Source: Bacteroidales bacterium (GTDB lineage: Bacteria; Bacteroidota; Bacteroidia; Bacteroidales; 4484-276). From it: DNA of 50,578 bases. A program made the translations under genes and the position numbers. Below, piece by piece: positions 1 to 50,578 of this stretch. The notes under the pieces were generated by a model. It was not told the origin of the DNA. It did not search any database and saw only the letters and a program-made list of their open reading frames with translations. The stretch spans positions 1 through 50,578 of the forward strand of contig JACZJL010000109.1 of the NCBI GenBank assembly GCA_014860585.1, in the 5' to 3' direction. The stretch's first letter is position 1. Each line of letters opens with the position of its first letter.

Positions 1-603
1 CCACGCACCATTCAAATATCCAAACAAACCAAGGTAACTTTCATATTCCCTTTTGATATAAAGCGATTCAATGGTAAAGTTATTTCCATCGTAAGCACCG
101 GAGAACGGATTGATTTCGCTACCAATAGGCTCCCATCCCAGCCCGTTAAACCAGGTTTCGGTTTCTGTGGCATCAATATCAGCAGTTTGAAGGAAGAATT
201 TACCACTAAAGGTATTGCCGGCGTTGGTTTCAACAGATAACCAATAAAGATTTTCAAGACTTGCAATCAGGTAAGGATCTTCCTGGGTTCCTGTTCCTTC
301 AGGTGGTATTGGGGTAGGATCATCAAGCGTGGCCGGTGCCGGGCAGCAAGGCGCAGAAACCGTACCCGCCTCAAAAGGATAAGCCGTAAGGCAAAGTTCA
401 GCAGGTCCGGATAACACATCTGTATCATCCGTATTAACTTCATTGGAAAAAACCGGTGAAGATGTATTGGGTTGTGTGGCAGCAAACGGATCATGTTTGC
501 CCTGGTTGTCACCCTGTATTGTAACAGGGTTTGTGCAAATAAGCATCACCGGCAGAAGAAGCAGAGCGGCGATTAACATCCGAAAGTGAGATTGTTTTTT
601 CAT
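1..603 (-). CDS. GLUG-type secreted surface protein, N-terminal part (cut by window edge)
   Basis: The reading frame is open from an ATG at 603 to the window edge, giving 201 codons and no stop. It begins with a signal peptide (MKKQSHF, then a Leu-rich core to about residue 24). A Pro/Thr-rich stretch follows, then a segment beginning GTQEDPYLIASLENLYWL and continuing with FLQTADID, GWEPIG, FSGAYDGNNFTIESL and YLGLFGYL. This is the usual lead-in of GLUG-repeat proteins of Bacteroidota, which are large secreted or surface beta-helix proteins that often carry a T9SS tail; the tail would lie outside the window. The same frame stays open upstream to an ATG at 975, so the gene is fused in frame to a FISUMP-like fragment. 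I chose 603 because a complete signal peptide begins there. The exact function is unknown. Confidence 0.72.
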   Translation of the reverse strand, partial: MKKQSHFRMLIAALLLLPVMLICTNPVTIQGDNQGKHDPFAATQPNTSSPVFSNEVNTDDTDVLSGPAELCLTAYPFEAGTVSAPCCPAPATLDDPTPIPPEGTGTQEDPYLIASLENLYWLSVETNAGNTFSGKFFLQTADIDATETETWFNGLGWEPIGSEINPFSGAYDGNNFTIESLYIKREYESYLGLFGYLNGAW

Positions 604-975
604 AAGGCTTTTTTTTAAGTGTGAGAAAGATACTACATTTTGGATAAGGCTTTTACCTGCAACGTCAAAAATTCCGAGGTGTGTGTTTCCCGGGGATTGG
701 CAAAAAAAATCTATCGTACTTGCGTTGCCCATCGGGTTCGGGAAAACGGTGATCTGATGCTTTCCGGCTTCAGTTTCGATGGTTGCAACGCTGGGGTTGA
801 GATGAAGGGTATCTTGCCCACAAATTTGCAACGAATCGTTTCTTGTGAGGTTGATAACCCAAACTGAGTCAACAATTGAACTAAAGCCTGAACCAGTGAA
901 ACTGATCAGGTAATCTTGTCCGTAGGACTGCAACAAGACGATTACCATGAATAGAATGAAAGTAAATTTCTTCAT
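604..975 (-). pseudogene. FISUMP-like protein N-terminus, truncated and in frame with the GLUG gene
   Basis: A frame starting at ATG 975 encodes a signal peptide (MKKFTFILFMVIVLLQSYGQ), then DYLISFTGSG, LTRNDSLQI and DTLHL. A segment resembling a sorting domain follows: TVFPNPMGNASTIDF, then LGIFDVAGKSL. This order is typical of the start of FISUMP (Fibrobacter succinogenes major paralogous domain) proteins in Bacteroidota. After about 120 residues the frame runs without a stop into the signal peptide of the GLUG gene at 603. The FISUMP domain itself is missing. I read this as the stump left by a deletion that joined two surface-protein genes. A long fused product is possible but would carry an internal second signal peptide. 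Confidence 0.6.
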
Positions 976-1198
976 TTTAAAAGAGGTTAGGTTATTACAT
1001 CATTTTCTTTGGTAATGTGGAAAACATGAAAACACCAACAGGCAAAGCTCACTGCAGATTCATTTATTTTTTAATAATTTTGGAAAAACAACTGATTCGA
1101 AAGATACTAAAAAAAAAAGCAATACACATACATTTAATGCAAATAAAAATTACATCGATTGGGAAAGGTTTAATGAAAAACATTTCTAATGAATCTAA
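976..1198. other. AT-rich stretch without a recognisable gene
   Basis: This segment separates the FISUMP-like stump from the T9SS type B remnant. It has poly-A/T runs and short open frames on both strands whose translations look random. I see no promoter box, RNA or repeat that I would defend. Confidence 0.4.
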
Positions 1199-1384
1199 CA
1201 AAAGGTTGTCAATACCAGGAGAGTGCATGAAATGAACAGCATCCATGAGGAATGGGATGGAAAAATAAACGGCAGCAATGCTTCTGAAGGGGTTTATTTC
1301 TGGACCTGCGACTACCAGACCCTGGACAGAACGGGAAAAATTGTGAATCGCTCACAGCAGGGAAGCGTGACGATGCTGAGGTAA
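1199..1384 (+). pseudogene. Remnant of a T9SS type B (gliding-motility-associated) C-terminal domain
   Basis: From ATG 1232 to the TAA at 1382-1384 there are 50 codons. They contain EEWDGKINGSNASEGVYFW, then CDYQTLD, and end QQGSVTMLR. This matches the end of the gliding-motility-associated C-terminal (type B) sorting domain, where WDGK-N-G-ASEGVYFW and a final QGSVTLLR are characteristic. The frame extends upstream only to a stop at 1196-1198, so the rest of the domain and its passenger protein are gone. The tail probably belonged to a large secreted adhesin. It ends two bases before the convergent gpsA stop. Confidence 0.7.
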
Positions 1385-1385
1385 A

Positions 1386-2372
1386 CTACCCCTGATGATT
1401 CAACAGCTTATTGACAAAGGAGGTGATGTCATAACTGCCGTTAAATACCTGGTGCAACTCGCTGAGGATCGGGTATTCATCAGGCTCAACTCCCTTCTCC
1501 TGCAATTCCCTGTAAAAAATATTCACAGCAATTCGTCCTTCCAGCACTACCTTTTCGGAAATATTATCGGTGAAAAACCCTTTTCCAATGAGCAAACCCA
1601 GTGTGCGGTTGCGACTTAGATCATTCAGCGAAGTCAGGGCAAAATCGCCAATACCGCAATAGTTAAATAGGGTTTTCTTTTTGCCGCCAAAAAGCAGCAG
1701 GATATGCCGCATCTCACTCAGTGCTTTCGTGAAAATCATAAATTTGAGGTTGGGCGATTCAAACTGGGCATCTACCACACCGATGGCGATGGCGTAAATG
1801 TTTTTTAAAATGCTCAGCATCTCAACCCCCCGGATGTCAGCCGAAAAATCAATATAAACGGAAGTATTTCTAAAAACCTCCTGAAAGACACTGAAAAGCG
1901 CCCCCTCATCAGCGCCAAGTGTAAAAGAAGTCGGCTGGTTATTAATGATCTCCCTGGCAAACGAAGGCCCTTTCAGCGCACAAACAGGGTTGGGCAATTG
2001 TTCCTTGAGCGATTCAACAATGGTTTGATGCTGGTTACCAAATCCTTTGGCAAGATTTACAATGATGGAGTGGGGATGAATGTTCTGGTTAGTCAAAAAA
2101 TCAACGACCACAACCGATGGAATGGCCACAAAGACGATGGCTTCATGTTGCAAAAGCGAAAAATCTGTAGCAGCCTTTAACCGGTTTTCCAGCAGAATGT
2201 TGGGGAAATATTTTTTATTGATATGCACGGAGTTAATGGTATCGACGACCTCTTTCTCGATGGTGATCAGCGTGACATCCAGCTCCGGCTTCCTGGTGAG
2301 TACATTGCCCAATGCGGTGGCTATGGCCCCTGCGCCGAGAAAATAGATCTTTTTTTGTTGTTGATTATTCAT
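1386..2372 (-). CDS. gpsA: NAD(P)-dependent glycerol-3-phosphate dehydrogenase
   Basis: The 328-residue cytoplasmic enzyme reduces dihydroxyacetone phosphate to sn-glycerol 3-phosphate, the backbone for phospholipid synthesis. The N-terminus has the Rossmann dinucleotide motif GAGAIATALG (about residues 13-22). KGPSFAREI in the middle is the conserved GPSFA motif. LKNIYAIAIGV carries the catalytic-lysine region, and CGIGDFALT followed by SRNRTLG is the C-terminal substrate motif. The length is normal for GpsA. Its ATG overlaps the end of the upstream flippase gene by 8 bases, so it is the last gene of the nadC-yihY-flippase-gpsA operon, in keeping with an envelope-lipid theme. The family assignment is firm. 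Confidence 0.95.
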   Translation of the reverse strand: MNNQQQKKIYFLGAGAIATALGNVLTRKPELDVTLITIEKEVVDTINSVHINKKYFPNILLENRLKAATDFSLLQHEAIVFVAIPSVVVVDFLTNQNIHPHSIIVNLAKGFGNQHQTIVESLKEQLPNPVCALKGPSFAREIINNQPTSFTLGADEGALFSVFQEVFRNTSVYIDFSADIRGVEMLSILKNIYAIAIGVVDAQFESPNLKFMIFTKALSEMRHILLLFGGKKKTLFNYCGIGDFALTSLNDLSRNRTLGLLIGKGFFTDNISEKVVLEGRIAVNIFYRELQEKGVEPDEYPILSELHQVFNGSYDITSFVNKLLNHQG

Positions 2373-3897
2373 TTTTATCTTCCGTGTTTAATGGATTGAC
2401 TGTGCCAAAGTGTTTAAGATGATCAGCCCAACGTGCGGGATTCCTCCATTTTAACCAGGCGCCTCTCAAACTGTTTAGTTCAACGGGTTCGTAAAACTTA
2501 ATTGCAAATAAAAGGAGTGGAAAGATGAGGAGTAACATCGTTTTTACCCCAATTCCTGTCCAGAAACCAAGTGATGCCGTCAACGATGCAACAAAGTAAA
2601 TTGCAACCCCGGAAAGCAGTAATTTTAAAATTCGTGCAAACTCATAATTTATCGGGTAATACCGCTGCGAATAAATATAAAACATGATGGTCATCATTAG
2701 GTTAGCCAACACCGATGCCACTGCAGCGCCCTGGATGCCAAACATAGGGATCATCAATAAATTGATGCCGATATTAAACACTGCCACAATCAAAACAATC
2801 ACAATGGTGTATTTGGTTTTTTTCACATAATGCAACCCCATCGAAATCACGCTGTTCAGGCCCCTGAAGATCACTGCGAGGCAAAGCATGGGAATTACGT
2901 TGTAAGCCAGCAGGTATTCATCGTTGGATGCAGCAAAAACAGCAATCACCTCTTTTGCGTAAAAAATCAGAATCAATGCAAGGCCTGTCATGGCATAGGT
3001 GAAATAGGTCGTCACCCGGGCAAAGTAGCGGCGGGCTTCAGGTTGGTCGAAAATTTTGTAGGCCAATGGGGCAAAACCCAGCAGAAAGGACTGAACCATA
3101 AAGAGGTGGATGACGCTGGCCACTTTATAACCTACTGAATAGATCCCCACTTGGGAATAATCGAGGAAATATTTGATCAGGTACCGATCGCTCAATGCCA
3201 GCGCCATGGTAGCTACCGTAGATAAAACCAGCGGAATGCTGAATAGGCTGAGCTCTTTCAACATGGTCATATTGAAAGAAAACCTCATATTTTTCAGTAA
3301 AAACGGGAAAGTGCCCATTGTCACCAGTACGTTGCCAAGTAACTGACTCAGAATGATTCCTTTTACTCCCATTTTTAAAATCACGATAAAATAAATGTTA
3401 AGCAGAAGGATAGTCACAAATTTGAGGATAACCAGCGAGATGAACAGCAACGATTTTTCTTTCAGCCTGAAAAGTTCAAATGGGACGCGGTTAATCGCTT
3501 CCAGCGCCACCCAAAGCCATAAAATCAGGAAATAATCGGAAAAATTACCATGGTCAAAAAAGAGGTTGGAAAACCAGGAATTGAAAGGATAAAAAGCGAC
3601 GTTGACGATCACAGCGAGCGTCAGTGTAGCGGCAAAAGTCGTAAATACGATCATTTTGCGCCGGTCTTCATTTTGCTCTGCGGCAAACCAACGCATCATT
3701 CCGGCAGTAAGACCGAGGCTCACGATGGTAGTAAAAAACTGGCTGGTTACCTCCAGAATTGAAAAGATACCGTATTCAGCCGTGGTCAGGTGAGTGGTGT
3801 ATAAAGGCAATAAAATAAGCCCGATGATCTTTGTGCTAAGATTGCCAAGGCTATAGATGGCCGTGTGCTTCACGGTATTTCTCAGGTGATCAAGCAT
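2365..3897 (-). CDS. MOP-superfamily polysaccharide flippase (Wzx/MATE-like)
   Basis: The 510-residue integral membrane protein starts MLDHLRNTVKHTAIYSLGNL and has about 12-14 hydrophobic segments spread along its length. The opening, the GIFSILEVTSQF segment in the first helices and the regular hydrophobic pattern match polysaccharide biosynthesis flippases, which move lipid-linked oligosaccharides across the inner membrane. The C-terminus is a short hydrophilic cytoplasmic tail. It overlaps both neighbours by 8 bases (YihY upstream, GpsA downstream), which indicates translational coupling. There are no glycosyltransferases nearby, so the lipid-linked cargo cannot be named. Other MOP members, such as a MurJ-like lipid II flippase or a MATE exporter, are less likely from the overall look. 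Confidence 0.85.
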   Translation of the reverse strand: MLDHLRNTVKHTAIYSLGNLSTKIIGLILLPLYTTHLTTAEYGIFSILEVTSQFFTTIVSLGLTAGMMRWFAAEQNEDRRKMIVFTTFAATLTLAVIVNVAFYPFNSWFSNLFFDHGNFSDYFLILWLWVALEAINRVPFELFRLKEKSLLFISLVILKFVTILLLNIYFIVILKMGVKGIILSQLLGNVLVTMGTFPFLLKNMRFSFNMTMLKELSLFSIPLVLSTVATMALALSDRYLIKYFLDYSQVGIYSVGYKVASVIHLFMVQSFLLGFAPLAYKIFDQPEARRYFARVTTYFTYAMTGLALILIFYAKEVIAVFAASNDEYLLAYNVIPMLCLAVIFRGLNSVISMGLHYVKKTKYTIVIVLIVAVFNIGINLLMIPMFGIQGAAVASVLANLMMTIMFYIYSQRYYPINYEFARILKLLLSGVAIYFVASLTASLGFWTGIGVKTMLLLIFPLLLFAIKFYEPVELNSLRGAWLKWRNPARWADHLKHFGTVNPLNTEDKNE

Positions 3898-4849
3898 CGT
3901 TGAATTGCTTTTGGGCTGTTTTGATGCTTACATTCAACTCAAAACCAATCAGCAGAATGATGGAATTGAAATAAACCCATAACAGAAACACCAACAATGT
4001 CCCGATCGAACCATAGAGTGCGTTGTAGCGGTTAAAATTCTCGATGTAAAAGTTAAAAGCATAAGTTGTAAGCAACATCAGGGCTGAGGTAAAAATGGCG
4101 CCGGTGGAGAAAAACTTGTATTCCTTCTTTTTGGCCGGGGCATAATAATAAAGGAAAGAAATGGAAAACAGGAAAAGGGAGATAATCAACAACCACCTTG
4201 CAATCTGGATGAGGATGATAGTAAAATTGTTGGTTAAAAATCCCTGGATGACAAAAAAGCTAAGAACCCTTCCTCCAATCACAAATAGTGAAATAGCCAG
4301 TATCACAAGTACCGAGAGTAAAATCACCAGGAAAAGGCTCACCAGTCGTTGTTGGATGAACGACCTGGTTTCCGTAACATGGATGGAGGAATTGAACCCT
4401 TCGATGATGGAGTTGATGCCGTTGGTGGAGAAATAAAGCGCAAGGATGAAACCCAGTGAAAGCAGGTCGCTGCGGGGCTGTGTAATGATGTCTTCAAGTG
4501 TGGATGAAACATATATCCAGAGCGAGGAGGGAATGACATCTTCGAGGAAACGAAGCAATTCTTCCTGAAAACCGGTGATCGGGACAAATGGAATAATGGT
4601 GAAAAAAAACAACACAGTAGGAAAAAGTGCCAGGAAAAAATCGAAAGAAATGGAGGATGCCCGCAATGTCAACCTGCCCTCAAAAAGTCCCTTGAAGAAG
4701 AAAATGAGCACATTTAAGAGCGGAAGTCCTTTGTTTCCCGGTAAAACAATCTTTTTCAGCGACTTAATAATGAATGCCAGCCCATCGCGCAGCGACTGAA
4801 TGTTCTTTTTTCCAAGCAGGGCAAGATATTTATTATTCGGATCAAGCAA
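3890..4849 (-). CDS. YihY/BrkB family inner-membrane protein
   Basis: The 319-residue protein has a basic, soluble N-terminus of about 45 residues and then six hydrophobic segments. Features of the YihY/BrkB family are visible: SISFDFFLALFPTVLFF after the first helix, SLGFILALYFSTNGINSIIEGFN in the middle, and GSIGTLLVFLLWVYFNSIILLIGFELN near the end. The family was once annotated as ribonuclease BN, which was wrong; its molecular role is unknown, possibly in transport. It begins 18 bases after nadC and its end overlaps the flippase start by 8 bases, so it belongs to the same operon. The family call is firm and the function is open. Confidence 0.9.
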   Translation of the reverse strand: MLDPNNKYLALLGKKNIQSLRDGLAFIIKSLKKIVLPGNKGLPLLNVLIFFFKGLFEGRLTLRASSISFDFFLALFPTVLFFFTIIPFVPITGFQEELLRFLEDVIPSSLWIYVSSTLEDIITQPRSDLLSLGFILALYFSTNGINSIIEGFNSSIHVTETRSFIQQRLVSLFLVILLSVLVILAISLFVIGGRVLSFFVIQGFLTNNFTIILIQIARWLLIISLFLFSISFLYYYAPAKKKEYKFFSTGAIFTSALMLLTTYAFNFYIENFNRYNALYGSIGTLLVFLLWVYFNSIILLIGFELNVSIKTAQKQFNDA

Positions 4850-4867
4850 AGTAAAGAAGTTTAATGG

Positions 4868-5704
4868 TTAAAAATCAGCTTTTAAACTCATGTCCAGACT
4901 CTTTATCTGGTGCGTCAATGCACCGGAGGAGATAAAATCAACGCCGGTTTCGGCATATTGCCGGATGTTGTCGATGGTAATTTTACCGGAAGCCTCTGTT
5001 TCATAACGACCTGCAATCCTATCAACGGCTTCTTTCAGGTCGGCAAGGTTGAAATTATCGAGCATAATCCTGTCAACACCCCCGGTCTCGAGTACCTGCC
5101 CGAGTTCATCAAAATTTCTGACCTCAATTTCAATTTTCAGATGTATTGATTTCTCCCTGAAATAATGATGAACGGCATCAATTGCCGCCTTGATGCCACC
5201 CGAAAAATCGACATGATTGTCCTTGATCATGATCATATCGTAAAGTCCCATCCTATGGTTGTATCCGCCGCCGGTTCTTACTGCCATTTTCTCCAGTTCA
5301 CGAAGGTTAGGTGTGGTTTTTCTTGTGTCGAGCAGCCGTGTATTCAGACCTGCCAGTTGGTTGACCATCAAACGGGTGGATGTGGCAATACCGCTGAGCC
5401 GTTGCATAAAATTCAGGGCAAGCCGCTCACCAGAGAGTATAGAAATCACTTTACCGGAAACAGAAAAAGCGACATCTCCGTTTTGTACCGACTTTCCATC
5501 TTCCATGAAAGAATTAAATTGCAGATCGGGGTCAATGGCTTTGAAAACTTTTTCAGCAATACCAATCCCACAGATCACGCCCTCTTGCTTAACAAGAAGA
5601 TTGGCTGTACCGGAGGCTGAGATGGGAATTGTTGCCAGGGAGGTGTGATCTCCGGCGCCAATATCTTCCGCCAAAGCATGCTTTATGATTTCATCAATTG
5701 TCAT
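4868..5704 (-). CDS. nadC: Nicotinate-nucleotide pyrophosphorylase (carboxylating)
   Basis: The 278-residue quinolinate phosphoribosyltransferase converts quinolinate and PRPP to nicotinate mononucleotide, CO2 and pyrophosphate in de novo NAD synthesis. Diagnostic segments are the N-terminal EDIGAGDHTS, LNFMQRLSGIAT, then DTRKTTPNLRELEK, RTGGGYNHRMGLYDM with IKDNH, and the C-terminal EIEVRNFDEL, DRIMLDNF and SSGALTH. These carry the Arg, Lys and His residues that bind quinolinate and PRPP. Length and motif order are normal. It is the first gene of a four-gene operon and has a perfect TAnnTTTG box 17 bases upstream. nadA and nadB are not in the window. Confidence 0.95.
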   Translation of the reverse strand: MTIDEIIKHALAEDIGAGDHTSLATIPISASGTANLLVKQEGVICGIGIAEKVFKAIDPDLQFNSFMEDGKSVQNGDVAFSVSGKVISILSGERLALNFMQRLSGIATSTRLMVNQLAGLNTRLLDTRKTTPNLRELEKMAVRTGGGYNHRMGLYDMIMIKDNHVDFSGGIKAAIDAVHHYFREKSIHLKIEIEVRNFDELGQVLETGGVDRIMLDNFNLADLKEAVDRIAGRYETEASGKITIDNIRQYAETGVDFISSGALTHQIKSLDMSLKADF

Positions 5705-5720
5705 CTGAAAAATTTATTTG

Positions 5721-5728
5721 CAAAAGTA
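5721..5728 (-). promoter_or_regulatory. Putative -7 box of the nadC operon
   Basis: On the minus strand this reads TACTTTTG, a perfect match to the Bacteroidota -7 consensus TAnnTTTG. It lies 17 bases before the nadC ATG, which would give a very short leader. Confidence 0.5.
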
Positions 5729-5792
5729 GACAAACCAAACAACACAATCCATATTAGCATCCTGATTGCCGGCAAATTTGCGAAGTAAGACA

Positions 5793-8246
5793 TTACCAGG
5801 TAATAACCATTCTTTCACTATCGTTCGGAAAGATAATTGTAGGGCAGGTGATAGTAGACGGATCCCCGTCCGGCGGCTGTTCCGATGCTTTCCGGAAATT
5901 CATTGTCATGGGGTAAATTTTTCGTGGCTTTCCATCAAATTTCACAATATCACCCAGGTTGTCAAAGCCATGAAAAACTAACCGGATGTTGTTGAATTTA
6001 CTTTGATAACTACCTTCGGTTTTTTTGAATTCGACTTCATTGATTCCAGGTTTGTAGATCATTTGCCGTAGGTGATAATTTCCGCTTTCGAAAGCATAGG
6101 TTACACCGTCATCTTCATAATATTCCCATGCAAGATCAGTTGTTTGATTGCTTTTGTACAAGTGGATAATGAGTGTATCAGAGGGTTGCTCGCTGGTATG
6201 TTGCACCGGCGATTGCATGGGAATCATGCTTCCGGCCGCAACAAAAACCGGCAGTTTGTCAAGCGGACAATCGGTGAAAATTTCCTGTTTTCCGTCAAAT
6301 TTCTGATCAGTGTAGAAATCATACCATTCGCCCTCCGGAAGATAGGCTTTGGTGATTTCTTTTGTGCTTTCGACAGGGATAACCAACAGGGAAGGGCCAA
6401 AAAGGAACTGGTGTTCGTAGGCAGTTGAATAAATCTTTTCATCGGAAGCATAATTGATGGCTAAACTCCGGTTCATGGGCATTCCGTTGAGGGTTGATTC
6501 GCGCATTGAGGTATAAACATAGGGCAACAGGTTGTACCGGAGTTGGATGTAGTTACGGGCAACGTTCTCGGTAAACTCGCCAAACACCCATGGTTCCTGA
6601 CTTATCGAGTTGTAAGTTGTGTGTCCTCTGAAAAATGGAGTGAATGCGCCGATTTGTATCCAGCGTGCGAACAGGTCAGGCGTGCAGTTCCCACCAAATC
6701 CTCCTACGTCTGAACCTGTGAACGAAAGTCCGGACAAGCCCAGGCTGCTAACGAGCTTAACACCCACCATCATGTGATGGTCGGTGGCCTGGTTATCGCC
6801 GGTCCAGAGGATCGTGTAACGTTGCATCCCTGCAAAACCGGCACGGGTAATGTTCATCGGCCGGCGCCCGTTGAGCAGCTTTTTCGTACCTTCAAAGGTA
6901 GCTCGCGCCATCTGCATTCCATACATATTCTTGGCCTGGCGGTAGGTGGTTTTGTTCCCGTTCCAGTCGAATTCGATCAGATTGGGAACCTGTTGACCCC
7001 AGGTGGCAATCTCATTCATATCGTTCCAAAATCCTTCAATACCATCCTCAACATAGCCTTTAAACTTTTCGCCCCACCATTTTCTTCCTTTCTCGCTGGT
7101 GTAGTCGGGAAAATGACACCAACCCGGCCACACTTGTGCCGTCCAGTCAGTTCCGTCGGGGTATTTCACAAACAGATTTTGCGCCACACCTTCATCATAA
7201 GCCTTGTATCCCTTTTCCACTTTAATCCCCGGATCAACAATCACCGCAGTTCTGAAATTTATCGCTTTCAAATCGTTCAACAACTTTGCCGGTTGAGGAA
7301 ATTCTACCGGGTTCCATGTAAAAATCTTGTAATTGTCCATGTAATGAATGTCAAGGTAAATGACATCGGCAGGGATTTTCTTCTCACGGAAAGTTTGAGC
7401 AATGCGCAACACCTCCGTATCAGGGGTGTAGCTCCACCGGCATTGCTGGTAGCCCAACGACCAGAGCGGCGGCATCTCCATACGGCCGGTCAGCCAGGTA
7501 TAGGATTTCAGGATGTCGGCTATATTTTTATGATAAATGAAATAGTAGTCCATTTCGCCGTCATCAGCCGAAAAATAGGAAAAGCGGTTGTTTGATGCGC
7601 CAAAGTTGAAGATAGTTTTGTGGGTATTGTCAAGGTAAATTCCATAATTTAACCCGTTGTGAACTCCAATATAAAAAGGGATTGAAGCGTAGAGCGGGTC
7701 TGAGTTTCCGTCATAATGCGGGTTGTCGGTGTTCCAATGCTCGTAAGCTTCTCCCCGGCGATTGAGACTGCCGGTTTTTTCGCCAAGCCCGATGAATTTT
7801 TCACCCTCCTGCATCACTTTATAGGTCGTCACTTCCGTGCCAATCCATGAAGTGCCGAACTTTGGATCATCCTCACTGATTACCCTTCCATCTTTGGTTT
7901 TAAAAGTGAACCTCACCGGTTTTTTGGTCATGTGCAGCTCCAGAGAATCAGTGGTAATAAAGAATCCGTTGTTGTCCTCGCCATAGTCAAAGTTACCCCG
8001 GATCGGAGATCCAACCACCGAAAAAGAAAAATCCGGAATGAACGTTTTGGCAATTCGGATTCGAATTATATTTTGAGAAAAAATGGTAACAATGGCCGAA
8101 CCATTGGTGGTTTTGATCGTAAATGTTTGGTTAGCCGGGTTTCGCTCCAATTTCGTGAAATCGCCGAGGCTGTTGTTTAAGTTGTTTTGTGTCATTGCTG
8201 AAATGCTGAAAAAGGAAAGGAAAAAAGCTAAAACTCTTGTTTTCAT
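5793..8246 (-). CDS. GH31 family alpha-glucosidase, secreted
   Basis: The enzyme of about 817 residues starts with a signal peptide (MKTRVLAFFLSFFSISAMTQ). The frame is open further upstream to an ATG at 8312, but the signal peptide and a TACATTTG box at 8283-8290 favour the start at 8246. It has an N-terminal beta domain (FIGLGEKTGSLNRRG, YGIYLDN) and the GH31 (beta/alpha)8 barrel with DVIYLDIHYMD. The nucleophile motif GFWNDMNE places Asp at about 409, and WTGDNQ places the acid/base Asp at about 484. FTGSDVGGFGG and a C-terminal beta domain follow. It should release glucose or related alpha-linked sugars from oligosaccharides in the periplasm or outside the cell. The xylosidase and sulfoquinovosidase subgroups cannot be ruled out. 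No susC/susD pair lies beside it. Confidence 0.92.
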   Translation of the reverse strand: MKTRVLAFFLSFFSISAMTQNNLNNSLGDFTKLERNPANQTFTIKTTNGSAIVTIFSQNIIRIRIAKTFIPDFSFSVVGSPIRGNFDYGEDNNGFFITTDSLELHMTKKPVRFTFKTKDGRVISEDDPKFGTSWIGTEVTTYKVMQEGEKFIGLGEKTGSLNRRGEAYEHWNTDNPHYDGNSDPLYASIPFYIGVHNGLNYGIYLDNTHKTIFNFGASNNRFSYFSADDGEMDYYFIYHKNIADILKSYTWLTGRMEMPPLWSLGYQQCRWSYTPDTEVLRIAQTFREKKIPADVIYLDIHYMDNYKIFTWNPVEFPQPAKLLNDLKAINFRTAVIVDPGIKVEKGYKAYDEGVAQNLFVKYPDGTDWTAQVWPGWCHFPDYTSEKGRKWWGEKFKGYVEDGIEGFWNDMNEIATWGQQVPNLIEFDWNGNKTTYRQAKNMYGMQMARATFEGTKKLLNGRRPMNITRAGFAGMQRYTILWTGDNQATDHHMMVGVKLVSSLGLSGLSFTGSDVGGFGGNCTPDLFARWIQIGAFTPFFRGHTTYNSISQEPWVFGEFTENVARNYIQLRYNLLPYVYTSMRESTLNGMPMNRSLAINYASDEKIYSTAYEHQFLFGPSLLVIPVESTKEITKAYLPEGEWYDFYTDQKFDGKQEIFTDCPLDKLPVFVAAGSMIPMQSPVQHTSEQPSDTLIIHLYKSNQTTDLAWEYYEDDGVTYAFESGNYHLRQMIYKPGINEVEFKKTEGSYQSKFNNIRLVFHGFDNLGDIVKFDGKPRKIYPMTMNFRKASEQPPDGDPSTITCPTIIFPNDSERMVITW

Positions 8247-8282
8247 GGATAATAAAATATGTTGAAGAATTCGATTTGCCTG

Positions 8283-8290
8283 CAAATGTA
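8283..8290 (-). promoter_or_regulatory. Putative -7 box of the GH31 gene
   Basis: The minus strand reads TACATTTG, a perfect TAnnTTTG match, about 36 bases before the ATG at 8246. It lies downstream of the alternative ATG at 8312, which supports the shorter start. Confidence 0.5.
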
Positions 8291-8535
8291 CCGGTTTTCT
8301 GCAAAGTCTCATGCAATTTTTTGCACAAAGAGCAGTGTTGAATTGACATTACGACCCCCTGAATAAATAAGAGAAAGGCTACGCTAACTTTAGCAAAATG
8401 ATCACTTCGTCCGATCTTTTACTCTGAATTCAACAATGGGGTGGAAACAACAAAGGGTTTGTTAAACAGCCTGATATTTTACCCAAATATTTTAAACACG
8501 AAAACACCCTGTATTTGGTTTTCAACGACTTCTTT

Positions 8536-10164
8536 TTATTCTTCTTCCATAAACGGATAGCGATAGTCAGTCGGGGCGTCGAACGTCTCTTTAATTGATC
8601 TTGGAGAAACCCAGCGTAAAAGATTGAGGTAGGAACCTGATTTATCATTGGTACCTGAGGCTCTTGCTCCACCGAATGGCTGCTGCCCAACGACCGCCCC
8701 GGTGGGCTTGTCGTTGATGTAGAAGTTTCCGGCAGCATTTTCCAGCATCTTTGTGGCTGTTTCGATGGCGTAGCGATCGTGAGCGAAGATGGACCCGGTT
8801 AATGCGTAGGGTGAGGTTTTGTTCACCAGATCAAGCGTTTCTTCAAACTTCGCGCCGTCGTAAACATAAACAGTGAGCACCGGTCCGAAAATCTCCTCCT
8901 GCATGGTCACATAATGTGGATCCTCAGTGCGGAGCACGGTAGGTTCGATAAAATATCCAACAGATTTATCGTAGTTGCCACCAGCCACCACTTCAAGTCC
9001 GTCGCTTTTGGCCCGGGCGATGTAACCGGTTATTTTGTTAAATGCGGGCTCGTCAATCACTGCGTTGATAAAATTCCGGAAGTCCTCCACAGTTCCCATT
9101 CTGAAAGATTTGAGGTCGGCAACTAAAAGCCTTTTCACTTCCGGCCACAACGACTGGGGAATATAAGCGCGCGAGGCTGCCGAGCATTTTTGCCCCTGGT
9201 ACTCAAAAGCACCGCGTGATAAGGCTGTAGCTACCTGTGCAGGGTTGGCCGTATGGTGCACCATCACAAAGTCTTTGCCCCCTGTTTCGCCAACGATTTT
9301 GGGATAAGTATTGTGAATCATCACATTATCTCCAATCGCTTTCCACACTTTTTTAAACACCTCTGTGGAGCCGGTAAAATGTACTCCCACGAAATCGGGA
9401 TGCTCCGACATCACTTTCCCACCCACCGGACCGTTCACGTTTACCATATTAATTACCCCATCGGGCAAACCGGCTTCCCTGAAAATTTCCATCAGGACGG
9501 CTGCTGAGTAAATCTGCGTGGCTGCTGGCTTCCATACTACCACATTACCCATGATGGCCGGAGATGAGGGAAGGTTCCCTGCAATGGAGGTGAAATTAAA
9601 CGGTGTCATAGCATACACAAATCCTTCAAGCGGCCGGTACTCCATACGGTTCCAGACACCCTTCGAGGAGTTGGGCTGCTGTTTGTAAATCTCAGTCATG
9701 TACTGCACATTAAAGCGGAAAAAGTCAGCCATTTCACAGGCAGCGTCAATTTCGGCCTGGTAAATATTCTTTGACTGACCGAGCATGGTGGCTGCATTGA
9801 TCTTTGCCCGGTACTTTCCGGCTACAAGGTCGGCTGCTTTAAGGAAAATGCTGGCCTTGTGCTGCCAGGGAAGCGCCTGCCACTTCTTTCGGGCAGCCAG
9901 CGCAGCATCAATGGATTGAATAACATGTTCGCGTTCGCCCTGGTAATAATATCCAAGCAGATGGCTGATCTCATGTGGCGCCCTGATCTCTCTTTTGTCC
10001 ATAGTTCTCACCTCTTCACCACCTATAAACATAGGAATGTCAACTACTTTCGATTTCATTTCTTTCAGCATTGCTTTAACCTTCACTCTTTCGCTGCTGC
10101 CTGGAGCATAATTCAATACCGGTTCGTTGAATGCTTTGGGTACTTCAAAAAATCCATGTGGCAT
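8536..10164 (-). CDS. pruA: L-glutamate gamma-semialdehyde (1-pyrroline-5-carboxylate) dehydrogenase
   Basis: The 542-residue aldehyde dehydrogenase oxidises glutamate semialdehyde to glutamate with NAD+, the second step of proline breakdown and part of arginine/ornithine catabolism. The start MPHGFFEVPKAFNEP and the overall sequence are of the eukaryote-like stand-alone type that is common in Bacteroidota, not the PutA fusion. YAMTPFNFTSIAGN, FTGSTEVFKKVW, VGETGGKDFV (catalytic Glu about 293) and YQGQKCSAASRAY (nucleophile Cys about 327) are all intact. QEEIFGPVLTVYVY and PFGGARASGTNDKSG close the family pattern. It is transcribed alone, divergently from the amylase gene. A perfect palindrome overlaps its promoter. 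Proline dehydrogenase is not in the window. Confidence 0.95.
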   Translation of the reverse strand: MPHGFFEVPKAFNEPVLNYAPGSSERVKVKAMLKEMKSKVVDIPMFIGGEEVRTMDKREIRAPHEISHLLGYYYQGEREHVIQSIDAALAARKKWQALPWQHKASIFLKAADLVAGKYRAKINAATMLGQSKNIYQAEIDAACEMADFFRFNVQYMTEIYKQQPNSSKGVWNRMEYRPLEGFVYAMTPFNFTSIAGNLPSSPAIMGNVVVWKPAATQIYSAAVLMEIFREAGLPDGVINMVNVNGPVGGKVMSEHPDFVGVHFTGSTEVFKKVWKAIGDNVMIHNTYPKIVGETGGKDFVMVHHTANPAQVATALSRGAFEYQGQKCSAASRAYIPQSLWPEVKRLLVADLKSFRMGTVEDFRNFINAVIDEPAFNKITGYIARAKSDGLEVVAGGNYDKSVGYFIEPTVLRTEDPHYVTMQEEIFGPVLTVYVYDGAKFEETLDLVNKTSPYALTGSIFAHDRYAIETATKMLENAAGNFYINDKPTGAVVGQQPFGGARASGTNDKSGSYLNLLRWVSPRSIKETFDAPTDYRYPFMEEE

Positions 10165-10228
10165 AATTTTGCTATTTATTTGATTTATAATTAATTACTA
10201 AACAATTTCAAAAGAAGGTAATCAACTG

Positions 10229-10236
10229 CAAAATTA
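10229..10236 (-). promoter_or_regulatory. Putative -7 box of pruA
   Basis: The minus strand reads TAATTTTG, a perfect TAnnTTTG match, 65 bases before the pruA ATG. The palindrome at 10235-10250 abuts it on the upstream side. Confidence 0.5.
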
Positions 10237-10250
10237 GATCATTTGATCTA
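10235..10250. promoter_or_regulatory. 16-bp palindrome at the pruA promoter, possible operator
   Basis: TAGATCATTTGATCTA has perfect 7-base arms (TAGATCA/TGATCTA) around a TT centre. It overlaps two bases of the pruA -7 box and fills much of the spacer toward -33, where a bound repressor would block RNA polymerase. The binding protein is unknown. The operator role is an inference from symmetry and position. Confidence 0.45.
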
Positions 10251-10432
10251 GCAAGAAAGCTTCAAATGACCCCGATGTTCATAAAATTAGTTAAAGCAGG
10301 GGATTTAGGGTTGTTTAAAGAGGGTAGGGGAGCGACGGTTTGCAAATCTCCGTTCATTTGTAAATGGCAATGATTCACTTCTCTCTATCTACAAGTTATT
10401 GACTCAAAGTGGATGGAATTGCCAAATACTTT

Positions 10433-10440
10433 TATTTTTG
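10433..10440 (+). promoter_or_regulatory. Putative -7 box of the GH13 gene
   Basis: TATTTTTG matches TAnnTTTG perfectly and lies 78 bases before the ATG at 10518. Confidence 0.45.
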
Positions 10441-10517
10441 CAGGTAAATTCTTATTTTATCATCATCGAATTCATCGCATAATCGAAATAAATAATTGAT
10501 AATCAAAACATTTTGAC

Positions 10518-11876
10518 ATGAAAAAAATGATCTATGCTCTCCTGGCATTCAGCTTAATCATCTCAGGCTGCGGGCAGACTACAAGCAATAAAGTTAAAGC
10601 ACCAGTAAGTAAAGTAACACACCCGGAATGGTCCCAAAACGCCAACATCTACGAAGTCAACCTGCGCCAGTACACCGAAGAAGGCACCCTTGGCAGCTTC
10701 ATCAAACATATGCCCCGGTTAAGAAATATGGGGGTCGATATTCTCTGGTTCATGCCGATTCATCCGATCGGTGAACTGAACCGCAAAGGCACACTGGGAA
10801 GCTATTACTCAGTACAGGATTACAAACAGGTGAATACTGAATTTGGCAGTATTGAAGAGTTTCAGATGGTAGTAAAACTTGCCCATGAATTGGGGATGTA
10901 TGTCATTATCGACTGGGTCGCCAACCACACCGCATGGGATCATGACTGGGTGACCCGCCACCCCGACTGGTACGCGAAAAACGAAAAAGGGGAAATGTTT
11001 TACCCGGCTGACTGGAAAGATGTGGTACAATTGGATTATAACAACATGGAGATGCGCGATGCGATGATCGACGCACTCAAATTCTGGATCACCGAAGCTG
11101 ATATTGACGGCTATCGTTGCGATGTGGCATCCATGGTTCCCACTGATTTTTGGGAAAATGCACGCATGGAACTCGACAAAATAAAGCCGGTGTTTTTGCT
11201 CGCTGAAGCGGATAAGGAAGAATTGCTGATGAATGCTTTCGACATGGATTATGGTTGGAAACTTCACCACATCGCCAATGAGATTGCTCAGGGAAAAGCC
11301 AATGCCAACGATTTACAAAGGTATTTTGATGATCTCGACATTACATTCCCTCAGGGCGCTTACCGCATGAACTTTACCTCCAACCATGACGAAAATACCT
11401 GGAAAGGCACTGAATTTGAACGACTGGGAGATGCCGCTCAAACATTCTTTGTTTTGATGGCCACCGTCCCCGGAATGCCTCTGATTTACACCGGTCAGGA
11501 GGCAGCAATGGACAAAAGACTCAATTTCTTTGAAAAAGATGTGGTAGATTGGAAGGATATACCACTACTACAATTCTACCGGACTTTGCTCAACCTGAAG
11601 AAGAGAAGCCAGGCGCTCTGGAATGGCAACGCAGGTGGTCCAATCAAACGTATTTACACTCACCAGGATGAATCGGTGTATGCTTATACACGTTCCAAAG
11701 AAAACAACACGATATGTGTAATTCTAAATCTGTCTGGCAAAGAAACCTCATTCCAACTGCAGGGCGAAGGATATGAAGCCATATACAAAAACGTATTTTC
11801 CGGAGAAGCTCAACCCATCTCCAAAGAGCAACAATTGACCCTTGCTCCCTGGGAATACCTGGTATTAGAGAAATAA
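10518..11876 (+). CDS. GH13 alpha-amylase family lipoprotein
   Basis: The 452-residue protein has a lipoprotein signal (MKKMIYALLAFSLIISGCGQ, lipidated Cys at 18). All GH13 conserved regions are present: IIDWVANH (region I, about 129-136), DGYRCDVA with nucleophile Asp 202, LLAEADKE with acid/base Glu 230, and TSNHDENTW with the NHD triad at 289-291. A short C-terminal beta domain follows (TICVILNLSGKE). It should cleave alpha-1,4-glucans or maltodextrins at the cell surface or in the periplasm. The tight TIM barrel without large inserts suggests small oligosaccharide substrates, as in neopullulanase- or cyclomaltodextrinase-like enzymes. It converges with a starch-binding esterase gene 27 bases away. 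Confidence 0.93.
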   Translation: MKKMIYALLAFSLIISGCGQTTSNKVKAPVSKVTHPEWSQNANIYEVNLRQYTEEGTLGSFIKHMPRLRNMGVDILWFMPIHPIGELNRKGTLGSYYSVQDYKQVNTEFGSIEEFQMVVKLAHELGMYVIIDWVANHTAWDHDWVTRHPDWYAKNEKGEMFYPADWKDVVQLDYNNMEMRDAMIDALKFWITEADIDGYRCDVASMVPTDFWENARMELDKIKPVFLLAEADKEELLMNAFDMDYGWKLHHIANEIAQGKANANDLQRYFDDLDITFPQGAYRMNFTSNHDENTWKGTEFERLGDAAQTFFVLMATVPGMPLIYTGQEAAMDKRLNFFEKDVVDWKDIPLLQFYRTLLNLKKRSQALWNGNAGGPIKRIYTHQDESVYAYTRSKENNTICVILNLSGKETSFQLQGEGYEAIYKNVFSGEAQPISKEQQLTLAPWEYLVLEK

Positions 11877-11903
11877 ACTTCTGCGTTCGACGATCCGGCA
11901 GGT

Positions 11904-13295
11904 TTAAAGAATCATGATTTTCTGGTTGAAACTTACTTTTCCGCCATTAACGGTAACAATATAAAGGCCTTTCAGGTTGCCGGAAATTGTTTTTGAACTT
12001 CCCGGTGTTATGCGGGATTGAAACACGGTTTGCCCTGTAATCGAATAAACAGTGACGTCAAAAAGTTGATCAACCAGCGCTGAATCTTTTGCCTCAAGGT
12101 AAAGTTTATCGCAGATGATCCTAGCACGGATCGGAATGCCCGGCATAAATTCGTCAATTTCGGTTGAGCCATCAAGATAAAGCCATTGGTAAGCCTGGCC
12201 GAATTGTGTGCGCCACAGCAACTCGTTGTGTTGCCCTCCGGGAACTACTTTCAGGTAAAGTTCCGAATCGTCAAAACCGGCAGCCTGCAAAGTGTCCATC
12301 ATCAGGTTCATCTGCTGAACGAGGCCGCCGCTCTCGTTGGTTCCCCCCATCATATAATAGCGCATCGGGTATACTTTTCCTGTCTGATAGGCAAAAATGT
12401 AACTTGAATCGCTGAACCAGAATGAGGGAGAAAAAACACCAGCTTTGCTTAAGATTTCCTGGTATTTCAACCCGATATAATGAGAGATCAGCCCACCGAG
12501 TGAACTCCCCATCACACCGGTATGCTCACGTTGTGGCTTTGTGCGGTAATGCTCATCAATGTAAGGCTTAAGTGTTTCTACGATAAATTTTGCATACAGA
12601 TCGCCATCGCCGCCTCCGTATTGCTGGTTCGGCCAGGGAGTGTATTCGGCTATACGGTAAGTGCCTCCATTGTCAATCCCAACCACAATTGGCACCTCTT
12701 TTCCATTGCTAAAAAGGGAATTTAGCGTTTCATCCACCTCCCATTCGCCGGCAAAAGAAGTGTACAGATCGAAAAGGTTTTGCCCATCGTGCATATAGAG
12801 CACGGGATAATCCTTTCCTGATGTTTCATAATCGGGGGGAAGGTACAACCAGATGCGACGTGTACGGTTGAGTTGCGGCATAAAAAACGCATTGTCCATG
12901 ATCACCACATTTTCTGCTGCCGTAGTCCCCGGTCCGCCAAGGTCTTCCCAACTCAGGATGGTTAGCAACAAGGTGTCTTGAGTACCGAAAGTGAATGTCC
13001 GGTTGGGCAGGTACCCGCCTGTTTCGTTTCCCTCCACTGTTGCCCAGCTTCCACGGGTAAATTTAAACTGTATAGTTCCTGTGCCGTTGATCACAATCTG
13101 GGGTTGCCCGTTTGTGTTGGATTGAAGGATGAAGGTTGCATTTCCCGGGTCCCAGCCGTTGAAACTTCCAGCTATGAAAATGTTATCCTCCGGTGGAGTA
13201 TTGGCCGGTATCGAAGTCACAATCATGGTTACCTCTGCAGCCCTGGCAAAAAGCACTATGAGGAACATGAACAAAAGAAAGAAAAAGTTTTTCAT
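11904..13295 (-). CDS. Starch-binding-domain esterase with T9SS type A tail
   Basis: The 463-residue protein has a signal peptide (MKNFFFLLFMFLIVLFARAA), then a CBM20/CBM48-like N-terminal domain (FIAGSFNGWDPGNATF, then IQFKFTRGSW and NRTFTF). An esterase D/enterochelin-esterase-like alpha/beta hydrolase follows: LYLPPDYE, YPVLYMHDGQNLFD, and the nucleophile elbow GSSLGG with Ser about 265. GGQHNELLW carries a plausible catalytic His. The last 75 residues look like a T9SS type A sorting domain (FDVTVYSITGQTV, then LKGLYIVTVNGG and a basic hydrophobic end). It is predicted to be secreted and anchored on the surface. The substrate is probably acyl groups on a polysaccharide or glycoconjugate. 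The amylase next door supports a starch-related role, but that is inference. Confidence 0.87.
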   Translation of the reverse strand: MKNFFFLLFMFLIVLFARAAEVTMIVTSIPANTPPEDNIFIAGSFNGWDPGNATFILQSNTNGQPQIVINGTGTIQFKFTRGSWATVEGNETGGYLPNRTFTFGTQDTLLLTILSWEDLGGPGTTAAENVVIMDNAFFMPQLNRTRRIWLYLPPDYETSGKDYPVLYMHDGQNLFDLYTSFAGEWEVDETLNSLFSNGKEVPIVVGIDNGGTYRIAEYTPWPNQQYGGGDGDLYAKFIVETLKPYIDEHYRTKPQREHTGVMGSSLGGLISHYIGLKYQEILSKAGVFSPSFWFSDSSYIFAYQTGKVYPMRYYMMGGTNESGGLVQQMNLMMDTLQAAGFDDSELYLKVVPGGQHNELLWRTQFGQAYQWLYLDGSTEIDEFMPGIPIRARIICDKLYLEAKDSALVDQLFDVTVYSITGQTVFQSRITPGSSKTISGNLKGLYIVTVNGGKVSFNQKIMIL

Positions 13296-13332
13296 GGCGT
13301 GTGTATGATTATTTGCTATCCATAAATTTGGA

Positions 13333-13340
13333 CAAAAGTA
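13333..13340 (-). promoter_or_regulatory. Putative -7 box of the esterase gene
   Basis: The minus strand reads TACTTTTG, a perfect TAnnTTTG match, about 38 bases before the ATG at 13295. Confidence 0.5.
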
Positions 13341-13688
13341 CGGAAAAAGGATGTAACTGATTTCTCCAACAGAAGGTCAGGGTGCTTGTAATTTCAAGAC
13401 TACGTTTTACAACACTGAATTGGTGAAAACAAAATTGTATGCGATGTGAAAAGCGATTCTTCATCTGTGGATGACTTTCAAGATGAAAGGATTGCAAAAT
13501 GAGTGTTTCAAATACAATATGAAAAATGACAAGGTCAGGTTTCCCGCCCTCTGTTTTCATCAAGTCCAGCCTGCTATTGCCAAGCTCAAAAAGCACAACT
13601 GAAAATCAATATTTATTCTTTCACATTCAAATGCAGTCTGATTTTTTCCAAATTTTTCAATCAATCGCAGCTCTGAACTAACTTTTTC

Positions 13689-13696
13689 TACTTTTG
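13689..13696 (+). promoter_or_regulatory. Putative -7 box of the WD40-caspase gene
   Basis: TACTTTTG matches TAnnTTTG perfectly and lies 72 bases before the ATG at 13768. Confidence 0.5.
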
Positions 13697-13767
13697 TGCT
13701 CGTGCAGAATGTCATAAATCATGCTTCAGCACTCTGTTTCGGGGAAATTAATCATTAAATCTTTCAT

Positions 13768-16700
13768 ATGAAACGGCTCTTTTTCTTCGTGTTATCTTTT
13801 CAACTTTTTGTAAACGGGGGATTACTGTCTCAAAACCCTCAGATTATGGTTCAGATGAGGCACAGTGATGAGGTGAATTCAGCGGTGTTTGCTCCCGACG
13901 GCAGGGCTGTAGTTTCGGGATCAGCTGATAACACGGTCAAAATCTGGGACACCAAAACCGGATACCAGACAGATACTTTAAACATCAGGTTGTATGTATC
14001 CACTGTGGCGGTTACACCTGACGGCTCAAAAATCCTGGTAAGCACTTCGCGTAACCTTATTGTACTTGATTACGAATCTAAGAAAACGTTATTCAAAATC
14101 CCGGACCTTAAGAGTGCAGTCCATATTCATTGTTCAGCCGACAGCAAATATGCTGTATTGTCTTGTACAGATGATGTGAGCAGAATTGTGGACCTGGAGG
14201 CAGGCAGGGTGGTTTCACAACTTTATTATGAATATGTGGAATGCTCGGTTTTTTCGCCGGATATGAAATACCTTGTAATTTGTGGCGTCAATCGAATTAA
14301 CGGTGGACTGGGGATACCTGATCTTTATGACATTGAACTTATCCGGGCGCCAAAAAAGATTGGAACACTTGGGTTTGATAACTGCCATGCAGTAACCTTC
14401 TCACCTGATGGCAAGTACCTGGCTGCGGGAACTCACAATGGTGCAATTATGATCTACAATATGAAGAGTAAGAAAAAGGAGGGACGAAAGATCGGCAATC
14501 ATTCTCCAAATAAGGATTATTATGTCAGTTGCATAAGTTTCACGAAAGATGGAAAATACCTGATTTCGGGCTCACAGGATCATACAATAAAAATATGGGA
14601 TCCTTTAACTGGTAACCTGATCAGAACACTGGATGACTTTACCGATGATATTAACTCAATAGATATATCACCTGATTCAAAGAAGATGATTTCCACGTCC
14701 TTCGAAAATGTGATCAGGTATTGGGATATTGAATCAGGAAAAGAAGAACAGGTATTTAAATCGGAGGCCTCGGTGGTTTATGCAGTGGATATTTCGCCCG
14801 ATGAAAAGTTTTTCATTGCCGGGTGCGGGGATAAGACGGTCAAACTATTCGACAACTATTACGGGAACCTTGTAAGAGTAATGGAAGGGCACAAGTACCT
14901 GGTGAAATTTGCCTGTTATTCACCCGATGGCAAATATATTTTAAGCGCTTCAACAGATAAAATTACAGATGATTATCAGGGCGATGTAATTCTGTGGGAT
15001 GCAGCATCCGGACAACAATTAAAATATTTCACCTGCTCAGGCAGTGTTAACTCAATTGATTTTTCACCGGACTCAAAGCAGTTCCTGGTCTATGATTTTA
15101 ACCCATTTGTTTATAACGTTTTAAACGGTGAACAAAAATCTTTGAATTTTTCTGACCTGGCAGCCTGGATGCCTGATTCAAAAACAATTTTGGTGGCCAT
15201 GAATACCAGCTCAGAAAACCTGCGGCTAAGAATTATGGACCCGGTTTCGGGCAACATCCTGAAAACAATGTACGACTTAGGTTCTGGCGGTATTACCTCG
15301 CTATTTTTATCGCACGACAGGAAATTTGCTGCCATAACTTCTGACAATAAGCTCACTGTCTTTAATACAGCAAGCGGCAAAGTCGTTTCAACCCTCGACA
15401 TAGATTCCTATTATGCCCGATCCATTGCTTTTTCATACGATGCTTCCCTGCTTGCTGTTACATCCTTTAAAAGAGTTGATTTCTGGGAAATTGCAACAGC
15501 TACAAAAATCAGAAGTATCGGGCTTCATCAGAATTTTGTGGAATCCATCAAGCTAAGCAAGGATGGTAAAACAATGCTGACCGGTTCGCAGGATGGAACC
15601 ATCAGAAAAACCAACCTGACCAACGACCGGTCAATCGCTTTTATCGGCGACGGCACAGGGAAGGAGTGGATCATGTTTGACAATGACGGATTCTGGGACG
15701 CTTCAACAAGGGTGGGAAGTCTGGCTACACTTAATATTCCGGGTAAAATTGCAGGGGTGGATCAGTTTGCTGCATGGACCAACCGACCGGATAAAATTTT
15801 TGAAAAATTTGGTCTGCGAGACCAGGAATTGATCACCCATTACAAAAATCAATACCTGAAACGTCTGAAAAGGCAGGGACTCAATGAAAGTCAGCAAACT
15901 GACCTTTCTGACATTCCGGTTACAGAAATTAACGAGATGACTCAAAACGGGAAAAATGTTACTTTAACGTTTTCATTTACAGACAACTCGAATGCGATCA
16001 CTTCGTACAACATTTTTATGAATGATGTACCGGTTTTTGGGGCAAAAGGAAAACTGTTGGCTGATAACCGGACTGCTATTGTTGAGGTTGTTGAGCTGAC
16101 TGCAGGCGAAAATAAAATTGAAGTCTCATGCACCAACAGCCGCGGGATTGAAAGCTACCGGGCATTAACATCAGCAAAATACGAGGGTGAAGTGGCCAAA
16201 AACCTTTATTTTATTGGGTTTGGTGTGTCGAGGTATCAATTTTCTGAATTAAACCTGAAATATGCCGACAAAGACGCCACCGACCTCGAAAAAGTGATGC
16301 AGGGAATGAAGGGTAAAGGTTTTGAAAATGTATTCACAATGACGCTTTTAAATGAAGATGTGACGCCGGCGGCGATCAAAAAAGCAAAGGAATTTGTACA
16401 AAATGCAAAACCCGACGACACCTTTGTCCTGTTTATTGCCGGCCATGGTATGCACGACAAAGACGCCGACGCCACCTATTATTATCTGACTTCCAATGCC
16501 GACCTCAATAACCTGAAAAACACCGCTGCCGATTTCGAAACCATCGAAGACTTGTTGCAGGGGATTCCTCCCCGCAACAAACTTTTCCTCATGGATGCCT
16601 GCGAAAGTGGTGAAATGGATGAAGAATTCCAAACCAGCCAGATTGCCCAGGCTGACCTGAAATGGATGCAATCACGCGGTATGAAAAGGATCGAAACGAA

Positions 16701-17049
16701 ATCAACCGTGCAGCCAACCCAATCATCAGGCCGCAGCTATCTTGCACAGAAAGACCGCTTCATTTACAACGATTTGATCCGCCGAAGCGGCGCCATCGTC
16801 TTTTCCTCTTCAAAAGGAGGGGAACTGAGTTATGAACGCAGCGATATCGAAAACGGGTTGTTTACCGAATATATTCTAAAAGCCTTTACTACTGACGTAG
16901 CCGATACCGACAGCAATGGCCTGGTCAGTACCAGTGAATTGAGGGATTATGTTTCAGCGCAGGTGGCTCAAAGTAGCGGTAACCTTCAGCATCCGACCGT
17001 TGACAGGGATAATATATTCCAGAAGTTTGATTTTCAGGTGACAAAATAA
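13768..17049 (+). CDS. Exported WD40-repeat protein with C-terminal caspase (peptidase C14) domain
   Basis: The 1093-residue protein starts with a signal peptide (MKRLFFFVLSFQLFVNGGLLSQ). Residues about 28-620 are WD40 repeats; SGSADNTVKIWD, SGSQDHTIKIWD and TGSQDGTIR are the clearest blades, enough for two propellers. A linker with an Ig-like look follows (about 700-790). A caspase-like domain starts near 808 with NLYFIGFGVSRY. Its catalytic dyad is intact: His 893 in IAGHGMHD and Cys 945 in LMDACESGE, followed by IVFSSSKGGELSYE and NGLFTEYILKAF. Caspase-fold proteases usually cut after Arg, Lys or Asp. The WD40 part should bind a partner and present or restrain the protease. Unlike cytoplasmic bacterial caspases, this one is predicted to be exported. 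It is monocistronic, and its target is unknown. Confidence 0.9.
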   Translation: MKRLFFFVLSFQLFVNGGLLSQNPQIMVQMRHSDEVNSAVFAPDGRAVVSGSADNTVKIWDTKTGYQTDTLNIRLYVSTVAVTPDGSKILVSTSRNLIVLDYESKKTLFKIPDLKSAVHIHCSADSKYAVLSCTDDVSRIVDLEAGRVVSQLYYEYVECSVFSPDMKYLVICGVNRINGGLGIPDLYDIELIRAPKKIGTLGFDNCHAVTFSPDGKYLAAGTHNGAIMIYNMKSKKKEGRKIGNHSPNKDYYVSCISFTKDGKYLISGSQDHTIKIWDPLTGNLIRTLDDFTDDINSIDISPDSKKMISTSFENVIRYWDIESGKEEQVFKSEASVVYAVDISPDEKFFIAGCGDKTVKLFDNYYGNLVRVMEGHKYLVKFACYSPDGKYILSASTDKITDDYQGDVILWDAASGQQLKYFTCSGSVNSIDFSPDSKQFLVYDFNPFVYNVLNGEQKSLNFSDLAAWMPDSKTILVAMNTSSENLRLRIMDPVSGNILKTMYDLGSGGITSLFLSHDRKFAAITSDNKLTVFNTASGKVVSTLDIDSYYARSIAFSYDASLLAVTSFKRVDFWEIATATKIRSIGLHQNFVESIKLSKDGKTMLTGSQDGTIRKTNLTNDRSIAFIGDGTGKEWIMFDNDGFWDASTRVGSLATLNIPGKIAGVDQFAAWTNRPDKIFEKFGLRDQELITHYKNQYLKRLKRQGLNESQQTDLSDIPVTEINEMTQNGKNVTLTFSFTDNSNAITSYNIFMNDVPVFGAKGKLLADNRTAIVEVVELTAGENKIEVSCTNSRGIESYRALTSAKYEGEVAKNLYFIGFGVSRYQFSELNLKYADKDATDLEKVMQGMKGKGFENVFTMTLLNEDVTPAAIKKAKEFVQNAKPDDTFVLFIAGHGMHDKDADATYYYLTSNADLNNLKNTAADFETIEDLLQGIPPRNKLFLMDACESGEMDEEFQTSQIAQADLKWMQSRGMKRIETKSTVQPTQSSGRSYLAQKDRFIYNDLIRRSGAIVFSSSKGGELSYERSDIENGLFTEYILKAFTTDVADTDSNGLVSTSELRDYVSAQVAQSSGNLQHPTVDRDNIFQKFDFQVTK

Positions 17050-17104
17050 GCAGAGTTGAGGTTGACTTCACAAACACAATTGTCATTTAATTTGCCGAAA
17101 AAAC

Positions 17105-17112
17105 TAACTTTG
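17105..17112 (+). promoter_or_regulatory. Putative -7 box of the M24 peptidase gene
   Basis: TAACTTTG matches TAnnTTTG perfectly and lies 45 bases before the ATG at 17157. Confidence 0.5.
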
Positions 17113-17156
17113 CAGGAATTAAAACACCGCAATTCATTCACTAAATTGAAATAACA

Positions 17157-18545
17157 ATGTTTAAACCAGAAGTTTACAAACAACGGCGCGATGCGCTGAA
17201 AGCTAAAATGAACAGGGGAATCGCCTTCTTTCCCGGAAATGAAGAATCGCCGATGAACTATGCTGCCAACACGTTTCACTACCGCCAGGACAGCACGTTT
17301 CTTTATTTTTTCGGTCTCGATATGCCCGGTCTTGCCGGTGTGATTGACCTTGACGAAGGAAAAGATTACATTTTCGGAAATGATGTGGAAATCGAAGATA
17401 TCATCTGGATGGGACCACAGCCATTGATGAAAGACAACGCCATGAAGGTGGGAGTAGAGCACGTTTACCCGCATTCCGAACTTGGTAATTTTCTCAAAAA
17501 AGCAATGAATCAGGGCAGAACAATTCATTACATCCCCCAATACCGCCCGGATAACAAAATCCTGCTGGAGTCGCTCACAGGAATCAAAATTGCTGACCAG
17601 AAAGAGCGCGCTTCAGTTCCCTTGATCAAAGCTATTGTTGATCTGAGGAACATTAAGGATGAAAATGAGATCGCAGAATTGGAGAAAGCTGCAGCCATCG
17701 GTTACGACATGCATGTGTTATCAATGAAAATGGCCAAACCGGGCATCCTCGAACGCGAAATAGCCGGCGCCATCGAAGGATTGGCACTATCGGGAGGCGC
17801 CAGCGTTTCGTTCCCAATAATATTGTCGCAAAATGGAGAAACCCTCCACAACCACGATCACAGCCAGGTATTACAGGCCGGTCGCCTCATGATTACTGAT
17901 GCCGGTGCAGAAACAACGATGCATTATGCCAGCGATTTTACCCGGACAATACCAGTTGGCGGAAAATTTTCGCCCAAACAACGGGATATTTACCAGATTG
18001 TACTCGACGCCAACAATGCAGCTACTGCTGCTATCAAACCCGGGGTTACCTACCAGAGTATCCATCTGCTGGCCGCACGCGTGATTGCTTCCGGTCTGAA
18101 AAATGTCGGACTGATGATGGGTGATGTGGATGAAGCGGTGCGTCAGGGTGCGCACGCGATGTTCTTCCCTCACGGTCTCGGTCACATGATGGGACTGGAT
18201 GTGCACGATATGGAAAACTACGGCGAAGACTTCGTTGGTTACGACGAGGAAACCAAACGGATAAAACAGTTCGGAACGGCCTACCTCAGGCTGGGACGCA
18301 GATTGCAAAAAGGTTTTGTTCTTACCAATGAGCCGGGAATTTATTTTATACCCGCGCTCATCGCACAATGGAAAAATGAAGGTAAGTTCAGGGAATTTAT
18401 CAACTACAGCAAGGCTGAAGAGTACATTGGATTTGGAGGAATCAGGATCGAGGACGATATTCTTGTAACCGAAACAGGCAGCCAGTTGATCGGGAAAAGA
18501 ATCCCGGTCACTGTGGAAGAAATTGAAGCTACGATGCGCGGGTAA
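17157..18545 (+). CDS. pepP: Xaa-Pro aminopeptidase (M24B, aminopeptidase P)
   Basis: The 462-residue cytoplasmic dimetal peptidase removes an N-terminal residue that precedes proline. The N-terminal domain (MFKPEVYKQRRDALK, then FHYRQDSTFLYFFG) and the C-terminal pita-bread domain are both complete. Metal ligands can be placed: Asp 248 (MITDAGAE), Asp 260 (ASDFTRT), His 343 (GLGHMMGLDVHD), Glu 392 (TNEPGIYF) and Glu 432 (IRIEDDIL). The length is normal for PepP. A perfect -7 box lies just upstream. The HARE-HTH gene follows 43 bases later on the same strand, but its very different base composition suggests it is not an ancestral operon partner. Confidence 0.93.
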   Translation: MFKPEVYKQRRDALKAKMNRGIAFFPGNEESPMNYAANTFHYRQDSTFLYFFGLDMPGLAGVIDLDEGKDYIFGNDVEIEDIIWMGPQPLMKDNAMKVGVEHVYPHSELGNFLKKAMNQGRTIHYIPQYRPDNKILLESLTGIKIADQKERASVPLIKAIVDLRNIKDENEIAELEKAAAIGYDMHVLSMKMAKPGILEREIAGAIEGLALSGGASVSFPIILSQNGETLHNHDHSQVLQAGRLMITDAGAETTMHYASDFTRTIPVGGKFSPKQRDIYQIVLDANNAATAAIKPGVTYQSIHLLAARVIASGLKNVGLMMGDVDEAVRQGAHAMFFPHGLGHMMGLDVHDMENYGEDFVGYDEETKRIKQFGTAYLRLGRRLQKGFVLTNEPGIYFIPALIAQWKNEGKFREFINYSKAEEYIGFGGIRIEDDILVTETGSQLIGKRIPVTVEEIEATMRG

Positions 18546-18588
18546 GTTTTACTTGGCATTTTAGAACGAAACGACAATAATAAAATAA

Positions 18589-19560
18589 ATGGCAAAGACG
18601 ACATTTTGGGACGTAATCGAAAAGACTGTTGAGAAAGTTGGAACACCACTTTCTGCAAAAGAAATTTGGGACAAGGCAAATGAACTTGGAACCCTTGGCG
18701 ACCTTTCAACTTCCGGCAAAACACCTTGGGCAACAATAGCTGCTTATTGTTACACCGACATTAATAATAACGGTGAGAATTCAACGGTAATTCAAACAAG
18801 CGAGCGACCTGCTCAATTTTTTCTTAGAAAGCTTGCTAACAAAATTGACTTACAAAAGGTTCAGCAACAAAAAGACTCAGAACTAGCTAAAAAAGAAAAG
18901 CCTGAAGCCAAGAAATTTAACGAGAGAGACCTTCATTCTCTCCTAGTAGCTTATGCTTTTGGTAATAGTCATTTTAAGGCCAACTTAAAGACTGTTTTTC
19001 ACGAGAATTCTACGAAAGCGACTAAGGGACAAAATGAATGGTTACATCCTGATCTTGTTGGAGTTTATTTCCCTTTTCGCGACTTCAAGTCTGAAACACT
19101 TGAAATACAAAATCATCTTTCAATTACATCAATAAAACTATTTTCTTTTGAGCTAAAAATTTCTCTGAGCTTCGGAAACCTCCGACAATCATACTTTCAG
19201 GCTGTTTCAAATTCAAGTTGGGCAAATGAAGGTTATCTGGTGACATTAAATATTGATGATGATCCCACTTTTAAAGATGAAGTAAGAAGACTAAACAATG
19301 CCTTTGGCATAGGGATAATTAAACTAAATCCTGAGAATATTTTTGAAAGTGAAATTTTATTTCCGTCAAGAATAAATCAGGAAATTGACTGGGATACAGT
19401 AAATCGATTAGCTAACGAAAATTCGGATTTCAGTGACTTTCTTAAATTAATCACAGAAGACTGTAAGCTTGGAAAAGTGAAAAGCCAGTATGACAAGGTT
19501 TTAAAAATGGAAGAATTAATGAAATATGTTAAAGACAAAGGGATTAACAACACAAAATAA
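18589..19560 (+). CDS. HARE-HTH protein with a restriction-endonuclease-like C-terminal domain (COG2958-like)
   Basis: The 323-residue protein starts with a HARE-HTH (HB1/ASXL/restriction endonuclease) winged-helix domain, about residues 4-82: TFWDVIEKTVEKVGTPLSAK, IWDKANELG, TPWATIAAYCY, then FFLRKL. After a charged linker, LHPDLVGVYFPF (Asp 155) and SFELKIS (Glu 188, Lys 190) form a plausible PD-(D/E)XK nuclease core, and FGNLRQSYFQAVSNSSW would be the following helix. Such proteins are found beside restriction and other defence systems and probably act on DNA, but no reaction is shown here. The gene is AT-rich: hand counts give 16 G+C of 60 at 19081-19140 and 14 of 60 at 19321-19380, against 29 of 60 at 18181-18240 in the preceding gene. 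This points to recent transfer. No methyltransferase or other defence gene is adjacent. Confidence 0.75.
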   Translation: MAKTTFWDVIEKTVEKVGTPLSAKEIWDKANELGTLGDLSTSGKTPWATIAAYCYTDINNNGENSTVIQTSERPAQFFLRKLANKIDLQKVQQQKDSELAKKEKPEAKKFNERDLHSLLVAYAFGNSHFKANLKTVFHENSTKATKGQNEWLHPDLVGVYFPFRDFKSETLEIQNHLSITSIKLFSFELKISLSFGNLRQSYFQAVSNSSWANEGYLVTLNIDDDPTFKDEVRRLNNAFGIGIIKLNPENIFESEILFPSRINQEIDWDTVNRLANENSDFSDFLKLITEDCKLGKVKSQYDKVLKMEELMKYVKDKGINNTK

Positions 19561-19748
19561 CAGGCATTTGAATAAATGCAGGTGAAGTGGCTTATTCAAC
19601 CAAAATGTTACTCTATGGCTTTTGAAAAAGCTTACAGGCATTCGGTTCTGCATCAGCTGCTAAGCAAAGCAATCTATTGACATACAAAGCTAAAATCACA
19701 AAAGTTTAGAGCTATTGTCCCGGTCAATTTCCATAAAAAATTCAGCTT

Positions 19749-20804
19749 TCACTCCTCCGGTTTTCCTTCGATTTGGAGAATCAGGTCTTCCTGCTGACGG
19801 ATGCGTTCACGCAATATAGAGATGTAGGTTTGATTGAGTGAGTCGGGGAAAATCCTGAAGGATTCTTCAGCCCAAACAAGCGCCGGATCGAGTAAACCTT
19901 CCATTTCGGCAGCAAGAGCAAGGTTGAAGGCAGCTCTTGCTTTTTTTGTCCGGTCCGAACTTTCTAAAGTAGTTTTCCAGTTTAATGCTGCATCAGTCCA
20001 GTTGCCTTCTTCAACCTGCGTATAGCCCCTGCGTATATGCCTGTCCCCGGCTTTAAATATGATGCGCTGAGTTTGCACAAAGTGAGGGGATATCCTGGCG
20101 CCGAAAGAAAAGGCAGATTCTTCGGCGGCAGTTTTGAGTAAATCACGGCCAGTTAAATAAAGTCCCTCTTCACTTGTTCCCCAGAAACCCTCAATCCTGT
20201 AATAAAGGGTATCATTAATCAGTTTCTGGTCCACTAACCTTGAAGAAAATGGATGAATAAAAAGCCAGCGACTGGTAAGAAATATTGTATAGAGACTATA
20301 ATACCCCCCAAAAATGCTGGTATAAACCGAGTAATCAATCTTTTTGTCCATTGAACTGAGCAGAATGAGGGCATCAGCTTCATTTTCAATGCACAACGTT
20401 TTAATATTTTCGATATGACCGGTGGTAAAATCATCCGGAATTCCTGGAAGAGGAAATCCCAAACTATCGACGGTGACTGCAGAAAACCGGTTGTTGTAGT
20501 TAAGCATTCCCGCCAGGTTTTCAACAGCAGCGCGCGCATAAGCCGTGTCATAATACACCGTATCAAAATAGTCGGTGCCATAAATTTCATAAAGGGTATT
20601 TTTATTGCCCTCGTTTTCGCTCATATTATTTGCAATAAGCACCTTTTGAATGGACTGAGGAACAATGATTTTAGCCGGTTCCAAAACCTCAATATTGAAA
20701 ACTTCATAGGTTTTACAGGAAATCATTACCAGGAGCAAACTCGCTAAGAATGCAACTTTAATAGTGATTCTCCACTGATTGACCTTGGTCCGGATGGTAT
20801 TCAT
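19749..20804 (-). CDS. DUF6340-like lipoprotein with C-terminal TPR-like helices
   Basis: The 351-residue protein has a long basic N-terminus followed by a lipoprotein signal (FLASLLLVMISCKTYEV, lipobox Cys about 30). The body resembles the Bacteroidota lipoprotein family DUF6340: EVLEPAKIIVP near the start, then a long mixed alpha/beta region with DALILLSSMD. The last 110 residues look like tetratricopeptide helices (GNWTDAALNWKTTLES, KARAAFNLALAAEMEG, DPALVWAEESFRIFPDS). The function is unknown. It starts 21 bases after the beta-helix lipoprotein gene on the same strand, so the two are probably one operon. Both products should be lipid-anchored in the envelope. Confidence 0.75.
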   Translation of the reverse strand: MNTIRTKVNQWRITIKVAFLASLLLVMISCKTYEVFNIEVLEPAKIIVPQSIQKVLIANNMSENEGNKNTLYEIYGTDYFDTVYYDTAYARAAVENLAGMLNYNNRFSAVTVDSLGFPLPGIPDDFTTGHIENIKTLCIENEADALILLSSMDKKIDYSVYTSIFGGYYSLYTIFLTSRWLFIHPFSSRLVDQKLINDTLYYRIEGFWGTSEEGLYLTGRDLLKTAAEESAFSFGARISPHFVQTQRIIFKAGDRHIRRGYTQVEEGNWTDAALNWKTTLESSDRTKKARAAFNLALAAEMEGLLDPALVWAEESFRIFPDSLNQTYISILRERIRQQEDLILQIEGKPEE

Positions 20805-20825
20805 TGCTGCTGGTCAATAAGTTGA

Positions 20826-22292
20826 TTAACGTGGTTTCCGTTCAATCACCGGAACCCATTCATACGCCCCAAGGTCAGGGGTTTTGGTTCTGTCTTCACC
20901 CTGGATGTCAACCGGAACTGTAATGGCTATCTCCGGGCTTCCTATGTTTCGGGCAGGCGAGAGGCTGTCGAGTTGCAGGTCGTTTTCCTGGTAATTAACA
21001 AATACAGGATCTTCGTTTTTGAGGGAGTTAATGTATATGGCAGGGTCTGAAATGTCCATTTCGGTTTTTAGCAGACAATGATCGAATTTTACAAGAAAAT
21101 CTTCCCCCTGACTGTCCATAACCACTTCTTCCCGCTGGTTTCCGTAAATAATGCTGTTGGCAAAGTTGGAATTGAAAGGAAATATAACCGGCTGGTTGTC
21201 CTGGTTTATATAGTAATTATTGAGATAGACCGACGGCGTGTTGCGGATGCTGTAGTTCCAGTAATTACCAATGGTCGTGTGCCTGAAGTCATAGGAACCC
21301 CCAAGGGTCAGCGCCACGGCATATTGCCCGCAGTTTGTGATTACACAATTCTGAGCTGCTATGAGGTAGAACCGTGAAAGTATCCCTGCACCGGACATGT
21401 TTTCAATCATCGTATTGTTCAGGTAGAGTTGATTGCCCATAAACTCTTGCAGGGTTTCCACCTGCAATCCGATAAATCCATTCCTGATGATTGCATAATT
21501 GATCACATTGTCCACGGCGCCTTCATTAATCCAAATTCTGTCCCACTGTCCCGGCAGATATTGATAAAAACCATCCATGCGGTCGCTTTGAAAATAGACC
21601 GGCTCTTCCAATGTTCCGAGTACTTTAAGTGAGCCGCCTTTGTAAATCCACAATCCGGAACCTGAGTGAAAATGAACTTTTGTTCCCGCCTCAATAGTCA
21701 GGCTACCGGTCGAGTCAACCACAGCATAGCCATAAACGACGATTGGAAGGTCATTGGCCCAGGTTGTATCTGCACCTTCGCCTGCAACAATTTTGTATTT
21801 CGGAAGCCCCGGCCGCTCAGTATCCCAAAGAATGAATCTTGCATTTTGTCCCCAGGCGACCAGGTCAACATCCTGAACATTACCATTGGTTTCAAATACG
21901 ATAGAATCGCTAACAATGAAAGGGAGCGTAGCATCGGAAGGGTCAATGGTGACCCTGGCGAAGAGGAAAAGACTATCATTCCCGGCGATTTCCACATCGT
22001 TGAATTGCATTCCCGACTGACCATCCACATTGATCGAATATCGGGAATCAGCTCCATTTGCCAGTTTAATGGAAGAAATTTTTATTCGCTCTTTTGACGT
22101 ATTGTACACCCTGATTTGTTGGGTTATCGAACCAACGGTGACAAAAACAGTGTCGAAAATAATGGTATCGGAAGAGAAGGCCAGTTTCACCGATGGACTG
22201 GTATTAAAATCTTCATCCTTCTGGCAGGCTGTATTGATCAGAACCAGCGCAAGGAATAGAACAACCAGGTAGTTAAAATGCCGCAATGCCAT
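20826..22292 (-). CDS. Beta-helix (pectin-lyase-fold) lipoprotein
   Basis: The 488-residue protein has a lipoprotein signal (YLVVLFLALVLINTACQKDE, Cys about 23). The N-terminal 150 residues look like an Ig-like beta domain (FDTVFVTVGSITQQIRVYN). A right-handed parallel beta-helix follows, suggested by short repeating turns (VHFHSGSGLWIYKGGSLKVL, EEPVYFQSDR, NYAIIRNGFIGLQVE, NTMIENMSGAGILSRF). It ends with the common closing motif of such proteins, AITVPVDIQGEDR followed by PDLGAYEW. Relatives often bind or cleave polysaccharides, but I see no catalytic motif and would not call it an enzyme. It is the first gene of a two-gene unit with the DUF6340-like gene. Confidence 0.8.
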   Translation of the reverse strand: MALRHFNYLVVLFLALVLINTACQKDEDFNTSPSVKLAFSSDTIIFDTVFVTVGSITQQIRVYNTSKERIKISSIKLANGADSRYSINVDGQSGMQFNDVEIAGNDSLFLFARVTIDPSDATLPFIVSDSIVFETNGNVQDVDLVAWGQNARFILWDTERPGLPKYKIVAGEGADTTWANDLPIVVYGYAVVDSTGSLTIEAGTKVHFHSGSGLWIYKGGSLKVLGTLEEPVYFQSDRMDGFYQYLPGQWDRIWINEGAVDNVINYAIIRNGFIGLQVETLQEFMGNQLYLNNTMIENMSGAGILSRFYLIAAQNCVITNCGQYAVALTLGGSYDFRHTTIGNYWNYSIRNTPSVYLNNYYINQDNQPVIFPFNSNFANSIIYGNQREEVVMDSQGEDFLVKFDHCLLKTEMDISDPAIYINSLKNEDPVFVNYQENDLQLDSLSPARNIGSPEIAITVPVDIQGEDRTKTPDLGAYEWVPVIERKPR

Positions 22293-22320
22293 TGGAAAAA
22301 GGCTATTAATTTTTCAAAGT

Positions 22321-22328
22321 CAAAATTA
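22321..22328 (-). promoter_or_regulatory. Putative -7 box of the beta-helix/DUF6340 unit
   Basis: The minus strand reads TAATTTTG, a perfect TAnnTTTG match, about 28 bases before the ATG at 22292. Confidence 0.45.
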
Positions 22329-22391
22329 CCTCACCACTTACGTTTTTTTTGGTTGTTTATTGTCAAAAGAGGAATTCAACCGGTCTCCGAT

Positions 22392-22754
22392 TTACTTTTT
22401 ACTGTTGAAAATGATCAATCCGTAAATCACCAGATTGACCACGATCACCAAAGTTCCCAAAATGATTTGTAGTTCACGGGTAAACGCATCAGGATAAATA
22501 ACCGGAACAAGGTAATGCTCAACAAAACCGCCCTCAAAGCCTGAACTTCCTTCCAGGTGACGGAAATGATTTTCGAGGGGTGTGAGGGGGCAGTACCAGC
22601 CCATCAACTCAATGAGCACTCCCCAGGCAGCAGCGGGCAGATGCAACAGCGCAATCCATCGCTTTTTCATGACAAGCAATCCGCCTGCAACCACAAATGC
22701 AACAAAAAGCAGGTGAATAACCAGTATCAGATCGGCAAGAATTTGATAAATCAT
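22392..22754 (-). CDS. DUF2784 family membrane protein
   Basis: The small membrane protein (120 residues from the ATG at 22754) starts MIYQILADLILVIHLLFVAF and has four hydrophobic segments. Family features are visible: VVAGGLLVMKKRWIALLHLP, WGVLIELMGWYCPLTPLEN and HYLVPVIYPDAF. DUF2784 proteins are of unknown function. The frame is open upstream to an ATG at 22778, adding eight hydrophobic residues; I prefer 22754 because family members usually begin at this position. It is divergent from ftsK, whose promoter box lies at 22786-22793, so the two starts sit close together. Confidence 0.85.
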   Translation of the reverse strand: MIYQILADLILVIHLLFVAFVVAGGLLVMKKRWIALLHLPAAAWGVLIELMGWYCPLTPLENHFRHLEGSSGFEGGFVEHYLVPVIYPDAFTRELQIILGTLVIVVNLVIYGLIIFNSKK

Positions 22755-22785
22755 GGCAATAAAAACAGGAATAATCATTTAATAT

Positions 22786-22793
22786 TACCTTTG
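22786..22793 (+). promoter_or_regulatory. Putative -7 box of ftsK-lolA
   Basis: TACCTTTG matches TAnnTTTG perfectly and lies 27 bases before the ftsK ATG at 22821. It lies inside the long upstream frame and so argues against an earlier start. Confidence 0.5.
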
Positions 22794-22820
22794 CGACTGT
22801 TTAAAGAACTAAAAACCAAT

Positions 22821-25394
22821 ATGCCGGTAAAAAGCAACGTATTAAAAACCAACAAGCTGAAGGAGCCCCCCCCGGGTCAGAAAAGGAGAAAGAAGAGTAC
22901 TCCGGTGAAATCCAGGAAACGGTTTTTTAACAGACGCCAGGTTCAACAAGTTTTTGGCCTGTTCATTATCCTTCTTTCCATTTTCCTTGGAATTGCCTAT
23001 GGCTCTTACCTGGATACATGGAAACCCGAAGACACGGTTTTCAATATGAAGGTTTGGGACATTCTAACGTCAGGCAATGTTACAGTTCATAACCTGATGG
23101 GTAAGCTTGGAGCCGTGAGTGCCTATTATTCGATAAAAAAAGGCTTTGGTGTCGCCGCTTATCTTTTTCTTTTCTTTTTTCTGATGGCCGGGATTAAATT
23201 GTTGTTACCAAAATCAAATGCTCCCGTATGGAAAACATTTCAGATTGTACTCATTGGAATACTGTGGTTTCCGGCCACTTTTGCCTATGTTATGCCCAAT
23301 GTGATGGATGGGATTTTCCCGGGTACTTTCGGCATTTTTGTCGAAAACTGGCTGGTGAATTACCTGGGAAAACCCGGCACCGGATTGATCCTCTTTTTTG
23401 TGCTCATCGTATTTCTTATTGTTATAGGCTTCTTTACCTTGTTTAATTTCAAAATCCCTTCTTTTAAATTATTTGGCCGGAACGGAAAAAATGGGAAGGA
23501 AAAGAATGGAAACGGCAAGCAGCGCAGGGAAGATAAATACAATGTTGAAGAGTATGCAGTTGATGAGGAGGATGAAGATGATGATGATGAAAATGAGAAG
23601 ATAAGGAAGGACAAAGGGATAAACAGCATGATCGGAAAAAAAACCAATGGAACAAATAAAGTTCTCCCCAATCCTTTGCAAAAATCTGGCAGTCCGAATG
23701 TCATCGAACTTGATCCCGGAATTCCGGTGCGGGAGAGACCATTGAAAAATTCAGGATCGGTGGACTTCACCATCGAAAATCCAACAGACATTTCGGATAC
23801 ACAGCAGGTGAAAAAAGAAGAGCCCCCTAAACCAACTTCCACAACCATCAAATCACGTTATGGAGTGGAAAGCCTTTACGACCCGCGCCTCGACTTACCA
23901 CATTACCAGTTTCCAACTTTCGATTTACTGAACGATTATGGCAGCGATAAGGTGAATGTTAGGAATGAAGAGTTGATTGCCAACAAGCAAAAAATTGTGG
24001 AAACGCTGAATCATTACAGTATTGACATCGAAAAGATCAAAGCGACCATCGGCCCGACAGTGACATTGTATGAGATCATCCCGGCGCCGGGGATACGCAT
24101 ATCGCGAATCCGTAACCTTGAAGACGATATTGCATTGAGTTTGTCGGCTCTCGGCATCAGGATTATCGCACCGATTCCGGGAAAAGGGACCGTTGGTATT
24201 GAAGTGCCAAATCAGAACCCTGACATCGTTTCGATGAAGTCGATTCTCGCGTCAGAGAAATTCCAGGAATCCAAAGCAGAGTTGCCTTTCGGGATGGGAA
24301 AAACTGTTTCCAATGAAGTTTTTATCGCCGACCTCACCAAGATGCCCCATATCCTTATGGCCGGCGCTACGGGTCAGGGGAAATCGGTCGGCCTGAATGC
24401 CGTCATTACTTCCCTTTTATATAAAAAACATCCTGCTGAGTTGAAGTTCGTGATGGTTGATCCCAAAAAGGTGGAGTTAACCCTGTTTTCAAAGATCGAA
24501 CGCCATTACCTGGCCAAGTTGCCCGATTCCGAAGAGGCCATAATCACCGATACACGAAAGGTAGTTCGTACCCTCAATTCGCTTGGGATTGAGATGGACA
24601 CGCGTTACGAGTTACTTAAAGACGCCCAGGTGCGGAATATTAAGGAATACAATTCCAAGTTCCTGGAGCGTAAACTCAATCCTACCGAAGGTCACCATTT
24701 CATGCCTTACATCGTGCTGGTAATCGATGAATTTGCCGATCTGATCATGACAGCAGGAAAGGAAATTGAAATCCCGTTGACGCGCCTTGCTCAGCTTGCC
24801 CGCGCGGTGGGTATCCACCTGATTATCGCCACGCAGCGCCCTTCTGTAAATATTATTACCGGCTCCATCAAAGCCAACTTCCCGGCACGTGTCGCTTTCA
24901 GGGTGATTTCAAAAGTTGACTCACGCACCATTCTCGACAGCCCCGGCGCTGACCAGCTGATCGGACGTGGCGACATGCTGCTTTCAACCGGAAGTGATCT
25001 TATCCGGCTGCAATGTGCTTTTATTGATACGCCTGAAATTGACAGGCTGACCGAATTTATCGGATCACAGCGCGCCTATCCCGATGCCTATCATTTACCC
25101 GAGTTTTCCGATGAGCAGGACGAGCACATCACCGAATTTGATCCTTCAGAAAAAGACCAGCTGTTTGAAGATTCAGCGCGGATTTTGGTGCAAACCCAGC
25201 AAGGTTCAACTTCATTATTGCAACGCAAATTGAAAATAGGATACAATCGTGCAGGACGAATCATTGACCAATTGGAAGGCGCCGGTATTGTCGGTCCATT
25301 TGAAGGAAGTAAAGCCCGTGAGGTATTAATTAAAACTGAGTTGGATTTGGAACAGTTTTTGAAAAATATGGACAATAATTTTAATGGTAAATAA
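22821..25394 (+). CDS. ftsK: FtsK/SpoIIIE DNA translocase
   Basis: The 857-residue septal DNA pump moves chromosome ends through the closing division site. The N-terminus is very basic (PPPGQKRRKKSTP), then four transmembrane helices span about residues 50-215. A linker rich in Lys and then Asp/Glu (DEEDEDDDDENE) follows. The motor domain has GPTVTLYEIIPAPG (alpha), Walker A GATGQGKSVGLN (about 514-525) and Walker B VLVIDEFADL (about 631-640). IIATQRPSVNIITG and the C-terminal gamma winged helix (GSTSLLQRKLKIGYNRAGRI, then IDQLEGAGIVG) complete it. The frame is open upstream to 22557, but that part reads as random and overlaps the DUF2784 gene. lolA follows two bases later. Confidence 0.96.
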   Translation: MPVKSNVLKTNKLKEPPPGQKRRKKSTPVKSRKRFFNRRQVQQVFGLFIILLSIFLGIAYGSYLDTWKPEDTVFNMKVWDILTSGNVTVHNLMGKLGAVSAYYSIKKGFGVAAYLFLFFFLMAGIKLLLPKSNAPVWKTFQIVLIGILWFPATFAYVMPNVMDGIFPGTFGIFVENWLVNYLGKPGTGLILFFVLIVFLIVIGFFTLFNFKIPSFKLFGRNGKNGKEKNGNGKQRREDKYNVEEYAVDEEDEDDDDENEKIRKDKGINSMIGKKTNGTNKVLPNPLQKSGSPNVIELDPGIPVRERPLKNSGSVDFTIENPTDISDTQQVKKEEPPKPTSTTIKSRYGVESLYDPRLDLPHYQFPTFDLLNDYGSDKVNVRNEELIANKQKIVETLNHYSIDIEKIKATIGPTVTLYEIIPAPGIRISRIRNLEDDIALSLSALGIRIIAPIPGKGTVGIEVPNQNPDIVSMKSILASEKFQESKAELPFGMGKTVSNEVFIADLTKMPHILMAGATGQGKSVGLNAVITSLLYKKHPAELKFVMVDPKKVELTLFSKIERHYLAKLPDSEEAIITDTRKVVRTLNSLGIEMDTRYELLKDAQVRNIKEYNSKFLERKLNPTEGHHFMPYIVLVIDEFADLIMTAGKEIEIPLTRLAQLARAVGIHLIIATQRPSVNIITGSIKANFPARVAFRVISKVDSRTILDSPGADQLIGRGDMLLSTGSDLIRLQCAFIDTPEIDRLTEFIGSQRAYPDAYHLPEFSDEQDEHITEFDPSEKDQLFEDSARILVQTQQGSTSLLQRKLKIGYNRAGRIIDQLEGAGIVGPFEGSKAREVLIKTELDLEQFLKNMDNNFNGK

Positions 25395-25396
25395 AC

Positions 25397-26050
25397 ATGA
25401 AACAATTGATCATCAGCTTTTTTGCATTTTTCGTTCTCACCTTCCCTTTAGCGCTGCAAGCCCAATCGCGTGACAAACAAGCCTCAGAAATCCTGGAAGA
25501 GGTAACCCAGAAAACAAAAGCATACAAATCCATCAGCATCGAATTCAGCTACCAGATGGAAAATCCGGACGCCAATATCAACGAAACCACGACCGGAAAA
25601 GCCACAATGAGTGGCGACAAATACCGTCTCGAAATTGCAGGACAAACCATTATTTCTGATGGGAAAAACGTGTGGACTGTGCTCAGCGATGCCAAAGAAG
25701 TGCAGATTAACGATGCTGCCGAAGGTGACGACGTTTTTACCCCTACAAAACTGCTGACAAGTTACAGCGATCAGTACAAATCGAAGTTAATCCCCAAAGT
25801 CACTACCCTTCACGGCAAAAATGTCCACGCACTTGAGCTTACCCCCAATCAGAAAAAATCATTCGATAAAGTTCATCTCTTTATTGAAAAAGATAAAATG
25901 CAACTTTTTGTAATTGAGATTTTTGACCAGAACGGCAGCAAATACACCTATAAAATCAACCGTTTCGATACTGACCTCCCTGTGGATGATAAGTCATTTG
26001 CCTTCAGCGACAAAGAATTTCCCGGCTTTTATGTCATCGATATGAGGTAA
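25397..26050 (+). CDS. lolA: LolA-like periplasmic lipoprotein carrier
   Basis: The 217-residue protein has a signal peptide (MKQLIISFFAFFVLTFPLALQAQS). The LolA fold is suggested by KAYKSISIEFSYQMENPD, GKATMSGDKYRLEIAGQTII, SDGKNVWTVL, LTPNQKKSFDKVHLFIEKD and FDTDLPVDDKSFAF. LolA carries lipoproteins across the periplasm from the LolCDE exporter to the outer membrane. The gene begins two bases after ftsK; the ftsK-lolA order is also seen in enterobacteria and supports the call. The sequence is of the divergent Bacteroidota type, so the carrier function is inferred by family. Confidence 0.87.
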   Translation: MKQLIISFFAFFVLTFPLALQAQSRDKQASEILEEVTQKTKAYKSISIEFSYQMENPDANINETTTGKATMSGDKYRLEIAGQTIISDGKNVWTVLSDAKEVQINDAAEGDDVFTPTKLLTSYSDQYKSKLIPKVTTLHGKNVHALELTPNQKKSFDKVHLFIEKDKMQLFVIEIFDQNGSKYTYKINRFDTDLPVDDKSFAFSDKEFPGFYVIDMR

Positions 26051-26100
26051 AGTCATTTTGGAGCAACGACAGATTTTAACACTTCATCAACTCCGGATAC

Positions 26101-26871
26101 ATGAATAGATACCTCACTGAGATTTCAGCGATCACTTTTCTTATTCTCAAAGGATTGATCCGGACCCGGCGCAGTATCATTTTCTGGGTGATCTTCCCTT
26201 CGTTGATGCTACTGCTTTTTGGGCTGATATACGCCGGAGCAGATAATGCCGCAAAATCATTCGATTACACCGCACCCGGAATACTGATTGGTGCTGCATT
26301 GTTTTTCAGTTGCCTGGGTGGGACTACAGCGCATGTGGTGGCTGAACGCGAGCGAAGGACGCTTCGCAGGCTGCTGCTATCACCGCTGAAGCCTGTTTCC
26401 TATTTTTTGGGAATAGTATCTGCCCAGCTTGTGATTGCTTTCGGCCAGACAATTATTGTATATGGCATCGCTTTTTTGTTTGGGGGCAGGATTTATGGGT
26501 CAATATTTCTTTGCCTGGCAATTATTGTTTTAAGCGTTTTTTCATTTGTGGGGATGGGATTTTTTTTCGGTGCAAGGTTTGCAAAACGGACTGAAGATGT
26601 AAACGGCCCGGTAGCAGCTTTCGGTGTTCCGCTGCTTGTGCTTGGAGGAACCTTTTTCCCAATTTCTATTATGCCGCCTTATTTACTCAAAGTGGCGTAT
26701 CTCAACCCGATCTTTCACATGAACCAGGCGCTTAAAGGGGTTTCTGCTGCAGGTTACGGTGTGGATGATATCTGGACCAATATGTTGTTCCTGATCATAT
26801 TTACGCTGCTAACCCTCCTTTTAGGGGTTCATTCGTACAGGAAATTACTCTCAAAAGAAAAAATGACTTAG
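26101..26871 (+). CDS. ABC-2 type transporter permease
   Basis: The 256-residue membrane protein has six hydrophobic helices. It shows the layout of ABC-2 permeases: a cytoplasmic start, IFWVIFPSLMLLLFGLIYAG, a conserved cytoplasmic coupling region (AERERRTLRRLLLSPLKP), GMGFFFGARF, and PLLVLGGTFFPISIMPPYLL followed by NPIFHMNQALKGV. It should form the channel of an ABC exporter with the ATPase gene that starts one base after its stop. ABC-2 pairs export drugs, lipids or polysaccharides; nothing here identifies the cargo. Confidence 0.9.
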   Translation: MNRYLTEISAITFLILKGLIRTRRSIIFWVIFPSLMLLLFGLIYAGADNAAKSFDYTAPGILIGAALFFSCLGGTTAHVVAERERRTLRRLLLSPLKPVSYFLGIVSAQLVIAFGQTIIVYGIAFLFGGRIYGSIFLCLAIIVLSVFSFVGMGFFFGARFAKRTEDVNGPVAAFGVPLLVLGGTFFPISIMPPYLLKVAYLNPIFHMNQALKGVSAAGYGVDDIWTNMLFLIIFTLLTLLLGVHSYRKLLSKEKMT

Positions 26872-26872
26872 T

Positions 26873-27790
26873 ATGTTAGCAGTTGAAAATCTCAGGAAGT
26901 CATTTGACAGCAAAATTGTCCTTGATGGATTAAATTTCACCATTGAAAAAGGTGAACTGTATGGACTTCTCGGTCCGAACGGCGCAGGAAAAACCACCGC
27001 CATCAATATACTTTGCGGTTTATTGAAGGCTGATGAAGGAATGATCAGGATAGCAGGTAAGCCTCCTTCGGAACTGACGAAAAGTTTGCTGGGAGTAGTC
27101 CCCCAGGAAATTTCAGTTTACAAGGATTTGACCTGTAAAGAAAACCTGGTTTTTTTCTCCAGGATCTATGGTCTATCCCGGTACGATGGAATTGCGAAGG
27201 CAGAGGAACTGATTGACCTTTTTCGCCTCGAAGAGTATGCAAACACCGAGGTTCACAAACTCAGCGGAGGCTGGCAGCGCAGGGTTAACATTGCCGTTGC
27301 ACTGGTCCATTCACCAACCATTCTGTTTCTTGATGAACCCACTGCTGGACTTGACATCGAAGCCCGTTTCGAATTGTGGAAACTGATGGATCACCTTAAA
27401 AGTAAGGAATTAGCCATTCTGCTTACTACACATATTCTTGATGAGGCTCAGAAACTCTGTTCCCGAATTGGAATTATTCAGGAGGGAAAGATCGTTGCTG
27501 AAGGCTCGCTTGATGAATTGCGAAAAATTGTTCCCGCAGTCCAGCTTGCCTTTGTCAGAACTGAAAATGAAAACCTTCTCCGTAAAAAAGCAACCTCGTT
27601 TGGATGGGAAATTCGCGAATATGCAGGCAAATTGACATTATGTTTACCCGAAATTTATCAATTGAACGAAATCGTCAGTAAACTGGCTGATGTTCCCATC
27701 TCAGCCATCAGCCTCCACGAGGTCGGCCTTGAGCAGGCTTATCTCGAAATTACAAAGCAAAACCTTCCTGAAAACATAAAACAAGGGTAG
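26873..27790 (+). CDS. ABC transporter ATP-binding protein
   Basis: The 305-residue cytoplasmic ATPase energises the adjacent ABC-2 permease. Walker A is GPNGAGKTT (about residues 34-42), the Q-loop is GVVPQE, the signature is LSGGWQRR (about 130), Walker B is ILFLDEPTAGLD (about 150-161), and the switch His is in LLTTHILDEAQ. The signature has Trp where Gln is usual (LSGGQ). The C-terminal 80 residues form a small regulatory domain of the DrrA/CcmA type. It forms a two-gene unit with the permease; the export cargo is unknown. Confidence 0.94.
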   Translation: MLAVENLRKSFDSKIVLDGLNFTIEKGELYGLLGPNGAGKTTAINILCGLLKADEGMIRIAGKPPSELTKSLLGVVPQEISVYKDLTCKENLVFFSRIYGLSRYDGIAKAEELIDLFRLEEYANTEVHKLSGGWQRRVNIAVALVHSPTILFLDEPTAGLDIEARFELWKLMDHLKSKELAILLTTHILDEAQKLCSRIGIIQEGKIVAEGSLDELRKIVPAVQLAFVRTENENLLRKKATSFGWEIREYAGKLTLCLPEIYQLNEIVSKLADVPISAISLHEVGLEQAYLEITKQNLPENIKQG

Positions 27791-27820
27791 TCCACACCCG
27801 GCAGCATTTTTTTTTATCGT

Positions 27821-27853
27821 TTTGATTTTCTGCAATTAATTTATTTACATTTG
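27821..27853 (+). promoter_or_regulatory. Putative promoter of the GAPDH gene (TTTG-N21-TACATTTG)
   Basis: TTTG at 27821-27824 and TACATTTG at 27846-27853 are separated by 21 bases, close to the Bacteroidota -33/-7 arrangement. The ATG at 27935 lies about 80 bases downstream. An upstream in-frame ATG at 27851 falls within the -7 box and therefore cannot be the start. Confidence 0.6.
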
Positions 27854-27934
27854 CCTTGCCTTAACCGGCCGAATGTTCTTAATCTGTTAATAGAATCTAA
27901 GTTAATCAATTTCAATAAATTAAACAAAGAAGTT

Positions 27935-29380
27935 ATGGATAGTTTTGACAAATCATTAAAGTCGTGGATTGATGATGAGAAAGCTGCAGCAGAATTTATC
28001 AATGTACTCGGGAAATTATGGTTCGAAAAATCAATTGAATTAATTTGTTTGCGTAGCCAACTCATTGACCGGGGTCCGGGAAAAATTCTGAACAAACATG
28101 TACGTGCCGAGACTATTTTAAAAAAACCGGTTCGGATTCAGGATTCGCTTGTAATTGCCAAAGCTATTCTTGCTGAAGATGTTGCGCCGGCCAGAATTGA
28201 TATCGGCAGATTAAACTCAGAGTGGACTGATGAAAAAGACAATTACAGTAATGCCAATGAGTTTGTTGTTGACAAGCTGAAAGAATTTATTGGCGCTCCG
28301 CCACGTAGTACACGCACCCAAGATGTTGTCCTTTATGGATTTGGCCGTATCGGACGTTTGCTTGCACGGGAGTTGATCAAAACGGCCGGCAACGGATCCC
28401 AACTTAGATTAAGAGCGATTGTTACCCGCAGTAATACCCCCGAGGATCTTAAAAAAAGGATTTCGTTGTTCAGGAAAGATTCTGTGCATGGGGCTTTCAA
28501 TGGTGTTGCCAACGAAGACATCGAAAACAGCTGCTTTCACATCAATGGACATATCGTCCATATGATTTCGGCTAATTCCCCCGAAGATGTTGATTACACT
28601 GCTTATGGGATTAAAGATGCACTGGTTATTGACAATACCGGTGTTTGGCGCGATCGCGACGGATTGGGAAGACACCTTAAGTCAAAGGGAGTCAGTAAGG
28701 TGCTTCTCACGGCGCCTGGAAAAGGAGACATTCCAAACGTGGTTTATGGTGTGAATCAGCAAACGCTTAATCTCAAAGATGAAACCATCTTCTCGGCTGC
28801 ATCCTGCACCACCAACGCCATTGTTCCGGGTTTACAGGTGATTTTGGACAGTTTGGGTATCATCAAGGGACATATAGAAACCATCCATTCCTACACCAAC
28901 GATCAGAATCTGCTCGATAATTACCATAAAAAATCGCGCCGCGGACGTTCGGCGCCGGTCAACATGGTGATCACCGAAACCGGTTCAGGCTCCGCTGCTT
29001 CCAAAGCCATCCCGGCCCTGAAAGGTAAGCTGACCTCTAACGCCGTCAGGGTTCCCACACCTGATGTTTCGCTGGCTATTCTTACCCTTGAAGTAGAAAA
29101 ACCAACTACTGTGGACGAGGTAAATGACCTCTTTTTACAGGCTGCACTCAAAGGCAAACTGATCGAGCAGATCAGGTACAGCAACTCTACCGAGTTTGTT
29201 TCATCAGATGGCATCGGGGATTCATGTGCATGTATTTATGATATGCCGGCTACCAAAATTTCGGAAGATGGCAAAACTGTAATCGTTTACCTATGGTACG
29301 ACAACGAGTTCGGTTACACCTGCCAGGTCATCAGGCTTGCCAAGCACATCGGCCAGGTAAAGAGTTATCGCTATTATTAA
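27935..29380 (+). CDS. Glyceraldehyde-3-phosphate dehydrogenase, long form
   Basis: The 481-residue enzyme converts glyceraldehyde 3-phosphate, NAD(P)+ and phosphate to 1,3-bisphosphoglycerate. The GAPDH core begins about residue 130: VVLYGFGRIGRLLAREL (NAD-binding, Gly at about 135), then KVLLTAPGKGDIPNVVYGVN, and the catalytic Cys 291 in SAASCTTNAI. HSYTNDQNLLDNYHKKSRRG, PVNMVITETGSGSA and WYDNEFGYTCQVIRL close the core. An extra 130 residues at the N-terminus (MDSFDKSLKSWIDDEKAAAE and on) are largely helical and belong to a long GAPDH type seen in Bacteroidota and some other bacteria. The start at 27935 fits the promoter. The extension could govern oligomer form or regulation. Confidence 0.93.
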   Translation: MDSFDKSLKSWIDDEKAAAEFINVLGKLWFEKSIELICLRSQLIDRGPGKILNKHVRAETILKKPVRIQDSLVIAKAILAEDVAPARIDIGRLNSEWTDEKDNYSNANEFVVDKLKEFIGAPPRSTRTQDVVLYGFGRIGRLLARELIKTAGNGSQLRLRAIVTRSNTPEDLKKRISLFRKDSVHGAFNGVANEDIENSCFHINGHIVHMISANSPEDVDYTAYGIKDALVIDNTGVWRDRDGLGRHLKSKGVSKVLLTAPGKGDIPNVVYGVNQQTLNLKDETIFSAASCTTNAIVPGLQVILDSLGIIKGHIETIHSYTNDQNLLDNYHKKSRRGRSAPVNMVITETGSGSAASKAIPALKGKLTSNAVRVPTPDVSLAILTLEVEKPTTVDEVNDLFLQAALKGKLIEQIRYSNSTEFVSSDGIGDSCACIYDMPATKISEDGKTVIVYLWYDNEFGYTCQVIRLAKHIGQVKSYRYY

Positions 29381-31801
<2,421 letters not shown>

Positions 31802-31827
31802 TCGCTTTTAGTTTATGATTTCTGATT

Positions 31828-34368
31828 TTATAGATTAGGAAAAGTAAATTGTACTGATTCTGTGACTTTTAAATAATAGGCTTTTCCCGGAGTAAGCCAC
31901 TGTAAAGTCTGGATTTGCTGATCAGGCCAGAATATGCCAAAACCGGCAACTTCCTGAATCATAATTAATCTTCGTCCTAAAACAGATTGCATACTGGCGC
32001 TGCTAACAGGCGTTTCGGACAGCACCGGGATAAGGTTCCAGCCCTCTGTCAGCGAAATGGTTTTATTCTGAACCGGGGAACCAACAATATTTAACTGGTT
32101 TGCCTCGCTGAGTTTGATCAGATAGCCCCTGCGGGCGTTCCAGGTTTCGAGGGTGTTGATGTTGAGCGCCGGATGATAAATTCCGTCATCACCTTTAATT
32201 AAAATAAGGTCCTGAGTGATAGGTGCTGTAAGGATTTCAATCTCCGGATTTATGGGATGAACATTCGATGAAATGCCGGCCCAGCCTGCATTTAAACTGA
32301 TCTGTTGTTCCAAAATACATGAAATCAATGCTTTCCATCCGGAAGCTGTTGCTGACACATCTGATTTGAACTGAAAAGTCAATTTCCCTGATGGATTTGT
32401 TGCCATGATGGTTCCGGGCGAATTTGTCCCGCAGTAAGTTCCGATCAAAGGGGCGCTGGTGTTTGCACCGTCAAATATTTTCAGCCAGTCGTAACTGCAG
32501 GTGGAGTGCGGTTCAAGTGAAAATTCGAGAAAATCTGCTTTCACCATTGCCCCGGTGGTTTCTGGCGAAAAAGTCAATGTCAGGTTTGAGTTGTTGGGAT
32601 AATTTCCGGATGCCCCGCCGGAATCGTAAAACAAACCATTGCAGGTAGTTATTGTTGAATTGCTCATCAGATAAACCGGGCTAACCCGGATAAAATCCTC
32701 AAAAATCTTAGTCGCTGTTTCTCCGTCGCTGTTGGTAATGGTGAGTGTCACATCAAAACTTCCCGCAGCATTATATTGAATTCCACCCGGATTTCGCTGT
32801 GAGGATGAAGCAGGCTGTCCTCCCTGGAATGACCATTGCCACGAAACCGGCCTGCCAAATGATTCATCGTTAAAATCAACTGCAGAGCCGGTAATTACAT
32901 GATTCTCAGAAGCACTTATTTGGGGGTCTAACTCACCGGCATCCAGTTGAACATTCAGTGTTGTTTTATTATAACGATTTACATTAACAGCTGTAACCGT
33001 CACGGGTAAGTAGCCGGGCGCCGTAAACGTCAGGTTATAGGTACCGGCTTCCAGCAACCTTTGGTAAAATCCGTGCTCGTTTTCTGAATAAATATGCGAA
33101 TTATCAAGGTCGTGTCCTTCAATGGAAATTTTTGCAACAATCGGATCTCCGGTTTCGATATCGGTAACTGTGCCTGCAACACCATACGTAACTTGTTTGA
33201 TGTAATTCAACAGCGACCGGTAATTCCAGTCCCAATGGACTGGCAACTGAGTTGGGGGGAGTTTTTTGGTTTTTGATATTTCCATGGTCAATTCCCGGCA
33301 ATTATGGAAATAATTCATGTAGTCCTGCCTCCCGCCTGAAATGGTGTACCAGGCATAGCCGTTGGTGATCCCGTTATTAAATCCATCCAAATAGGTTGAA
33401 GGAGAATAGATGTGCACTGTGTCCACATACTCGCGACAAACATAAATCCACCAGTTGTTGTCGGCTGCCAGCCGCGACCAGGTGTCCCAGGGATAATTCA
33501 ACACCTCCTCTCCACCATGTGTGTTTCCGGACATTACGAAGTTGTTGTCTTCAGCCAGTTGCATAAAGGCGATGGTTTCCGGTTGCCAGGCTTTACCATC
33601 CGGGTGGGGGCCATCTTCCGGATCAGGATAATTCCGGTTCAGGTCAACATTATTGGCATTGTATCGCACAGCCGCGTTCACAGTGCTGTTGCCGCCTTTG
33701 TAAGTCCCGTCAGGGTTTGAAAGTGGATTGATCCAGATTTCCACATTGTCAAGCAAGTAGGTTACTTTTGGATCAGCGCCGTAATTGGTGAGCAGGTAAT
33801 CAATCAGGCGCAGAAAAAGTACATACCCGGTCAATTCGTCACCGTGGATGGTTCCGGTGTAAAGAAACTGTGGTTCGGGTTCACGAACGGAGACATTTGT
33901 CGAAATTTTTGCCATCATCAGTTGCCTGCCCTGCACCGATGTTCCGATGCTGAACACCTGGCATAACGACGGATATTGGGTGGCAAACTGGTTCATCATG
34001 CTGATGTAGCCTTCATAAGTCGGGTAAAAATCCCAACTGGTAATTTGCCTGACATCTACCTCATCAAGCATAGTGAATATCGCTTCATCGGCAGGCTCTT
34101 CAAATACACGATAGGGAAGGTTAAATGTGAGAAATTGTGCAAACTCTTCTGCATTAGCATAGGCTACAACCTGATTGCCGTTCACGTTATCGATGGAAAC
34201 AATTCCCGAGATTTTATTGAGCAGGTCGCGGTCATCAACTTCGAAAGTAAAATAAATTCCGGGAGTTTGAATAAAATCGATACCGGTGTTTTGCAGGATT
34301 GACCCTTTTTCCTGGCTGAATGCAGGAATGAAGGCTGTAATTGATAAAATGATAATTAGAATTCTCAT
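31828..34368 (-). CDS. Secreted M14 zinc carboxypeptidase with PKD, CUB and a two-repeat C-terminal module
   Basis: The 846-residue exopeptidase starts with a signal peptide (MRILIIILSITAFIPAFS). The M14 domain spans about residues 130-390: zinc ligands His 175 and Glu 178 in IHGDELTGY, NPDGTYKGGN, the third-ligand region GNTHGGEEV, and the catalytic Glu in ELTMEIS. A carboxypeptidase regulatory-like domain (GVAGTVTDIETGDPIVAKIS), a PKD domain (WQWSFQGG, then YNAAGSFDVTLTI) and a CUB domain (WLKIFDGANTSAPLIGTYCG) follow. The last 165 residues are two similar halves (LNAGWAGISS, then LTEGWNLIPVLS) and match the end of the 14-heme cytochrome encoded in this window. It should trim C-terminal residues from peptides outside the cell. 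It starts 10 bases after the patatin gene. Confidence 0.92.
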   Translation of the reverse strand: MRILIIILSITAFIPAFSQEKGSILQNTGIDFIQTPGIYFTFEVDDRDLLNKISGIVSIDNVNGNQVVAYANAEEFAQFLTFNLPYRVFEEPADEAIFTMLDEVDVRQITSWDFYPTYEGYISMMNQFATQYPSLCQVFSIGTSVQGRQLMMAKISTNVSVREPEPQFLYTGTIHGDELTGYVLFLRLIDYLLTNYGADPKVTYLLDNVEIWINPLSNPDGTYKGGNSTVNAAVRYNANNVDLNRNYPDPEDGPHPDGKAWQPETIAFMQLAEDNNFVMSGNTHGGEEVLNYPWDTWSRLAADNNWWIYVCREYVDTVHIYSPSTYLDGFNNGITNGYAWYTISGGRQDYMNYFHNCRELTMEISKTKKLPPTQLPVHWDWNYRSLLNYIKQVTYGVAGTVTDIETGDPIVAKISIEGHDLDNSHIYSENEHGFYQRLLEAGTYNLTFTAPGYLPVTVTAVNVNRYNKTTLNVQLDAGELDPQISASENHVITGSAVDFNDESFGRPVSWQWSFQGGQPASSSQRNPGGIQYNAAGSFDVTLTITNSDGETATKIFEDFIRVSPVYLMSNSTITTCNGLFYDSGGASGNYPNNSNLTLTFSPETTGAMVKADFLEFSLEPHSTCSYDWLKIFDGANTSAPLIGTYCGTNSPGTIMATNPSGKLTFQFKSDVSATASGWKALISCILEQQISLNAGWAGISSNVHPINPEIEILTAPITQDLILIKGDDGIYHPALNINTLETWNARRGYLIKLSEANQLNIVGSPVQNKTISLTEGWNLIPVLSETPVSSASMQSVLGRRLIMIQEVAGFGIFWPDQQIQTLQWLTPGKAYYLKVTESVQFTFPNL

Positions 34369-34378
34369 TATCTGGTAG

Positions 34379-36679
34379 TTATTCGAGTGCGCGTTTATTA
34401 AAGATCAGGTACCCAATATTAAATGCAAAGAAAAACTTATCTTCAGGATTATCAAAATAATTCACCGAAAATGAAATCGGACAAAGAAATGTATTGTAAA
34501 CAAGCGCGACTGAACCTGCATAGTACCTGTTTGCATATTCCTCCCCAAATACAGGTGTGTGATCTTGATTTTTAAGAATTTGCTGATAAGGCTGAAAAAG
34601 GTAGTTTTCGAACCTGAAGTCAAAATTTTTGGAAAGCTGAACAACAGCTTTAATGCCTGCAACGCCGTAATTGTAAGCCCTGTAATTGGTCAGAAAAATA
34701 GTTTTGCTTTCGGGAATATGCATGAATGCAGGCGCAGCAAGAAGACTTGAAGTATAGTTCGTGAAAAAATCCTGGTTGGAGAGCATCGCTTCACCATAAA
34801 AACCGAACCTGAACGGCCCTAACCGTTTAAAATAATTATCCCATACCATCCGGATCCTGAACCAGCTGTGGTATTGATCATTGTCCGGTATTTCGTTGGA
34901 CAACGATCCGCTTTCGAATTGCTCCTTCCCGGAAATCAGATGCATTTCCAATGAAAAGTTCGATCCTGCATTGGCATACTGCTTCCGGTTGAGCGTGTTA
35001 TGTTCCCACCTGATGCAGGCTTTAGTGAAATTAAACTTGGTAACATCGGCTGTATCTTCCCTGGTGAACAGATTGGACTGATAGTAAATATCTTCTGTCT
35101 GGCCAAAAGCAAAACCGGCATCAATCTTTGCTTTTGTGGAGGTGGGGACTCCCCCGGATATTCTTATATATTTTTCATTTTGAATAAGATAGGAGGGAGT
35201 GATGTCTTCGATAAAATGGATTGTGCTTGTAAAGTAATCAAAATGATTGTAAACGACTCGCGTACTGAAATAAAAAGGAGTTCGTGAGGGAAGTTCCAGT
35301 TTTGCTCCAAGCAGAACTGATGAATAGAATCGCCCGAAATAGACGTTTGCAGCTACATTCAAACCTTGTGTGAAAAGGTATTTGTAGTTCATTTCCACGA
35401 ATCCGAGGTTGGCCACACGGGTGGATAAATTTCCCCCGAATTTTACATTGAACCGGTCCGACTTGCTTAGGTTAAGATCGAGATAGTACTTCTGCTTGTT
35501 TTCCTTTAAAGTCAGCGAAGGCATGCCGACATTAAAAAAGCCGTCAGCAGCTATCCGATAGTATCCCACCTTGACATCCTTGAGGGTAACTGTTTGTAGC
35601 TTATGAAACAACAACCTGTTCAGATAAGCCGCTTCATACTTGTTCAAATCAGCAGTGTTCAGGCTATCGATAAAATAAGGAAGCATGCGGGTAGTAAATG
35701 CTTTCCTTCCCTGTTGCACTTCTTCCGCAGTTCTGTATTGTGTGATCATCTCTCTGATATTTGACATCTGACGGTTGGTTTCCACATAACCACTGTCTAT
35801 CAGTTGTGCAGCCATTGAAAAGTCGGTGAGGTTTGGCTTAACCAGGTTGGGCTTGATGATAATACCGTTTTCGACTGATAAATTGAAGTCGGCATCAGTC
35901 ATCAGCATTTTTTGCACCTGGCTGATGATGTCATCGGGGTCGGGGCTTGGATAATTGCGTGATACCTGACTTCCGATGATCAGATCTGGTTTAAAAGCTT
36001 CGATGGCAACGTCCTGAGGGAAATTATTATACATGCCACCGTCGAAGAGCAACCGCCCTTCAATGCGAATTGGTTTAAAAACAAACGGGAAAGTCAGTGA
36101 AGCCCTTACGGCATTCCCAAGGTCGCCACGACTGAGAATCACAGGCACGCTTTCGTCAATGTCGGAGGCAACGCACCTGAATGGAATAAACAAACTGTCG
36201 AAATCATTGCCTGCTGCTGCATTGGCGGCAGCAAAGAGCTCCATGATTGCGAAATCCATTTCCTCAGATGATACAAGGCTTGAAGGGAGAATTCGTGAGA
36301 TTCGCTTTGAGAAGTCAAAATCCAGATTGATCCAGGATGCATCCGGCTCACTCTCACGAAAAAAATTAGTGAATTTCGGATTGGGCTCTCCGGTTGACCA
36401 CCTTTTCATTTCGGCGGATGTAAGAAATACTTCAATTTCAGCAGGGGAATACCCAGCCGCATAGAGCCCCCCAACAAATGCACCGATTGAAGAACCGGCA
36501 ATATAATCAATGGGGATGTTGTTTTCTTCCAATGCTTTTAGCACACCAACATGCGCTGCACCACGCGAGCCCCCACCGCTGAGGACTACAGCAACTTTTT
36601 GAGCTGAAGCCTCCTGGCTTATCCACAAGAACAGCAAGAGGATGACTATTTTGGAAATTATCGAAAACCGCGGGTACAT
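34379..36679 (-). CDS. Patatin-like phospholipase fused to an outer-membrane barrel
   Basis: The 766-residue protein has a signal peptide (IVILLLFLWISQEASA). The patatin domain is at the N-terminus: oxyanion loop SGGGSRGAAHVG (about 34-45), nucleophile Ser 64 in AGSSIGAF, and the dyad Asp in LLFDGGMYNNFPQD (about 212). Residues from about 330 on read as a POTRA-like unit (LQTVTLKDVKVGYYRI), then an outer-membrane beta-barrel with aromatic strand ends, closing at the C-terminus. This is the PlpD/type Vd-like architecture in which a barrel anchors or exports a lipase. It should hydrolyse phospholipids or other acyl esters. It heads the operon with the M14 peptidase and a small membrane protein. 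Patatin-BamA fusions are common in Bacteroidota. Confidence 0.93.
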   Translation of the reverse strand: MYPRFSIISKIVILLLFLWISQEASAQKVAVVLSGGGSRGAAHVGVLKALEENNIPIDYIAGSSIGAFVGGLYAAGYSPAEIEVFLTSAEMKRWSTGEPNPKFTNFFRESEPDASWINLDFDFSKRISRILPSSLVSSEEMDFAIMELFAAANAAAGNDFDSLFIPFRCVASDIDESVPVILSRGDLGNAVRASLTFPFVFKPIRIEGRLLFDGGMYNNFPQDVAIEAFKPDLIIGSQVSRNYPSPDPDDIISQVQKMLMTDADFNLSVENGIIIKPNLVKPNLTDFSMAAQLIDSGYVETNRQMSNIREMITQYRTAEEVQQGRKAFTTRMLPYFIDSLNTADLNKYEAAYLNRLLFHKLQTVTLKDVKVGYYRIAADGFFNVGMPSLTLKENKQKYYLDLNLSKSDRFNVKFGGNLSTRVANLGFVEMNYKYLFTQGLNVAANVYFGRFYSSVLLGAKLELPSRTPFYFSTRVVYNHFDYFTSTIHFIEDITPSYLIQNEKYIRISGGVPTSTKAKIDAGFAFGQTEDIYYQSNLFTREDTADVTKFNFTKACIRWEHNTLNRKQYANAGSNFSLEMHLISGKEQFESGSLSNEIPDNDQYHSWFRIRMVWDNYFKRLGPFRFGFYGEAMLSNQDFFTNYTSSLLAAPAFMHIPESKTIFLTNYRAYNYGVAGIKAVVQLSKNFDFRFENYLFQPYQQILKNQDHTPVFGEEYANRYYAGSVALVYNTFLCPISFSVNYFDNPEDKFFFAFNIGYLIFNKRALE

Positions 36680-36742
36680 TGTATGTAGGTTAATGGCTTC
36701 AAAACAGAAAATAAAAGTAGATATTTTTTTCTCATACCAAAA

Positions 36743-36924
36743 AAAAGAGGCTGTCTTAAAAGTATTTCGTTTGGATTTTCAACGTTTTTTAACCCTTGAT
36801 CCCTAAAGGGAGAACGTTGAAAATCAGGCTCCCTTTTCCCATTGGGATCCCTACGGGAAGGGACGGGGTATTCCTGATTTTCAACGATTCGGGTTAAATA
36901 CAGACTTTTGAGACAGCCTCTTTT
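36743..36924. repeat. 182-bp MITE-like element with near-perfect terminal inverted repeats and nested palindromes
   Basis: The ends AAAAGAGGCTGTCT and AGACAGCCTCTTTT are a perfect 14-base inverted pair that extends, with one mismatch, through AAAAGT/ACTTTT. Inside, GATTTTCAACGTT (36774-36786) pairs with AACGTTGAAAATC (36813-36825), and CGTTGAAAATCAGG (36815-36828) pairs with CCTGATTTTCAACG (36873-36886). TTAACCC/GGGTTAA and a CCCTTTTCCC/GGGAAGGG pair add to it. No coding frame is supported. GAGGCTGTCT-type ends resemble those of some insertion sequences, so I read it as a non-autonomous mobile element. No clear target duplication was seen. Confidence 0.65.
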
Positions 36925-36973
36925 CAGTTGATGTTTTGAGTTCATGTATCATCAGCCAGCAAGAAAGTATGGA

Positions 36974-38158
36974 CTATGCTTTTTCCAGCGCCTGGTCAAG
37001 ATCGGCAATGATATCTTCCACATTTTCAATTCCAACGGCAAATCTGACAAGTCCGTCAGTAATCCCGGCTTCGATCTTTTTCTCGTGTGAGATTTTGGAA
37101 TGAGTCATTGATGCAGGGTGCTGAATCAGCGATTCCACGCCACCTAAAGAAACTGCAAGTAAAATCAAACGTACGTTGTCCATCATCCGTTTACCTGCAG
37201 CCAAACCGCCTTTCAACTCAAAAGATATCATCGAACCCGGGCCATCCATCTGTTGTTTAGCCAATTCATACTGAGGGTGTGACTGAAGACCGGGATATTT
37301 AACCCAGGCCACTTTCGGGTGATTTTCAAGATATTCCGCAATTTTCATTGCTGATTCCTGAGCACGATCAATGCGAAGGCCGAGGGTTTTCAATCCACGA
37401 TGTACCATGTAAGCCTGGTGGGGGTCCATATTACAGCCCATATTGGTCATCACCGGTTTGATCAGTTTGTGGTATTTTTCATTTGCTGAAATGATCATCC
37501 CGGCAACAATGTCCGCATGGCCATTGATGAATTTCGTCATGGAATGAACCACGACGTCTGCACCTAATTCGATTGGTCGCTGAAGATAGGGGCTGCAAAA
37601 AGTATTGTCCACCACCAGCGGAATGCCATGTTCATGAGCAAGTGTTGCCAGCGCTTTCAGGTCGGTGATGCCAATTGTCGGATTGGCGGGTGTTTCGGTG
37701 TAAATCATTGTGGTTTCAGGGCGAATGGCTTTGCGAACATTTTCGATGTCAGTTGTATCAACATACGAATATTCAACGCCGAAGCGGGAGAAAACAGTTT
37801 CCATAACTCCCCTGGCCGGGCCATACAATGAATTGTGGCTGACGATGTGTTTTCCTTTTCCAAGAAAAGCAAGATAAACAGTGGTAATGGCAGCCATTCC
37901 GGAGGAGGTAGCAATTCCGGCAAAACCGTGTTCAAGGTTTGCAACGGCTTTTTCAAGGGCTTCAATGGTCGGGTTTCCCAAACGAGTGTAAATATACCCG
38001 CTTTCTTCACCAGAAAAGCAAGCGGCGCCGTGGTCGGCGCTCTTAAATTTAAATGTGGAAGTCTGATAAATCGGTACGGTGGCACTTCCCAGCGGATCGT
38101 CAAACTCGCCGGCATGAACCTGCCTGGTGAGAAAACCAAGATTTTTTGCGTCTTTCAT
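36974..38158 (-). CDS. PLP-dependent Cys/Met metabolism lyase (cystathionine/methionine gamma-lyase family)
   Basis: The 394-residue PLP enzyme belongs to the trans-sulfuration family. Visible features are FSGEESGYIYTRLGNPT (Tyr and Arg that bind the neighbouring subunit's PLP phosphate), SSGMAAIT, ETPANPT, VVDNTFCSPYLQRP, the Schiff-base lysine in HSMTKFINGHADIV, and GGVESLIQHPASMTHS. Methionine gamma-lyases carry a Cys in the LYGCT segment; here it reads LYGPAR, so the substrate may differ. Cystathionine gamma-lyase, homocysteine or cysteine desulfhydrase, or a variant methionine gamma-lyase are all possible. A perfect -7 box lies at 38200-38207. It is monocistronic and divergent from purB. 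Confidence 0.88.
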   Translation of the reverse strand: MKDAKNLGFLTRQVHAGEFDDPLGSATVPIYQTSTFKFKSADHGAACFSGEESGYIYTRLGNPTIEALEKAVANLEHGFAGIATSSGMAAITTVYLAFLGKGKHIVSHNSLYGPARGVMETVFSRFGVEYSYVDTTDIENVRKAIRPETTMIYTETPANPTIGITDLKALATLAHEHGIPLVVDNTFCSPYLQRPIELGADVVVHSMTKFINGHADIVAGMIISANEKYHKLIKPVMTNMGCNMDPHQAYMVHRGLKTLGLRIDRAQESAMKIAEYLENHPKVAWVKYPGLQSHPQYELAKQQMDGPGSMISFELKGGLAAGKRMMDNVRLILLAVSLGGVESLIQHPASMTHSKISHEKKIEAGITDGLVRFAVGIENVEDIIADLDQALEKA

Positions 38159-38199
38159 TCCAATTGTTCTTTTGAAAAAATGAATTAGTGAATTGCTGG

Positions 38200-38207
38200 C
38201 AAAAGTA
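38200..38207 (-). promoter_or_regulatory. Putative -7 box of the Cys/Met lyase gene
   Basis: The minus strand reads TACTTTTG, a perfect TAnnTTTG match, 42 bases before the ATG at 38158. Confidence 0.5.
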
Positions 38208-38335
38208 GCGAGATTAATCCGATGTTTAGAGTTAATTCTTTGATTGTTAGCGCTAAGAGTTGATTTAGTGAAACTTATAAGAATAATTTAAAATGCTTTC
38301 TTAATAAACGCCTGCCTTAGAATCAGTTTGTTGAT

Positions 38336-38343
38336 TATTTTTG
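38336..38343 (+). promoter_or_regulatory. Putative -7 box of purB
   Basis: TATTTTTG matches TAnnTTTG perfectly. It lies 107 bases before the ATG at 38451 and downstream of the alternative upstream ATG at 38328, supporting the internal start. Confidence 0.45.
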
Positions 38344-38450
38344 TGGCAATATTTACTTCTTGCAAACGATTGGTTTACAAAATATCTGCAAAGGACACAC
38401 CTTGCCAACTGCAAATAAATTTTCCAAATCAACAATTAAAATCGTGCATC

Positions 38451-39806
38451 ATGAACTTCGATCAATTAAACGCCATTTCGCCGGTTGACGGAAGGTACAG
38501 CGATAAAACCAGGCCGCTTCAGGATTATTTTTCAGAGGCTGCACTGATCAGGTACCGCCTTCGTGTTGAGGTTGAGTATTTCATCAGCTTGTGCCAGCTT
38601 CCGCTTCCGCAGCTTCAGGATGTGGAACATGTTGTTTTTGAGCAACTCAGGTCTGTTTACAGGGAATTTTCGATTGAAGAGGCACATCGGGTAAAAGCGA
38701 TCGAAAAGATCACCAACCATGATGTTAAGGCTGTGGAATACCTGCTGAAGGAAAAATTTGATGAAATGGGGCTTGGAAGCTACCGGGAGTTCATTCATTT
38801 CGGGTTAACATCCCAGGACATCAACAATACGGCTGTTCCAATTTCGATGAAAGAAGCATGGGAAAATGAGTTGCTTCCAAATTTTGAGAAACTGGTGAAA
38901 AAACTGCAGGTACTGTCTGAAGAATGGAAAAACATACCGATGCTTGCCCGAACCCACGGTCAACCGGCATCGCCGACTTTGCTCGGTAAGGAAATCCTTG
39001 TTTTTGTTGTCAGGCTGGAAAAGCAGCTAAGATTACTTCAAACCATTCCGTTCTCGGGAAAATTCGGAGGAGCTACCGGCAATTTTAATGCACACAAAGT
39101 GGCTTATCCTTCAATAAACTGGATTGAATTTGCTGACAATTTCCTAAATAAAACACTGGGAATTCATCGGCAATCAGTTACCACACAAATCGAACATTAC
39201 GACGATATGGCCGCTTTCTTCGATGGTTTGAAGCGCATTAACACTATCCTGATTGACCTGAACCGCGATTTATGGAGCTATATTTCCATGGATTATTTCA
39301 AGCAAAAAATCAAGCAGGGTGAAATAGGCTCATCAGCCATGCCACACAAAGTCAACCCTATTGATTTTGAAAATTCGGAAGGCAACCTGGGGTTTGCCAA
39401 TGCTATCTTTGAGCATTTATCTGTCAAACTCCCGGTTTCAAGGCTTCAGCGTGACCTCACCGACTCCACAGTAAGCCGTAATACCGGCGTTCCTTTTGCT
39501 CATACACTGATCGCCTGGCAATCGCTGCAAAAAGGACTTGATAAACTGGTTTTAAACGAAGAGAAACTTCATAACGACCTCGAAGATAATTGGGTAGTGG
39601 TTTCCGAAGCCATTCAAACTATTCTGCGTCGCGAAAATTACCCCAATCCTTATGAAGCCCTGAAAGATCTCACACGAAATAATCAGCGGATTTTCAAGGA
39701 TGACCTTCACAGATTTATCGAATCCCTTGAAATTTCTGATGAACTAAAAGATGAACTGAAACAAATCAGCCCGTTCAATTATACCGGAATAAACCTGATG
39801 GGGTAG
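38451..39806 (+). CDS. purB: Adenylosuccinate lyase
   Basis: The 451-residue enzyme acts twice in purine synthesis: it splits SAICAR to AICAR and adenylosuccinate to AMP, releasing fumarate each time. It is of the E. coli-like type, starting MNFDQLNAISPVDGRYSDKT. HFGLTSQDINNTA, ARTHGQPASPTLLG (catalytic His region) and the fumarase-family signature GEIGSSAMPHKVNPIDFEN are intact. The frame extends upstream to 38328, but those 41 residues overlap the -7 box and do not fit the family; 38451 gives the normal length. It is transcribed alone from the region it shares with the divergent lyase gene. Confidence 0.96.
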   Translation: MNFDQLNAISPVDGRYSDKTRPLQDYFSEAALIRYRLRVEVEYFISLCQLPLPQLQDVEHVVFEQLRSVYREFSIEEAHRVKAIEKITNHDVKAVEYLLKEKFDEMGLGSYREFIHFGLTSQDINNTAVPISMKEAWENELLPNFEKLVKKLQVLSEEWKNIPMLARTHGQPASPTLLGKEILVFVVRLEKQLRLLQTIPFSGKFGGATGNFNAHKVAYPSINWIEFADNFLNKTLGIHRQSVTTQIEHYDDMAAFFDGLKRINTILIDLNRDLWSYISMDYFKQKIKQGEIGSSAMPHKVNPIDFENSEGNLGFANAIFEHLSVKLPVSRLQRDLTDSTVSRNTGVPFAHTLIAWQSLQKGLDKLVLNEEKLHNDLEDNWVVVSEAIQTILRRENYPNPYEALKDLTRNNQRIFKDDLHRFIESLEISDELKDELKQISPFNYTGINLMG

Positions 39807-39838
39807 GGGAACTGAATTCAATTTCCTGGCAAATTCAC

Positions 39839-39846
39839 TACATTTG
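39839..39846 (+). promoter_or_regulatory. Putative -7 box of pfkA-sdaA
   Basis: TACATTTG matches TAnnTTTG perfectly and lies 37 bases before the pfkA ATG. Confidence 0.5.
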
Positions 39847-39883
39847 CCGCCTTTTAGCAAATGAACTAAATTAATCAGAAAAT

Positions 39884-40978
39884 ATGAAAAGATGTTTGAT
39901 TGTAACCGGAGGCGGCGACTGCCCCGGCTTGAATGCAGTGATCAGAGCAATTGTAAAACGTGCTTCCAAAGAGCGTGAGTGGGAAATCGTGGGAAGTATA
40001 GAAGCTTTTAACGGGATTTTGCGCGAGCCCACTGAAATAGTAATCCTTGATGAAGAAAAAGTTGCCGGCATTCACTATCGTGGTGGCACCATCATACAAA
40101 CAACCAACAAAGGAGGTCCTTTTGCCTGGCCGGTGAAGAACAAAGACGGCTCCTGGACTACCGTTGACCGCTCGGAGGAGATGTTGCGAAAAATGCAATA
40201 CCTGGGAATTGATGCAGTCATCAATATCGGAGGTGATGGTTCACAGCGGATCTCCAAACAATTATTCGACATGGGGTGCAACATCATCGGGGTGCCAAAA
40301 ACCATTGACAACGACCTGACAGCCACCGACTCGACCTTTGGTTTTCAGACTGCTGTGCAAATAGCTACAGAAGCCGTTGACAAGCTGGTGACCACCGCTG
40401 CCAGTCACAACCGGGTGATGATCCTTGAAGTGATGGGACGCTATGCCGGTTGGATCGCCTTGAATGCTGCTGTTGCCGGAGGAGCAGAGATTTGTCTTCT
40501 GCCGGAATTTCCTTACGATGTTGACAAAGTGCTCGAACATATCAATCACAGGTTTGAACGTAACCGCGGCTTTGTAAACCTTGTGATATCTGAAGGTGCA
40601 CGAGCAATTGGCAAAGATTATTCCACGTTGAGTGATGAAGAAATCGGTTATGAAAACCGTCGTCTCGGGGGTGTTGCCATCGTGCTGATGAATCAACTCA
40701 AGCAAGCCGGCTGCGAACACAGCATCAGGACAACAGTGCTTGGCCACCTGCAGCGTGGTGGTGTGCCTATCGCCTACGACCGTGTCCTCGCTACTCAGTT
40801 CGGCGTAAAAGCTTTTGAAATGGTGCTTAAAGAAGAATTTGGCCGCATGGTTTCTTACCGACATCCAGAGATTACATCTGTTTCGCTTGAAGATGCCCTT
40901 GCTCAGCCTAACCTGGTTGAGGCTGAAACTGCTCTGATGAAAACAGCCCGCGGGATTGGGATCAATTTCGGGGATTAG
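39884..40978 (+). CDS. pfkA: 6-phosphofructokinase
   Basis: The 364-residue enzyme phosphorylates fructose 6-phosphate at C1. VTGGGDCPGLNAVIRAI is the N-terminal phosphate loop, NIGGDGSQ places Gly 119 at the donor-selecting site, and PKTIDNDL gives Lys 139 and catalytic Asp 142. MILEVMGRYAGWIAL and GHLQRGGVPIAYDR complete it. Gly at the site equivalent to E. coli Gly104 predicts ATP use, while the Lys at the next site is usual in pyrophosphate enzymes, so this is a group III, mixed-type PFK. The serine dehydratase gene starts two bases after its stop; together they link upper glycolysis and pyruvate formation. Confidence 0.94.
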   Translation: MKRCLIVTGGGDCPGLNAVIRAIVKRASKEREWEIVGSIEAFNGILREPTEIVILDEEKVAGIHYRGGTIIQTTNKGGPFAWPVKNKDGSWTTVDRSEEMLRKMQYLGIDAVINIGGDGSQRISKQLFDMGCNIIGVPKTIDNDLTATDSTFGFQTAVQIATEAVDKLVTTAASHNRVMILEVMGRYAGWIALNAAVAGGAEICLLPEFPYDVDKVLEHINHRFERNRGFVNLVISEGARAIGKDYSTLSDEEIGYENRRLGGVAIVLMNQLKQAGCEHSIRTTVLGHLQRGGVPIAYDRVLATQFGVKAFEMVLKEEFGRMVSYRHPEITSVSLEDALAQPNLVEAETALMKTARGIGINFGD

Positions 40979-40980
40979 TT

Positions 40981-42180
40981 ATGGATTCGATCACAAAGAT
41001 TTTCAAGATCGGATACGGCCCATCGAGCAGTCACACTATGGGACCACGCAAAGCCGCCTGTCAGTTTAAAGAAAAATTTCCTTCTGCTGAAGAATACCGT
41101 GTGACGCTATTTGGCAGCCTTGCCGCTACCGGAAAAGGTCACCTGACTGACGTTGCCCTCATTGATGAGTTTAAGCCGAAAAAAGTCGACATCATCTGGA
41201 AACCGGAAATTGTAAAACCCTTTCATCCCAATGCAATTTTATTCGAAGCCCTCGATAGAGAGTGTAAACTGATGGGGGACTGGACTGCATATAGCGTTGG
41301 TGGCGGTGAAATTGCCGATCCTGAAATGCCCCGTTCTGTCGAAAATGACATTTACCCGCACACCAAAATGATTGATATCCTGAACTGGTGTCAGGAAAAT
41401 GGCAAGCAGTTCTGGGAATATGTTGAAGATCATGAAAATGAGGATCTTTGGCCTTACCTCGCCGAAGTTTGGAAAGTGATGCAGAAGTCAATTAAAAGAG
41501 GGTTGGAAAATGAAGGTGTGCTGCCCGGCTCAATCAAACTTTCGCGCAAGGCATCCTCATACCTGATCAAAGCCAATGCGTTCAAAGGATCACTGAAGCG
41601 TCGCGGGTTGGTCTTTGCTTACGCCCTGGCTGTAGCCGAGGAAAATGCGAGCGGTGGAAAAGTAGTGACAGCTCCTACCTGCGGCTCGTCAGGTGTGATT
41701 CCGGGCGTTTTGTTTGCTTTGCAGGAGTCACTTAAATTTTCCGATCAGAAAATATTGCGCGCCCTTGCAACCGCAGGATTGATAGGGAACCTGGTAAAAA
41801 CCAACGCTTCCATCTCAGGCGCCGAGGTGGGTTGCCAGGGCGAAATCGGGACGGCTTGCGCTATGGCTGCTGCCGCCGCTGCCCAGCTTTTTGGCGGTTC
41901 AGTAGCACAGGTGGAGTACGCAGCCGAAATGGGAATGGAACATCACCTCGGTTTGACCTGCGACCCAATCGCCGGGCTTGTTCAGATTCCATGCATCGAA
42001 CGCAATGCCTTTGCAGGCTCAAGAGCATTGGATGCCACCATTTTTGCTGTGATGTCGGATGGAAAACACAGGGTGTCTTTCGATAAAGTGATCGTTACCA
42101 TGCGCAGAACCGGAAAAGACCTTCCCAGTCTTTACCGCGAAACCTCCGAAGGCGGACTGGCAGTTGATCATCTGGGGTGA
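40981..42180 (+). CDS. sdaA: L-serine ammonia-lyase, single-chain iron-sulfur type
   Basis: The 399-residue enzyme deaminates L-serine to pyruvate with a [4Fe-4S] cluster. The beta domain (KIGYGPSSSHTMGPRKAACQ, then FGSLAATGKGHLTDVA) is fused to the alpha domain in one chain. TAPTCGSSGVIPG, SISGAEVGCQGEIGTACAMA and LTCDPIAGLVQIPCIERN hold the cysteines that bind the cluster and the active-site loop. The length is somewhat shorter than E. coli SdaA but the domain order is complete. It starts two bases after pfkA, so the two are one transcript; the shared product pool is pyruvate. Confidence 0.94.
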   Translation: MDSITKIFKIGYGPSSSHTMGPRKAACQFKEKFPSAEEYRVTLFGSLAATGKGHLTDVALIDEFKPKKVDIIWKPEIVKPFHPNAILFEALDRECKLMGDWTAYSVGGGEIADPEMPRSVENDIYPHTKMIDILNWCQENGKQFWEYVEDHENEDLWPYLAEVWKVMQKSIKRGLENEGVLPGSIKLSRKASSYLIKANAFKGSLKRRGLVFAYALAVAEENASGGKVVTAPTCGSSGVIPGVLFALQESLKFSDQKILRALATAGLIGNLVKTNASISGAEVGCQGEIGTACAMAAAAAAQLFGGSVAQVEYAAEMGMEHHLGLTCDPIAGLVQIPCIERNAFAGSRALDATIFAVMSDGKHRVSFDKVIVTMRRTGKDLPSLYRETSEGGLAVDHLG

Positions 42181-42454
42181 TTCGAAATGGTTTTGCAGTT
42201 CGATTAACTAGTGCAGTAAAGAATGTGTATTACAGAATGTGCCAGCAATAGTTAAAAATCTAAGTCCCAACTTACCTCATTGAACTTCATTAGATTTTTT
42301 TAAGAAAATAAGTGTGTCAATTTATCACCAGTTGGTGTGCTTTTAAGAGACTCACTTATGTACCTATTTAGATTTATTATTTATTGCACGGATTTGTTGG
42401 CATTTATTTAATACTGAATTACCTTTGTTTTATTTAAAGATTTAGTAACCATTA
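42181..42454. other. Intergenic region sdaA/multiheme cytochrome
   Basis: This AT-rich 274-base region ends in a promoter-like pair (TTTG 42393-42396, TACCTTTG 42420-42427). No gene, RNA or clear hairpin terminator is visible in the rest. Confidence 0.4.
42420..42427 (+). promoter_or_regulatory. Putative -7 box of the multiheme cytochrome gene
   Basis: TACCTTTG matches TAnnTTTG perfectly, with a TTTG 23 bases upstream, and lies 28 bases before the ATG at 42455. Confidence 0.5.
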
Positions 42455-45187
42455 ATGTCAAGTCAAATGAAAACAAAACCAGCCCTGTTATTAGTGATTT
42501 TAGGATTAGTAAGCATTTTTTTGACAAGTACCAAAAACCCAAAAGATGAACAATACATTGTGATCACTTGGAATGACCTGGGGATGCACTGCAGTAACAT
42601 GGATTTTTCGAAAATTGCTGTACTGCCGCCGTATAATAATCTGACCGCTTATGTGATTAAAAAAGGGTCAGCCACGACATCACCCGAAATTCTTACCACC
42701 GGTTATACAGTTAACTATGAGGTTCCGGGCAATACGTATTCGGTTGGCAAAACCAATTTCTGGAGTTATGAAGATTTACTTTTTGGGGTTAATTTACCCG
42801 ATAATATTGGGCTAACTGGTGCTGGATTAAATGGGCAAATGGAGATAAGGGAAAATTCGTTTTTCATCGATGGAGTTCCAATAACACCTTACACCGATGC
42901 AAACCTGGTTACCGAAGACCCATACCAGTTGGCTCTGGTTCAAGCTTACGACGGAAGCGGAAATCTGCTAGCAACAACACAAAACGTTATTCCGGTTTCA
43001 AACGAGATGAATTGTGTAAGTTCTGGCTGTCATGCCAGCGAAACAGCCATTTTAAATGCACATAATTCCGAGGGAGGTTTTGACCCCTATAATACACCTA
43101 TTTTATGTGCCAACTGCCATTCATCCAACGCCTTGGGTAAGCCGGGAGTGGAGGGGGTTCCTTCTTTTTCGGAAGCCATGCATGATAAACACAAGGATAA
43201 AACCAATGATTGTTATCAATGTCATCCGGGGCCCAATACACAATGCTACAGGGATGTAATGCATGCCGAAGGAATGGTTTGTCAGGATTGCCATGGATCT
43301 GTTGCAAATGTTGCTCTAACCATCCAAAATGGCAGACAGCCCTGGTTGCAGGAGCCATCCTGCGGAGCCCTGGAATGTCATGGCCAAACGCACGCCGAAG
43401 AACCCGGTAAACTTTTTCGCAATTCGAAGGGACATGGGGGGTTGTATTGCAGCACCTGCCATGGTTCGCCGCATGCCATTTTACCCAGCGAAAATAACAG
43501 AGATAATCTGCAAAACATCGCCCTGCAGGGCTTTGCCGGAACACTGCGCGACTGTTCGGTTTGCCATGGGATTACACCTGAAGGACCCGGGCCTCACGGA
43601 TATACACCACAACCCGGTGGCGGAGAAGATTTCGTTGTAATGGCCTGGAATGATTTGGGAATGCATTGTGCAAACAAGGATTTTTCGAAAATTGTGGTTC
43701 TTCCACCGTACAATAACATCAAAGCAGAGCTGATAAGAAAAGGAACCGAAACAAGCTGGCCCGAAGTGGTGACCACTGGTTATCAGGTTACCTATGAGAT
43801 TCCTGGAAACACTTATTCAGTGGGCAAAACAAATTTCTGGAGTTATGAAGACCAAATATTTGGTGTTAACCTGCCTGACAACGTTGGATTGACCGGCGCC
43901 GGTTTAAGCGGAGATATGGCCATCAGCGGAAAGAGTTTTTTTGTTGACGGCGTGCCTATCGCACCTTTCACAGATGCAAACCTTGTTGTGGAAGATCCTT
44001 ATCAACTGGCGCTAATTAAAGCATTCGACGGAACCGGCAGACTTTTGGCCACCACACAACCGGTGATTCCGGTATCCAACGAAATTAACTGTGTGAGTTC
44101 AGGATGCCATTCGAGTGAAAATGCAATTTTAAATCAACACAGCGACGATGGAGGTTTCAATCCAAACAACACACCCATACTTTGTGCAGAATGTCATGGT
44201 TCGAATGCCCTTGGATTGCCGGGAACACCGGGCTTAGGTTCGCTATCCCTGGTAATTCATGAAAAGCATAAAAGCTCAACTAATGATTGTTATAAATGCC
44301 ATCCCGGCCCAAACACACAATGTTACCGCGATGTAATGCATGCAGCAGGAATGGTGTGCCAGGACTGTCATGGGAGTATGGAACAAATAGCTTCATCCAT
44401 CGAAAATGGAAGAATACCGTGGCTTCAGGAACCATCCTGCGGTTCAATTCAATGTCATGGTCCGGCATATGCTGAAAATCCAGGAGAACTTTTCCGCAAT
44501 TCAAAAGGTCATGGCGGCTTATATTGCAGCACCTGTCATGGTTCACCTCATGCTATCGTTCCGACAACGAACGACCGGGATAATGTTCAGAACATAGCAC
44601 TTCAAGGCTATAAAGGAACATTAAACAACTGTGCAGTTTGTCACGGTAATATCCCGGCTGGAGCCGGCCCTCATGGTTTGCCAGGGCCGACTGTTGCCGA
44701 GCAAAGCATCCAACTTCCCGGCGGATGGAGCGGCATTTCGTCATATTTAATACCGTTAAACAAGGAAGTTAATTATATTTTCGAGCCGGTGATGGATAAT
44801 TTTATTCTGTTGACCAACAACTACCAAACATACTGGCCTAATCAGGCGGTAAACACCATTGGTGACTGGAAATCAGACCAGGGGTATATTGTAAAAATGC
44901 AAAATCCAGATGTTCTTCCTTTTAAAGGAATTGTTGAAGCCAACAAGTCGCTATCACTTAGTAGTGGGTGGAATATCATGCCCGTACTGAGTAATTGTCC
45001 TGTTACCGTAGATCAACTCTTTGCTGCCTACCCAGTTCAACTGGTAATGGTGAAAGAGGTTGCCGGATGGAAAGTTTATTGGCCAGGAATGGGTATAAAT
45101 TCACTTCAAACGCTTAGCCCCGGAAAATCCTATTTCGTGCTAACAAATATCCCTGTTAGCATTGTTTTTCCAGCTTGTGTAAAATAA
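42455..45187 (+). CDS. 14-heme secreted cytochrome c made of a tandem 359-residue duplication
   Basis: The 910-residue protein has a signal peptide (KPALLLVILGLVSIFLTS). Two repeats follow, each starting WNDLGMHC (first at 42569, second at 43646, offset 1077 bases or exactly 359 codons, no indel). Each has an N-terminal beta-rich domain (GNTYSVGKTNFWSYED, LTGAGL, TDANLV), then seven heme-binding motifs: CVSSGCH, C-C-H in CANCH/CAECH, CYQCH/CYKCH, CQDCH, CGALECH/CGSIQCH, CSTCH and CSVCH/CAVCH. Four of the 14 are the rarer CX4CH form. The two repeats look more than two-thirds identical. The last 160 residues repeat the two-half module seen at the end of the M14 peptidase. It should be exported and move electrons outside the inner membrane; donor and acceptor are unknown, and no maturation genes are nearby. 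Confidence 0.9.
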   Translation: MSSQMKTKPALLLVILGLVSIFLTSTKNPKDEQYIVITWNDLGMHCSNMDFSKIAVLPPYNNLTAYVIKKGSATTSPEILTTGYTVNYEVPGNTYSVGKTNFWSYEDLLFGVNLPDNIGLTGAGLNGQMEIRENSFFIDGVPITPYTDANLVTEDPYQLALVQAYDGSGNLLATTQNVIPVSNEMNCVSSGCHASETAILNAHNSEGGFDPYNTPILCANCHSSNALGKPGVEGVPSFSEAMHDKHKDKTNDCYQCHPGPNTQCYRDVMHAEGMVCQDCHGSVANVALTIQNGRQPWLQEPSCGALECHGQTHAEEPGKLFRNSKGHGGLYCSTCHGSPHAILPSENNRDNLQNIALQGFAGTLRDCSVCHGITPEGPGPHGYTPQPGGGEDFVVMAWNDLGMHCANKDFSKIVVLPPYNNIKAELIRKGTETSWPEVVTTGYQVTYEIPGNTYSVGKTNFWSYEDQIFGVNLPDNVGLTGAGLSGDMAISGKSFFVDGVPIAPFTDANLVVEDPYQLALIKAFDGTGRLLATTQPVIPVSNEINCVSSGCHSSENAILNQHSDDGGFNPNNTPILCAECHGSNALGLPGTPGLGSLSLVIHEKHKSSTNDCYKCHPGPNTQCYRDVMHAAGMVCQDCHGSMEQIASSIENGRIPWLQEPSCGSIQCHGPAYAENPGELFRNSKGHGGLYCSTCHGSPHAIVPTTNDRDNVQNIALQGYKGTLNNCAVCHGNIPAGAGPHGLPGPTVAEQSIQLPGGWSGISSYLIPLNKEVNYIFEPVMDNFILLTNNYQTYWPNQAVNTIGDWKSDQGYIVKMQNPDVLPFKGIVEANKSLSLSSGWNIMPVLSNCPVTVDQLFAAYPVQLVMVKEVAGWKVYWPGMGINSLQTLSPGKSYFVLTNIPVSIVFPACVK

Positions 45188-45388
45188 TTTGAAAAAGAAT
45201 ATTTTGGTGGATTAATCAGTCTCACATTTAAAAGCTAACTTTTTTAAAGCAACTATTCCGTTTTTTTGGTTTATCATCTCAGCAAGAGTGTTTTAAGTCA
45301 ATATAGTATTGATCTGAAGAATACTTTAGAGATTGTCCTTTTGGAATGATGAAAAGCTAATAACTGATCAATAAATGGAAGCAGGTAA
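45188..45388. other. AT-rich intergenic stretch after the cytochrome gene
   Basis: This 201-base segment between the cytochrome stop and the FIST-cyclase remnant has no supported gene. It has A/T runs but no convincing terminator hairpin. Confidence 0.35.
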
Positions 45389-46140
45389 TTATTCCACAAC
45401 CTCGTAAATTTTGAGCTCTCCGGATTTATTTTTCAGGCTGACGTTACCTAGTTCTGCACACTTGAAAAATTGCCTGATCTCTTCATAACTTTTTTCACTG
45501 ATCACAATCTGGCCGGGTTTTGCAGCGCTTTGAAGCCTTTGGGCTGTGTTTACCGTATCGCCGATTACGGTATAATCCAACCTGCGAATGGTGGACGAAC
45601 CAATATTCCCGCTGACCATTTCGCCATAGTTGATCCCAGTGGAAACTTTTGGTTTGAAATTAACGCTGCCTGCTTCAGGTAGCTCATTTATTTTGTCTCT
45701 TACGGCCGACAGGCGTCAATAGCCCTGATGAGAAGTTCCCATCATAAGCGCTCAGTTTCACTCTTCAATCCTACTGCAGGAAAGAATAAAAGCAGGATTT
45801 TCAAATTTGATGTTGCCCTGGCCGTCATTTCCTTTGCCAGCTCATTAGGATCACTATCGCTGTAATCATCAATCAGTAGCAGAAAATGTTCGGGAATCAT
45901 CTCAAGCAACAGAATAGCGATTGTTCCGACGCCAATGTCGCCATCAATGCATTCTCAACCAGTGGTGGCGCCAAAAATCAGGATGCCATGCTGGTCGAGG
46001 AGATTATTCATCGTATCGACGTCAAGTTTGATGGGGATAAATACCCAAGCCAGCGTTGGCTTAAAGCCGTCTGCCATGCAATGGCTTAATTATGAGCGGA
46101 TTTCTTCGGCAGATTTTCCTTTGTTAGATTTTGCTTTCAT
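45389..46140 (-). pseudogene. Decayed FIST-domain plus class III nucleotide cyclase gene
   Basis: From ATG 46140 the frame reads MKAKSNKGKSAEEIRS, a stop (46090-46092), then MADGFKPTLAWVFIPIKLD, FGATTG, a second stop (45955-45957), and ECIDGDIGVGTIAILLLEM. This is the N-terminal FIST sensor domain (usual wording GATTAGEFIDGDIGEGSIAIL). After about 45820 the reading shifts frame (NPAFILSCSRIEE). It then joins a cyclase fragment: RLSAVRDKINEL, STGINYGEMVSGNIGS and RRLDYTVIGDTVNTAQRLQ, which ends in the normal cyclase C-terminus (LKIYEVVE). The middle of the cyclase is missing. FIST-sensor cyclases would sense a small ligand and make a cyclic nucleotide. Two stops, at least two frameshifts and a deletion make this copy non-functional. 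Confidence 0.75.
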
Positions 46141-46224
46141 AGGTCTGGGTTAACTTTCATTAGCTAACAAATTCGAGTGTTTATTGTTTGTCAGGCTGCA
46201 TGCTGTTGTACCCGAAAACTCTTG

Positions 46225-47640
46225 TTAAAACTGAAAATATATGAATTGCTCTTCACTACCCTGTGCAATGGTCAGCAGGATGAAAAGGCAAGCCCAAATG
46301 ATACCAAGAATCCAGGGAGACATATTGTGAGCTACCAACTTAAGGCTTCTGTTTCGCATGAGCCAATGAACAAGAAACAAAATGCCCACCAAAACAAAGA
46401 CTTTGATCAGGTCAAAATATTCAAGTACTTTTTCCCCATCAACGTTAAGGAAAAGCATTGATTCGATCATCCCTGCTGCAGTCTGAAATTCTCTTGCCCT
46501 GAAAAACACCCAGGTGAAATTGACCAGAGTAAAAGTGGCAAAAGCCAGTAAAATTCCATTCCAAACTGTTACTTTGACAGGGATGTATTGTTTTAGAACC
46601 CTTTCTATCACAAGATAAACACCATGCAGCATTCCCCAAACAACGAAAGTCCAGGCAGCGCCATGCCAAAGTCCGCCCAAAAGCATGGTTAACATTAGAG
46701 CAACGTACATCCTGGTGAGGCCAAAGCGGTTGCCACCAAGAGGGATGTACAAATAATCGCGCAGCCAACTGGAAAGAGAGATGTGCCAACGCTTCCAGAA
46801 ATCGGAAAAACCTATGGCGCCATAAGGATAAAGGAAGTTATCGGGAAGGATGAATCCCAGCATAAGCGCAATTCCGATGGCAGCAGTGGAATATCCTGCA
46901 AAATCGAAGAAAATTTGCCCGGAAAAGGCAAGTGTGCCTGCCCATGAATCCCAGAAATTCAACACTTTACCGGCATTGAATACGCTATCGGAAACTCCGG
47001 AAAGCAACGTATCAGCCAAAACAACTTTTTGAAATAAACCCAAGGTCAGCAGAAATAACCCCCAGACAAACTGGTTGATGGTGGCTTTGCGGGGCTCATA
47101 AAACTGGGTGATCAGGTCTTTTGCCCTTACAATCGGACCTGCAACCAGTTGAGGGAAAAAGGTAACATAGAGGGCAAAATCGAGAAAAGTCCTCGCCGGC
47201 TGGATTTTTCTATAGTACATGTCAATGGTGTAGGACATGGTCTGGAATGTATAAAACGAAATTCCCATCGGAAGGATAATATCGAGCGGCCTGGCCTGGA
47301 AAGTAATACCGACAGCATCGGCAAGGAAGATAAAATTCTCAAGCAGGAAGTTGTTGTATTTGAAAAATGCCAGAAAACCAAGATTAACGAACATACTTAA
47401 CAGCAACCATAGTTTTCTTGCTTTTGGTCGTTCCTCTTTAAAGAGCTTATTTCCAGCCACCCAGTCAACCATTGTCGAAATCCAAAGCAACAAAATCAAT
47501 GGAGGATTCCATAATCCGTAAAACAGGTAACTGGCCAACAGCAACATTCTTTTTTTGAAATTCCAGCTAAAAATTGGAGTGTAGTAAAGCGCTAACACTG
47601 CAATGAAAAAGAAGATAAAACCTATTGAATTGAAAAGCAT
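46225..47640 (-). CDS. MBOAT O-acyltransferase (AlgI-like)
   Basis: The 471-residue membrane-bound O-acyltransferase has about ten hydrophobic helices. The start MLFNSIGFIFFFIAVLALYY, LPMGISFYTFQTMSYTIDMY, FFPQLVAGPIVRA and SDFWKRWHISLSSWLRDYLY are standard for the AlgI/DltB group, and the catalytic His 326 sits in GGLWHGAAWTF. It moves an acetyl group across the inner membrane onto an extracytoplasmic sugar polymer. The gene for a single-helix SGNH-like partner lies two bases upstream, as in other acetylation pairs. The acceptor polymer is unknown: exopolysaccharide, cell wall or lipopolysaccharide are all possible. Confidence 0.93.
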   Translation of the reverse strand: MLFNSIGFIFFFIAVLALYYTPIFSWNFKKRMLLLASYLFYGLWNPPLILLLWISTMVDWVAGNKLFKEERPKARKLWLLLSMFVNLGFLAFFKYNNFLLENFIFLADAVGITFQARPLDIILPMGISFYTFQTMSYTIDMYYRKIQPARTFLDFALYVTFFPQLVAGPIVRAKDLITQFYEPRKATINQFVWGLFLLTLGLFQKVVLADTLLSGVSDSVFNAGKVLNFWDSWAGTLAFSGQIFFDFAGYSTAAIGIALMLGFILPDNFLYPYGAIGFSDFWKRWHISLSSWLRDYLYIPLGGNRFGLTRMYVALMLTMLLGGLWHGAAWTFVVWGMLHGVYLVIERVLKQYIPVKVTVWNGILLAFATFTLVNFTWVFFRAREFQTAAGMIESMLFLNVDGEKVLEYFDLIKVFVLVGILFLVHWLMRNRSLKLVAHNMSPWILGIIWACLFILLTIAQGSEEQFIYFQF

Positions 47641-47642
47641 GG

Positions 47643-48683
47643 TTAGTTGTTTTTGTGTTTTGTAATGGCTCCATCGGAAACCAAAATTCTGGATAGTTCC
47701 TGTGTGAAGATTTCCGCATCAGGCGCCGATAAATGTGACCATTCCGGACATTCAAACCGGTTGAGCTGGTCATAATCTTCAAAGTGATAACCTTTGGCTT
47801 TTGATTGAAAAACAAGTTCATCCCAAAATTCATTTCTGGGGAAATACATATTTTCGGCAGCCCGCAATCCCCCACTCGAAGGACATTTTACCAGGATCAG
47901 GTTTCCCCCGCGTGCCTGGAATTTTGCTGCATCCTCCAGAAAGAAGGCCATGGTAGATTTCTTATCGGGTGGAGGCGCATTTTCACCAAAAAATTTCCAC
48001 ACCCGGATTATACTGTTGGCAAAGGCGGTATCGGTTGCAGTTTTTTCAGACATTCTGACATTTCTGTCGACCGCCACGTGCGAAAAGTTACGGAACGGTG
48101 GTTTTGGATAGGCGCCAGTTCTGTTCCCAATGCGGATGCGTCGGAGCAACGACCTGAGATCAATATCGTCGTACCATTGTTCTTCACTGATCGAAACAAA
48201 AGCAAAGTTCTTTTCCAGCGGCAGACCCGACCAATGGTTGAGTCGTTGTGCGAAGGTTCTGCTGTGATAGTGGTCAACCTTTGATTGCGCCCGTTTCCAG
48301 GGTGGCGCCTGAGGAAAGGTTGTGGAAAAGAACAGTCCCTCTGTTACGCCAACAATCACAGTGCCGGAGAAGTCAGTATTTTCGACAATATCTCTGAATA
48401 CCGGCAACGGGCTTGAACCGGGGCTGGCAAGCATAAGCGGCCTTCTCCCGACCTCGTTTTCCCAAACATCCAGTTGAATGCCAAATAGTACACGGGATGA
48501 CCCGACTATTACAAAGTCAGATTGATCCATGGTTTTCAGTTTAGCTCTCTGGACAGCCCAAAGTTCTTTGTCGTCGTTAATATCAGGATATTTCCCCTTT
48601 GAGCGCCAGTAAATTTCCCACAAGGTTAGGCTCACGATACTCAAAACAAGGGCTATGATTAGTGATTTTTTGAGATTCATCAT
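47643..48683 (-). CDS. SGNH-like membrane-anchored partner of the MBOAT acyltransferase
   Basis: The 346-residue protein has an N-terminal membrane anchor (KKSLIIALVLSIVSLTLWEI) and then an extracytoplasmic domain. FVIVGSSRVLFGIQLD looks like block I of an SGNH/GDSL hydrolase (nucleophile Ser in GSS). Near the C-terminus ECPEWSHLSAPDAE has the expected His of the dyad, but the usual DxxH Asp is not in its normal place (Glu or Trp there), so the dyad may be altered. Such proteins take the acetyl group from the MBOAT channel and put it on the polymer. It starts 42 bases after the 145-residue gene and is followed two bases later by the MBOAT gene. The assignment to the acetylation pair rests mainly on this adjacency. 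Confidence 0.72.
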   Translation of the reverse strand: MMNLKKSLIIALVLSIVSLTLWEIYWRSKGKYPDINDDKELWAVQRAKLKTMDQSDFVIVGSSRVLFGIQLDVWENEVGRRPLMLASPGSSPLPVFRDIVENTDFSGTVIVGVTEGLFFSTTFPQAPPWKRAQSKVDHYHSRTFAQRLNHWSGLPLEKNFAFVSISEEQWYDDIDLRSLLRRIRIGNRTGAYPKPPFRNFSHVAVDRNVRMSEKTATDTAFANSIIRVWKFFGENAPPPDKKSTMAFFLEDAAKFQARGGNLILVKCPSSGGLRAAENMYFPRNEFWDELVFQSKAKGYHFEDYDQLNRFECPEWSHLSAPDAEIFTQELSRILVSDGAITKHKNN

Positions 48684-48725
48684 CAGTGATAAAATTGGTT
48701 ATTCATAATTTGTTAAATGGCCATT

Positions 48726-49163
48726 TCAGGCTCCTACCCATTTTTCAAAACTTGCATTGACCTCACCTTCCGGGTATGTCCAGTCAGGTTCTAAGCGCAA
48801 CCCACCTTCCTTTCGCCAAATAAAATCCATTGCTTCAGCAATATCGTTGAGATGATGAATTTTGACCAGCAAAAGAACCTGGTCTTCCAATTCCACTTTT
48901 CCGATGTCAGATGAAATGTTTTGGGCAAGGAGTGCATTGAAGATAACTTCAGCCTGGCGCTCATCGTAAGTGGCCCAAACTATTCCATGGTTACCGGAAA
49001 GAAGGGCTTTTTCATCCAGCGTGACATCAATACCAAGGGGAGTTCCCGGGGGTAGTTCAGGGATGTTTTTGTTGCTCAGCGACTTCCAGGAAACAGAGAT
49101 ACCCGGACGGAGTATGATTTCTCCATCCAGGCTGAATATCCCTATTTTTTTAATAAGCTTCAA
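48726..49163 (-). CDS. Small protein of unknown function
   Basis: The 145-residue protein starts MKLIKKIGIFSLDGEIILRP and has no signal peptide or membrane segment. It alternates short strands and helices (LPPGTPLGIDVTLDEKALL, NHGIVWATYDERQAEVIFNA) and has a charged, aromatic C-terminus ending FEKWVGA. It looks like a soluble alpha/beta domain, but I do not recognise the family. Its start overlaps the end of the NTF2-like lipoprotein gene by 4 bases, so the two are translated together. The MBOAT pair is downstream, but a shared role is not shown. Confidence 0.65.
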   Translation of the reverse strand: MKLIKKIGIFSLDGEIILRPGISVSWKSLSNKNIPELPPGTPLGIDVTLDEKALLSGNHGIVWATYDERQAEVIFNALLAQNISSDIGKVELEDQVLLLVKIHHLNDIAEAMDFIWRKEGGLRLEPDWTYPEGEVNASFEKWVGA

Positions 49164-49666
49164 GGTGTTTGAGATTGGGCTTCCAGTTTGTAAAGTGCAA
49201 GGGCAATTTCGGCGTTGTTCCAGTAGCCGTGCTCACGCACAACCTTTTGATTGATGAACCTCAGGGTGATGTGCAGTGGTATTTTGAATTCTTCACCGGT
49301 TGCTTTCAAAGTTCCCTTCCATAATCCCCAGTAGTTAACCCAGGTTTCGCCTTCATCGGTGATCACCATTTCGTAAAAACTTTCTTTATCTATTAAACGA
49401 ATGGACGAGAAGAGTTCATGGTCTTGCTTATGTTCTTCAATTGCAGCATCAATCGAGATTCCTTTTTTCTCAGGTACATTGTTCTGGATTTTTGCTGTGT
49501 CGGCATAATGCGACTTCATTGCATCCCAATCCGCATCAACGTAAGCTTTAAGGATTGACTTGGTGACTTCGATTTCAGGGGAAGCTGAGAAATAGCGCAC
49601 CGGTTGATTTGTATTGCATGCCGTAAAAAGTACAACTGCAAAAAGTAAATAGATGACTTTTTTCAT
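49160..49666 (-). CDS. SnoaL/NTF2-like lipoprotein
   Basis: The 168-residue protein has a lipoprotein signal (MKKVIYLLFAVVLFTACNTN, Cys at 17). The body resembles the SnoaL-like cone of the NTF2 superfamily: ILKAYVDADWDAMKSHYADT at the start, then ETWVNYWGLWKGTLKATGEE and HITLRFINQKVVREHGYW. NTF2-like proteins bind small molecules, and some are isomerases or hydrolases; there is no motif here that points to a reaction. It is predicted to be lipid-anchored in the periplasm or outer membrane. It leads a two-gene unit with the 145-residue gene through a 4-base overlap. Confidence 0.72.
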   Translation of the reverse strand: MKKVIYLLFAVVLFTACNTNQPVRYFSASPEIEVTKSILKAYVDADWDAMKSHYADTAKIQNNVPEKKGISIDAAIEEHKQDHELFSSIRLIDKESFYEMVITDEGETWVNYWGLWKGTLKATGEEFKIPLHITLRFINQKVVREHGYWNNAEIALALYKLEAQSQTP

Positions 49667-49713
49667 AAGAATCTATGTTATTTGTTTGTAAACGAATTGA
49701 TAAAAAAAAGTAC

Positions 49714-50490
49714 TTATTTCGTTGGTGGATTATGACTCAGGTCTGTATCAAGTTTTAACAGATATGACCATGATTCTTTAATTGACTCGCGGAATTCGGA
49801 CTGGAGCTGATCTCTTTTTTCTTTTCCGTTAGCTTTTTCATAGATGTCCCACACATTGTCCCTGTCCACATCCAATGCGGCAAAGTTGGCGAAAGGAGTG
49901 GCTACAAAGAAATCAGCAGCATCTTTACTGCCACCCATAAGGCTGTACCAGTATCCGCGTGATGATCCTTCGGCCTGTTTTGTAGCATCCGACACCTGTT
50001 TAACGATTTCTCTGAATTTCGTTCCATTGTTTACCTGCCATGAGGTTACCCACAACACCTGGTCGGGATTGGGATACGCTTTACTGAATTCCGGCATGAA
50101 CCTGGCAAAATTGCTTTCGGAGGTTTCGATGTGCGGATAGATCAATTCACGGCTTAAATCACGACAGTTTTTCCCGTCATCATCGGTTTCATCCATTTCG
50201 GCCCAGTTGGCCATTCTCGAAGTTAAAATGTACACATTCCCTTCGCCATTTATTCTTTGCCACATATTCCAGGTCCATTCGCCCTTGTTCTCAATGTAGC
50301 AAGCTTTCCATGCTTTTACGCCTTCGCGGAACTGGAGGTCATGGCCACGTTTTACTGTGAATTCGGTCATCGAAAGGATGAACCCTTTTTCGGCTTCCTG
50401 CGCCTTAACTCCATTGCTGAATAGCGTTGATGTAGCAATAAACACCATTGCAAATAATAAATTTGCCATTTGTACTCTGATCGTTTTCAT
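49714..50490 (-). CDS. Secreted protein of unknown function
   Basis: The 258-residue protein has a signal peptide (MANLLFAMVFIATSTLFSNG within the first 30 residues). The mature part has two similar stretches: FTVKRGHDLQFREGVKAWKA and VNNGTKFREIVKQVSDATKQ. Each is followed by a Trp/Tyr-rich strand (WTWNMWQRI, RGYWYSLMGG), so a two-repeat ferredoxin-like (dimeric alpha-beta barrel) fold is plausible. No catalytic motif is visible, and I do not recognise the family. It is monocistronic with a TACTTTTG box about 76 bases upstream, and it lies 47 bases from the NTF2-like gene. Confidence 0.65.
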   Translation of the reverse strand: MKTIRVQMANLLFAMVFIATSTLFSNGVKAQEAEKGFILSMTEFTVKRGHDLQFREGVKAWKACYIENKGEWTWNMWQRINGEGNVYILTSRMANWAEMDETDDDGKNCRDLSRELIYPHIETSESNFARFMPEFSKAYPNPDQVLWVTSWQVNNGTKFREIVKQVSDATKQAEGSSRGYWYSLMGGSKDAADFFVATPFANFAALDVDRDNVWDIYEKANGKEKRDQLQSEFRESIKESWSYLLKLDTDLSHNPPTK

Positions 50491-50565
50491 AATTGATATA
50501 ATTTAAAAATGCCTACTCTTTGATAAAGGATTTTCGGCTTGCTCCTTTGTTCAAATGAACTGCGG

Positions 50566-50573
50566 CAAAAGTA
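50566..50573 (-). promoter_or_regulatory. Putative -7 box of the secreted-protein gene
   Basis: The minus strand reads TACTTTTG, a perfect TAnnTTTG match, about 76 bases before the ATG at 50490. Confidence 0.45.
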
Positions 50574-50578
50574 CTTCG

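Follow-up and report, generated by a model that had tools for sequence, protein, structure and literature searches.

The window analysed here, a stretch of 50,578 nucleotides from a Bacteroidales bacterium, contains a gene for a large multiheme cytochrome whose features are listed in Table 1. When the protein was compared with itself, an offset of 359 residues gave 264 identical positions, and other offsets between 350 and 369 gave 18 to 41. This single peak bears out the initial annotation, which had described two repeats of 359 codons, and the repeats align without insertion or deletion within the unit. Each repeat carries five CX2CH and two CX4CH motifs, so the count of seven heme motifs per repeat given in that annotation is also correct. 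In 2000 shuffles of the protein the mean number of heme motifs was 0.093 and the maximum was 3, compared to the 14 observed. Outside the heme motifs, cysteines are found at residues 46, 264, 405 and 623, and two more (C848 and C908) are located in the C-terminal module.

The same annotation had called the duplication exact, which is wrong. Identity between repeats 1 and 2 is 70.8% in protein and 68.5% in DNA; it is 43% at third codon positions, and of 115 fourfold sites that could be compared, 79 differ. Because 31.5% of the bases differ between the repeats, an assembly error, for which a check of read depth had been proposed, is ruled out even without read depth. Both repeats also recur at two related loci (L009 and L010, see below). 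A recent duplication was likewise ruled out: the fourfold sites are mostly different, and no dS was obtained between the two repeats of the window protein, which we read as saturation.

Table 1. Features of the cytochrome gene in the window, with the related eight-heme gene of locus L030 (coordinates of that locus) in the last row
Feature	Position	Strand	Basis
Whole gene, 910-residue cytochrome with 14 heme motifs	42455..45187	+	ORF listing, motif count
Probable signal peptide, about residues 1-30, no Cys before residue 46	42455..42544	+	read from translation and cysteine list
Repeat 1, residues 34-392	42554..43630	+	offset-359 self-comparison, alignment
Repeat 2, residues 393-751	43631..44707	+	offset-359 self-comparison, alignment
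Beta domain of repeat 1, about residues 34-184, approximate boundary; invariant GMH motif and C46	42554..43006	+	modelled strands, invariance
Beta domain of repeat 2, about residues 393-543	43631..44083	+	register with repeat 1
Heme motif 1, CX4CH, residue 187	43013..43033	+	motif count, family alignment
Heme motif 2, CX2CH, residue 218	43106..43120	+	motif count, family alignment
Heme motif 3, CX2CH, residue 253	43211..43225	+	motif count, family alignment
Heme motif 4, CX2CH, residue 276	43280..43294	+	motif count, family alignment
Heme motif 5, CX4CH, residue 303; CX2CH in some relatives	43361..43381	+	motif count, relatives
Heme motif 6, CX2CH, residue 332	43448..43462	+	motif count, family alignment
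Heme motif 7, CX2CH, residue 367	43553..43567	+	motif count, family alignment
Heme motif 8, CX4CH, residue 546	44090..44110	+	motif count
Heme motif 9, CX2CH, residue 577	44183..44197	+	motif count
Heme motif 10, CX2CH, residue 612	44288..44302	+	motif count
Heme motif 11, CX2CH, residue 635	44357..44371	+	motif count
Heme motif 12, CX4CH, residue 662	44438..44458	+	motif count
Heme motif 13, CX2CH, residue 691	44525..44539	+	motif count
Heme motif 14, CX2CH, residue 726	44630..44644	+	motif count
C-terminal module of about 160 residues, residues 751-910, unnamed, amplified in the source's bacterial family	44705..45184	+	genome and family searches, model
Eight-heme paralog in L030	11832-13121	-	

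The heptaheme unit and its doubling

The initial annotation knew of no close named family for the protein. The family is indeed unnamed, but relatives are not lacking: one scan of genome contigs found the unit, a beta domain followed by a heptaheme domain, at 36 loci, in single copy at 33 of them. These loci are labelled mostly as Bacteroidota and also as Chlorobiota, Ignavibacteria, Calditrichota and Zixibacteria/GN15, with one labelled just "bacterium". The Chlorobiota label of L015 is doubtful, because its unit is almost identical in the tree to that of the Bacteroidota locus L014. Five CX2CH and two CX4CH motifs per unit were found at 32 of the 36 loci, including the two-unit loci L009, L010 and L031. 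Two loci (L038 and L040) have six CX2CH and one CX4CH, and two others (L035 and L039) have one motif missing each. Among 296 genomes drawn from the phylum, 6 have the unit, the source genome and one weak match being counted. Within the source organism's family it was found in 4 of 12 genomes, three of which are likely those of L009, L010 and L011, as judged by equal lengths of the open frames. The unit is absent from the two other genomes of the source genus that were examined; thus the surface cytochrome is not essential to the group.

The heme segments of the window protein pass the curated cut-offs of two models of the cytochrome c7/c3 superfamily, PF14522 (39 vs. 24.8 bits) and PF14537 (39.1 vs. 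25 bits). However, these models are short and generic (67 and 79 positions), and they leave the N-terminal domain uncovered and span only parts of the heptaheme domain. The eight-heme paralog of L030 is 46% identical to repeat 1 of the window protein and shares with it the GMHC N-terminal domain, the order of the hemes, seven extra histidines and two cysteines outside the heme motifs. It differs in having eight CX2CH motifs and no CX4CH, and in its lipoprotein-like start; a Pfam scan shows no secretion signal in it.

Candidate heme ligands were examined in an alignment of 41 units, in which L039 was included and the second L012 gene was left out. Outside the heme motifs, H45, H203, H243, H246 and H340 are conserved in all 41 units, and H327 and H381 in 40 each, the former being replaced by Met in L037 and the latter falling in a gap in L039. 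H270 and H313, also outside the motifs, are kept in 21 and 4 units, respectively. H45 is located in the GMHC motif of the N-terminal domain. The near-invariant non-motif histidines number seven per unit, the same as the hemes, so that no heme is without a candidate distal ligand, and this fits a unit of seven bis-His hemes. C46 and C264 are present together in 40 of the 41 units, and the one exception, L041, has neither; on the strength of this single joint loss the pair fits a putative C46-C264 disulfide. In six further units (L135 to L138, the second L012 gene and the L030 paralog), none of the seven histidines and neither of the two cysteines is missing.

CX4CH is an established heme motif, for example in the cytochrome c3 of Desulfovibrio. 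In our family the second CX4CH is replaced by CX2CH in L038, L040, the L030 paralog, L136 and L137, and in the L030 paralog the first CX4CH site is CX2CH too. Because the two forms interchange at a fixed place, the CX4CH motifs can be taken as heme sites. Failure of these motifs to bind heme had been named as a result that would speak against the 14-heme description; judged by sequence, the sites look genuine and probably bind heme.

Two-unit proteins are also encoded at L009 (87% identical to the window protein) and L010 (71% identical), and L011 encodes a one-unit protein that carries the window's C-terminal module. In the tree, repeat 1 of the window protein groups with repeat 1 of L009 (support 100/100) and repeat 2 groups with repeat 2 of L009 (99/100). 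Given the divergence of its repeats the duplication is an old one, and two related genomes share the doubled protein. By path length, repeats 1 and 2 of L010 are nearer to repeats 1 and 2 of the window protein, respectively, in a poorly resolved part of the tree, and the doubling in L010 may be the same event as that of the window. In the Zixibacteria locus L031 the protein's own two repeats are sisters (100/99), and therefore the doubling there was independent. The unit thus doubled at least twice, in the window lineage and in L031. At L012 two one-unit genes are adjacent. Compared to L009, dN/dS is 0.066/1.12 (about 0.06) for repeat 1 and 0.072/2.03 (about 0.04) for repeat 2; because of these low ratios, both repeats look to be under purifying selection.

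Secretion signals and the C-terminal module

We surveyed the tails of 38 family proteins, comprising the window protein, those of 35 loci (L039, which is broken, was left out), the product of the second L012 gene and the L030 paralog. At E up to 0.01, the type A signal of the type IX secretion system (T9SS), TIGR04183, was found in 23 of the 38 proteins. Por_Secre_tail (PF18962) was found in 24, dockerin in 3 and, weakly, CHU_C (PF13585) in 4, some of these matches being below cut-off. Tails read by eye showed the window's module in L009, L010 and L011, where a separate comparison confirmed it, and revealed another unnamed tail in the first L012 gene, L019, L023 and L043, as well as a MopE-like motif with a weak C-terminal domain (CTD) signal in L038. 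Because the tails differ across the family proteins, the heptaheme unit is fused to several kinds of tail.

Neither a type A (TIGR04183/PF18962) nor a type B (TIGR04131/PF13585) CTD was found in the window protein, and for this reason we infer its export from its relatives and its module. The source genome encodes SprA and has at least 150 TIGR04183 matches (150 of 302 candidates scored). The suggestion that this is an extracellular protein of a Bacteroidota is supported as to its origin. As to its placement, the T9SS signals of the relatives, SprA and the module point to the outside of the cell, though the protein carries no such signal of its own.

The module recurs at 82 other places in the source genome, and the profile gave 85 matches in all. 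Among the 85 module domains in the fetched stretches and the window, 26 are protein-terminal (0 to 19 residues left), 54 are followed by further sequence, which is 216 to 236 residues long in 51 of them, and 5 are cut or partial. When five proteins of each class were sampled, all five with the longer tail ended in a T9SS signal (Por_Secre_tail), compared to none of the terminal class. Each of the 12 genomes of the source's family has 28 to 114 module matches, and at least 36 of the 296 genomes of the phylum draw have a match of any kind, with at most 12 candidates scored per genome. A one-unit cytochrome from another family (L137) shows a partial module match (E 2.4e-5) followed by Por_Secre_tail. 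The window encodes one other module protein, an M14 peptidase with CUB and PKD domains. Domains of these two kinds are usually extracellular.

With five module sequences no NCBIfam model was matched up to E 1. Pfam gave single weak matches, the best at E 0.026. The module thus matches no CTD model of Pfam or NCBIfam, libraries in which a type C model was not identified. Its AlphaFold2 model, made from five sequences, has a pLDDT of 91.1 and finds no PDB match at E ≤ 0.001 (best Z 4.1), which does not in itself prove a new fold. The signals of T9SS type B are given as 150 to 235 residues long in PMC12618676, and the type C CTD is given as cl41395 in PMC10202324. The module resembles T9SS CTDs in that 26 proteins of a genome with type IX secretion have it as their very last part, and its length is near that of type B. 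Unlike them, it is followed in other proteins by a longer stretch with a type A CTD at its end (all five sampled), a position not expected of a sorting signal. Because 51 of the 85 copies are followed by such a stretch and all those sampled end in Por_Secre_tail, the idea that the module itself is a sorting signal is weakened, with the 26 terminal copies still eligible.

Neighbourhood and possible electron partners

The cytochrome gene is flanked by genes for a serine dehydratase and an MBOAT acyltransferase. Neither CX2CH nor CX4CH occurs in any of the 34 other ORFs of at least 80 residues in the window (non-overlapping set). The Pfam scan covered 7 window proteins besides the cytochrome; for the others, the ORF listing and the number of heme motifs were used. 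These results agree with the earlier remark that the gene has no electron-transfer neighbours. No catalytic subunit or barrel partner was recognised beside it. With no barrel partner there and no hint of membrane spanning in the protein, the proposal that it is an electron conduit is doubtful, and a terminal or bridging surface cytochrome fits better.

Clustering of ORFs around the 36 loci and in the window gave 12 neighbour clusters, each present in 3 to 5 of the 37 sequences. Ten of them were scanned with Pfam and correspond to an M3 and two M48 peptidases, MeaB, DUF3810, a glycosyltransferase, GH57, glycogen synthase/phosphorylase, a short-chain dehydrogenase and one cluster without a match. 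No electron-transfer genes were among these ten, and a conserved operon was not found.

Elsewhere in the source genome there is one PF01578 protein, in a frame of 1052 residues, which we read as a fused CcsBA. A row of genes on contig C27 encodes, in order, a 289-residue protein without a Pfam match, a 443-residue FAD/4Fe-4S oxidoreductase, a 530-residue protein with 20 CX2CH motifs, a 1030-residue protein with 40 CX2CH motifs and a 541-residue protein without a Pfam match, the last of which was taken for a putative barrel. Of the 4 family genomes that have the surface cytochrome, 3 also have the 40-heme protein, compared to 1 of the 8 that lack it (Fisher p 0.067). This association is suggestive only, as it is not significant and several of the genomes are incomplete. 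The corresponding counts for the 541-residue barrel-like protein are 2 of 4 and 1 of 8. A Bacteroidetes cluster of six multiheme genes with a predicted barrel is mentioned for an anode community in PMC8258643.

Function and relation to known cytochromes

We think it rather likely that the window protein is a c-type cytochrome that is secreted and carries electrons from one partner to another, either on the outer membrane or outside it. Each unit would consist of a beta domain packed on a heptaheme chain in which all hemes are bis-His, and the two units would join to form one path of 14 hemes. A CcsBA-type enzyme whose gene lies elsewhere in the genome would attach the heme in the periplasm. 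The protein would then cross the outer membrane, probably via the type IX system, and the C-terminal module would hold or display it. Its partner for electron exchange could be a cytochrome system of the outer membrane, for example the 20-heme/40-heme cluster on the other contig, and the electrons would pass on to a neighbouring cell or to an acceptor outside the cell. A doubled unit would provide a longer path and a higher capacity.

If the module were merely structural, the protein might never leave the periplasm and would serve there as an electron carrier or store. The lack of a CTD in the window protein agrees with such a role, as do the 26 of 85 copies in which the module ends the protein, with a CTD in none of the five sampled. 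It is made unlikely by the TIGR04183 signal in 23 of 38 family proteins and by the nature of the other module protein of the window, the M14 peptidase with CUB and PKD domains. The protein could also be a secreted multiheme enzyme acting at one of its hemes on a soluble small molecule (nitrogen, sulfur or a metal oxyanion), for which there are weak matches, far under the cut-offs, to DmsE-type and nitrite-reductase pentaheme (NrfB-type) cytochromes. We find an enzyme quite improbable, because the extra near-invariant histidines equal the hemes in number and offer a candidate distal ligand for each, and because no catalytic subunit was recognised alongside.

OmcS, OmcE and OmcZ are extracellular cytochrome filaments. 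The window protein is probably secreted and the doubling arose at least twice, so it could be asked whether the unit is a building block of such a filament and its doubling a step to polymer-like stacking. The large N-terminal domain of each unit and the bulky C-terminal module would argue against stacking end to end. Moreover, sequence searches up to E 1 matched none of the solved filament cytochromes, a result that leaves room for distant kinship, and a filament appears very improbable to us.

If the protein is secreted and conductive as we favour, it would link type IX secretion with multiheme electron transfer. The GMHC N-terminal domain together with the 4-2-2-2-4-2-2 pattern of heme motifs provides a searchable signature for surface electron transfer outside the Mtr/Omc systems, and the natural pairs of one-unit and two-unit proteins offer a test of what the doubling of a heme chain does. 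By titles and the openings of abstracts, we found no paper describing the heptaheme unit family. Nor was a paper found, in the literature searched, that joins multiheme cytochromes with type IX secretion, which is not proof of absence. A wider proposal is that Bacteroidota and allied phyla possess their own MtrC-like surface cytochrome of the GMHC-beta/heptaheme kind. It would have evolved apart from that of Shewanella and doubled at least twice, with a putative redox disulfide tying the distal-ligand motif to the heme domain and with type IX delivery. In the window's family the usual sorting signal would have been swapped for the module, whose predicted fold is confident yet without a match, and which would be a new class of C-terminal sorting or anchoring domain. 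Taken as a whole, this proposal is doubtful and is put forward tentatively.

The structural evidence for a relation to MtrC is limited. An AlphaFold2 model of repeat 1, made with the 41-row alignment, is of low confidence (mean pLDDT 66.6, pTM 0.67); its first 150 residues or so are beta-rich and its heme part is coil and helix. With this low-confidence model of the unit, Foldseek found no PDB match at E ≤ 0.001. In a second fold comparison Ig-like beta sandwiches lead with a best Z of 5.9, which is background, and MtrC chains score Z 3.8 to 4.6, within that background and no better than unrelated rows. Sequence searches against solved structures gave a best E of 0.32 with the single sequence and 0.5 with the profile (flavocytochrome c3), neither of which is significant. 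Slightly stronger evidence comes from family models: among the 38 family proteins, 9 matched PF22113, the model of MtrC/MtrF domains II/IV, at E up to 0.01, the best of them at 1.7e-8. Among ten proteins scanned singly only the L030 paralog passed its cut-off (34.6 vs. 30 bits), and the window protein gave no match to it up to E 1. This model is not specific, because three other multiheme proteins of the source genome also match it.

In Shewanella, MtrC, OmcA, MtrF and UndA are described as having alternating beta and multiheme domains (beta, multiheme, beta, multiheme) and a conserved cysteine pair (PMC7096707, PMC4486940). The window protein has the same predicted plan, from the model for repeat 1 and by register for repeat 2, and its unit likewise has a conserved cysteine pair. 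It differs in having seven hemes per unit with two CX4CH motifs, compared to five (or six) per heme domain in the MtrC type, and no mtrAB was recognised beside its gene. Cytochromes of the MtrC/OmcA type have a lipoprotein anchor, whereas the first cysteine of the window protein, residue 46, lies well past the signal peptide and is not of the lipoprotein type. Its cysteine pair would bridge the beta and heme domains, whereas the pair of MtrC lies within domain III. The two halves of MtrC are far more divergent from each other than the units of the window protein, which are still 71% identical. Several defining features of the MtrC family thus fail, and the window protein is not shown to be a member; its plan is like that of MtrC and of the surface cytochromes of iron-reducing bacteria, but it seems to have a separate origin. 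The protein is therefore of a known kind, a multiheme surface cytochrome, and what is new, as far as searched, is the family of the heptaheme unit, its link with T9SS signals and its repeated doubling.

Architectures of the C-terminal module

We counted module architectures for 85 module domains of the window's own genome (G000), taken from its stretches L059-L134 and the window. Two sharply separate classes stood out: the module was protein-terminal in 26 copies, and in 51 copies a tail of almost constant length, 216-236 residues, came after it. In the longer-tailed class, a T9SS type A signal was found at the end of the tail in all five proteins tested, with a spacing of about 145 residues between module and signal. 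The same module of about 160 residues forms the C-terminus of both the cytochrome and the M14 carboxypeptidase of the window, and the T9SS signal is absent from both proteins.

In several of the listed module matches of family genomes (e.g. G002, G008, and G011), one in-frame stop was found inside the match. These may be pseudogenes, errors, or matches overrunning the stop. An in-frame stop also breaks one module copy in L075 (contig C77 of G000).

Variant units and a multiheme cluster

The L030 paralog lies 2.4 kb from a seven-heme gene, and both of its CX4CH places are CX2CH. Among the 41 aligned units, only that of L041 lacks the C46/C264 pair, both cysteines being substituted. The L039 unit is apparently truncated by a frame change close to its end. 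The L047 cluster is a candidate outer-membrane electron conduit.

Coordinates of the features in the window and at other loci
Sequence	Position	Strand	Feature
Window	13768-17049	+	1093-residue protein, many WD40 repeats
Window	31828-34368	-	M14 carboxypeptidase (CUB, PKD domains)
L030	11832-13121	-	Unit paralog, lipoprotein-like, eight hemes
L035	7953-9428		Unit one heme motif short
L039	727-1878		Unit one heme motif short
L041	4855-6276		Unit with substituted cysteine pair
L047 (G000 contig C27)	3969-12483		20-CX2CH and 40-CX2CH proteins, FAD/4Fe-4S oxidoreductase, possible barrel
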